Shown piece by piece: positions 1 to 40,088 of a DNA stretch of 40,088 bases (positions are counted from its first letter, which is position 1; every line of letters starts with the position of its first letter). The translations under genes were made by a program, and so were the position numbers. The notes beneath the pieces are model-generated. The model made no database searches. It had not been told where the DNA came from and saw nothing but the letters and a program-made list of their open reading frames with translations. The stretch comes from Planctomycetia bacterium (GTDB lineage Bacteria; Planctomycetota; Phycisphaerae; Phycisphaerales; SM1A02), in assembly GCA_005799495.1 (NCBI GenBank), contig SYGP01000008.1, forward strand, positions 1-40,088, in the 5' to 3' direction.

Positions 1-3561
<3,561 letters not shown>

Positions 3562-3586
3562 TCCACCCGCATCGGACCCCCGTGCC

Positions 3587-4072
3587 ATGGCCGAATCACC
3601 GCGGCAATCGGCCCAGGCTCCCTGGTACCAGGATGGGCTGCGTTTTTCCTGTACGCAGTGCGGCAACTGCTGCACCGGCGGACCTGGCGCGGTGTGGCAT
3701 ACGGACGCTGAGGCGGCCGCCATGGCCGAGGCGCTTGGGCTGAGCACCGACGAGTTCCTCGAGCGCCACTCCCGCGTGATCGAAGGTCGCCGCTCGTTGA
3801 ACGAGCACGAAACCGAGCATGGCTTCGACTGCGAGTTTCTCGATCGCACCTCGCAGCCGGGCAAGGCGCTGTGCCGCGTGTATCTCGCTCGCCCGACGCA
3901 ATGCCGTACCTGGCCCTTCTGGAGCGACAACATCCGAAGCGCACAGGCATGGCGCGCCGCAAAGCAACGGACGCCTTGCCCCGGCATGGACTGCGGAACC
4001 TTGATCCCTGTGGAACGCATTCGCATCCTCCGAGGACAGGATGATGCGGACAACGCCACTGCGCCGTGGTGA
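3587..4072 (+). CDS. YkgJ family cysteine cluster protein
   Basis: A 161-residue soluble protein. It carries the CxxCxxCC cluster of the zinc/iron-chelating YkgJ family (Pfam CxxCxxCC, PF03692): C22, C25, C28 and C29 in the segment CTQCGNCC. Further cysteines follow in CEFLD, LCRVY and QCRTWPFW, the usual later part of the fold. The biochemical role of the family is not established; metal or Fe-S binding is presumed. The frame is open further upstream into rpoC, but ATG 3587 is chosen because upstream residues are a low-complexity shadow of rpoC and the family match starts just after this Met. It lies 25 bp after rpoC and overlaps the next gene by 7 bp, so the group is probably one transcription unit. 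Confidence 0.85.
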   Translation: MAESPRQSAQAPWYQDGLRFSCTQCGNCCTGGPGAVWHTDAEAAAMAEALGLSTDEFLERHSRVIEGRRSLNEHETEHGFDCEFLDRTSQPGKALCRVYLARPTQCRTWPFWSDNIRSAQAWRAAKQRTPCPGMDCGTLIPVERIRILRGQDDADNATAPW

Positions 4073-4638
4073 GGCGCGCTGTGCATCCCCTGATTCCAAC
4101 CGATCATCCATCGGACGAGTGGATCGACCGATGGGCGATCGCAGCCGCTCGCAGCGATGTGGATGATTGCCTGCGCGCACTCCATGTCCACATCGATGAC
4201 GTCACGGCTGTGCACCGCCCGATCTGCGTTGCTTCGGGGCGTTGCTGTCGCTTTGGCGAACATGGGCATCTGCTGGCCGTCACGGGACTCGAAGCGCTCT
4301 GGATGCTGCAGCGAGCTGGGCGAACGCTGCGCGCGGATGAAGCTGCACGCGCACTCGACCGCGCCGCGTGTGTGTTCCTCGGCGGAAACATGTGCACCGT
4401 TCACGATGCGCGACCCACGGGCTGTCGAACCTATCACTGCGACAGCACGGCGCGCCCATGGCAGGAACCGCTCGCAGAGTCGGTGCACACGGCGGTGCGC
4501 ACACTGCATGAGAGCGTGGGAGTTCCCTACCTGCTCGCCGAGTGGACCTGGTTGCTCCATGCAGTCGAGCAAGCGCGTCTTCGAGGACTTCTTGGCGGAA
4601 GGCATGGGGCGTACCATGCCGCCGATGCGGGAGTATGA
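4066..4638 (+). CDS. Second YkgJ-like cysteine cluster protein
   Basis: A 190-residue protein with a divergent cysteine cluster: C54 and the pair C60-C61 (GRCCRFGEHG), then C102, C110, C120 and C125 in the pattern CVFL, MCTVH, RPTGCRTYHCD. The spacing fits YkgJ-type proteins (cluster, then C-x-h-x-x-RPxxCRxYxCD), although the first cysteines are spaced differently from the upstream gene. The start is GTG 4066, overlapping the previous stop; GTG 4069 is equally possible. No signal peptide or membrane segment is seen. It is related in kind to its neighbour but not a recent duplicate, since similarity is confined to the cysteine frame. Function is unknown beyond probable metal binding. Confidence 0.75.
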   Translation: MVRRAVHPLIPTDHPSDEWIDRWAIAAARSDVDDCLRALHVHIDDVTAVHRPICVASGRCCRFGEHGHLLAVTGLEALWMLQRAGRTLRADEAARALDRAACVFLGGNMCTVHDARPTGCRTYHCDSTARPWQEPLAESVHTAVRTLHESVGVPYLLAEWTWLLHAVEQARLRGLLGGRHGAYHAADAGV

Positions 4639-5587
4639 GCTGCGCAGCGATCTGACTCGCTCGGAAGTCGAGGGCTACAAGTTCCCGCTTGGGATCGAAC
4701 CGATCTCGCTGCCTGCGCCGCAACAGGGCTACACGCTGGAGTACTGCCCCGGGGAAGACGGCGATCCAGATACCTATGCGTTCCATGTGGTCATCAGTCA
4801 CGATCGCCTCGGCGATCTCGTTCGTGATGCGTTCGGCTTCCTCCCCGCGGAGGTGGTGCCGATCGTGGAGATTGGTTCGCGCGATGCATACCGAGCGCTC
4901 GACATCTATCTCGGCACCGAGCCGATCGGACGCGAACAGTTCCTGCGCGTGTGGGACCACTACGAGCAACTGCTGCTCGAGGACGGATCGATCGGTGCAG
5001 GCGCGAATGCGGAGCAGCCATTCGTGGAGGTCTTCCTCGATACCTGGAAGGGGCTGCTGATCAACGTGCCAATCGCCATGCGGCGGCAGGTCGAGTCGTT
5101 GCTTTCCCGCCATGGCTTGCGTGAAGTGCTGGAAACATGGCCGCACGACCTCGAGCACTCCGAGGAGCCGCCCTCCCAACTTCGCGAGGTCTTGCAGGTG
5201 CTGGACGATCAGAGCCCCGATCTCGATGAGATCCTGCTGCAGCTGCGCGACGCATGGCGGCTTGAACTCGATGTGGATCCCGATGTGAACGTCGACGACA
5301 ACGGGCGGAAGCTCGGGCTCGTGCTGTGGCATGCCATCGTGCTGGCAACCCGTCAGGACCGCCCCAACAAGGGTGGGTATGTGACGATCTGGGCAACGGC
5401 GGGGAGCTTGAGCCAGATGGAACGGCTCGTGAACGACCACTTTGACCAGCACCTGCCGTCGTGGCGTTGTGATGGCTTCTACTCGGTGGACCGCGTTGCC
5501 TATGACGATCGCCCCGAGGAACTCGGTGATTTGCCACCGCGCCGAACGGCCGCCGAGGTGCACCAGAGCGGCATCGAGGAGTGGTGA
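4616..5587 (+). CDS. Hypothetical protein, no family recognised
   Basis: About 323 residues, acidic, with no signal peptide or transmembrane segment, so probably cytoplasmic. I recognise no domain. It has an alternating hydrophobic/charged composition typical of a folded enzyme or regulator, with no obvious catalytic motif or metal site. Three in-frame ATGs are available (4604, 4616, 4625). I chose 4616 because GGGG at 4606-4609 sits six bases upstream; 4604 has GGAAGG immediately against it. All starts overlap the end of the preceding gene, which suggests translational coupling in the rpoC-ykgJ-ykgJ group. Its stop is only 12 bp from that of convergent livF. Confidence 0.7.
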   Translation: MPPMREYELRSDLTRSEVEGYKFPLGIEPISLPAPQQGYTLEYCPGEDGDPDTYAFHVVISHDRLGDLVRDAFGFLPAEVVPIVEIGSRDAYRALDIYLGTEPIGREQFLRVWDHYEQLLLEDGSIGAGANAEQPFVEVFLDTWKGLLINVPIAMRRQVESLLSRHGLREVLETWPHDLEHSEEPPSQLREVLQVLDDQSPDLDEILLQLRDAWRLELDVDPDVNVDDNGRKLGLVLWHAIVLATRQDRPNKGGYVTIWATAGSLSQMERLVNDHFDQHLPSWRCDGFYSVDRVAYDDRPEELGDLPPRRTAAEVHQSGIEEW

Positions 5588-5599
5588 ACGCGCGGCGCG

Positions 5600-6313
5600 T
5601 CACGCACCGCCGAGATAGGCGCTCGCGATTCGCGCATCGTGGAGCAGTTCGCTCCCCGCACCGGTGATCGTGGTGCGCCCGTTCTCGACGACGAATGCGC
5701 GGCTCGAGAGGCGAAGTGCGGCGCGCGCAGTCTGCTCGACGAGCAGCACCGTCAGCCCCTGCCTGTTCAACTCGCGGATCGCCTCGAAGATGCGCGCGAC
5801 CAACATCGGCGCGATGCCCATGCTCGGCTCGTCCATCATCAGGAGTCGCGGGCGACCCATGAGCGCTCGTCCGATGGCGAGCATTTGCTGTTCGCCGCCC
5901 GAGAGTGTTCCCGCCAGTTGCTTCGCACGCTCCTGCAAGACGGGAAAGAGCGCGTGAACACGGTCCAGATCCGCGACGATCGGCCCCCGCTGCAGGAATG
6001 CGCCCATCTCGAGATTCTCGCGCACGGAGAGCCGCGGAAACACGCGGCGTCCCTCGGGGACTTGCGCCAGCCCTCGCGCGACGATCTCGTGGGCAGGGCG
6101 GCCGAGGATGCTCTGCCCCTCGAATGCGATGTCGCCCGCATTCGCGCGCACGATGCCGGAGATGGCCATCAGGGTCGAACTCTTTCCTGCGCCGTTGGTG
6201 CCGATGAGCGACACGATTTCCCCCTGTCGCACGTCAAGCGAAACACACCGCAGGGCCTGCACCGCACCGTAGCGCACTTCGAGAGCTCTGACTTCGAGCA
6301 TGGCCTCGCTCAC
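5600..6313 (-). CDS. livF: Branched-chain amino acid ABC transporter ATP-binding protein LivF
   Basis: The second nucleotide-binding subunit of a LivKHMGF-type importer, 237 residues, located on the inner face of the cytoplasmic membrane. All ATPase motifs are intact: Walker A GTNGAGKSS, signature LSGGEQQMLAIGRAL, Walker B RLLMMDEPSMG and H-loop LLVEQ (Gln at the His position, as is common in LivF). The GTG start at 6313 overlaps the livG stop in a GTGA arrangement; ATG 6301, four codons in, is the alternative. Last gene of the liv operon. Because its partner LivG has lost the Walker A lysine, LivF probably carries the competent ATP site (inference). Confidence 0.93.
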   Translation of the reverse strand: MSEAMLEVRALEVRYGAVQALRCVSLDVRQGEIVSLIGTNGAGKSSTLMAISGIVRANAGDIAFEGQSILGRPAHEIVARGLAQVPEGRRVFPRLSVRENLEMGAFLQRGPIVADLDRVHALFPVLQERAKQLAGTLSGGEQQMLAIGRALMGRPRLLMMDEPSMGIAPMLVARIFEAIRELNRQGLTVLLVEQTARAALRLSSRAFVVENGRTTITGAGSELLHDARIASAYLGGA

Positions 6314-7344
6314 AGTTCGTCCTCCGCGCCGAGGTACGCCTCGATGCAACGGCGATCCGCCTGAATCTCCTGCGGGGTTCCCTCCCCGATCTTTCTCCCA
6401 TACTGCAGCACGACGATTCGGTCGCTGATGCCCATCACGAGCTTCATGTGGTGTTCGATGAGAATCACCGTGACGCCGCGCTCCCGCACGCGTTGAATGA
6501 GCTGCATGAGCGATGTGACCTCCGAGGGGTTCATGCCTGCTGCAGGTTCATCGAGCAGCAGCACGGTGGGATTGCTCGCGAGTGCCCGAGCGATTTCGAG
6601 GCGTCGCCGGTGTCCATAGGGCAAGCTGCCGGCGGCTGCATGCGCCCGATCGGCGAGCCCGACGAATGCGAGCAGCTCCATCGCCTCCGCTGTGCTCCTC
6701 GACCGCTCGCGCGAAAACGCAGGAAGGCGCAGCACATTGGTCCAGTAGCCGCACCGCAAGCGGCTGTCCATGCCGACGAGGACATTCTCGATCAGGCTGA
6801 GATCCGTGAAAAGCCGGATGTTCTGGAAGGTGCGGGCGAGCCCCGCTCGTGCGATCAGATCCGGCGTTCGCCGCAGGCGTTGCCAGAGCGCGAGCACGGT
6901 GGCGGCACCAAGCACGCCTCCCACCATCGCCGGGATGATCCCCCAGACGAGCGGCGCAGCACGCGCGGTGGCCCAAGCATCCGCCAGCGCCTTGTGCCAC
7001 GGGAATGGTTTGTCGAGCAGGTAATTCGCGTCGATTGCCGCCGTCCAGATCTCCTGCGCATTCAGCGCCATGAAGGTGCTGATGGCTCCGAGGATGCCGA
7101 CCACTGCCGTGCGAACGGCGAGCTTCAGATCGGGACTTCGCCTCACCTCCGCACCACGGAACTTCACGCTGCCCTGCGTGGGCTGGTACACGCCCGTGAT
7201 CGCGTTGAACAGCGTCGTCGTCCCAGCGCCGTTGGGACCGATCACGGCAAGGATCTCTCCCTGATGCAGGTCAAAGGTGACACCATCCACTGCAGTCAGC
7301 CCACCGAAACGCATCGTGATGTCCCGCACTTCGAGCAGACTCAT
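6310..7344 (-). CDS. livG: LivG-type ABC ATPase with transmembrane-like insertion and altered Walker A
   Basis: 344 residues against about 255 for usual LivG. N-terminal LLEVRDITMRFGGLTAVDGV, Q-loop ARTFQNIRLF (Q174), Walker B VLLLDEPAAG, H-loop LIEHHMKLVMG and C-terminal AYLGA are typical. Two features are not. (1) Walker A reads GPNGAGTTT: the invariant Lys is Thr42 (codon ACG at 7221-7219; AAG would be one base away). The signature reads LPYGH instead of LxYGQ. (2) About 90 residues (73-162) are inserted between Walker A and the Q-loop, with two hydrophobic stretches (about 75-94 and 131-154) able to form a membrane hairpin. Imperfect 18-bp direct repeats flank the insert. ATG 7344 overlaps the livM stop by 4 bp. 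It may act as a regulatory or degenerate half of the ATPase dimer. Confidence 0.9.
   Translation of the reverse strand: MSLLEVRDITMRFGGLTAVDGVTFDLHQGEILAVIGPNGAGTTTLFNAITGVYQPTQGSVKFRGAEVRRSPDLKLAVRTAVVGILGAISTFMALNAQEIWTAAIDANYLLDKPFPWHKALADAWATARAAPLVWGIIPAMVGGVLGAATVLALWQRLRRTPDLIARAGLARTFQNIRLFTDLSLIENVLVGMDSRLRCGYWTNVLRLPAFSRERSRSTAEAMELLAFVGLADRAHAAAGSLPYGHRRRLEIARALASNPTVLLLDEPAAGMNPSEVTSLMQLIQRVRERGVTVILIEHHMKLVMGISDRIVVLQYGRKIGEGTPQEIQADRRCIEAYLGAEDEL
6855..6872 (-). repeat. Direct repeat flanking the livG insertion (distal copy)
   Basis: On the minus strand this is GGCGAACGCCGGATCTGA, encoding part of RRTPDLI. It matches the copy at 7125-7142 at 15 of 18 bases and lies exactly 270 bp (90 codons) from it. 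The pair brackets the hydrophobic insert in LivG, so the insert may have arisen by duplication or slippage around this sequence. Confidence 0.6.
7125..7142 (-). repeat. Direct repeat flanking the livG insertion (proximal copy)
   Basis: On the minus strand this is GGCGAAGTCCCGATCTGA, encoding part of RRSPDLK. It differs at 3 of 18 bases from the copy at 6855-6872, and both are in the same reading frame. Normal LivG proteins have only one such position, just before the ARTFQNIRLF motif. Confidence 0.6.
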
Positions 7345-8408
7345 GCGCCAGCCCCCTGCGCGGCGGCACCAGACTGCGACTTCGGAGGGGCGGGCGGCTG
7401 AGCGCCCGATTCACCCTCGAGACGAGGCGGCACAAGCCCTTCGGGCTTCACACGCACGACGAGAATCAGCGCGAGCCCGAAGATCAGGAACTTCCAGTTG
7501 TTGGGGCTTGCCAAGACATTGGACGATGCCCCCTGCTCGCGCGAGCCGAACAAGTCTGCGAGTTTGACCAGCACGATGGCGTTCATGCCGACCATCACCG
7601 CAGCGCCCACGAGCGTGCCGGCGACGCTTCCCATGCCACCCACGATGATGATGCACAGCACCAGGATCGACACTTGGAAGTCGTACGAGTTCGGTTCTCC
7701 CGTGGAACTGAGCAGGGCTGCGAACAGTGCGCCTCCGACCGCAGCCACGGCACTGCCCGTGGCAAAGGCGATCATCCGAGTCCGCTTGGGCGGGATGCCC
7801 ATGCACTGGCTCGCGAGCGCGTCTTCGCGAATGGACAGCCACGCCCTCCCCGTTCGGCTGCGTTCGAGACGACGCACGAACAGCACCGCCACTCCAAGAA
7901 TCAGCAGCAGCAGGTAGTACCAACTCCGCTCATCCTGCAGTTCGATGGTCCACCCGCCGATCGTCGGTCGCGGCAGCGGATTGATTCCCTGCGTTCCCTT
8001 GGTGATCGCCTCAAGATTCTTCAGCACATCGAGCGTGATTTCGCCGAAGCCCATCGTGACGATCGCGAGATAGTCGCCGCTCAACCCCAGGGTCGGCGCA
8101 CCAATCAGGAATCCCGCGAGCGCGCCAATGAATCCCGAAAGCAGGAGTCCCGACCAGAATCCGACCTGGAATGGATAGATGTCGCAGGTGAGGATGGCGA
8201 ACGCGTATGCGCCGATGGCCATGAATGCCGCCATGCCGAGATTGAGCATCCCAGTGAAACCCGTGATGATGTTCAGTCCAAGCCCCACGAGCGCGAACAC
8301 GAAAATCGACTGGAACGCGTCGTAGAAGAGTCCCGTGGCGCCGAAAAACATCGGCAGCGCGGCGGCGACTGCAAAGAAGATCAGGATCGGGTTCATGCGC
8401 GGGCGCAT
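7341..8408 (-). CDS. livM: Branched-chain amino acid ABC transporter permease LivM
   Basis: A 355-residue polytopic inner-membrane permease. The LivM core is clear: LGLNIITGFTGMLNLGMAAF, then GLSGDYLAIVTMGFGEI, then the EAA-like loop with RTGRAWLSIREDALASQCMG, and IIIVGGMGSVAGTLVGAAV before the last helices. About eight to ten hydrophobic segments are visible. The C-terminus carries an extra Pro/Gly/Gln/Ala-rich tail of roughly 25 residues. The frame is open upstream of 8408, but that part is a shadow of livH; ATG 8408 shares one base with the livH stop (TGATG). It pairs with LivH to form the translocation pore. Confidence 0.95.
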   Translation of the reverse strand: MRPRMNPILIFFAVAAALPMFFGATGLFYDAFQSIFVFALVGLGLNIITGFTGMLNLGMAAFMAIGAYAFAILTCDIYPFQVGFWSGLLLSGFIGALAGFLIGAPTLGLSGDYLAIVTMGFGEITLDVLKNLEAITKGTQGINPLPRPTIGGWTIELQDERSWYYLLLLILGVAVLFVRRLERSRTGRAWLSIREDALASQCMGIPPKRTRMIAFATGSAVAAVGGALFAALLSSTGEPNSYDFQVSILVLCIIIVGGMGSVAGTLVGAAVMVGMNAIVLVKLADLFGSREQGASSNVLASPNNWKFLIFGLALILVVRVKPEGLVPPRLEGESGAQPPAPPKSQSGAAAQGAGA

Positions 8409-9364
8409 CACACCTTCTCCTTCGCGCGCGACCCCAACAGACCACTCGGACGAAAGATGAGGATCAACACCAGGATCCCGAAGACGATCGTGTTCGTCCA
8501 GCGCGTCTCGAGGTATCCATCGCTCATCGCACGCACGAGTCCGATGACGAGCGCACCGGCAACCGCACCTGGCATGCTGCCGATGCCTCCGAGCACGGCG
8601 GCAGTGAACGCATCCATCCCCGCGCGGTATCCCATCTGGAACGAGATCGTGTTGTTGTAGAGCGCGTAGATGACGCTCGCGAATCCTCCCAGGGCGCCGC
8701 CGAGCAGGAAGGTCGCACCGATGACGCGGTCCGTGTCGATCCCCATCAGTCGGGCGGCGATCGGATTCTGTGCGGTCGCGCGCATCGCCTTCCCCAATCG
8801 CGTGCGAGTGACGATCCAGGTGAGTCCGACCATCAGAGGCAGCGTGACCCCAACCACCAGGAGATCCTTGGGCGTCACTTGTACGAGCGAATCCTCGCCC
8901 AGCAGATTCGTGTTGGGAACCAAGGGCGGAAAGTCCTTCGGCGCAGCGGCTGCCACGCCGCCCGCAAAAACCTCCATCGGAAGACCACCCCAAAAAAGCC
9001 CGAGATTCACGAGGATGAAGCTGGCGCCGATGGCGCTCACGAGCAGCGACAGTTTCCCCGACGCGCGGAGCGGTCGATAGGCCACGCGCTCAATGGTCCA
9101 GTTCAATCCCGCACAGAACACGGCGGAGCAGAACAGCAACAGCAGCACCCCAAACCAAGTGCTGCCCCCCGTCCATGCGTCGATCCCGAGCGCGCCGAGA
9201 ATCGTGAGCGCGAGGAAGGAGCCGAGCATGAACAAGTCGCCATGGGCGAAGTTGATCAGCTCGATGATTCCATACACCATCGTGTAGCCGATGGCGATCA
9301 GCGCAATGATCATGCCGTTGGACAGCCCCGTGATCAGCTGCTGCAGGAAAAAGTCGAGTTCCAT
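8408..9364 (-). CDS. livH: Branched-chain amino acid ABC transporter permease LivH
   Basis: A 318-residue inner-membrane permease starting MELDFFLQQLITGLSNGM. The family hallmarks are IAIGYTMVYGIIELINFAHG near the N-terminus, the cytoplasmic coupling loop TRLGKAMRATAQNPIAARLM and AAVLGGIGSMPGAVAGALVI. A periplasmic segment of about 40 residues (roughly 122-160, with AGGVAAAAPKDFPPLVPN) is longer than in E. coli LivH. ATG 9364 is preferred over a start 36 bases further upstream because the family alignment begins at MELDFF. It is the first permease gene after livK and its stop overlaps livM. Confidence 0.95.
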   Translation of the reverse strand: MELDFFLQQLITGLSNGMIIALIAIGYTMVYGIIELINFAHGDLFMLGSFLALTILGALGIDAWTGGSTWFGVLLLLFCSAVFCAGLNWTIERVAYRPLRASGKLSLLVSAIGASFILVNLGLFWGGLPMEVFAGGVAAAAPKDFPPLVPNTNLLGEDSLVQVTPKDLLVVGVTLPLMVGLTWIVTRTRLGKAMRATAQNPIAARLMGIDTDRVIGATFLLGGALGGFASVIYALYNNTISFQMGYRAGMDAFTAAVLGGIGSMPGAVAGALVIGLVRAMSDGYLETRWTNTIVFGILVLILIFRPSGLLGSRAKEKV

Positions 9365-9421
9365 GCTGTTGCGCCGATTCCTCGCGCAGCCCCGCGCCAC
9401 TGGGCGCGCGGACCATCACAC

Positions 9422-10684
9422 TCAACGCGCCTGGGCATCCGCCGGCGCCACTGAACCTCCAGCGGAAACCTTGCCGGCACCTTCGACTGCCGTATCGCCC
9501 GCGCGCTTGACGAAAACGAACTTGCCGTCCTTCACGGCATTGATGCTCATCACACGATTCGTGGTGTCGCCATTGGCATCGAAACTCCAGGTGCCGAGCG
9601 CCCCATCGAAATCCTTCGTCTGCGCAACCGCCTGCAGGACACCTGCGCGATCCTTCGTTGCAGCGCGGCGGATGGCATCGAGCAGCACGCGACCGCACTC
9701 GTACCCGTACACCGCATACGCCTCGGGGTCCGCGTTGTACATCTTGCGATATCCATCGCGGAACTGGGCTCCGCGCCCCGTCAGTTGCGCGGGCGGAAGC
9801 CCACCGAAAGTGACGAAGGTGTTTCCTTCCAAATTCTTGGCTCCCGCAGCCTGGATGAACGCCTCCTCGCAGCACCCGTCCGGCACCACCAACATTCCCG
9901 CGAATCCTGCGCTCCGCAGATCCTTCGCGACCTGCCCGGCGTTGGTCTGCGTGGTGCCGCCAAAGAAAGCGGCATCGCTCTTGGAGAACTTGACCTTCTG
10001 CGCGAGCGACTTGTAGTTCGCCGCTTTGGTGTCGATCCCCTCCACGGCAACCACATCCATCCCGAGTTCCTTCGCGCGCCGCTCGAACACCTCCGCAATT
10101 CCCTTGCCGTACAACTCTCGGTCGTGCAGCACGAAGACGCGCTTGGCTCCTGATGCCGCGACGAACTCTGCGGCCACTGCTCCCTGCAGGTCATCCGTCG
10201 GAACGACCCGGAAGTAACTGATCTTGCCCGAAGGTCGGTAGATCGCGGGCTCGTTCGCCTCGCCAAGACCCGGCTTCGTGAGACCCGAGTAGGTATTCGC
10301 TGGACTGATCATGACCAGCCCAGCACGGTTCAGTTCCGGCATCGAGATCTTGGCGGCACCACTGTTGAAGGTGCCGATGTAGCCCACGATTGTCGCGTCG
10401 GTCACTGCCTTGTTGGCGTTCTGCGCCTCGACGGTCGGATCCCAGTTGCCGCGCTGGGGGCTCGCGTCATCCCAGTCCTCATACGCGATCTCGTATCCGT
10501 CGATCTTGCCGCCCACCTCGGCGATCGCCATCTTGATGCCATTCACGATCGTTCCCGTCTGCGCATTCGCACTGCCCGTTCGGGGCAGGCTGCTGACGAT
10601 CTTGATGGTGCCGTTCTGGGCGGAAGAGGATGCTGCGATCACCAGCGAAACGCACGCAGCGACAATCGTGGAGAGTGTGGTCAT
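9422..10684 (-). CDS. livK: Branched-chain amino acid ABC transporter substrate-binding protein LivK
   Basis: A 420-residue periplasmic binding protein (Peripla_BP_6 type). The Sec signal peptide spans about residues 1-22, with cleavage after SSA in SSSAQNG; there is no lipobox Cys. The mature start, IKIVSSLPRTGSANAQT, is the usual first strand and ligand loop of LivK-like proteins. YIGTFNSGAAKISMPELNRAG and VVPTDDLQGAVAAEF follow. The ligand cannot be assigned from sequence: leucine-type amino acids, amides or urea are all possible. A strong ribosome site (GGAAGGA) precedes the ATG. It lies 17 bp after lpxB on the same strand, so lpxB and the liv genes may share a message. Confidence 0.94.
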   Translation of the reverse strand: MTTLSTIVAACVSLVIAASSSAQNGTIKIVSSLPRTGSANAQTGTIVNGIKMAIAEVGGKIDGYEIAYEDWDDASPQRGNWDPTVEAQNANKAVTDATIVGYIGTFNSGAAKISMPELNRAGLVMISPANTYSGLTKPGLGEANEPAIYRPSGKISYFRVVPTDDLQGAVAAEFVAASGAKRVFVLHDRELYGKGIAEVFERRAKELGMDVVAVEGIDTKAANYKSLAQKVKFSKSDAAFFGGTTQTNAGQVAKDLRSAGFAGMLVVPDGCCEEAFIQAAGAKNLEGNTFVTFGGLPPAQLTGRGAQFRDGYRKMYNADPEAYAVYGYECGRVLLDAIRRAATKDRAGVLQAVAQTKDFDGALGTWSFDANGDTTNRVMSINAVKDGKFVFVKRAGDTAVEGAGKVSAGGSVAPADAQAR

Positions 10685-10690
10685 GGGTCT

Positions 10691-10697
10691 TCCTTCC
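10691..10697 (-). promoter_or_regulatory. Ribosome binding site of livK
   Basis: GGAAGGA on the minus strand, six bases before ATG 10684. It is one of the clearest Shine-Dalgarno sequences in a window where many starts lack one. It suggests that livK, whose product is needed in excess over the permeases, is translated independently of lpxB. Confidence 0.7.
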
Positions 10698-10701
10698 GAT
10701 G

Positions 10702-11964
10702 CTACGGCGAAGCCATGCGTGCCGCCGTGGTCTGCGAGGCGCGCGCGGCGGGAACCACCGAGTCGAGTGCTCCTACCTCGGTTCCGCCGCCTCGCCGCAC
10801 ATGGTCGATGAACGCCGCCGCCTCGAACCCTGAGTCATGACCAGCGAAACGCTGCACGACTGCGCGGAGTGCCGAACGCGCCTCGGCCGCGGCGACCGAA
10901 TCGCGAATCAGCGCGTCTGCGGCCCCTGCGAATGCTTCCGATCCGGCCGCCGTGGGAACGAACTCCGGCACCACCCGGCGCCCAGCGATGATGTTCGGCA
11001 GCAATCGAACGGGAGACCGCAGCAGCAGGCGAGAGGCAACGAGCGACGGCGCAGAGACTCGGTAGACGCCGACCATCGGCTTGGCGTGAAGCGCGACATC
11101 GAGCGACACCGTCCCAGACACATTGAGCGCCACATCGCACCAGTGGAGGACTGCATCGAGTCCACCGACCTGCGTGTGCAGTCCGCTCGGCATCGAAGGC
11201 ATGAGCTGGTGTGCGAGTTGCTGGAGGTTGGCATTCGCCGCCACGAGCACGCACTCCGCCTGCGGATGCGCTTGGCGCAGCAGCGTGAACGTCCCAACGA
11301 GCGAACGGAGATTCGCATGCAACTCCTGACTGCGGCTGCCGGGCAACATCGCGATCCGCGGCGAACCACTCGGCAGGCGCACCGCCTCCGCGTTGAGCCC
11401 TGCCACATCGAGCCGCCGCTCCATCACGGGATGCCCGATGAAGACCGCAGGCACGCCGCGCGAGCGGAACCATTCCTGCTCAAACGGAAGCAAGCACAGC
11501 ACGAGATCCGTGCGCCGCCGCAGCTTTCGGATGCGCCACCCACCCCACGCCCACAGCTGCGGCGCAACAAGGTGGACGGTCTTCACCCCAAGCGGTCGAA
11601 GCGCGCGCACGACGGGAAAGTTCGCGGCCGGGCTGTCCACGGGCACATGCACGGCAACGCTGTGCTCGCGCGCCCAGGCCACCGCCGCGGCACGCACTCG
11701 GCGCACGAGTCCGATCTTGGCCAGACCCGCAAGCCCCATCGCGCCATCCTCCGCAGTGATGCCGAGCATCTCCGCGCCCGCCGCACGCATGCGAGGACCT
11801 CCCCACGCGGCAATGCGGATCGTTGGATCGCGCTGCAAGAGCGCTGCAATCACGGGTGCGGCGTGTGCATCACCAGACGGCTCGAACGCCGTGAACAGCA
11901 CGGTGGTTCGCCTGTCGGACGCCGTCTGCGCCATCGTGGGCGAAGGGTAGCTCTTGGTCGCCAT
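10702..11964 (-). CDS. lpxB: Lipid-A-disaccharide synthase LpxB
   Basis: A GT19 glycosyltransferase that joins UDP-2,3-diacylglucosamine and lipid X to make the lipid A disaccharide at the inner membrane. The 420-residue product has the family landmarks: FEPSGDAHAA (variant of ASGDxxGA), a conserved Asp in VPVDSPAANFP, VAPQLWAWGGWRIRKL, FIGHPVMERR, IAMLPGSRSQEL, VSGTVSLDVALHAKPMVGVYR and LLPNIIAGRRVVPEF. The start is uncertain: ATG 11964 or ATG 11934, neither with a clear ribosome site. The longer open frame upstream overlaps divergent aspS and is rejected. The other lpx genes are not in the window. Its presence supports a lipid A-containing outer membrane in this organism. Confidence 0.9.
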   Translation of the reverse strand: MATKSYPSPTMAQTASDRRTTVLFTAFEPSGDAHAAPVIAALLQRDPTIRIAAWGGPRMRAAGAEMLGITAEDGAMGLAGLAKIGLVRRVRAAAVAWAREHSVAVHVPVDSPAANFPVVRALRPLGVKTVHLVAPQLWAWGGWRIRKLRRRTDLVLCLLPFEQEWFRSRGVPAVFIGHPVMERRLDVAGLNAEAVRLPSGSPRIAMLPGSRSQELHANLRSLVGTFTLLRQAHPQAECVLVAANANLQQLAHQLMPSMPSGLHTQVGGLDAVLHWCDVALNVSGTVSLDVALHAKPMVGVYRVSAPSLVASRLLLRSPVRLLPNIIAGRRVVPEFVPTAAGSEAFAGAADALIRDSVAAAEARSALRAVVQRFAGHDSGFEAAAFIDHVRRGGGTEVGALDSVVPAARASQTTAARMASP

Positions 11965-12019
11965 GCCGTGTCGGTAGCATTCCGCACCTTCCGATGTGCA
12001 CGGACAGGACGAAACACCC

Positions 12020-13816
12020 ATGATCAAGCGAACCCACTTCTGCGGACAACTGCGAGCCTCGGATGCCGGCAAGCCTGCCGCGCTCTGCGGGTGGGTCAAC
12101 ACATACCGTGAGCAGGGCAAGGGACTGTTCTTCGTCGACTTGCGGGACAAGGAAGGGCTGGCGCAGGTGGTCTTCGAGGGCGCGCCCGAAGAGTTGATGG
12201 AGCGCGCACGCGCCGTGCGCCGCGAAGACGTGATCGGTGTGCGCGGTCGGATCCGCATCCGCACCGGTGGCGCGAATCCCAAGCTCGCGAGCGGCGAGGT
12301 GGAGCTCGTCGCCGAGGAACTCGAGGTGTTCAACAAGGCCGAAACCCCGCCGATCCTGCCGGACGAACATGATGCGGACCGCATCAACGAGGAGACTCGA
12401 CTGCAGTACCGTTACATCGACCTGCGCCGCCCACGCATGCAATCGATCCTGCGGACGCGTTCACGAATCACGAAGTTCACGCGCGACTACTTCACGTCGC
12501 AGGGATTCCTCGAGATCGAAACGCCGCTGCTGATCAAGTCGACGCCGGAGGGCGCACGCGACTTCGTGGTGCCAAGCCGCCTGCATCCAGGCAGTTGGTA
12601 CGCGCTGCCACAGAGCCCGCAGTTGTTCAAGCAGATCCTGATGGTCGCGGGGTGTGATCGCTACCTGCAGATTTGCCGCTGCCTGCGCGATGAGGATCCG
12701 CGCGCGGATCGGCAGGCGGAGTTCAGTCAGATTGACCTTGAAATGTCCTTCGTGGACCGCGACGATGTGATCCACATGATGAGCGGCTTCACGCGCGGCT
12801 TGTGGCTGGAACTCTTCCAGCACGACATCGGGGAGATTCCCCGCATGACATGGACCGAGGCGATGGAGCGATATGGCATCGATCGACCGGACACGCGCTT
12901 CGGACTGCCGATCGAGGACATCAGCGATCTCGCTGCACACTGCGACTTCAAGGTCTTCCAAGAAGCGCTCGCGAAGAAGAGTCCCGCAGGGCGCAGCGGC
13001 GTGGTCAAGTGCATTCGCGTCCCGGGCGGCGCGGAGAAGCTGACGCGCAAGCTCACCGATGGCTACTCCGAGTGGGTTCGCACATTCCGTGCGGGAGGCG
13101 TGCCGGTGGTCAAGCGCACCGCCGCAGGACTGGAAACAGGCATCGCGAAGTTCCTCGAACCGATCCGGGATGCGCTCATCGCACGCGTCGGGCTTGAAGT
13201 TGGTGATGCGCTGCTGTTCGCATGCGATACCTGGGAAATCGCCACCAAGACGATGGGCGAAGTGCGACTGCGCGTCGCAGCGGACCTCGGCCTGATCCCG
13301 AAGGATGGCTGGAACTTCCTCTGGGTGGTTGACTTCCCGATGTTCGACTGGGACCACGAGAACCGCCGCTGGGTCGCGCTGCATCATCCCTTCACGAGCC
13401 CGAACCCAGATCAGTTCCCGATCCTCGAGAGCGATCCGGGTGCCTGTCTCAGCGCTGGGTACGACCTCGTCCTCAATGGCAGCGAGATTGCAGGCGGCTC
13501 GATCCGCATTCACCGCATGGATGTGCAGCAGCGCGTCTTCAACCTCATTGGCCTCAGCAACGAGGAGGCGCAGGCGAAGTTCGGATTCCTGCTGTCCGCA
13601 CTGCGGCATGGCGCGCCGCCGCATGGCGGCATGGCGTTCGGACTCGACCGCCTCGTGATGCATGTCGTCGGCACGGACAACATCCGCGATGTGATTGCAT
13701 TCCCCAAGACGCAGTCCGGCGCGGACCTGATGATCGAGGCGCCGAGCCCGATCAGCGACGAGCAACTGCGCGAACTCAGCGTGCGGAGTGCGCTGCCCGC
13801 TCCAGCTGCGCACTAG
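12020..13816 (+). CDS. aspS: Aspartate--tRNA ligase
   Basis: A 598-residue class II aminoacyl-tRNA synthetase charging tRNA-Asp, or tRNA-Asp and tRNA-Asn if non-discriminating. The N-terminal OB-fold anticodon-binding domain (CGWVNTYREQGKGLFFVDLR) is followed by motif 1 (YFTSQGFLEIETPLL), motif 2 (CLRDEDPRADRQAEFSQID), the bacterial GAD insertion at roughly 285-420, and motif 3 (GGMAFGLDRLVM). Length and order are those of bacterial AspRS. ATG 12020 is chosen because the family starts MIKRTHFCGQL; an in-frame start 24 bases upstream gives a poor N-terminus. It is divergent from lpxB across about 55 bp and convergent with trxB, with 36 bp between the stops. Confidence 0.97.
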   Translation: MIKRTHFCGQLRASDAGKPAALCGWVNTYREQGKGLFFVDLRDKEGLAQVVFEGAPEELMERARAVRREDVIGVRGRIRIRTGGANPKLASGEVELVAEELEVFNKAETPPILPDEHDADRINEETRLQYRYIDLRRPRMQSILRTRSRITKFTRDYFTSQGFLEIETPLLIKSTPEGARDFVVPSRLHPGSWYALPQSPQLFKQILMVAGCDRYLQICRCLRDEDPRADRQAEFSQIDLEMSFVDRDDVIHMMSGFTRGLWLELFQHDIGEIPRMTWTEAMERYGIDRPDTRFGLPIEDISDLAAHCDFKVFQEALAKKSPAGRSGVVKCIRVPGGAEKLTRKLTDGYSEWVRTFRAGGVPVVKRTAAGLETGIAKFLEPIRDALIARVGLEVGDALLFACDTWEIATKTMGEVRLRVAADLGLIPKDGWNFLWVVDFPMFDWDHENRRWVALHHPFTSPNPDQFPILESDPGACLSAGYDLVLNGSEIAGGSIRIHRMDVQQRVFNLIGLSNEEAQAKFGFLLSALRHGAPPHGGMAFGLDRLVMHVVGTDNIRDVIAFPKTQSGADLMIEAPSPISDEQLRELSVRSALPAPAAH

Positions 13817-13852
13817 CGGCGCTCGGCGAATCGCCCTCCGGCGAACCGCGTT

Positions 13853-14833
13853 TCAGTGCACGCCCGATGCAGCGAGCCAACGCTCGCACTCGAGCGCAGC
13901 TTGGCATCCCATGCCCGCGGCGGTGATCGCCTGCCGATAGTGCGGATCCGCGACATCGCCGGCGGCAAAAACCCCCTCGATGTTCGTCGCGCTCGACCGA
14001 GTCCGCAGCGCGACGTATCCCTTGTCATCGAGTTCCACGCCGCTCGACTTCAGGAAGGTGGTGGCCGGCGAGTGACCGATGGCGATGAAAAGGCCACCGA
14101 GCGGAAGGGTTCGCCGCGCGCCCGTCACCGTGTCCTCGAGCACGACGCCCTCGATGCGATCACCGCCGAGGACTTCCACTACGCGACTGTTCCAGACCGC
14201 GACGGCATTCGGCATCGACAGCAGCCGATCCTGCATCGCCTTCGATGCGCGGAAGGAGTCCCGCCGATGGATGATGTGGACCTTCGACGCGAACTTGGTG
14301 AGATAGATCGCTTCCTCCATCGCGGTGTCCCCGCCACCCACGACGCCAAGTTCCTTCCCTCGGTACACGGGGAGGGCGCCATCGCACACGGCGCATGCGC
14401 TGACTCCACCTCCGCTTTGCGCAAGACGCAGTTCATTGGGCACACCGAGCCAGTTGGCGACCGCGCCCGTTGCGATGATGACGCCGAGCGCCTCCACCTG
14501 CTGACCACCCGCGAGGGTCAGGCGGAACGGCCGTTTCGAGAAGTCGCACGATGCCACATCCTCGTCGAGCACCCGCGCGCCAAAGCGAACCGCCTGCGCC
14601 CGGAAATGCTCCATCAGTTCTGGCCCCGTGATGCCGCTCGGGAAGCCGGGGTAGTTCTCCACTTCCGTCGTCAGCATGAGTTGACCGCCCGGCAGCACGG
14701 GAGCGGGATCCGTGCGAGGCACGCCAACGATGCACAGCGGATTCAGGTTCGCACGCGCCGCGTAGATGGCGGCGGTCCAGCCAGCTGGCCCGGACCCGAT
14801 GATCAGGATGCGTTCAGCCGACGGTGCGCTCAC
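13853..14833 (-). CDS. trxB: Thioredoxin-disulfide reductase
   Basis: A 326-residue FAD/NADPH flavoenzyme that reduces thioredoxin. FAD-binding GSGPAG is at residues 13-18, the redox pair C147-A-V-C150 sits in ACAVCDG, the NADPH site GVVGGGDTAMEEA follows with HRRDSFRASKAM after it, and the C-terminal FAD motif is GVFAAGDVAD. All catalytic parts are intact. The start is GTG 14833, which overlaps the stop of the upstream gene as GTGA; the frame extends upstream, but those residues are not family-like. Translation is therefore probably coupled to the exported protein gene at 14830-16320. That neighbour is unusual for trxB. Confidence 0.96.
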   Translation of the reverse strand: MSAPSAERILIIGSGPAGWTAAIYAARANLNPLCIVGVPRTDPAPVLPGGQLMLTTEVENYPGFPSGITGPELMEHFRAQAVRFGARVLDEDVASCDFSKRPFRLTLAGGQQVEALGVIIATGAVANWLGVPNELRLAQSGGGVSACAVCDGALPVYRGKELGVVGGGDTAMEEAIYLTKFASKVHIIHRRDSFRASKAMQDRLLSMPNAVAVWNSRVVEVLGGDRIEGVVLEDTVTGARRTLPLGGLFIAIGHSPATTFLKSSGVELDDKGYVALRTRSSATNIEGVFAAGDVADPHYRQAITAAGMGCQAALECERWLAASGVH

Positions 14834-16320
14834 TTCAGCAGCCCCTCTTTCCGCGCCAGTGCGCGCACGGGCGGCCACAGGACGATATCCCCCACGCTGC
14901 CATCGGTGGAGTGCGTCGAACCGCCGTCATCCTCCGCGTTCTTCCCGACCGAGAGCAGGAGGCAGCCCGTTGCCCAGACGCGCCCGTACGGCGAGTCGAT
15001 CGCCATCCGCTGCGCCAGCGTGCGGTACTCAAGCGGATAGGACCGCTTCACGCCCTCGATGATCTTCGCGAAGGGATCGAAGTTCGATCGCTTGGGCATG
15101 GAGGTCGCGTAGGCGCGCTGCACATCCTTGGGCCATGTGTTCTTCGAGTCTCGATAGGACGCGCAGATGCCAGCGGACACGACAGTGCCGTTGATCTCCG
15201 CGATCGTCACATTCCGCCAGGTGAACGCCACCGTGACGTCGCCGACGAGATCCACGACCACGCGGTATTTCAGCGGATTGGTTGCGGACAACTGCGTCTT
15301 GACCTTCTGCATCGGCGAATTGGCGCGCAACTTCCAGCGGCGCCACCAGTCGTCATAGATGTCCGCGAGGCGGTCCTTGCTCGCGTCAAAGGAACCGTGG
15401 ACTTCGCCCACGCGCCGCCACAACTCGCGGCTCCCGAAGGAGCTCAAGTCGTCGCCGCCGGCATCCTGCGACGCCATGAGATCCGCGAAGCGCTCACTAT
15501 CGATCGCCCCGCTTCCCAGGACCTTTTCGAGCACTCGCGCCACCACGATGCGGTCACCCTCGGGCAGCTGCAATCGCCGCATGCGCTCATTGTCCGATGG
15601 CTTGAGGAACACATATTCCTTCATCGCCACGCGCTGCAGGACCGCCGCCGGAATTTGGTCGAGGAATGTCCACATGAAGTCTCGGTGCACCGTCATGCAC
15701 TCGGACAGATACTGCAGACCAAAGACCTTCTCCTGCAACATCGACTGCTCGCAGACTTGCCGAAGGAAGCGCGCGTAGGCGATGCCAATGTTGAACGCAC
15801 CATCGAAGTCCTTCTCTTCGCCGAGTCGGTACATCTCCGCCGTGGCGTACGCACCGATGGTGCGCACGACTCGGAAGTAACTGAACTGCACGGGAGGTCC
15901 GCCCTCGAGATCGCTGACCTCGATGACCGCGCCCGACTGCACCCACTTGGGATCGGACTTCTTGGTGCCATACGGCAGTCCGAGCAGACCCGCCGACTGC
16001 GCCTTCATGAGTGCCTCGCCGAGCGGCGCATTGGCCTTTGCCCACGCGGAGACCTCCTTCCACCCATCCATGGATGGCCACACCGTGGCCTGCGAAAGCT
16101 CCTCGCCCGCGATCGGCGGCGGTGTCGTCATGCGCGTGAACGCGGCAAACACCACGGGCGCACTGCGGTCCTTCTCCGCAGTGTCCGCGAGCGGCTTGTT
16201 GAGTTGGTCCACCAGCGCGGCGTCCTCCGCGGCGGCCGTTGCCGACGCACACACGCAGACCAACACGGCACCTGCGCGCAGCGTCCAACGGGAGACTGCG
16301 CAAGTCAGAAACGGCATCAT
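14830..16320 (-). CDS. Exported protein of unknown function, coupled to trxB
   Basis: About 496 residues with a Sec signal peptide (MMPFLTCAVSRWTLR, then a hydrophobic stretch AGAVLVCVCASA, cleavage around ATAAA-ED). No lipobox and no further membrane segments are evident, so it is probably periplasmic. I recognise no domain. The middle contains a Tyr/Trp-rich stretch (IYDDWWRRWKLRANSPMQKV) and the C-terminal third a predicted beta-rich part (KYRVVVDLVGDVTVAFTWRN). The start could also be ATG 16344; neither has a clear ribosome site. It is divergent from ald (96 bp between starts) and overlaps trxB by 4 bp. A redox link is suggested only by that overlap. Confidence 0.75.
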   Translation of the reverse strand: MMPFLTCAVSRWTLRAGAVLVCVCASATAAAEDAALVDQLNKPLADTAEKDRSAPVVFAAFTRMTTPPPIAGEELSQATVWPSMDGWKEVSAWAKANAPLGEALMKAQSAGLLGLPYGTKKSDPKWVQSGAVIEVSDLEGGPPVQFSYFRVVRTIGAYATAEMYRLGEEKDFDGAFNIGIAYARFLRQVCEQSMLQEKVFGLQYLSECMTVHRDFMWTFLDQIPAAVLQRVAMKEYVFLKPSDNERMRRLQLPEGDRIVVARVLEKVLGSGAIDSERFADLMASQDAGGDDLSSFGSRELWRRVGEVHGSFDASKDRLADIYDDWWRRWKLRANSPMQKVKTQLSATNPLKYRVVVDLVGDVTVAFTWRNVTIAEINGTVVSAGICASYRDSKNTWPKDVQRAYATSMPKRSNFDPFAKIIEGVKRSYPLEYRTLAQRMAIDSPYGRVWATGCLLLSVGKNAEDDGGSTHSTDGSVGDIVLWPPVRALARKEGLLK

Positions 16321-16403
16321 GGGAAGGAAAGGGTAGCAAGTCATCTGCCGAGCGATCGCTACACTCGCACCTTCCCTGCGCACGCAGAACTCGCACTCGA
16401 ATC

Positions 16404-16408
16404 AGGAG
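16404..16408 (+). promoter_or_regulatory. Ribosome binding site of ald
   Basis: AGGAG eight bases before ATG 16417. It fixes the ald start against the long open frame that runs in from upstream across trxB and the exported protein gene. Confidence 0.7.
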
Positions 16409-16416
16409 TCTCGAAC

Positions 16417-17523
16417 ATGATTGTCGGCGTTCCAACGGAAGTCAAGACGGATGAGTTTCGTGTCGGCATGCGCCCTGTTGGCGTCGAGCTGCTGGTCCGC
16501 GATGGACACTCGGTGTTCGTGCAGTCGGGCGCCGGCCTCGGCAGCGGATTCACGGACGAGCAGTACAGCGCCGCGGGTGCCACATTGCTCCCGAAGGCTG
16601 CGGAGGTCTGGGAACGATCTCAGATGATCGTGAAGGTCAAGGAGCCGCAGCCCGCCGAGATCCCGATGATCAAGGCGGATCAGATTGTGTTCACCTACTT
16701 CCACTTCGCGGCAGACCGCGAGCTCACGATCGGATGCCTTGAGTCCAAGTGCATCGCATGCGCCTATGAAACGCTCACCGATGACGAGGGCCGCCTGCCG
16801 CTGCTGACGCCGATGAGCGAGGTCGCCGGCAAGCTCTCGATCCAGGAGGGAGCGAAGTACCTCGAACGCCCGTGGGGTGGTTCGGGCGTCCTGCTCGGTG
16901 GCGTTCCAGGCGTCGCGCCTGGCAATGTGCTGGTGATCGGCGGCGGTGTCGTGGGCACATGCGCCGCTCGCATGGCGGCTGGTCTTGGCGCGGATGTCGT
17001 GATCGCCGACATCAACCTCGATCGCCTGCGCGCGCTCGATGAGTTCATGCCGGAGAATGTCCACACGATCTATTCCGATCCGCAGGCGATCCGCGAGCGA
17101 CTTGCCTGGGCCGACCTGATCGTCGGCGCCGTACTGCTGCCGGGTGCCCGCGCACCGAAGCTGATCCGCCGCGACGATCTCCGGCACATTCGCCCGGGCT
17201 CCGTGATCGTCGATGTGGCAATCGATCAGGGTGGCTGCGTGGAGACGGCGAAAGTCACCACGCATCGGAACCCCGTGTACACGGTCGATGGCGTCGTGCA
17301 CTACTGCGTCGGCAACATGCCGGGCGCGGTGGCTCGAACTTCGACGCAGGCGCTCACGAACGCGACGCTGCCGTGGGCGCTGAAGCTTGCGAAGTTCGGC
17401 GCGGATCAACTCGCGCGCATGGATCACCACTTCGCCAACTGCATCAACACCACGCGGGGCACGCTCGTGAACAAGCCCGTTGCCGAGGCGCACGATCTCG
17501 AATTCGCTGCACTCAGCACATGA
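16417..17523 (+). CDS. ald: Alanine dehydrogenase
   Basis: A 368-residue NAD-dependent enzyme interconverting L-alanine with pyruvate and ammonia. The N-terminus IVGVPTEVKTDEFRVGMRPV matches the family (Arg15 region). The catalytic Lys is in MIVKVKEPQ and the His in TYFHFAAD. The Rossmann motif is VIGGGVVGTCAARMAAGLGADV, followed by acidic VIADIN for NAD ribose binding. The C-terminal YCVGNMPGAVARTSTQALTNA is characteristic of Ald rather than NNT alpha. Length is standard. A clear AGGAG fixes the ATG. The stop overlaps the purD start (ATGA), so the two are co-translated; there is no obvious metabolic reason for the pairing. Confidence 0.96.
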   Translation: MIVGVPTEVKTDEFRVGMRPVGVELLVRDGHSVFVQSGAGLGSGFTDEQYSAAGATLLPKAAEVWERSQMIVKVKEPQPAEIPMIKADQIVFTYFHFAADRELTIGCLESKCIACAYETLTDDEGRLPLLTPMSEVAGKLSIQEGAKYLERPWGGSGVLLGGVPGVAPGNVLVIGGGVVGTCAARMAAGLGADVVIADINLDRLRALDEFMPENVHTIYSDPQAIRERLAWADLIVGAVLLPGARAPKLIRRDDLRHIRPGSVIVDVAIDQGGCVETAKVTTHRNPVYTVDGVVHYCVGNMPGAVARTSTQALTNATLPWALKLAKFGADQLARMDHHFANCINTTRGTLVNKPVAEAHDLEFAALST

Positions 17524-18860
17524 CGGACACGCCTTCGCAACCCATCCCGCCTCGCCTGAACGTCCTCCTGATCGGCTCAGGCGGACGCGAACATGCGCTC
17601 GCGTGGCGCCTGTCGCAGTCGCCGCGGCTGGGCAAGCTCTTCGTCGAACCGAGCGCGCATCCAGGCTTGCTTGCCCTCGGGACGCCCTGCCCCGAAGACC
17701 TCGGTCCTCGCAAGATGTTCCAACTCGAGCGCTGGTTCGAGCGGGAGGAGATCGGCTTCGTGATTGTCGGACCTGAGGTGCCCCTTGCCGAGGGAATCGC
17801 GGATCGACTCGCCGCGCCGAACCGACCTGTCTTCGGTCCCGTCCAGGCTGCGGCGCGAATCGAGTCGGACAAGGCGTTCGCCAAGACGCTGATGCGCCAG
17901 ACATCGATCCCTACCGCGGAGGGACGCACCTTCACATCGCTCGACGCGGCACTCGCCTATGTGACCGAGCGCGATGAGCCATGCGTGGTGAAGGCAGCCG
18001 GACTCTGTGCGGGCAAAGGGGTCAGCGTGTGCGAGACGCGCGCACAAGCGATCGCCGCGGTTCGCGCCTGCATGGATGCGAGGCAGTTCGGCGAGGCGGG
18101 GCAAACGGTGGTCATCGAGGAGCGACTGGAGGGGCAGGAAATCTCCGTGCTTGCGCTCGTCGACGGTCGCACCATCACAGTGCTCGACACGGTGCAGGAT
18201 CACAAGCAAGTCGGCGAAGGGGACAAGGGGCCCAACACGGGCGGCATGGGGACGATTTGCCCGACACCTCTGCTGAGCGATGAGGAACTGAAGGCTGTTG
18301 CACGCGATGTGTTCGTTCCAGCCGTCGACGGGCTTCGCCGACAGGGGATTGAATACCGTGGCGTGTTGTTCGCGGGATTGATGCTGACCCCCGCCGGTCC
18401 GAAGGTTCTCGAATTCAACTGCAGGTTCGGCGATCCAGAGACGCAAGTCTTGATGGCGCGGTTCGAAGGCGATCTTCTCGAAACTCTTTGGCTGACTGCG
18501 CAAGGTCGACTCGCGGAGGCTCGGTTCTCCTTCGATCCCCGCCCCGCCTGCTGTGTGGTGGTGTGCAGTCGTGGGTACCCCTCGGCATCGAGCAAGGGAG
18601 ACCCCATCGAGGGGCTGTCCAATGCCCTCCCCCAAGTGGCCGATCACGGCATCGTGTTTCAGGCTGGCACGCAGGCAAACAAGTCGGGGCAAATCATCAC
18701 CGCCGGGGGGCGCGTGGCTGGCGCGACATGCCTTGGGGACGACTTGGCAGATGCCTGCACTCGAGCGACCGCGCTTGCAGAATCCGTCCGTTTTCACGGC
18801 GCGTTCTTCCGCCGCGACATCGGATCTCGGCTGCTTCGGAACGCGAAATCTGGTGGATAA
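17520..18860 (+). CDS. purD: Phosphoribosylamine--glycine ligase
   Basis: A 446-residue GAR synthetase, second step of de novo purine synthesis (ATP-grasp). The N-terminal motif NVLLIGSGGREHALAWRL is diagnostic. FVIVGPEVPLAEGIADRL, the ATP-grasp lysine in VVKAAGLCAGKGV, GPNTGGMGTICPTPLL and LEFNCRFGDPETQ are all present. ATG 17520 overlaps the ald stop and gives an N-terminus about ten residues longer than usual (MTDTPSQPIPPRLN). The C-terminal domain is complete, so the enzyme should be functional. No other pur genes are in the window. About 140 bp without a gene follow, with no convincing terminator or promoter. Confidence 0.96.
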   Translation: MTDTPSQPIPPRLNVLLIGSGGREHALAWRLSQSPRLGKLFVEPSAHPGLLALGTPCPEDLGPRKMFQLERWFEREEIGFVIVGPEVPLAEGIADRLAAPNRPVFGPVQAAARIESDKAFAKTLMRQTSIPTAEGRTFTSLDAALAYVTERDEPCVVKAAGLCAGKGVSVCETRAQAIAAVRACMDARQFGEAGQTVVIEERLEGQEISVLALVDGRTITVLDTVQDHKQVGEGDKGPNTGGMGTICPTPLLSDEELKAVARDVFVPAVDGLRRQGIEYRGVLFAGLMLTPAGPKVLEFNCRFGDPETQVLMARFEGDLLETLWLTAQGRLAEARFSFDPRPACCVVVCSRGYPSASSKGDPIEGLSNALPQVADHGIVFQAGTQANKSGQIITAGGRVAGATCLGDDLADACTRATALAESVRFHGAFFRRDIGSRLLRNAKSGG

Positions 18861-19000
18861 TTGTGGCGGTTGCGGGGCGCGTTCCGAGTGCAACTCGTAT
18901 GTGGATTGGTATGCTTTTCGCCTGATCGAATTTCTCTGGCAGCGGTTGCGGAGACCGTGGCAACGCCAGTGTCGTTTGAGATTGGGTCTTGAGATCATCC

Positions 19001-22000
19001 ATGAGAAAGTTCTCCCGTCTTTTGTTGTGCACCCTCGTGGTTGCGCTGTTCACCGCGATGACTTCGACTGTGTGGGCACAGCAGACACGGTCTGGAAAGG
19101 CAGCCTCCCCCCAAGCTGCGCCCACAGCTGCTTCAAAGAGTGCTGCCAAGGTTGATGCCACAACGGAGCAGGAACTTCGTGAATCGGCCGCCAAGCGACT
19201 TGCCGCACAGCCGACCACACCCACCAAGACCCCGACGAAGGATCCAGGACTGCTGCAGTTGCCGCTCAACCCGCGTACTGGGCAGCCAGTCCACACGGGG
19301 CGCCTCATCGTCATGTTCAAGGAGTCGGCTGGCATTCGAGCCCCGCGCACCGCGGGGCTGGATGTGTCCTCGCTCGGCAAGTCCGACCTTGCCCAGGTTC
19401 AGGCCACCATCGTTCGATATGGAGCCACCATCCGGCAAGCGATCAATGCCGATCCCGGGCAACTGGCTGAACTCCGCGCGCGAGGGCTCGCGCGTTCAGG
19501 AAAGCTTTCGCCCGACCTGGCGTCGATGATGATGATCGAAGGCGTGCCGCCGAGCCAACTCCTCGCCGCGGGCAGGGATTTTCTGGCGATGACGGAAGTC
19601 GAGTGGGTGGAAGTCGAAGGCAAGGTATCGCTCTGCGCACCACAGGGGGGCGGTTGCGGCACTCCTGCACCCACCTGCGGCTTCGGCAGTACGGGCAACG
19701 CTTGGACTGCCTGCCCACAGTGCGGAGTCTGTCAAGACGGTATTGCTTTGCCGTGCGTGTATCCGCACCCGGGCACTGTCGATGACTCAACGCCACCGAA
19801 CCTGGTGGGCAATTGCAGCGATGCACTGACCTGCGAAATCGTCAACGGCGTTCGTCCGACTTGCGCGGTGTGCTGGGATGAAGTGTGTGCAACCTTGGCA
19901 AATCTGCTGGGACCGTCGGGCTTCGGCGGCGATGGCATTTATGACACTTGTTTGCAGACCATCCAAGCTGGCACGACTCCCCCGCCTGGCTACCCGCCAC
20001 CATTTCCCTTCGACTGTGACTGGGATCCGATCGAAGAGTCGATTGTCATCACCAACTCTCCGTTTGAGATTCATGGGCTTGCTGGGAGTTCCAATCCAGA
20101 CTGCTGCCGAGAGGTGTGCTTCCGCGATGTGTCATGCTGCACTGTGAACTGGGACGAGAACTGCGCATCCATCGCGATTGGACTTTACGACTCGTGCTAC
20201 TCGACACCTGGATTGCTGATCAACGGCGGTTCTCCGCAGACTCCGAGCGCCCAAGATCCATCGCCGCTGTTCGACCCCCAAATGTTGGAGGTCCCGCCGC
20301 CCGTTGCAACGGCCGACAGCTTTGCGCTCAGTCTCTACACCACGGCGCAGAAGTTCCCCGACCCCTATGTCGGGCCCAATCCACCGCCGCCCACTCCTCC
20401 GGGCGCTTTCGCACCGTTCATCAATGCCACAGGATTCCGTGGCGGAGGACTCGACCTCGCTGGCTTCCGAAGTTTGCTGAACCAGTTTCCTGGCGACAAT
20501 GGACCGCAACTGCCCACCATCAAGATTGCGGTTGTTGAACCTTCCGCGCTTGTGAGTCACGAGGATCTGATCAGTCCGATTACGGGGCTGTCCAAGGTGG
20601 TCGTCGAACCAGGCCAGACACCCCTCGTGATCAACGATCAATCCGACCCGCCGCCCACCTTCGAGGGCAGTTTCTACACAGCGCCAATGCATGGAACTGC
20701 GACGCTCGGCATCCTTGCGGCGGAGGACAACACCATCGGCGTCACTGGAATTGTGCCAGAAGTCACGACACTGTTCTTCCCGACCGAGTCCTTTGAGGAG
20801 CAGGGGCGTCTGCTGACGGCAATGACCAATGCTGCCATCCGGCTCTCCGACATTTCGACCGCGGATCCAAACCCGGGCAATGTCATGGTCCTGCCAATCG
20901 ACATCGCTGGACAGCCCTTGAATGCATTCGCTGCAACCGCAGCGATCATCACCTCCGCCATGAACAGCGGCGTCACCGTGGTGTTGGCTGCTGGGAACGC
21001 TTCGCAAGCGATCGCAGATCCGATCGCCGGCTCGGAAGCGGCTGTGATTGCAGGCGGAGTGAATCCGGGCTTTCAGTTCACAACGGCTCCCAATGATTTT
21101 CGCGTGTACCCTGGGTTGAACTACTGCCGATCTGGCATCAGCAACTTCAGCGGAACCGCAACCGTCGACATTTCTGGATGGGGGCGCGGTGTTGCAACCC
21201 TCGGATACGGCGACCTGTTCTGTGGACAGAACGCGGGCATTTCGCCAATTCCAGCAGTCCAGGAGTACGAGCAGAATCGCCTTCGCTCTTACACGGCAAC
21301 ATGGGGTGGCACGAGCGCAGGGGCAGCTCAGATTGCTGGAGTTGTTGCACTGATGCAAGCCCTGTCCAAGCAGGTGTATGACGGACTGCCGCTGACGAGC
21401 GCCAATGTCAAAGCATCGTTCCAAGCGCCAGACAGCGCTTCCCCTCAGTGCGGCTTGGCTCCTGGAGGGGCGATCGCGTTCCCCACCCAGAACGGCGCGC
21501 CTGGCGTCCAGATCGGAGACTTGATCGCTGACGGCAGCGAAGATCTGGCGCTTGTCGGCGGATTCCCTGCGATGCGTCGGCTTGGAACCAATGTCATCAC
21601 AGGCAACTTCTTCACGAACAATCAGTGCGAGTTCCAGATTGTCACTGGAACGCTCATCAGCGGTTCACAGTTGAGCATTCGTGAGATTGACAACAAGTTC
21701 GTCAAGACAATCACGGCTCGGCCGAGCGGCGCCGCCTCCTCGGGTCTTGGGCCCCCGCTGTTCTATCCGACCTCCAAGCGGGTACTTGACATGCAGGTCG
21801 TGCGGACGACCCCGCTGAACGATGTCAACGATCTCACGCAGGTCTCCGTGCGCGTGGTCGGCCAAACAGTCTCAGCACCCAGCGGGCTCGTGATGGTCTT
21901 CATCTACAACGCCGTGACCAATCGCTGGGTGGTGATGCCTCCTTATGTCGGACAGATGACATCGGGTGGCGCGCCCATTGGGCAGTTCATCCTTCCTGCG

Positions 22001-22183
22001 TGCATCGAGCCCTCGTATGTGGGCATTCCAAACGGAGCGGGCGTTGATATTGCCACGCGTGTTGTTGTGCTGCCTATCAGCGGATTTGGACAGACCCAGA
22101 TTTGGATCGACCAGATCGAGATTCTGTTCAACGATCCCCTTGGCGATGTTGGGCAGCCTTGTGGCGGCGGAAATGGCGGCTGA
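19001..22183 (+). CDS. Secreted subtilisin-like (S8) protein with Glu at the catalytic Asp position
   Basis: 1060 residues. Signal peptide about 1-30 (MRKFSRLLLCTLVVALF, cleavage near VWA-QQ). A propeptide-like region (about 95-210) follows, then two Cys-rich repeats of the C..VC..CC..WD..C..A kind (about 270-300 and 365-400), a Pro-rich linker, and a subtilase-like domain from about 505. Its His is H564 (PMHGTATLGILAA), the oxyanion Asn is N666 (VVLAAGN) and the nucleophile S772 (GGTSAGAAQIAGVVALM). The strand that normally ends in Asp reads IAVVEPSALVSHEDL, giving E513. About 270 further residues form a beta-rich C-terminus ending in a Gly-rich tail. ATG 19001 is preferred over TTG 18989. 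Activity is uncertain; it could be weakly active or a binding protein. Confidence 0.85.
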   Translation: MRKFSRLLLCTLVVALFTAMTSTVWAQQTRSGKAASPQAAPTAASKSAAKVDATTEQELRESAAKRLAAQPTTPTKTPTKDPGLLQLPLNPRTGQPVHTGRLIVMFKESAGIRAPRTAGLDVSSLGKSDLAQVQATIVRYGATIRQAINADPGQLAELRARGLARSGKLSPDLASMMMIEGVPPSQLLAAGRDFLAMTEVEWVEVEGKVSLCAPQGGGCGTPAPTCGFGSTGNAWTACPQCGVCQDGIALPCVYPHPGTVDDSTPPNLVGNCSDALTCEIVNGVRPTCAVCWDEVCATLANLLGPSGFGGDGIYDTCLQTIQAGTTPPPGYPPPFPFDCDWDPIEESIVITNSPFEIHGLAGSSNPDCCREVCFRDVSCCTVNWDENCASIAIGLYDSCYSTPGLLINGGSPQTPSAQDPSPLFDPQMLEVPPPVATADSFALSLYTTAQKFPDPYVGPNPPPPTPPGAFAPFINATGFRGGGLDLAGFRSLLNQFPGDNGPQLPTIKIAVVEPSALVSHEDLISPITGLSKVVVEPGQTPLVINDQSDPPPTFEGSFYTAPMHGTATLGILAAEDNTIGVTGIVPEVTTLFFPTESFEEQGRLLTAMTNAAIRLSDISTADPNPGNVMVLPIDIAGQPLNAFAATAAIITSAMNSGVTVVLAAGNASQAIADPIAGSEAAVIAGGVNPGFQFTTAPNDFRVYPGLNYCRSGISNFSGTATVDISGWGRGVATLGYGDLFCGQNAGISPIPAVQEYEQNRLRSYTATWGGTSAGAAQIAGVVALMQALSKQVYDGLPLTSANVKASFQAPDSASPQCGLAPGGAIAFPTQNGAPGVQIGDLIADGSEDLALVGGFPAMRRLGTNVITGNFFTNNQCEFQIVTGTLISGSQLSIREIDNKFVKTITARPSGAASSGLGPPLFYPTSKRVLDMQVVRTTPLNDVNDLTQVSVRVVGQTVSAPSGLVMVFIYNAVTNRWVVMPPYVGQMTSGGAPIGQFILPACIEPSYVGIPNGAGVDIATRVVVLPISGFGQTQIWIDQIEILFNDPLGDVGQPCGGGNGG

Positions 22184-22490
22184 TTCATCCGATGGAACGG
22201 CGAAATCCGACAGTCTCACTTGACTTTCCTGGCACTCAAGCCATCTTGACTCCGTTGATCTGCGGGGCGTCGCAGGTTCAGCTCCCCCAAGCCGCAACGA
22301 ATCACCGTGCTTTGGCGCGGCGTTTCAGGGCGGCGAGGGCGGTGTCTGGATCTCCGCTTGGCATGGACCCTTCACACCTTCGATTGGAACGGCATCACCA
22401 TTTGCGTGGTGGGTTCGGACGGTCGGTGACTTGGTCAGTTTCGGCGACAAAGCCCTCTGCGCATCGCGAACAACCCTGGAATGGACTTCA
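22184..22490 (+). other. 307-bp intergenic region, no gene recognised
   Basis: This separates two secreted protease-like genes. Short open frames here have no recognisable similarity or signal peptide. No tRNA, strong hairpin plus T-run, or convincing -35/-10 pair is seen; TTGACT near 22217 lacks a matching -10. It probably holds the promoter and leader of the downstream metalloprotease gene. Confidence 0.5.
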
Positions 22491-25400
22491 ATGAGGACTC
22501 AGAACACCATGCGACTCACCCGCTCCATGTGCTCCGCTCTCGTGCTCGCCTCCTTTGCAGTCACGGCGCTCTCGGTCGCGAGCGACAAGAGTTCGTTGCC
22601 TCTGCGCGCACCTTCTCTCGATGCCACGGGGAGATCTCCTGCAGCGGTTTCGAAGGAGGATCGTGTGAATGGCCTCAACTTGAACGAGATCAAGGTGAAG
22701 GCACTTCAAGGGGCGATGCCTCAGCCTGGACCCTCGAGACCAGACCTTGCATCGATGGGCGTGTCCGGGGCTGGCATGCCGAACCTGACTGCCGAACAGG
22801 TGCGCCGCTGGAAGATTGGTGATGAGATTTCACTTGCCACGCCGGAGGGGCAGACCATTGACTTGCGCGTGACGCGGCGCGCGTGGACGGCTGCAGATGA
22901 GGCGCAGGTGTACCTCGGTCGCACCGATACTGCCAACTCGATCTACGGCATTGTCTGCCAGATTGGGCCGCGACTCGCGGGCTATGTACTCGCCCGATCT
23001 GGTGCGGCGTATGCCATTACTGCGGCTGATGGTGGCACCTACCGCCTGACTCGCCGTCCCGACTATGGACAACTCGAGTGTGGTGTCGGTCGTGAACTCA
23101 AACGGCACCCCGATCAGGGGATGTACGGGGGCTCCAAGGGCCCATTCATGGGTGGCGAACTCGCCGGTTTGGCGGGTGAAGGGGCGAATGAAGGCGGCGT
23201 TGCTGGCGCCGTGACCCCCTGCCCCCCTGAAGTGGCCCCCATTGGCATTCCGGCAGGGTTGGTGAAGGACAGCGGGATCATCATTGATGTGTTGTTTGTT
23301 TTCTCCGTGGATGCTGACGAGTTCATCCGAGAAGGCGGATCGACTCCGTATGACCAAGCCGTTGCAACGGTCGCCCAGGCAAATCTTGCGCTGTTCACGT
23401 CAACTGAGCAAGGCGGCGCTGAATTCAACGGAGCCGATCTCAACAATAACCTCAATAACAACTGTGGTTACGGGTCATATCCCGAGCCTGGCACCGTGAC
23501 CAATCCCCCTGCGGTCGGTCCGCCCGCTCCACAACCCCCCGCTTCATGCGTTGGTACCGAACAACTGGCTTACCACGAAGCTCGTCCAGGCGTGACGCCT
23601 GCGGAGGAAGAGGTCTGTTTGCCTCGCCTGCGACTGGTGGGCGCGCTGGTGTGCGATGGGTTCTTTGGTCAGGAGGAACCGTTCGTCAGTACGGGATATG
23701 GCATTGACCTTGACCGTCTGCAAACGAATGGTGACGGTTATCTCGACTATGTCCTGGACTGGCGAGACGCGCTCGGTGCAGACGAAGTCGCCCTCGTTGG
23801 CACGAACTATGGATCGGATAGTGCATTCGTTGGATTGGCAAGCGTCATGGTGGATGCGAACAACGTGGCACAAGGGCTCGCTGGGCTCAGCGTCCCTGCA
23901 AATCCGCACCCAATCGTTGATTCCACGAATCCCCTGTCCGCGCCCGCGGGTGGGATCGTGGGGCCATCCGATGTTTCCACGCTGCAGGCGTTCTCCGAGA
24001 GGCCATTTTGCCTGCTCGACGCGACCATCCTGGGGGATCTTGTTTACGCGCATGAACTGGGCCACAACTTTGGCTGCCAACACAACCACGAAGCACCCTC
24101 TGCCGAGCCTGGTGATGCTCTGTTCCCGGATTCCTTTGGGTTTGGCGACGATGATTGGCGAACTGTGATGGCCTACGCGGCCGGGGCGAATGTGCGACTG
24201 CCAGGATTCAGCAATCCGACCAAGACTTGGGCGGACTACGGCGGCGATCCCGACGATAATCAGGAAGCGGGAGTGGAGTTCGATTTCGAGTGCACCCAAC
24301 TCGATGGAGATGGCACAGACGCCGAGTACATCGAAGAGTCGGGCGTCACACTCCCTGGAGAAGATCCCTGCACAAACACGACCGATGACGCGCCCCATGA
24401 CCCTGCCGCAATGGTTGTCGCGTCTGACGCGCGAATCGAGGACGCTGCAGAGGACCGCGCGAACAATGCGAGGTCGATCTCGCAGGTGAAGTTCGACTTT
24501 GCGAAGTTCCGCTGCAGCATTTTTCCCGTCGTCGATTGCAATGACAATGAGATCGATGACTATGTGGAAGCGGTCGATGGGCAGATTGGGGGCGGCACCT
24601 CGAGTGGGGCCGACTGCAACGGCGACGGGATTCCGGATGCATGCCAAGTTGCTGTGGAAGATCCTGGCATCCCCAGTCCGCTCGATTGCAACCAGAACGA
24701 GGTGCCAGACTCCTGCGATATCGCGAATGGCGACAGTCAGGACTTGAACAACAACGGCGTGCCCGACGAGTGCGAAGACTCCCTCCTGGCATTCTTTGAA
24801 GGCTTCGAAACTCAGGTGTACGGCGCCCAGGATGGCCAGCTCGAGATCGCGCGGGTCAGTGCGACGGCCCTCGCTGAACTGCGAGTCGATGACCCGAAGT
24901 TTCCTGAGTTCTTCGCCACCATCGAGACGCAAGATCAGAACGAAGACACGGTCACCGGAGGCTTCATCTACACCGACAACATTCCATCGATCTTCCAGTA
25001 CGGGCTCGGGGAAAACGGCTCATTCGGTCAGTGGGGAGGCATCCTTGGCCAAGGCTTCGCGACTGCATTTGGTTCGCGCGGCTATGGGCAGCGCTTGGTC
25101 TTCAACGGAACCACTGGCGAGTTCCCTTCAGGCGACAGCGCGACGAACGCGAGCGGCGTCACGATCATCCGCACCTATCGGCCTGTGAAGGAGGCGCGCT
25201 TCTTCATGAACGCGTTCGATTTCAAGACCTACTTTGACCTTGAGAACCTGTACCCAGGAACTTTCCCCGGTCTGGCAGACCATCCATACCTCGAAGCAAA
25301 TGCAATTGTCGTGGAGGGGCTGTTGAACACTCCCGCAGGGCTCGAGCAGAAGTTTGTGCAGGTGTATGACATGCGAGCGATCCAGACACCGTTGTATTCG

Positions 25401-25790
25401 ACTGGCTTCCCCAGCACGACAATCGAGGGTGGACCCGTACGAGTCGCTCAGCCCTTCGGATCGGAAATCGATCCAGACTTCGAGTTTGATGAGATCCGTA
25501 TCAGTGGCGCATTTGTGGTCATTGACAATGTGTCATTTGACCTTGGGCAAGAGTTTGCTTCATGCCCTGCAGACATCGCTGGTGGCATCCCTCAAGCAGG
25601 TCTTCCAACACCTGATGGACGGGTGGCAGCGGATGACCTTGTATTCGTTCTTGGTGTGTTCGGCAACGATCCAAACGACAATCCCCTGGCTGAGATCGCA
25701 GATCTTGACAGCGATGGCGATGTGGATTCTGCCGACCTGCTTGAGATTCTCGCTGCCTGGGGCAGTTGCCCTGGTGGATCTGGAGGTTGA
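22491..25790 (+). CDS. Secreted metzincin-type metalloprotease with dockerin-like C-terminus
   Basis: 1099 residues. Signal peptide about 1-30 (ATG 22491; ATG 22509 also possible). A propeptide-like region precedes a zinc protease domain with HELGHNFGCQH (zinc ligands H521, H525, H531; base E522) and a downstream Met-turn TVMAY (M560). This is the metzincin plan of the reprolysin/M12B and M43-like families. Three DCN-x-N/D-x-x-(P)D repeats (about 682-762) follow, of the kind abundant in Phycisphaerales secreted proteins and perhaps Ca-binding. Next is a domain of about 260 residues that I do not recognise. The end is dockerin-like (from C1025): CPADI, DGRVAADDLVFVLGVFG, DLDSDGDVDSADLLEILAAWG, CPGG. 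Active-site residues are intact, so it should be a functional secreted protease, possibly anchored through the tail. Confidence 0.88.
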   Translation: MRTQNTMRLTRSMCSALVLASFAVTALSVASDKSSLPLRAPSLDATGRSPAAVSKEDRVNGLNLNEIKVKALQGAMPQPGPSRPDLASMGVSGAGMPNLTAEQVRRWKIGDEISLATPEGQTIDLRVTRRAWTAADEAQVYLGRTDTANSIYGIVCQIGPRLAGYVLARSGAAYAITAADGGTYRLTRRPDYGQLECGVGRELKRHPDQGMYGGSKGPFMGGELAGLAGEGANEGGVAGAVTPCPPEVAPIGIPAGLVKDSGIIIDVLFVFSVDADEFIREGGSTPYDQAVATVAQANLALFTSTEQGGAEFNGADLNNNLNNNCGYGSYPEPGTVTNPPAVGPPAPQPPASCVGTEQLAYHEARPGVTPAEEEVCLPRLRLVGALVCDGFFGQEEPFVSTGYGIDLDRLQTNGDGYLDYVLDWRDALGADEVALVGTNYGSDSAFVGLASVMVDANNVAQGLAGLSVPANPHPIVDSTNPLSAPAGGIVGPSDVSTLQAFSERPFCLLDATILGDLVYAHELGHNFGCQHNHEAPSAEPGDALFPDSFGFGDDDWRTVMAYAAGANVRLPGFSNPTKTWADYGGDPDDNQEAGVEFDFECTQLDGDGTDAEYIEESGVTLPGEDPCTNTTDDAPHDPAAMVVASDARIEDAAEDRANNARSISQVKFDFAKFRCSIFPVVDCNDNEIDDYVEAVDGQIGGGTSSGADCNGDGIPDACQVAVEDPGIPSPLDCNQNEVPDSCDIANGDSQDLNNNGVPDECEDSLLAFFEGFETQVYGAQDGQLEIARVSATALAELRVDDPKFPEFFATIETQDQNEDTVTGGFIYTDNIPSIFQYGLGENGSFGQWGGILGQGFATAFGSRGYGQRLVFNGTTGEFPSGDSATNASGVTIIRTYRPVKEARFFMNAFDFKTYFDLENLYPGTFPGLADHPYLEANAIVVEGLLNTPAGLEQKFVQVYDMRAIQTPLYSTGFPSTTIEGGPVRVAQPFGSEIDPDFEFDEIRISGAFVVIDNVSFDLGQEFASCPADIAGGIPQAGLPTPDGRVAADDLVFVLGVFGNDPNDNPLAEIADLDSDGDVDSADLLEILAAWGSCPGGSGG

Positions 25791-25852
25791 TTCGTTCTCG
25801 TGACTTCCCTGCGCATCCCACGCAATCGCTGATCTGAATTGAAAGACTACAT

Positions 25853-27691
25853 ATGCTGATCTCCGCAACACTTGCCACAGAACTGCTCCTGCTCACAGCG
25901 GCTTCGGACCAACTCACGGCTGCTCCCCGCCAAGACGCCGTCCTCGTCAGTTACGACCGGGTTGCCCGCGGATCCCAAACAACACTGACGGTCTCAACGC
26001 CGATCGCCGGTGAGGGCGCCCCTGTCAGCTTGGGTGAACTGCGAAACATGGTGGCGGTGACTGAGCAGGCCGTTCGCTCTCCGCGCTTCGAGTTGATGGT
26101 GGACAACACCATCGGTGGCATCTCGTGGGAAGAGCACCAGAAGGCGGCCGCAGGTTCAGCAGAGGGAGGCATTGCGGGCGGACCAGTCGAGCCATTCAAT
26201 CTTCGGCTGCTTCTCACAAGTGCATCCATCGTTCCTCCCACGCAAGTCGAAGGACTCGCCTCGGCGCTTGCTGCAGTTGAGCAGTACATGGAGCAGCACA
26301 TTCAATCGTTCGACATCACGGTGACCTTGCGTGTTGCCTATGTGCCCATCACCGCCGGACGGCTCGGATTCACGACAGCTCGGTATTCCATTGAAAAGTA
26401 CTCCGATGTCGCCGATGCAATCGATCGAGCTAGCCTGAACGAACTCGAAAACACACCGGTGCCCGTTCGCGCCTCCGTTCCCATTCGGTACAGCGGCGTA
26501 TCGACTGCGGCAACGCAGGAGAACCGAGTGTTTGTGACGCGGCCACTCAAGGTGGCTCTCGGGCTGCCTGAGGCGGGCGGCATCAGTGCGCCAGCCGATG
26601 ATGGCACCGTCTCGCTCAACTCCGCGATTCAGTGGGACTTTGATCCGCAGGACGGGCTGCGCTTCGGCACGGGCTATCTGTACTCGTTCCAAGACCACCT
26701 GATTCGAGAGATTGTTCAGGCCATGGGCTTTGTTGCGGGCGCTGACTTTCTCGTCCGCGACTGCACAGTCATGGACTTGTTCCGCTTTCAGGCAGACGCC
26801 ATCGCTCCCACCTACTTGATCGCATCCAACACAAATGTCTTTGGAGGTGCGCCGCCTGTGACGTGTGCCCAGTTTTCTACGCTCCACGAGCAAGGCTTGG
26901 TCGGTGGCGAATCAGTCCTCGGGGCGCTCGACTACAACCCTGGCCTCAACAAGACTCTCATCGCCAATTGGATTCAACTCAATCCCGCCAACACGGCAGA
27001 ACAGCTTCTCGGGGCGGCAACCGCAGCGGTGGGAGATACTCCGAACTCACTCGAGTTTCTTCAGCATCAGATCGCGGGAAACCCTGGTTCCAACACCAAC
27101 GTCTTTGACGACGCCGAGATTCTTCCCGCCATTCCTGCCGCACAGCGGACAGTCGGGTACCCGGATGGTGCGGTGCAGACCATCGCGACGGTTGGGGCTG
27201 GTGCCGGAGCTCGATGCGCCATTGTTGATTTCCGTGCAAGGGTCCCGGCAGTGGCTGGACCCCCCGCCGTTGCTCAGTTGAACCGCGACTTCCGAGGAGC
27301 GATGCCGCGAACCGTTGCACGAAACACGGTGGCCAACACTTCAATCCTGAATTTCATGGTCGACACATCAGGTTCTTCGGACGACTTTGAGATGGAGATG
27401 TACGACGGGTCGCCTGTCCGCGGCGCATTCATCAAGCAGAATGAGCTGGGCGACCTTGGTACTCGGTGTCTGCTGGGCAAGGAGATTGGGCGTGGAGTCA
27501 CCTATTTCAGCCGAGATCCTTGCTCATACATCTCCTCCCCGCTCGATCTCACCCCGCTCGGGAAACTTCCAGACTTTCTCTCGGCGCGCGAGTGGCTCGC
27601 GCTCGATATGTTTGGGTGGAGTATCGACCTGAGCACGCTTGATGAGACCGACGAGGGCGATACTTCCGTAGATCTCAATTGCGAACCGTAA
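25853..27691 (+). CDS. Secreted metalloprotease-like protein with lost zinc site
   Basis: 612 residues. The N-terminus MLISATLATELLLLTAASDQL resembles a weak signal peptide lacking a positive n-region. The middle and C-terminal architecture (HLIREIVQAMGFVAGADF, then CTVMDLFRF; later YPDGAVQTIATVGAGAG and a C-terminal LDMFGWSID) recalls, from memory, a family of secreted metalloproteases with a conserved HEIGHALGF-type helix followed by a DLFRFR motif. Here the helix reads R285-E-I-V-Q289-AMGF: both zinc-binding histidines are gone while the flanking residues are kept. The changes need several substitutions, so they are not a base-calling error. The protein is intact over 600 codons and therefore probably still selected, for example as a binding protein or inhibitor. 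It follows the metzincin gene by 62 bp. Confidence 0.75.
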   Translation: MLISATLATELLLLTAASDQLTAAPRQDAVLVSYDRVARGSQTTLTVSTPIAGEGAPVSLGELRNMVAVTEQAVRSPRFELMVDNTIGGISWEEHQKAAAGSAEGGIAGGPVEPFNLRLLLTSASIVPPTQVEGLASALAAVEQYMEQHIQSFDITVTLRVAYVPITAGRLGFTTARYSIEKYSDVADAIDRASLNELENTPVPVRASVPIRYSGVSTAATQENRVFVTRPLKVALGLPEAGGISAPADDGTVSLNSAIQWDFDPQDGLRFGTGYLYSFQDHLIREIVQAMGFVAGADFLVRDCTVMDLFRFQADAIAPTYLIASNTNVFGGAPPVTCAQFSTLHEQGLVGGESVLGALDYNPGLNKTLIANWIQLNPANTAEQLLGAATAAVGDTPNSLEFLQHQIAGNPGSNTNVFDDAEILPAIPAAQRTVGYPDGAVQTIATVGAGAGARCAIVDFRARVPAVAGPPAVAQLNRDFRGAMPRTVARNTVANTSILNFMVDTSGSSDDFEMEMYDGSPVRGAFIKQNELGDLGTRCLLGKEIGRGVTYFSRDPCSYISSPLDLTPLGKLPDFLSAREWLALDMFGWSIDLSTLDETDEGDTSVDLNCEP

Positions 27692-27704
27692 GGCGCGCAC
27701 TGTC

Positions 27705-28433
27705 TTGAGCGCCTCAAGGGTTGGCGACCGACGATCGGTGACCGCTCCGTGCGGTTGGTTGTCTCCGCTCCTGCTATCGCGCTCGGTACCGCACTGGTGT
27801 GGTGTCTGCGTCGGATTGTCCGATGCCTCACTTGCAAGCGAACTCGGCGGTCCCACCGCTCAGCTTTGCCGTGCGAAACAAGTTCATGGATCGCGGTGGA
27901 TCCACGCCAACCGTTGCCTTGGCGCTCGCTCCGAGGCCGATGCAGTCGTGAGTGCGGACACCACGCTTGTTGCGGCAGTGTCCACCGCAGACTGCTGCCC
28001 TGTGTTGGTGGCGTGCCTTGCATCAGGATGCGTTGCAGCCATTCACGCGGGGTGGCGAGGACTCGCCTCGGATGTGATCGGTGCGACAGTGGGCGGCATG
28101 ACGCTGGAGTACGGAGCCCAGCCAAGCCACATGGTGGCAGCCATCGGACCGTGTGCGTCCGGACAGCTCTATGAGGTCGGCACGGATGTCATCCGCGCAT
28201 TTGAATCGCGCGGGCTGTCGAGCGCTCTCAGCGTTCCTGAGGGAACGCGATCGGGACACGCGTTTGCCGACTGCTCTCAGGCTGCTCGCATCCTCCTGCA
28301 GCGAGCGGGAGTGCCAGCTGAATCGGTCGAGAACGAGGCACCCTGCACCATCAGCGACCCTCGGTTTCCCAGCTACCGACGGGAGCCATCGAATCCTGCG
28401 CGCATGACGAGCGCCATTGCATGCCGACGGTGA
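27705..28433 (+). CDS. YfiH/PgeF family protein (Cu-oxidase_4, multicopper polyphenol oxidase-like)
   Basis: A 242-residue member of the family earlier called laccase-like or DUF152. Members have been described as purine nucleoside phosphorylase/adenosine deaminase-like and, in E. coli, as clearing wrongly built UDP-MurNAc peptides. The zinc ligands are H61 (AKQVHG), C97 (TADCCPVLV) and H114 (AAIHAGWRGLA), with AAIGPCASGQLYEVG and the final FPSYRRE intact. The N-terminus is shorter and odder than usual. The TTG start at 27705 is a guess; GTG 27738 also works. It lies 13 bp after the metalloprotease-like gene on the same strand. Confidence 0.86.
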   Translation: MSASRVGDRRSVTAPCGWLSPLLLSRSVPHWCGVCVGLSDASLASELGGPTAQLCRAKQVHGSRWIHANRCLGARSEADAVVSADTTLVAAVSTADCCPVLVACLASGCVAAIHAGWRGLASDVIGATVGGMTLEYGAQPSHMVAAIGPCASGQLYEVGTDVIRAFESRGLSSALSVPEGTRSGHAFADCSQAARILLQRAGVPAESVENEAPCTISDPRFPSYRREPSNPARMTSAIACRR

Positions 28434-28457
28434 CTGGGATCGCTGTACTGCTACACT
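28430..28457 (+). promoter_or_regulatory. Possible sigma-70-type promoter for tRNA-Ser
   Basis: GTGACT (28430-28435) and TACACT (28452-28457) are separated by 16 bp. The -10 ends 11 bp before the first base of the tRNA gene. The -35 matches the consensus at four of six positions and overlaps the end of the yfiH-type gene. Placement is good but sequence support is only moderate. Confidence 0.4.
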
Positions 28458-28468
28458 TCCTCCGCGCT

Positions 28469-28559
28469 GGACAGGTGGCCGAGTGGCTGAAGGCGTCGGT
28501 TTGCTAAACCGGTATAGGGACTTCAATCCCTATCGCGGGTTCGAATCCCGCCCTGTCCG
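28469..28559 (+). tRNA. tRNA-Ser (anticodon GCT)
   Basis: A class II tRNA of 91 nt. The acceptor stem is GGACAGG (28469-28475) with CCTGTCC (28552-28558) and discriminator G28559. The anticodon loop TTGCTAA has GCT at 28503-28505, reading AGC and AGU. The long variable arm has a 7-bp stem, ATAGGGA (28514-28520) with TCCCTAT (28527-28533), as expected for Ser. The T arm is GCGGG-TTCGAAT-CCCGC. The 3' CCA is not encoded and must be added by tRNA nucleotidyltransferase. Confidence 0.97.
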
Positions 28560-28631
28560 TTTTCCCTTCTCTCGATGCACATCGGGGAATCCCCTCCTGC
28601 GTGGCTCGGCTTCGCTAGACTGCGAGTCTCC

Positions 28632-29837
28632 ATGAAAATCCACGAATATCAGGCGCGGAAGTTGCTCTCCGATGCAGGGATTCCCGTTCCAAAGGGCCGC
28701 ATGGTGCAGTCGACCGAAGAGGCGTTGGACGCAGCGCGTGAACTCTTCACGAGCGGTTCCACACAAGCCGTCGTGAAGGCACAGGTGCATGCGGGTGGGC
28801 GAGGCAAGGCGGGGTTCGTGAAGGTTGTTCGGTCGATCGACGATGTGGTTGCCGCAGCACGATTCATGCTCGGCAACCGGATGCAGAGTCCGCAGACTCC
28901 ACCCGAGGGGCTGGAGGTGAAGCGCTTGCTCGTGGCCGATGCAGTCGACATCGCGCACGAGTACTACGCCGCCGTTCTTGTGGACCGTGAACGGCGGACC
29001 AATACGCTGATTGCGAGTGCCGAGGGTGGCGTCGAAATCGAACGGGTTGCTGAGGAGCGCCCCGACGCGATTGTCCGCGTTCCGCTTGATCCGTTTGCCG
29101 GGCTGCTCCCCTTCCAGGCACGGCGTGTGGCGCTCGCGCTCGGCTTCCGTGGAAAGGCTGCATCGCAGGCAGCGACGGTGCTGACTCGCCTGAGCAGCCT
29201 TCAGCAGAAGCTCGATGCAAGTTTGGTGGAAGTGAATCCCCTGGTCCTGACACCGCCAACCACCGCCCATCCCGATGGGCAGGTCTTGGCAATCGATGCC
29301 AAGTTCGCTTTCGATGACAACGCGCTGTTTCGGCATGCGGAGATCGAGGCTTTGCACGATCCCGCCGAGGAGAACGCAGCCGAGATTCGTGCGCAGTCCT
29401 TCGGTCTTTCCTATGTGGCACTCGATGGCAACATTGGCTGTCTGGTCAATGGTGCGGGGCTTGCCATGAGCACCATGGACATCATCAAGTTGCATGGTGG
29501 GGAGCCCGCAAACTTCCTCGATGTGGGTGGCAGCGCGAGCGAGGAGGCTGTCACGGAAGCGTTCCGGATCATCCTCAGTGACGGCCGCGTCGAAGGCGTG
29601 CTCGTGAACATTTTTGGTGGCATCATGCAGTGTGATCGCATCGCCCGCGCGATCGTCGGTGCTGCGTCGACGATTGGCTTCGATGTGCCGCTCGTGGTGC
29701 GTCTCGAGGGCACCAATGTGCAGGAGGCGCGTGCCATCCTGGAGGAGGCGCGTTCACGCATTCCAACGATGCAATCGGCTTCGGACCTGGCGGACGCAGC
29801 GGCAAAGGTCGTTGCTGCCGTGGGCGCACCAGCCTGA
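28632..29837 (+). CDS. sucC: Succinate--CoA ligase (ADP-forming) subunit beta
   Basis: 401 residues, TCA cycle, converting succinyl-CoA to succinate with ATP formation. The N-terminus MKIHEYQARKLLSDAGIPVP is diagnostic. The ATP-grasp part includes VVKAQVHAGGRGKAGFVKVV and LVEVNPLVL, and the C-terminal CoA-ligase part includes GNIGCLVNGAGLAMSTMDII, FLDVGGSASEEAVTEAF and VNIFGGIMQCDRIA. Length is slightly over the usual 390. ATG 28632 is fixed by the family start. The alpha subunit gene sucD normally follows immediately, but here the next gene is a HAD phosphatase and no sucD exists in the window. SucC needs SucD for activity, so sucD must be elsewhere. Confidence 0.96.
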   Translation: MKIHEYQARKLLSDAGIPVPKGRMVQSTEEALDAARELFTSGSTQAVVKAQVHAGGRGKAGFVKVVRSIDDVVAAARFMLGNRMQSPQTPPEGLEVKRLLVADAVDIAHEYYAAVLVDRERRTNTLIASAEGGVEIERVAEERPDAIVRVPLDPFAGLLPFQARRVALALGFRGKAASQAATVLTRLSSLQQKLDASLVEVNPLVLTPPTTAHPDGQVLAIDAKFAFDDNALFRHAEIEALHDPAEENAAEIRAQSFGLSYVALDGNIGCLVNGAGLAMSTMDIIKLHGGEPANFLDVGGSASEEAVTEAFRIILSDGRVEGVLVNIFGGIMQCDRIARAIVGAASTIGFDVPLVVRLEGTNVQEARAILEEARSRIPTMQSASDLADAAAKVVAAVGAPA

Positions 29838-29923
29838 GTTCGTCTGGCGTCGATCCGCCCCTGACTGGAAGGCACGCACGCGTCTCTTCCATCCCCTGCG
29901 AACTTCCTTGGAGAAATCATCCC

Positions 29924-30610
29924 GTGCTGGTCCTCTTCGACATCGACGCCACGCTGCTGCGAACGGAGGGCGCGGGGATCCGTGCCATGTTGTCGGCCGC
30001 ACAGGAGTTGTTTCCTGACCGCACCTTTTCCTTCGCGGGGATCGAGGTCTCTGGTCGCCTCGACACGCTGATCTGGCGCGAGTTCATGCAGCGCCATGGC
30101 ATCCATCCAACGGCTGACCTGCATGGACCATTCCGCCAGTTGTACGGCGAGCATCTGAAGCGGGGCTTCGCCGCAGCATGCCGATCCGACGCGCTGCCTG
30201 GTGCTCGTGCACTTGTGGGAGCGCTCGATGCGATGGATGGGATCGATTTGGGGATCGTGACGGGCAACTACGAGCACACGGGACAACTGAAGATTGCGAA
30301 GGCTGGCTTCGCACCCGAAGTCTTCCGATTCAATGGCTGGGCGGACGACGGCGAACATCGCCGCGATCTCCCCAAGGTCGCGATGGATCGCCACGGAGCC
30401 GCACGCGGCAGTCGCCTGCCTGCTGAACACGTGATCGTGATCGGAGACACGCCCCATGACATCGACTGTGCGCGACACAATTGCTGTTGGTCGATCGCCG
30501 TGGCAACGGGAATTCATACGGAAGCGGAACTGGCGGAACACAAGCCGGATCTGCTCCTTCGGGACCTCCGCGACGGGCAGACCGTGCTCTCGTGGATTGC
30601 CTGTCGATGA
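29924..30610 (+). CDS. HAD superfamily hydrolase (phosphoglycolate phosphatase-like)
   Basis: 228 residues, GTG start with GGAG ten bases upstream. Motif I is FDIDATLLRT (nucleophile D6, acid/base D8; Ala replaces the usual Gly before Thr). Motif II is in LGIVTGNYE, motif III Lys in DLPKVAM and motif IV VIVIGDTPHDIDCARHN. An alpha-helical cap of about 70 residues lies between motifs I and II, as in Gph/PGMB-type phosphatases. The substrate cannot be read from sequence; a phosphoglycolate-like or nucleotide phosphate is plausible. It follows sucC by 86 bp. Confidence 0.88.
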   Translation: MLVLFDIDATLLRTEGAGIRAMLSAAQELFPDRTFSFAGIEVSGRLDTLIWREFMQRHGIHPTADLHGPFRQLYGEHLKRGFAAACRSDALPGARALVGALDAMDGIDLGIVTGNYEHTGQLKIAKAGFAPEVFRFNGWADDGEHRRDLPKVAMDRHGAARGSRLPAEHVIVIGDTPHDIDCARHNCCWSIAVATGIHTEAELAEHKPDLLLRDLRDGQTVLSWIACR

Positions 30611-30647
30611 TTCCTTCGAGGATCGCCGCTGGCGATAGCCTGCGGGG

Positions 30648-31385
30648 GTGGAAGAGCCCACGGAACTGTGCAACGACTTTTGCGTCAACCAGCGCATTGC
30701 GCTGAAGATGGATCTGCCCGACACACGCGAACCGACGCTCGAACTGTTCGACCGACTTCGCAAGGTCTTCCCTGCGCTCACGCGCGTTCGTCGCGATGAG
30801 GCTGAAGTCGCGCTGGAAAGCGACGAGGCGCAGGATGACTTCCTGTGGGTTTCGCTCCGGCGCACATCGATTCGCAGTGGTCATTCGAGCCCCACATCGC
30901 TGCAGGACGCCTACCGCATTCACCGTGCCGTGCTCGAGACCGCGCCGTGGTTCCTGTCGATCAGCCCGCTGGACATCGAGCACATCGATCTGACATTCGG
31001 TTTCGACTTGGAGACCGATCAGCCGCGCGACAGCGTCGTGTTTGATGCGCTGCTCGCCCATTCGCCGCTCGCCCGACTGGTCGACGGTGAAATGGACAAA
31101 CCCGTGGATGTGCAGCCGTTCCTTGGCATGTCGCTCTCCCCATCGGGCAACCTGATGGCCACCTTCGAGGTCAAGACTCGTCCGCGCAACAGCGATGGCA
31201 TCCGGATGGGGTTCCCAGAGCCCATCAGCGTCTATCTCACGGTCCGGCGGAACGGTCCGCTCGGATCGCTTGAGGAACTGCCCGGGATCTTTGCCACGCT
31301 GTGCGGTCATGCCGAGCGGCTTGCGGAGGAACGCGCGATTCCGCACCTGGTGATGCCGATCCGCGAGGCGATTTCTGCGCGCTGA
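30648..31385 (+). CDS. Hypothetical protein, no family recognised
   Basis: 245 residues from a GTG start directly after a G-run (30644-30648) that may serve as ribosome site. No signal peptide or membrane segment. The sequence has the look of a conserved soluble protein (LDIEHIDLTFGFDLE, MSLSPSGNLMATFEVKTRPR), with alternating beta-strand patterns in its second half, but I recognise no domain or catalytic motif. It is 37 bp downstream of the HAD gene and convergent with the CPBP protease gene, with 14 bp between stops. Confidence 0.7.
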   Translation: MEEPTELCNDFCVNQRIALKMDLPDTREPTLELFDRLRKVFPALTRVRRDEAEVALESDEAQDDFLWVSLRRTSIRSGHSSPTSLQDAYRIHRAVLETAPWFLSISPLDIEHIDLTFGFDLETDQPRDSVVFDALLAHSPLARLVDGEMDKPVDVQPFLGMSLSPSGNLMATFEVKTRPRNSDGIRMGFPEPISVYLTVRRNGPLGSLEELPGIFATLCGHAERLAEERAIPHLVMPIREAISAR

Positions 31386-31399
31386 GAGCAGCGCAGCAG

Positions 31400-32677
31400 T
31401 CATCCCTGACCAGAGTCGACCAACGCCCTGGCAGCCCACATGGGCAGCGTCACAAGCGCATTGTGAACGCCATGCGCAAGCATTGCGGTCCAGAGCCTCC
31501 CCGTCCTCCAATAGACCCAGCACAGCAGCGAACCCGTGACCGTCACCGCAATCGTTCCCTCCAGTCCATAGCCGTGGACCGCGGCAAACACCACACTCGA
31601 GATGACGGCCGCGGCCGTGAAGCCCATGCTTCGCACGAGTGCGCCGAAGAGCAGCCCGCGGAAGATGATCTCCTCCACGATGGGTGCTCCGACAACGGCA
31701 TCCAGTGTGTCCACGAACGCAAGCGGAAGCGGGCCGAATGCCAAGATCTCGTCGACTCCCTCCCACCATGCGCCTGCCGCGAACAGATCGGGCAGCAGGA
31801 AACTGATGACAGCGAGAATGATCTCCTGCAACCCAAGCAAGAACAGCACGGTCCCAACACACTGCAGCGTGTTGGCGCGTGAAGCGCCTGCGGTCAGCCC
31901 CAGCGCAGGCAACACTCCGCCGTTTCTCCACGCTGCACACAACCACATGAGAAACAGCGTTGGCACGATCCAGAGCAGGAGTGCGCTCGCCGACAGATAC
32001 GACGCGAGTGGCGCTGGCATCGGGAGGAACTGCACAACACTGCCGAGCAGCAGCGTCCAGGCACTCAGACTCCCCATCACGATGACGGCCGCTGAGATGC
32101 CGCTTGCGCCATCCGCAATCGGCAGTGACAGCCCCGATGGGCAGGGACGGATCACCTCGGCTCGGCGCCACAGCAGCCAGAGCAGTGCGAGGATCGGCAG
32201 CGCCCAGATGCTCGCCGAGATCGCTCCCAAAGTGATGCGCCACAGGATTGGCAGCTCGGGTGGCGCGACCCCCCGATCGAAGACCGCGATCGTTTCATCG
32301 CGCATCTCATCGATGATCGATGGGTCGTCGACGATCGAAAGCTCAATCGCCTCATCACGAAGATCGTTCCACTGCACGGCTGCGTCTTCGCCCGCCAACA
32401 CCAAGTCAGCGGCTGGAAGCGGCTGATACCCCGAGGCGATGTCGTCACGCATCACGGCTGCGTCAAGCCGCTGCACCACAGAGAGCGCCCGTGGTGGATC
32501 TTCCAGGATGTCCCACGGACCCGCGTCCACGGACATCAGCACGATGAGTCCCGCATCGACAACGCACAACAGCGCGCAGATCACGGTCGCAATCAGGGTG
32601 GCAGGGTGCTTCGGATCGATGGGGCATCGAATGGCGGAAGGCACCCCATCCGCAGCCGCGCGTGTGTCGATTGCCAC
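31400..32677 (-). CDS. CPBP family intramembrane metalloprotease
   Basis: 425 residues, polytopic membrane protein of the CAAX protease/bacteriocin-processing (Abi, PF02517) family. The catalytic motifs lie in the C-terminal third: VEEIIFRGLLFGAL (EExxxR), FAAVHG and AHGVHNAL, all intact. The N-terminal part is unusual: one hydrophobic segment (about 27-50), then about 95 mostly acidic residues (about 51-145) probably outside the membrane, then the remaining helices. The start is GTG 32677; later GTGs are possible because the first 25 residues are not conserved-looking. It is divergent from cdsA (69 bp). The substrate is unknown; family members process prenylated or membrane-embedded proteins. 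Confidence 0.87.
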   Translation of the reverse strand: MAIDTRAAADGVPSAIRCPIDPKHPATLIATVICALLCVVDAGLIVLMSVDAGPWDILEDPPRALSVVQRLDAAVMRDDIASGYQPLPAADLVLAGEDAAVQWNDLRDEAIELSIVDDPSIIDEMRDETIAVFDRGVAPPELPILWRITLGAISASIWALPILALLWLLWRRAEVIRPCPSGLSLPIADGASGISAAVIVMGSLSAWTLLLGSVVQFLPMPAPLASYLSASALLLWIVPTLFLMWLCAAWRNGGVLPALGLTAGASRANTLQCVGTVLFLLGLQEIILAVISFLLPDLFAAGAWWEGVDEILAFGPLPLAFVDTLDAVVGAPIVEEIIFRGLLFGALVRSMGFTAAAVISSVVFAAVHGYGLEGTIAVTVTGSLLCWVYWRTGRLWTAMLAHGVHNALVTLPMWAARALVDSGQG

Positions 32678-32746
32678 ACGACGATCCTACGAGACATCTG
32701 ACGAATTGCATCGGACTCGATCGCCAAATGCCTATGCTCCCACGCC

Positions 32747-33631
32747 ATGCGGACACGAATCATCGTGGGCGCGCTGCTCATTGCTGCGCTGATCGGACTT
32801 GCTGCGACGGACGCATGGGTGCCGTCCGTGCAGATCGGAGGTCTCACCTTCGGTCCAGGCATCGTGCTCACGCTCGTGAGCCTGCTGCTGTTCACGCCGC
32901 TGTTGGCTCTTGAGTTTTCATCGATGGTGACGCCGCGCGGGGAGAGTCGGCGTCCGCTGCTGCATTGGATCTCCATCGCTGGTGGAACGATGCTCGTTCT
33001 CGCCTCGTCGGGCGCACTGCCACAGTCCATCGCTGCCGCAGCAGCCCTGACTGCGCCCTTTGCGGCAGCGTGCATTGCCGGAGGGCTGCAGGTGATCAGC
33101 CGTCACAACGATGGCTTCGCTCGCGCGAGTGGATCCATCCTGCTGGGGTTTGCACTCATCGGAGTACCGCTTGGATTCTGGCTGCTGCTGCGTCGTGACA
33201 CCGATCCGTGGACACTTGCGGCCGCAATCCTGTGCGTCAAGAGCGCGGACATCGGCGCCTACTTCACGGGCGTCGCCGTTGGCCGCAACAAGATGTGCCC
33301 GTGGCTGAGTCCAGGGAAGACCTGGGAGGGGTTTGCGGGTGGCGTGGTGCTCTCGGCGCTCGTGGGCACTCTTGCGAGTGTGATCAGCGGCCGTGATGCC
33401 GCTGTGCGCCTGGGCGTGGAGGCGGTCGATCCGCTTCGGGGCGCTTGGGTTGCGGTGCTGCTTGGCATGATTGGAACGCTTGGAGATCTCCTCGAGAGCT
33501 TGCTGAAGCGCGGGGCGGGAATCAAGGATTCGGGACGGGTGTTGCCCGGCATGGGCGGCTTGTACGACGTCTTTGACTCGCTGCTCTTGGCGGGACCTTT
33601 GGCATGGTGGCTTCTTGCTCGCCCAAGCTGA
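32747..33631 (+). CDS. cdsA: Phosphatidate cytidylyltransferase
   Basis: A 294-residue polytopic membrane enzyme making CDP-diacylglycerol from phosphatidate and CTP, the branch point for phospholipids. About seven to eight hydrophobic segments. The C-terminal signature region is KSADIGAYFTGVAVGRNK, SPGKTWEGFAGG and LGDLLESLLKRGAGIKDSG, then LPGMGGLYDVFDSLLLAGP. The last element departs from the consensus PGHGGxxDRxD: Met replaces His and Val replaces Arg, with both Asp kept. The ATG is supported by the family start. It is followed after 47 bp by the zinc-ribbon gene. Confidence 0.92.
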   Translation: MRTRIIVGALLIAALIGLAATDAWVPSVQIGGLTFGPGIVLTLVSLLLFTPLLALEFSSMVTPRGESRRPLLHWISIAGGTMLVLASSGALPQSIAAAAALTAPFAAACIAGGLQVISRHNDGFARASGSILLGFALIGVPLGFWLLLRRDTDPWTLAAAILCVKSADIGAYFTGVAVGRNKMCPWLSPGKTWEGFAGGVVLSALVGTLASVISGRDAAVRLGVEAVDPLRGAWVAVLLGMIGTLGDLLESLLKRGAGIKDSGRVLPGMGGLYDVFDSLLLAGPLAWWLLARPS

Positions 33632-33678
33632 TTTTCCATGGATGGGCGGCACGCCCTTCCTGCTACCCTTGATCATCC

Positions 33679-34422
33679 ATGACCCTGATTGCCGATCTCG
33701 TCAGCCTCCACCAAGTGGACAGCCAGGCACGCGCACTCCGCTCACGCCTCGAGGGGGCCCAGCGGCACAAGGCGATTCAGGAACGGCAGGGCGCGCAGTT
33801 GCAGACGCGCATGGATGAGGTTCGTGCGCAGATCCGCCACCACCAGTCCACCGCGGCGAATCACGAAGCAGAGAGTGGCTCGGTGGACTCGAGGATTGAG
33901 TCGCTTCGCCAGCAGTTGAACGCAAGCACCAATCCTCGTCAGTACTCCGCGATCCTTGCGGAGATGAAGACACTGCAGTCGAAACGCGACGAGATCGATG
34001 AACTCGCTCTCGCTCAGATGCAGAAGGCGGAAGAGCTGCAGACGAAACTCACCGAGATCGAGCAGCAGGCGGCGGAACGGGCGAAGGTCGTCGATGTTGC
34101 CAAGGCCGAGTTCGAGACCTGCCGATCGGAAGTGGCTGAACGCCTCGCGTCACTCGAGCAGGAACGCGCTGCTGCCGCTGCGCGCGTTCCGCGCAGTGAG
34201 CTCGATGCGTTCACCCGCGCTGCAGATCTGTACGAGGGCGAAGCCATGGCGGAGTTGGTGACGATCGACTTGCGTCGACGGGAGTATGTCTGCGGAGCGT
34301 GCAACATGGAAGTGCCCGCGGAGAAGTACGCCTCGCTCGCGTCGAACCCGAATGTTGCCGTGACATGCACATCCTGTCAGCGGATTCTCTTCCTTCCGCA
34401 GGTGGCAGCCACTCACTCGTAA
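33679..34422 (+). CDS. Coiled-coil protein with C-terminal C4 zinc ribbon
   Basis: 247 residues. Residues about 1-170 are a long heptad-rich antiparallel coiled coil (Gln/Glu/Arg/Ala-rich), and the C-terminal part is a zinc ribbon with CGACNMEVP and CTSCQRILF (two CxxC pairs). This is the zf-RING_7 (PF02591) architecture, as in HP0958/FlgZ of Helicobacter and related nucleic-acid-binding proteins. The segment NASTNPRQYSAILAEMKTLQ between helices is the well-conserved family motif. The exact role is unknown in most bacteria. The gene ends inside the convergent zincin gene: the last 10 bp overlap. Confidence 0.88.
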   Translation: MTLIADLVSLHQVDSQARALRSRLEGAQRHKAIQERQGAQLQTRMDEVRAQIRHHQSTAANHEAESGSVDSRIESLRQQLNASTNPRQYSAILAEMKTLQSKRDEIDELALAQMQKAEELQTKLTEIEQQAAERAKVVDVAKAEFETCRSEVAERLASLEQERAAAAARVPRSELDAFTRAADLYEGEAMAELVTIDLRRREYVCGACNMEVPAEKYASLASNPNVAVTCTSCQRILFLPQVAATHS

Positions 34423-34847
34423 CCAAGACGCCGCAGGTCATCCTCTTCGAGTCCGAAGTGGTGACCGATCTCGTGAAGCAGGGTGATTCGAATCTCGCGC
34501 GCCACGGCATCCTCTCCACCCTGAAGCGCCCCAGCCTCATCCGTCCACGCCTCCCAGCCCCCCGCCTCATCAATGACACCACGGCGAAAGAGCTGGATCG
34601 TGTCGGGAAGTTGCCCAGAATCCACCACGCTTCGATCGGTCCGTGCCACGCCCGAGTGAAGTCCGCACAGGTCATCCACATCCGGATCCAACCCCAACTC
34701 GAGCAGCAGTTCGGGGGACGCCGCATCGTCGACGACCAGCGGAGACTCATCGAGCATGCCAAGGATTCGAGGCGGCAGCTGCGCCAAGACGCGCTCGAGG
34801 AGCATGTCAAAGCGTGCGCGTTCCGCCGCACTCACCCTCGCACTCAT
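34413..34847 (-). CDS. Zincin-like metallopeptidase family protein (PF06262-like)
   Basis: 144 residues, soluble, with LLHEIGHHFGLEEDDLRRLGY at the C-terminus: HExxHxxGLxxxD with H125, E126, H129 and D136. This matches the small putative zinc metallopeptidase family (DUF1025). The N-terminal half has the usual acidic helix and a core strand (DTIQLFRRGVIDEAG). Substrates of the family are unknown. The start overlaps the pyrD stop by 4 bp (ATGA), so it is translated with pyrD. The 3' end overlaps the convergent zinc-ribbon gene by 10 bp. Confidence 0.86.
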   Translation of the reverse strand: MSARVSAAERARFDMLLERVLAQLPPRILGMLDESPLVVDDAASPELLLELGLDPDVDDLCGLHSGVARTDRSVVDSGQLPDTIQLFRRGVIDEAGGWEAWTDEAGALQGGEDAVAREIRITLLHEIGHHFGLEEDDLRRLGYE

Positions 34848-35773
34848 GTCTGCACAGCACCCACGAGTTCCCCGATGGACTGCACCCCCTGCTCACCACA
34901 CCAGCGATCGAGTCCTCGCACGATTCGCCGGACAGCGCCGTGGTCGATGAAGAGCAGCGTTCCAATGCCGACGCCCGTTGCGCCCGCGAGCAACAGTTCG
35001 GCTGCATCCTCCCAGTGCATGACGCCCCCCGTGCCGATGATCGGCACTCGTGCATCCCGCGCGATGCCGCGATGGACCTCGTGAACGACGCGGACTGCAA
35101 TCGGATGGATCGCTGGTCCTGACAACCCACCGCTGCCGCGCGAAAGTCTCGGGCGCCGTGTTCGGACATCGATGGCAAGCGCTGGCATCGTGTTGCAGAG
35201 GGTCAGCCCTTCTGCGCCGCCTTCGATCGCCGCGGCGCAGGTTGCGACGGGGTCCGCAAGATCCGGCGCAAGTTTGACAAAGAGCTTGCTGCGACTCACC
35301 GCGGGGCGAACGGCAGCGAGAATCGCACGCACCGACGCAGCGTCCGAACCGAAGTGACGCCCCGTCCCGGTATTCGGGCAGGAGAGGTTCAGTTCGAGGA
35401 TGGGGAACTCACCCGTGGCATCGAGTGCGCCCGCGACCGCCACATAGTCCGCCTCGCTGTGACCGGCGATAGAAGCGAAGGCCTTGCACGGCAGGGCTCG
35501 AACGCGCGGCAGTTCTTCTTCGAGGAATCGCGCGAGCCCCTTGTTGGCCAGTCCGATCGCGTTCAACATTCCGCCGCGTGCCGGGATGAGCCGCCAGGGC
35601 GCGTTGCCATCGCGCGCCTCATGCGTGATGCTCTTGGTGGTGATCGCACCAAACAGGCGCAGATCCATCACGTCGCCCAGTTCATCCACGGTGCCCGCGG
35701 TTCCCGCCGCCGCCACGAGTGGGGTCTGCAGAGGAACCCCAGCGAGAATCGTCGTCAGCGGTGGTGTCAGCAC
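34844..35773 (-). CDS. pyrD: Dihydroorotate dehydrogenase (class 1)
   Basis: A 309-residue FMN enzyme oxidising dihydroorotate to orotate in pyrimidine synthesis. Class 1 features: TTKSITHEARDGNAPWRL near the N-terminus, the catalytic Cys in LELNLSCPNTG, LFVKLAPDLADP, EGLTLCNTMPALAIDV, GGLSGPAIHPIAV and IIGTGGVMHWEDAAELLLAGA. The Cys base puts it in class 1 (soluble, probably 1B-like); no pyrK partner is in the window. GTG 35773 gives the usual N-terminus (LTPPLTTILAGVPLQTP). ATG 35791 adds MCYNHR and would leave only 15 bp to the divergent TPR gene. Confidence 0.93.
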   Translation of the reverse strand: MLTPPLTTILAGVPLQTPLVAAAGTAGTVDELGDVMDLRLFGAITTKSITHEARDGNAPWRLIPARGGMLNAIGLANKGLARFLEEELPRVRALPCKAFASIAGHSEADYVAVAGALDATGEFPILELNLSCPNTGTGRHFGSDAASVRAILAAVRPAVSRSKLFVKLAPDLADPVATCAAAIEGGAEGLTLCNTMPALAIDVRTRRPRLSRGSGGLSGPAIHPIAVRVVHEVHRGIARDARVPIIGTGGVMHWEDAAELLLAGATGVGIGTLLFIDHGAVRRIVRGLDRWCGEQGVQSIGELVGAVQT

Positions 35774-35806
35774 TCGATGGTTGTAACACATCTACAATGA
35801 TCCAAC

Positions 35807-36442
35807 ATGAGTACTCCAGAGCGCATCGCACAGTTTGAGAAGATGGCTTCGGCGGATCCGACCAACGAGATGGCGCATTTCAGCCTCGGGAACGCCCTGC
35901 TGCAGGCGGGGCGTCACGCGGAAGCCGCGCGCAGCCTGCAGCGCGTGATCGAGTTGAGCCCAGGCATGAGCAAGGCCTATCAGCTGTGTGGGCAAGCGCA
36001 GATCGGTGCAGGCTGGGCCGATCAGGCCGTCGTGACGCTCGAACGCGGCTTCATGCTTGCCGCCGAACGCGGAGACCGCATGGTCGAGCAGGCGATTGCG
36101 AAGGCGCTCGAGTCCATTGGTCGCGAGCCACCGCGGATGGAACGCGCCACACGCCCCGTTGCCGCCGTGGACGGGAGTTTCATCTGCAGGCGAACGGGTC
36201 AGCCAGGAACGCGGCTTGCGGGAGCACCTTTCAAGGGTCCTGTTGGAGCATGGATCGGCGAGAACATCTCGGCGGAAACATGGCGGAACTGGATCGGTCA
36301 AGGCACGAAGGTGATCAATGAGATGCGCCTCGACTTTTCGCGCGACAAGGATCAGGAAACCTACGACCAGCACATGCGCGAGTACCTCGGCATCGATGAT
36401 GAGGTGATGGCTTCGATCGCTGCCGCGAAGTCAGGTGTCTGA
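35807..36442 (+). CDS. TPR protein fused to a YggX-like Fe(II)-trafficking domain
   Basis: 211 residues. Two tetratricopeptide repeats occupy about residues 5-85 (AHFSLGNALLQAGRHAEAAR and AYQLCGQAQIGAGWADQAV). After a Pro/Arg linker, residues 121-200 resemble YggX: DGSFICRRTGQPG (Cys127 at the position of the conserved N-terminal Cys), GPVGAWIGENISAETWRNW, TKVINEMRLDF and YDQHMREYLGID. E. coli YggX is a stand-alone protein of about 90 residues protecting Fe-S clusters from oxidation. The assignment rests on pattern, not a search. A -10-like TACAAT (35793-35798) lies nine bases before the ATG, so the mRNA may be nearly leaderless. The stop is 6 bp from the convergent VWA gene. Confidence 0.78.
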   Translation: MSTPERIAQFEKMASADPTNEMAHFSLGNALLQAGRHAEAARSLQRVIELSPGMSKAYQLCGQAQIGAGWADQAVVTLERGFMLAAERGDRMVEQAIAKALESIGREPPRMERATRPVAAVDGSFICRRTGQPGTRLAGAPFKGPVGAWIGENISAETWRNWIGQGTKVINEMRLDFSRDKDQETYDQHMREYLGIDDEVMASIAAAKSGV

Positions 36443-36448
36443 CCGCCT

Positions 36449-38464
36449 TCAGGTCCGCCGAAGCCAGACCCACCACTCGAGCAGCAGGACCCCGACTGCG
36501 GCAAGCAGCAACCATGGCCACATGGACTGCGATGCAGCTCGGCTCGGTTGCGCTGCGATGCTGTTGGTGGCCAGTTGCAGTTGATCCGCCGCGTCGAGGC
36601 GCCCCTCCGTTTGGCAGTCCATGTTCACGGCAAAGGCGAGCGATGTTGGTGTGGCACTCTTCGATCCGATCTGCCATTCAAGGGTGGCCGTGCCGGCACG
36701 CCGAAGCGGTCCCAGCGTGAAGCGACCGCCCTCGAGCAGCGAGAGCGGTGGCGTCATTCCAGTTGAGCTGCGCGCGCTCGGCGCCTGCGCCCCCGCGGGC
36801 AGTCGCCCGGACGCAACGGCACCAGGACTCAGCGGCTCCTCTGCGGCGGGCAGTCCACCCGCAGCGAGCCACGCCAGTGCATTCGCGGTGAAGTTCACGA
36901 AACTGCGCTGAAAAGGCCAGTCGCTGTCGAGCGGATCGAAGGAGACATACACGAGCGTGAGTGGCCCTCGGCTGAGCGTCAAGATCATCGGTCCCTCGCT
37001 CGCTTCGACCACAACATCGCTGTCGCTGCCGGGGGCGACAGCTGTCATGGATGCCACGAAAAGGTCATCGAGATTGACATACTGCAGCAGCGGATGTTCG
37101 CTGCGGATGCTGCGAGGCAGCACCTGCTGCTTCGTGCCGAACGGAACGATCGATGTGCCCGTCGGTGCTGCCCCGAACATCAGGTAGCGCCCGCGAGCCA
37201 TCGACTGGGGAGCCACCTGCTCCAGCACGACGACATCGAACGCATCGGGCGCGCTTGGATCCTTGGCAAGCCGCGCATTCCATGCATCGAGCGTGAAGGA
37301 CTCGAAGGATGCTGGCGACATTCCCTCGATCACGGACCGAAGCACGAACGAGCCGCGACCGACAAGCGCGATCTTCAAACCCCCCAGCCGCGGTGCGACA
37401 ACGCGTGCGGCGTTGTCGGCAGGCAGCCGATCCTCCGCCGTCACACGGACTTCCACCACCGCTCCCGCAGGGACCTGCACTCCGGGAAACACCGCTTGCG
37501 TTTGCGCCGGAAGCAGAGCGCCCGTGGCAGCATCGGGCGATGCGGCGGCCAGTTCCATGGGCGCTGGAGTGACCGCCAGAAGCCGTCCATCCACACGAAG
37601 TTCAAGGTCCGTCTGCCGAGGACTCTTGCTCCAGGAAACGACCCGTGCAAACACCCGAACCTCACCGGGGCTCTCTGGCATCCGCGTGACGGCTATGGCT
37701 CCCACTCCGACATTCGGCGAGTCCTGACCCCCGATTCGGTGAAAGACCACACGCTCACCATCACGAAGGGACAGTCCCTCGAGATCAGCGATGCGTCCAT
37801 CCGAATAGACCTCCAGAACGGCAGGAACCGACAGATTCGCGGTCCCATCTTCGCCTCCTCTCGCCGCGAACGAGCGGGCCAACTCGATGCCGCCGCCGAT
37901 TGCGGTCGACTCATCCGTTGCTTCAATCGACTCGATGGCCGTGATCGCCTGAACAGCGCTGTCGGTGAATGGACAGAGCACCGTTGCTTCCGAGGCGAAG
38001 GCGATCACCATGATCGATGGAGCCGGCCCAGCGAACAGACCCCCGCCGTGCAGGGCACGCACGCGTTCGACCGCTTGCTCCTTTGCTTGGGCGAGTCGCG
38101 TACCGTCGGCTTCGCCGTCCAATGCGCCCATCGAACCGGAGCGATCGATGAGGATCGCGATCTTCTCGGCACCACCCAGTCCAAGATCCACCTGCGGCTG
38201 GGCAATCCCAAGTGCAACAAGCCCGAGCGCGATCAACTGGAGGAGGAGAAGGAGCGACAGTCGCAAGCGCTGAAAGGGTGCATTGGCACGAACATCTTCC
38301 GCTGCCCTGCGCCAGTGCATGGTGGCAGCGACCACTCGCCGAGATCTGCGCAGGCGGAGGAAGTACAGCGCAAGCAGAGGCGGGATCGTGGACGCCGCAA
38401 TCACCGCCCCGGCGAGGGGCGCAATCCAGTCCAGAGCGAGCATCGCCGGGTTCCCCACCATCAT
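36449..38464 (-). CDS. BatA/VWA domain-containing membrane protein
   Basis: 671 residues, inner-membrane protein. The N-terminal BatA-type region has two membrane segments (about 12-36 and 68-90) separated by LRLRRSRRVVAATMHWRRA. A von Willebrand A domain follows, with an intact MIDAS start DRSGSM (D107, S109, S111). Then come long beta-rich regions that probably face the periplasm, and a final membrane helix (MWPWLLLAAVGVLLLEWWVW) with a short LRRT tail. It is the third gene in moxR-DUF58-batA order, ATG overlapping the previous stop by 4 bp. Such sets are linked in other bacteria to stress tolerance and envelope integrity; the molecular role is not settled. Confidence 0.87.
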   Translation of the reverse strand: MMVGNPAMLALDWIAPLAGAVIAASTIPPLLALYFLRLRRSRRVVAATMHWRRAAEDVRANAPFQRLRLSLLLLLQLIALGLVALGIAQPQVDLGLGGAEKIAILIDRSGSMGALDGEADGTRLAQAKEQAVERVRALHGGGLFAGPAPSIMVIAFASEATVLCPFTDSAVQAITAIESIEATDESTAIGGGIELARSFAARGGEDGTANLSVPAVLEVYSDGRIADLEGLSLRDGERVVFHRIGGQDSPNVGVGAIAVTRMPESPGEVRVFARVVSWSKSPRQTDLELRVDGRLLAVTPAPMELAAASPDAATGALLPAQTQAVFPGVQVPAGAVVEVRVTAEDRLPADNAARVVAPRLGGLKIALVGRGSFVLRSVIEGMSPASFESFTLDAWNARLAKDPSAPDAFDVVVLEQVAPQSMARGRYLMFGAAPTGTSIVPFGTKQQVLPRSIRSEHPLLQYVNLDDLFVASMTAVAPGSDSDVVVEASEGPMILTLSRGPLTLVYVSFDPLDSDWPFQRSFVNFTANALAWLAAGGLPAAEEPLSPGAVASGRLPAGAQAPSARSSTGMTPPLSLLEGGRFTLGPLRRAGTATLEWQIGSKSATPTSLAFAVNMDCQTEGRLDAADQLQLATNSIAAQPSRAASQSMWPWLLLAAVGVLLLEWWVWLRRT

Positions 38465-39366
38465 GCGAGCAGTCCCCGCCTTCGCAGGTAGTCCACGAGG
38501 AGTGTTTCCAACTGCAGTGATGTCTCGACCACTTGATGGGCGATGTTTCGCCGGACGCAGTACTCGCGGAGTGATGCGATGTGCGCATCAAGCCGCTCGC
38601 GGTACTGTCCGACCACCGCACTCGACGCGGTCACCTCGACTTCGGCGGCGCTCTCGGAGTCGACAAGCCGCAGATCACCGAGCACACCATGGCGTGCAGG
38701 ATCGATCTCGTCTGGGGCCAGCAGCTGCAGCGCATAGACATCGAATCCTCGTCCAGCGATCGAGCGCAGGCCCTTCTCGAAGCCATCAGGGAAGAGGAAA
38801 TCACTGAGGAGCAGCAGCACACCGCGCCCCTGCCCACCGAGCGCAATCGCGCGACATGCCGCCGCGAAGTCAGCCGTCCCACCTGGCTGCAAGTTGAGCA
38901 GCCACTGCCCCATCTCGCGAGTGCGCCTGCGACCGCGCAACCCTGTGAGTCGCTCGATGCGGTCATCCGAGAATGAAAAGAGGCTGACACGATTGTTGTT
39001 GACGAGCCCGATGTAACCGAGCGCCATGGCCAGTCGACGCGCATAGTGCATCTTGTTGGGCGTTCCAAAGTCCATGGACGCGCTCGCATCCACGGCGATC
39101 ACCATCGACAGGTCCTCCTCTTCCAGAAACATCTTGAGAAAGAGCCGATCGAGCCGCGCATAGATGTTCCAATCGACGAACCGAAGATCATCGCCATGCG
39201 AGTAGTTCCGAAAATCGGCGAACTCCACCGACTGTCCACGGCGTCGGCTTCGACGCTCGCCGTGGATCTTGCCGGAAAAGATTTTCTTGCTCACCACATC
39301 GAGTCGATCGAGGTGCGCCATGAGACGCGAGTCGAGCAGATCATCGATCGTGCCAGGCTCGTTCAC
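38461..39366 (-). CDS. DUF58 domain-containing protein
   Basis: 301 residues, predicted soluble. The DUF58 core is plain: [20 protein letters not shown] then [17 protein letters not shown], followed by a VWA-like fold with a MIDAS-type [10 protein letters not shown]. It normally partners a MoxR ATPase encoded next to it, as here. The start is GTG 39366, overlapping the moxR stop as GTGA; the frame is open for another 120 codons upstream, but that stretch is a shadow of moxR. The stop overlaps the batA-like ATG, so the three genes form one coupled operon. Confidence 0.92.
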
Positions 39367-40088
39367 TCCGCCTCCCCAATCGCCTGGAATTCGGCGGGCG
39401 TGGCCTCGATGAGCTGTTGCACGAGGGCATCGGTCGTGATGCCTCCCGCCTCCGCCTCGAAACTGCGCATCACGCGGTGGCGAAGTGCCGGCACTGCCAC
39501 AGCGGCGATGTCTTGGGTACTCACGGCGGTGCGACCACCCATCAGCGCCATCACCTTCGCGCAGGCGATGATCGACTGCGCTCCACGCGGGCTCGAGCCC
39601 ACGGCGATCAGGTGCTCGCACTGCGCGGGGGAAAATGCACCACCGGGTTGCGTGGCAAGCGTCAGGCGCACCGCGTAGTCCTGCACATGAGGTGCAACCA
39701 CGACCAAGCGCGCGAGACCCTGCGCCCATGCAATCTGCGCGGGTGTCAGGACAGGCTTGACTTCCGCTGCGGCCGATGGAACGCCCGTCGTGCGCTCGAT
39801 GATCTCCTGCAGTGCCTCACGATCCGCGGACGGCACGATCACCTTGATCAGGAATCGATCGAGCTGCGCCTCGGGGAGTGGATAGGTTCCCTCCTGCTCG
39901 ATAGGATTCTGGGTGGCGGCGACCATAAAGAGAGGTGGCAGCCGCCAGCTCTTTTTGCCCACTGTGATCTGGTGTTCGGCCATGGCTTCCAGCAGCGCTG
40001 ATTGTACCTTGGCTGGCGCCCGGTTGATCTCGTCTGCCAGCACCAGATGGTTGAAGAGGGGGCCTGGCTGGAAAACATAACTGGCATC
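39363..40088 (-). CDS. MoxR family AAA+ ATPase (N-terminus beyond window end)
   Basis: The last 241 codons of a MoxR-type AAA+ protein; the first part, with Walker A, lies beyond base 40088. Visible are [20 protein letters not shown] (Walker B with DE), [14 protein letters not shown], sensor 1 in [20 protein letters not shown], the arginine finger region QLDRFL, and the helical lid with [19 protein letters not shown] (sensor 2). The frame is open without interruption to the window edge. MoxR proteins act as chaperone-like ATPases with VWA partners, here the two downstream genes. Confidence 0.95.

Follow-up and report, generated by a model that had tools for sequence, protein, structure and literature searches.

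The stretch of planctomycete DNA analysed here (the window, 40,088 nucleotides) carries three large protease-type genes, P1, P2 and P3, which follow one another on the + strand and are flanked by purD on the left and by a pgeF-type gene with a Cu-oxidase_4 match on the right (Table 1). The cluster extends from the ATG of P1 at 19001 to the stop codon of P3, which ends at 27691, so that its position, strand and flanks all fit the head-to-tail arrangement described in an earlier sequence-only reading of this DNA. P2 and P3, separated by 62 nt, are the closest pair of the trio. The 307 nt between P1 and P2 leave space enough for separate transcription, and P3 lies 13 nt from the pgeF-type gene when measured to the earliest possible start (TTG) of the latter. 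Between positions 18800 and 28700, neither promoter-like sites (1 found versus 1.9 expected after shuffling) nor terminator-like sites (2 versus 8.0) are in excess. Inspection of the N-termini by eye suggests that all three proteins are probably exported. The trio goes beyond chance in that orthologues across the genus repeat the same residues, dN/dS of P3 is low, and P3 matches the profile of an active protease family.

Table 1. Features of the three-gene cluster and its neighbours (positions in the window).
Feature	Position	Strand	Basis
purD, left neighbour, conserved	17517..18860	+	GARS_N, GARS_A, GARS_C matches; putative start
P1, subtilase (S8), Glu-His-Ser, 1060 aa	19001..22183	+	Pfam PF00082 4.1e-10; orthologues
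P1 codon E513, at place of subtilase catalytic Asp	20537..20539	+	Glu in 14/14 genus rows reaching the site
P1 codon H564, HGT motif	20690..20692	+	conserved in every row reaching the site
P1 codon S772, GTS motif	21314..21316	+	conserved in every row reaching the site
P2, metzincin (M12/reprolysin-like), 1099 aa	22491..25790	+	Pfam PF13688 3.5e-8; orthologues
P2 hexapeptide EGGVAG, before catalytic domain	23190..23207	+	
P2 zinc site HELGHNFGCQH	24051..24083	+	HExxHxxGxxH in 11/12 rows reaching the site
P2 Met-turn methionine (VMAY)	24168..24170	+	[VI]M[AS]Y in 12/12 rows reaching the site
P2 GC-type dockerin-like module	25563..25760	+	NF041540 5.9e-6, below cut-off
P3, zinc-less NF038122-type pseudoprotease, 612 aa	25853..27691	+	NF038122 1.3e-16, under cut-off; profile match E 2.8e-40
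P3 hexapeptide EGGIAG, before pseudo-catalytic domain	26162..26179	+	
P3 REIVQ replacing HExxH	26705..26719	+	Arg-Glu 12/12, Gln 11/12 P3 rows; HExxH in 15 active homologues
P3 F526 at presumed third zinc His	27428..27430	+	His in 0/12 P3 rows; Ser-His in 15/15 active homologues
pgeF-type gene, right neighbour	27705..28433	+	Cu-oxidase_4 1.7e-46; putative start

P1 scores 39.9 bits against the Pfam S8 profile (cut-off 21.8) and has a Glu-His-Ser triad in place of the Asp-His-Ser triad of that family, which bears out the Asp-to-Glu change noted earlier. Its best solved relative, mirolase (8ehe, 2.7e-5), shares with P1 the motifs around His, the oxyanion Asn and Ser; the assignment of the acid position rests on homologues because the printed PDB alignment stops short of the acid strand. 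The sequence-only reading took P2 to be the one active enzyme of the set, with P1 and P3 as catalytically altered partners, and for P1 this view is favoured by Glu in all 14 genus rows reaching the acid, by the loss of the Thr-Gly type motif after it, and by the consideration that Glu may substitute poorly in a triad. Among 12 distant homologues that were compared, however, the acid is Glu in nine and Asp in three while His, oxyanion Asn and Ser are retained in all, and pairwise dN/dS values reveal purifying selection on P1. A set with a dead P1 is thus quite unlikely and was dropped as the leading reading: the altered state of P3 stands, as described below, whereas Glu is normal in the P1 family and the rest of the site is intact. 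P1 is probably active as a second enzyme of the set because Glu is usual in the wider family and the other catalytic residues are all kept. Glu and Asp seem to be interchangeable at the catalytic acid of this family, and this is directly testable. An AlphaFold model of P1 built from 9 sequences has a mean pLDDT of 33.0 and was excluded from the evidence.

P2 is the intact metzincin that had been proposed, scoring 34.4 bits against Reprolysin_5 (cut-off 27) and sharing the extended zinc motif and Met-turn with reprolysin-like M12 metzincins; the one exception among its orthologues at the zinc site reads HKLGH, in genome G016. P2 differs from these enzymes in its dockerin-like C-terminal module, which, at 26.6 bits versus a cut-off of 29 for NF041540, scores just too low for the GC-type dockerins. 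A PDB sequence search at E 0.1 found no solved relative. These features suggest that P2 is an active zinc metzincin.

P3 has no Pfam match and is homologous over most of the family length to the NF038122 (metallo_LGF) metalloproteases of NCBIfam, from which it differs in that all three presumed zinc ligands are replaced, in agreement with the description of a metalloprotease-like protein that had lost them. Both HExxH and the presumed third ligand (Ser-His) are missing from P3, while all 15 NF038122 homologues above cut-off, which served as the active comparison set, retain their zinc ligands. P3 is also longer, at about 600 aa versus 383-463 in most active members. Its NF038122 score of 61.5 bits (63.3 in a second run) is below the curated cut-off of 80 bits, and the P3 and active-family profiles align over 333 columns with an hhalign probability of 100%; P3 is therefore a non-catalytic homologue and not a member by cut-off. 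In the tree, the zinc-less sequences form one side of a branch with 100/100 support. Residues around the former active site, including Arg, Asp and Gly, are invariant in 16 rows, and dN/dS for two genome pairs (0.086 and 0.063) is comparable to that of purD (0.060 and 0.058). Given this strong preservation after loss of the metal-binding catalytic centre, P3 probably works as a non-cutting partner and not as an enzyme. A PDB sequence search with P3 returned no match at E 1. The AlphaFold model of P3, built from 16 sequences (mean pLDDT 46.7), gave no Foldseek match at E <= 0.001 and was likewise excluded from the evidence.

The gene order was checked in relatives, as the sequence-only reading had proposed, and is kept both within the genus and in a second one. 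In 8 of the 19 genus genomes purD-P1-P2-P3 is contiguous, and three more are compatible with this order as far as their contig ends, P3 being unseen in one of them; outside the genus the order is contiguous in G019, with P1-P2-P3a-P3b as the arrangement of the second genus. Because the surrounding genes are syntenic as well, the shared order argues only weakly for a joint function. P3 could be a surface or matrix-binding protein that acts independently, the trio lying together because a syntenic region was inherited and not because they form a working set, and this reading also accommodates all 13 regions around P1 homologues in other genera, in which no P2 or P3 profile match lies nearby. It is made rather doubtful by the joint absence of P2 and P3 from G002 and G012 and their joint damage in G016, with the flanks staying in place, and by the finding that P1 is present wherever P2 or P3 occurs, no orthologue of either having been found without it among 61 genomes searched. 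Joint loss of two adjacent genes can come from a single deletion or exchange. G002 and G012 have just a divergent P1 at this site. Comparison of G012 with G011, which carries all three genes, reveals replacement of the whole block between flanks that are 94-95% identical, and sets up a natural contrast between strains that have P3 and strains that lack it.

Trees of P1, P2, P3 and the flanks have no significant discordance except in G012 and G002, and the block has therefore been inherited mostly vertically; the main split is common to the three protease-type trees. Only the P1 genes of G012 and G002 are clearly misplaced (p-AU 0.006, for a group named after the trees had been seen). General exchange of the cassette was considered because, in the P1 tree, the lineage of the window appeared to fall within the G008/G011/G015 group, and was rejected: in AU tests the flank-type grouping is not rejected by the P1 data (p 0.22), nor the P1-type grouping by the flank data (p 0.27). 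Synonymous divergence between the window and G006 is higher for P1 than for purD (dS 1.17 versus 0.74), which is a hint, and no such excess is seen with G009 (1.39 versus 1.36).

A hexapeptide of the form [DE]GG[IVL]AG precedes both the catalytic domain of P2 and the pseudo-catalytic domain of P3, which would suit P1 as a processing enzyme that cuts the two proforms at this motif. The motif also precedes HExxH domains in two proteins of G024, however, in which no P1 was found, and the P1-bearing genomes G035 and G020 have 8 and 4 sites, respectively, none of such layout. Processing by P1 was rejected as very improbable because, in the genomes that were read, P1 and the hexapeptide do not track each other. 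Nor does the hexapeptide tie P2 to P3 specifically, since many other proteins carry it. HExxH flags in G031 (L311) and G022 (L308) were discarded as chance occurrences in ORFs that, by eye, are unrelated.

The reading that we prefer, and to which we give a little less than an even chance, is that the locus forms a lineage-specific secreted cassette for extracellular proteolysis, composed of two active proteases and a non-catalytic protein whose partner is most likely P2. P1 would be a secreted and probably active subtilase, and P2 a secreted, active zinc metzincin with its dockerin-like module. P3 is descended from an active NF038122-type metalloprotease and, having lost all three zinc ligands, cannot cut by the family mechanism. 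P3 most likely binds something because an invariant Arg-Glu, joined by Gln in every sequence except one, now forms the core of its former active site, which is under purifying selection; its best candidate role is to assist P2 in substrate capture, positioning or modulation. The anatomy of the locus, its residues, selection and synteny and the joint absence or damage of P2 and P3 are observed; we infer secretion, the activity of P1 and P2, any contact between P2 and P3 and the direction in which it would act. A bolder version, which we regard as unlikely, is that P2 and P3 make up a two-chain extracellular metalloprotease from two zincin families, in which the dead zincin recognizes the substrate through an Arg-Glu-Gln pocket, and that together with the Glu-triad subtilase they constitute an exchangeable cassette, swapped among related bacteria at one chromosomal site.

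Titles and abstract openings in the one open library that was searched gave no account of this gene set, of a Glu-triad subtilase or of a zinc-less NF038122 protein. Clusters of secretory proteases with non-protease companion genes are described for the KLIKK proteases and potempins of Tannerella (PMC4404884, PMC7296668), and P3 might by analogy be an inhibitor that restrains P2 (or P1). Its adjacency to P2 and the joint presence, absence or damage of the two genes would suit such a role, as would the reported position of potempin genes immediately before the protease that they inhibit (PMC7296668). The potempins, however, are small lipoproteins, whereas P3 is a former protease of 612 aa; its gene follows P2 instead of preceding it, and P3x paralogues lie behind P3 in four genomes with no further copies of P2 seen alongside. 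An inhibitory P3 is therefore improbable, the companion here being a dead protease and not a small inhibitor. A parallel for a non-catalytic partner of P2 is offered by the M16B heterodimers, described as carrying the HXXEH motif on one chain and not on the other (PMC12731061). P2 and P3 may work alike, and differ in coming from two different families; profile searches of Pfam and NCBIfam found no M16 match in either. The best-described zincin pseudoproteases in one review (PMC11266112) are animal proteins. They include inactive ADAMs, M12 pseudopeptidases in which HExxH has been lost (giving, for example, QTLGQ or QSLAQ), and that review describes some of these as binding partners via the surface of the dead domain. 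P3 resembles them as a metzincin-type domain that has lost HExxH, and differs in having Arg-Glu-x-x-Gln and in belonging to another family than these animal membrane proteins. A conserved bacterial pseudoprotease with genetic ties to an intact metzincin would offer a simple system for studying the function of dead proteases.

The three-gene set of protease-type genes on one strand described in the sequence-only reading is real: P1 (a subtilase), P2 (a metzincin) and P3 (a zinc-less relative of the NF038122 family) lie head to tail, with purD as 5' neighbour and a Cu-oxidase_4 (pgeF-type) gene, then tRNA-Ser, on the 3' side. Inspection by eye suggests that all three proteins are exported and that P1 carries a prodomain, for which there is no family match. 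P2 has a GC-type dockerin match slightly below cut-off, and a Pfam search with P3 gave no match. A Cys-rich, Trp-Asp-containing segment of P1 (around residues 350-405; roughly 20048-20215 of the window) also matches many other long proteins of the genus and family.

Coordinates of the cassette genes, the hexapeptide [DE]GG[IVL]AG and the P3 paralogues (P3x) of four genomes
Feature	Position	Strand	Description
P1	19001-22183	+	1060 aa; S8 subtilase (Pfam, 4.1e-10)
P2	22491-25790	+	1099 aa; reprolysin-like M12 (3.5e-8)
P3	25853-27691	+	612 aa; NF038122 (1.3e-16, under family cut-off)
Hexapeptide, P2	23190-23207		upstream of (pseudo)catalytic domain
Hexapeptide, P3	26162-26179		upstream of (pseudo)catalytic domain
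P3x	L117:11987-13777		zinc-less paralogue directly after P3
P3x	L112:11984-13762		zinc-less paralogue directly after P3
P3x	L115:11911-13641		zinc-less paralogue directly after P3
P3x	L110:2042-3814		zinc-less paralogue directly after P3

That reading had proposed a working set of one active protease (P2) and two catalytically altered partners (P1 and P3), to be judged by gene order in relatives, and the order is indeed conserved: purD-P1-P2-P3 is contiguous in 8 of 19 genus genomes (the window's own, G009, G015, G008, G005, G001, G018 and G013), and G019, from another genus, has P1-P2-P3a-P3b. Stops were flagged within some genome-search matches (G005 P3, G015 P1), the ORFs used being still full length. 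Pieces in G011 and G007 are consistent with the same order, contig ends falling inside; G017 shows P1 and the start of P2, with P3 not seen, G006 and G003 show P1 running to the contig end, G016 retains remnants, and G002 and G012 have a lone P1 in a contiguous locus. No cassette orthologue was found in G004, G010 or G014, where the purD contig stops short of the locus. Around P1 homologues of other genera, none of 13 regions gave a P2 or P3 profile match (ORFs of at least 120 codons; some regions contig-cut), and in 3 of the 13, judged by eye, the P1 homologue follows a purD-like ORF. Scanning GTDB r220 contigs with a P3 alignment gave 10 loci, four titled Lake Baikal MAGs. The cassette is stable within its lineage; gene order alone is nevertheless weak evidence for joint function, because the flanking genes are syntenic too.

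The P1 Asp position is Glu in all 14 genus rows reaching that far; the G019 contig begins past that point. Among 12 distant homologues (from 13 loci, L047-L059, with the partial match L058 excluded), the acid is Glu in nine and Asp in three, and the His, oxyanion Asn and Ser are present in all 12. A quick, long-branched tree puts the three Asp rows between the outer homologues with Glu and the genus, which itself has Glu. Glu and Asp thus seem to interchange at this position, as would be expected of an acid that still functions, and P1 is probably not dead. The PDB matches (best mirolase, 2.7e-5) leave the acid strand uncovered in the printed alignment. In P2, HExxHxxGxxH is kept in 11 of the 12 rows reaching the site (the exception, G016, reads HKLGH) and the Met-turn in 12 of 12.

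P3 differs. A search for NF038122 over 37 genomes gave 15 matches above cut-off from 11 genomes, and all 15 loci had an ORF with HExxH..G, one of which represents each. A Ser-His follows HExxH in 15 of 15 of these active homologues, and we take it, as in related families, to be the third zinc ligand. Among 12 P3 rows aligned together with them (10 from the genus and two from G019, without the truncated G016 row and with the second G013 row counted as P3x), Arg-Glu replaces His-Glu in all 12, the second zinc His is Gln in 11, and the third position is His in none. The four P3x paralogues (G005, G007, G013, G018) keep the Arg and have lost the Glu. All 16 zinc-less rows form one side of a 100/100 branch in a tree with the active homologues, the P3 profile matches the active-family profile (probability 100%, E 2.8e-40, 333 columns), and the positions that never vary across the 16 rows of alignment A3 include D281, R285, G292, D308 and R311. 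Pairwise dN/dS values, rough because dS is mostly near saturation, are 0.086 (window/G009) and 0.063 (G005/G018) for P3, 0.073, 0.072 and 0.113 (the last window/G006) for P1, 0.066 and 0.101 for P2, 0.060 and 0.058 for purD, and 0.084 for P3x. Since the zinc ligands are replaced, site residues are invariant and dN/dS is low, the former active site was rebuilt, not merely decayed, and P3 is a conserved pseudoprotease. On present evidence, the claim of two altered partners holds for P3 and is wrong for P1. In two genomes, P3 ORFs of 815 and 829 codons (L113:10001-12436, L116:2038-4506) have some 520-600 nt inserted between two segments that match the window's P3.

In a few genomes the cassette seems to have been replaced or damaged as a unit. 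When up to 11 flanking proteins are combined in a tree (G016 43% filled), G011, G012, G002 and G016 group together (100/100); G002 is placed next to G016 (94/99), and the branches leading to G011 and G012 are very short. These last two share 93.8% nucleotide identity over 5.5 kb on the left flank and 95.0% over 7.3 kb on the right; between the flanks, G011 has P1-P2-P3 over two contigs (L098, L099) and G012 a divergent lone P1 (L104), with no blastn match (word 11, E 1e-10). Similarity drops within the 3' end of purD, but every pair compared shows more variation there, so the boundary is inexact. Grouping P1 of G011, G012 and G002 is rejected (p-AU 0.006), and block exchange at one chromosomal site is therefore a likelier explanation than rapid divergence in situ. 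In G016 (L097:965-2775), P2 ends prematurely and is directly followed by P3 reduced to its last 114-codon ORF, as if by one deletion spanning P2 into P3; draft-genome misassembly is a possible alternative. P2 and P3 are jointly absent or damaged in all three genomes where such a state is readable (G002, G012, G016), which supports joint function without proving it, because one event can hit neighbours. Apart from these cases, the block is inherited together with its flanks.

P2 and P3 also share the hexapeptide, which may be a maturation site. The strict motif occurs in 23 of 2090 mechanical ORFs of cassette regions (10 P2, 10 P3, two P3x, one P1) and in 3 of 802 from other regions, none of these P2 or P3. 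Looser forms occur in P2 of G018 and G007 and in P3a of G019; P2 and P3b of G019 are without it. Its DNA pattern has nine sites in the window's genome versus one for the reversed control, and six of the nine, including P2 and P3, lie in ORFs that by eye are long and secreted-looking. Of 75 sites in seven other genus genomes, 60 were read. ORFs of at least 519 codons, many of them truncated where the locus stops, contain 36 of these, and HExxH lies downstream in 18 of the 36; three sites represent a C-terminal case of cytoplasmic look. Besides P2 and P3, the hexapeptide thus precedes the domain of other long, secreted-looking and often zincin-like proteins of the genus (L181, L184, L185, L186). 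In G049, of another family, no HExxH case was found among the 30 of 42 sites read. Across the genomes read, the hexapeptide does not go along with P1: HExxH cases number two in G024, for which the search detected no P1, two in the P1-bearing G023, and none in G035 and G020, both with P1.

On the favoured model, P1 and P2 would be extracellular proteases of two classes, and P3 would most likely bind a substrate, a propeptide or P2, its candidate binding site having retained the Glu and gained an Arg. We favour P2 as the putative partner because the two genes are the closest pair of the cassette (62 nt) and have presence, absence and damage in common. Each part of the cassette is of a known kind; the literature searched yielded no example of the P1-P2-P3 combination, of the Arg-Glu-Gln pseudo-site or of the block replacement. 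Precedent for an active/inactive pair is provided by M16B heterodimers, in which one of the two chains carries the metal motif (PMC12731061). Inactive ADAMs similarly offer a precedent for a dead-domain protein acting by binding, as proposed for P3, ADAM22 binding its partner via the surface of the dead domain (PMC11266112).
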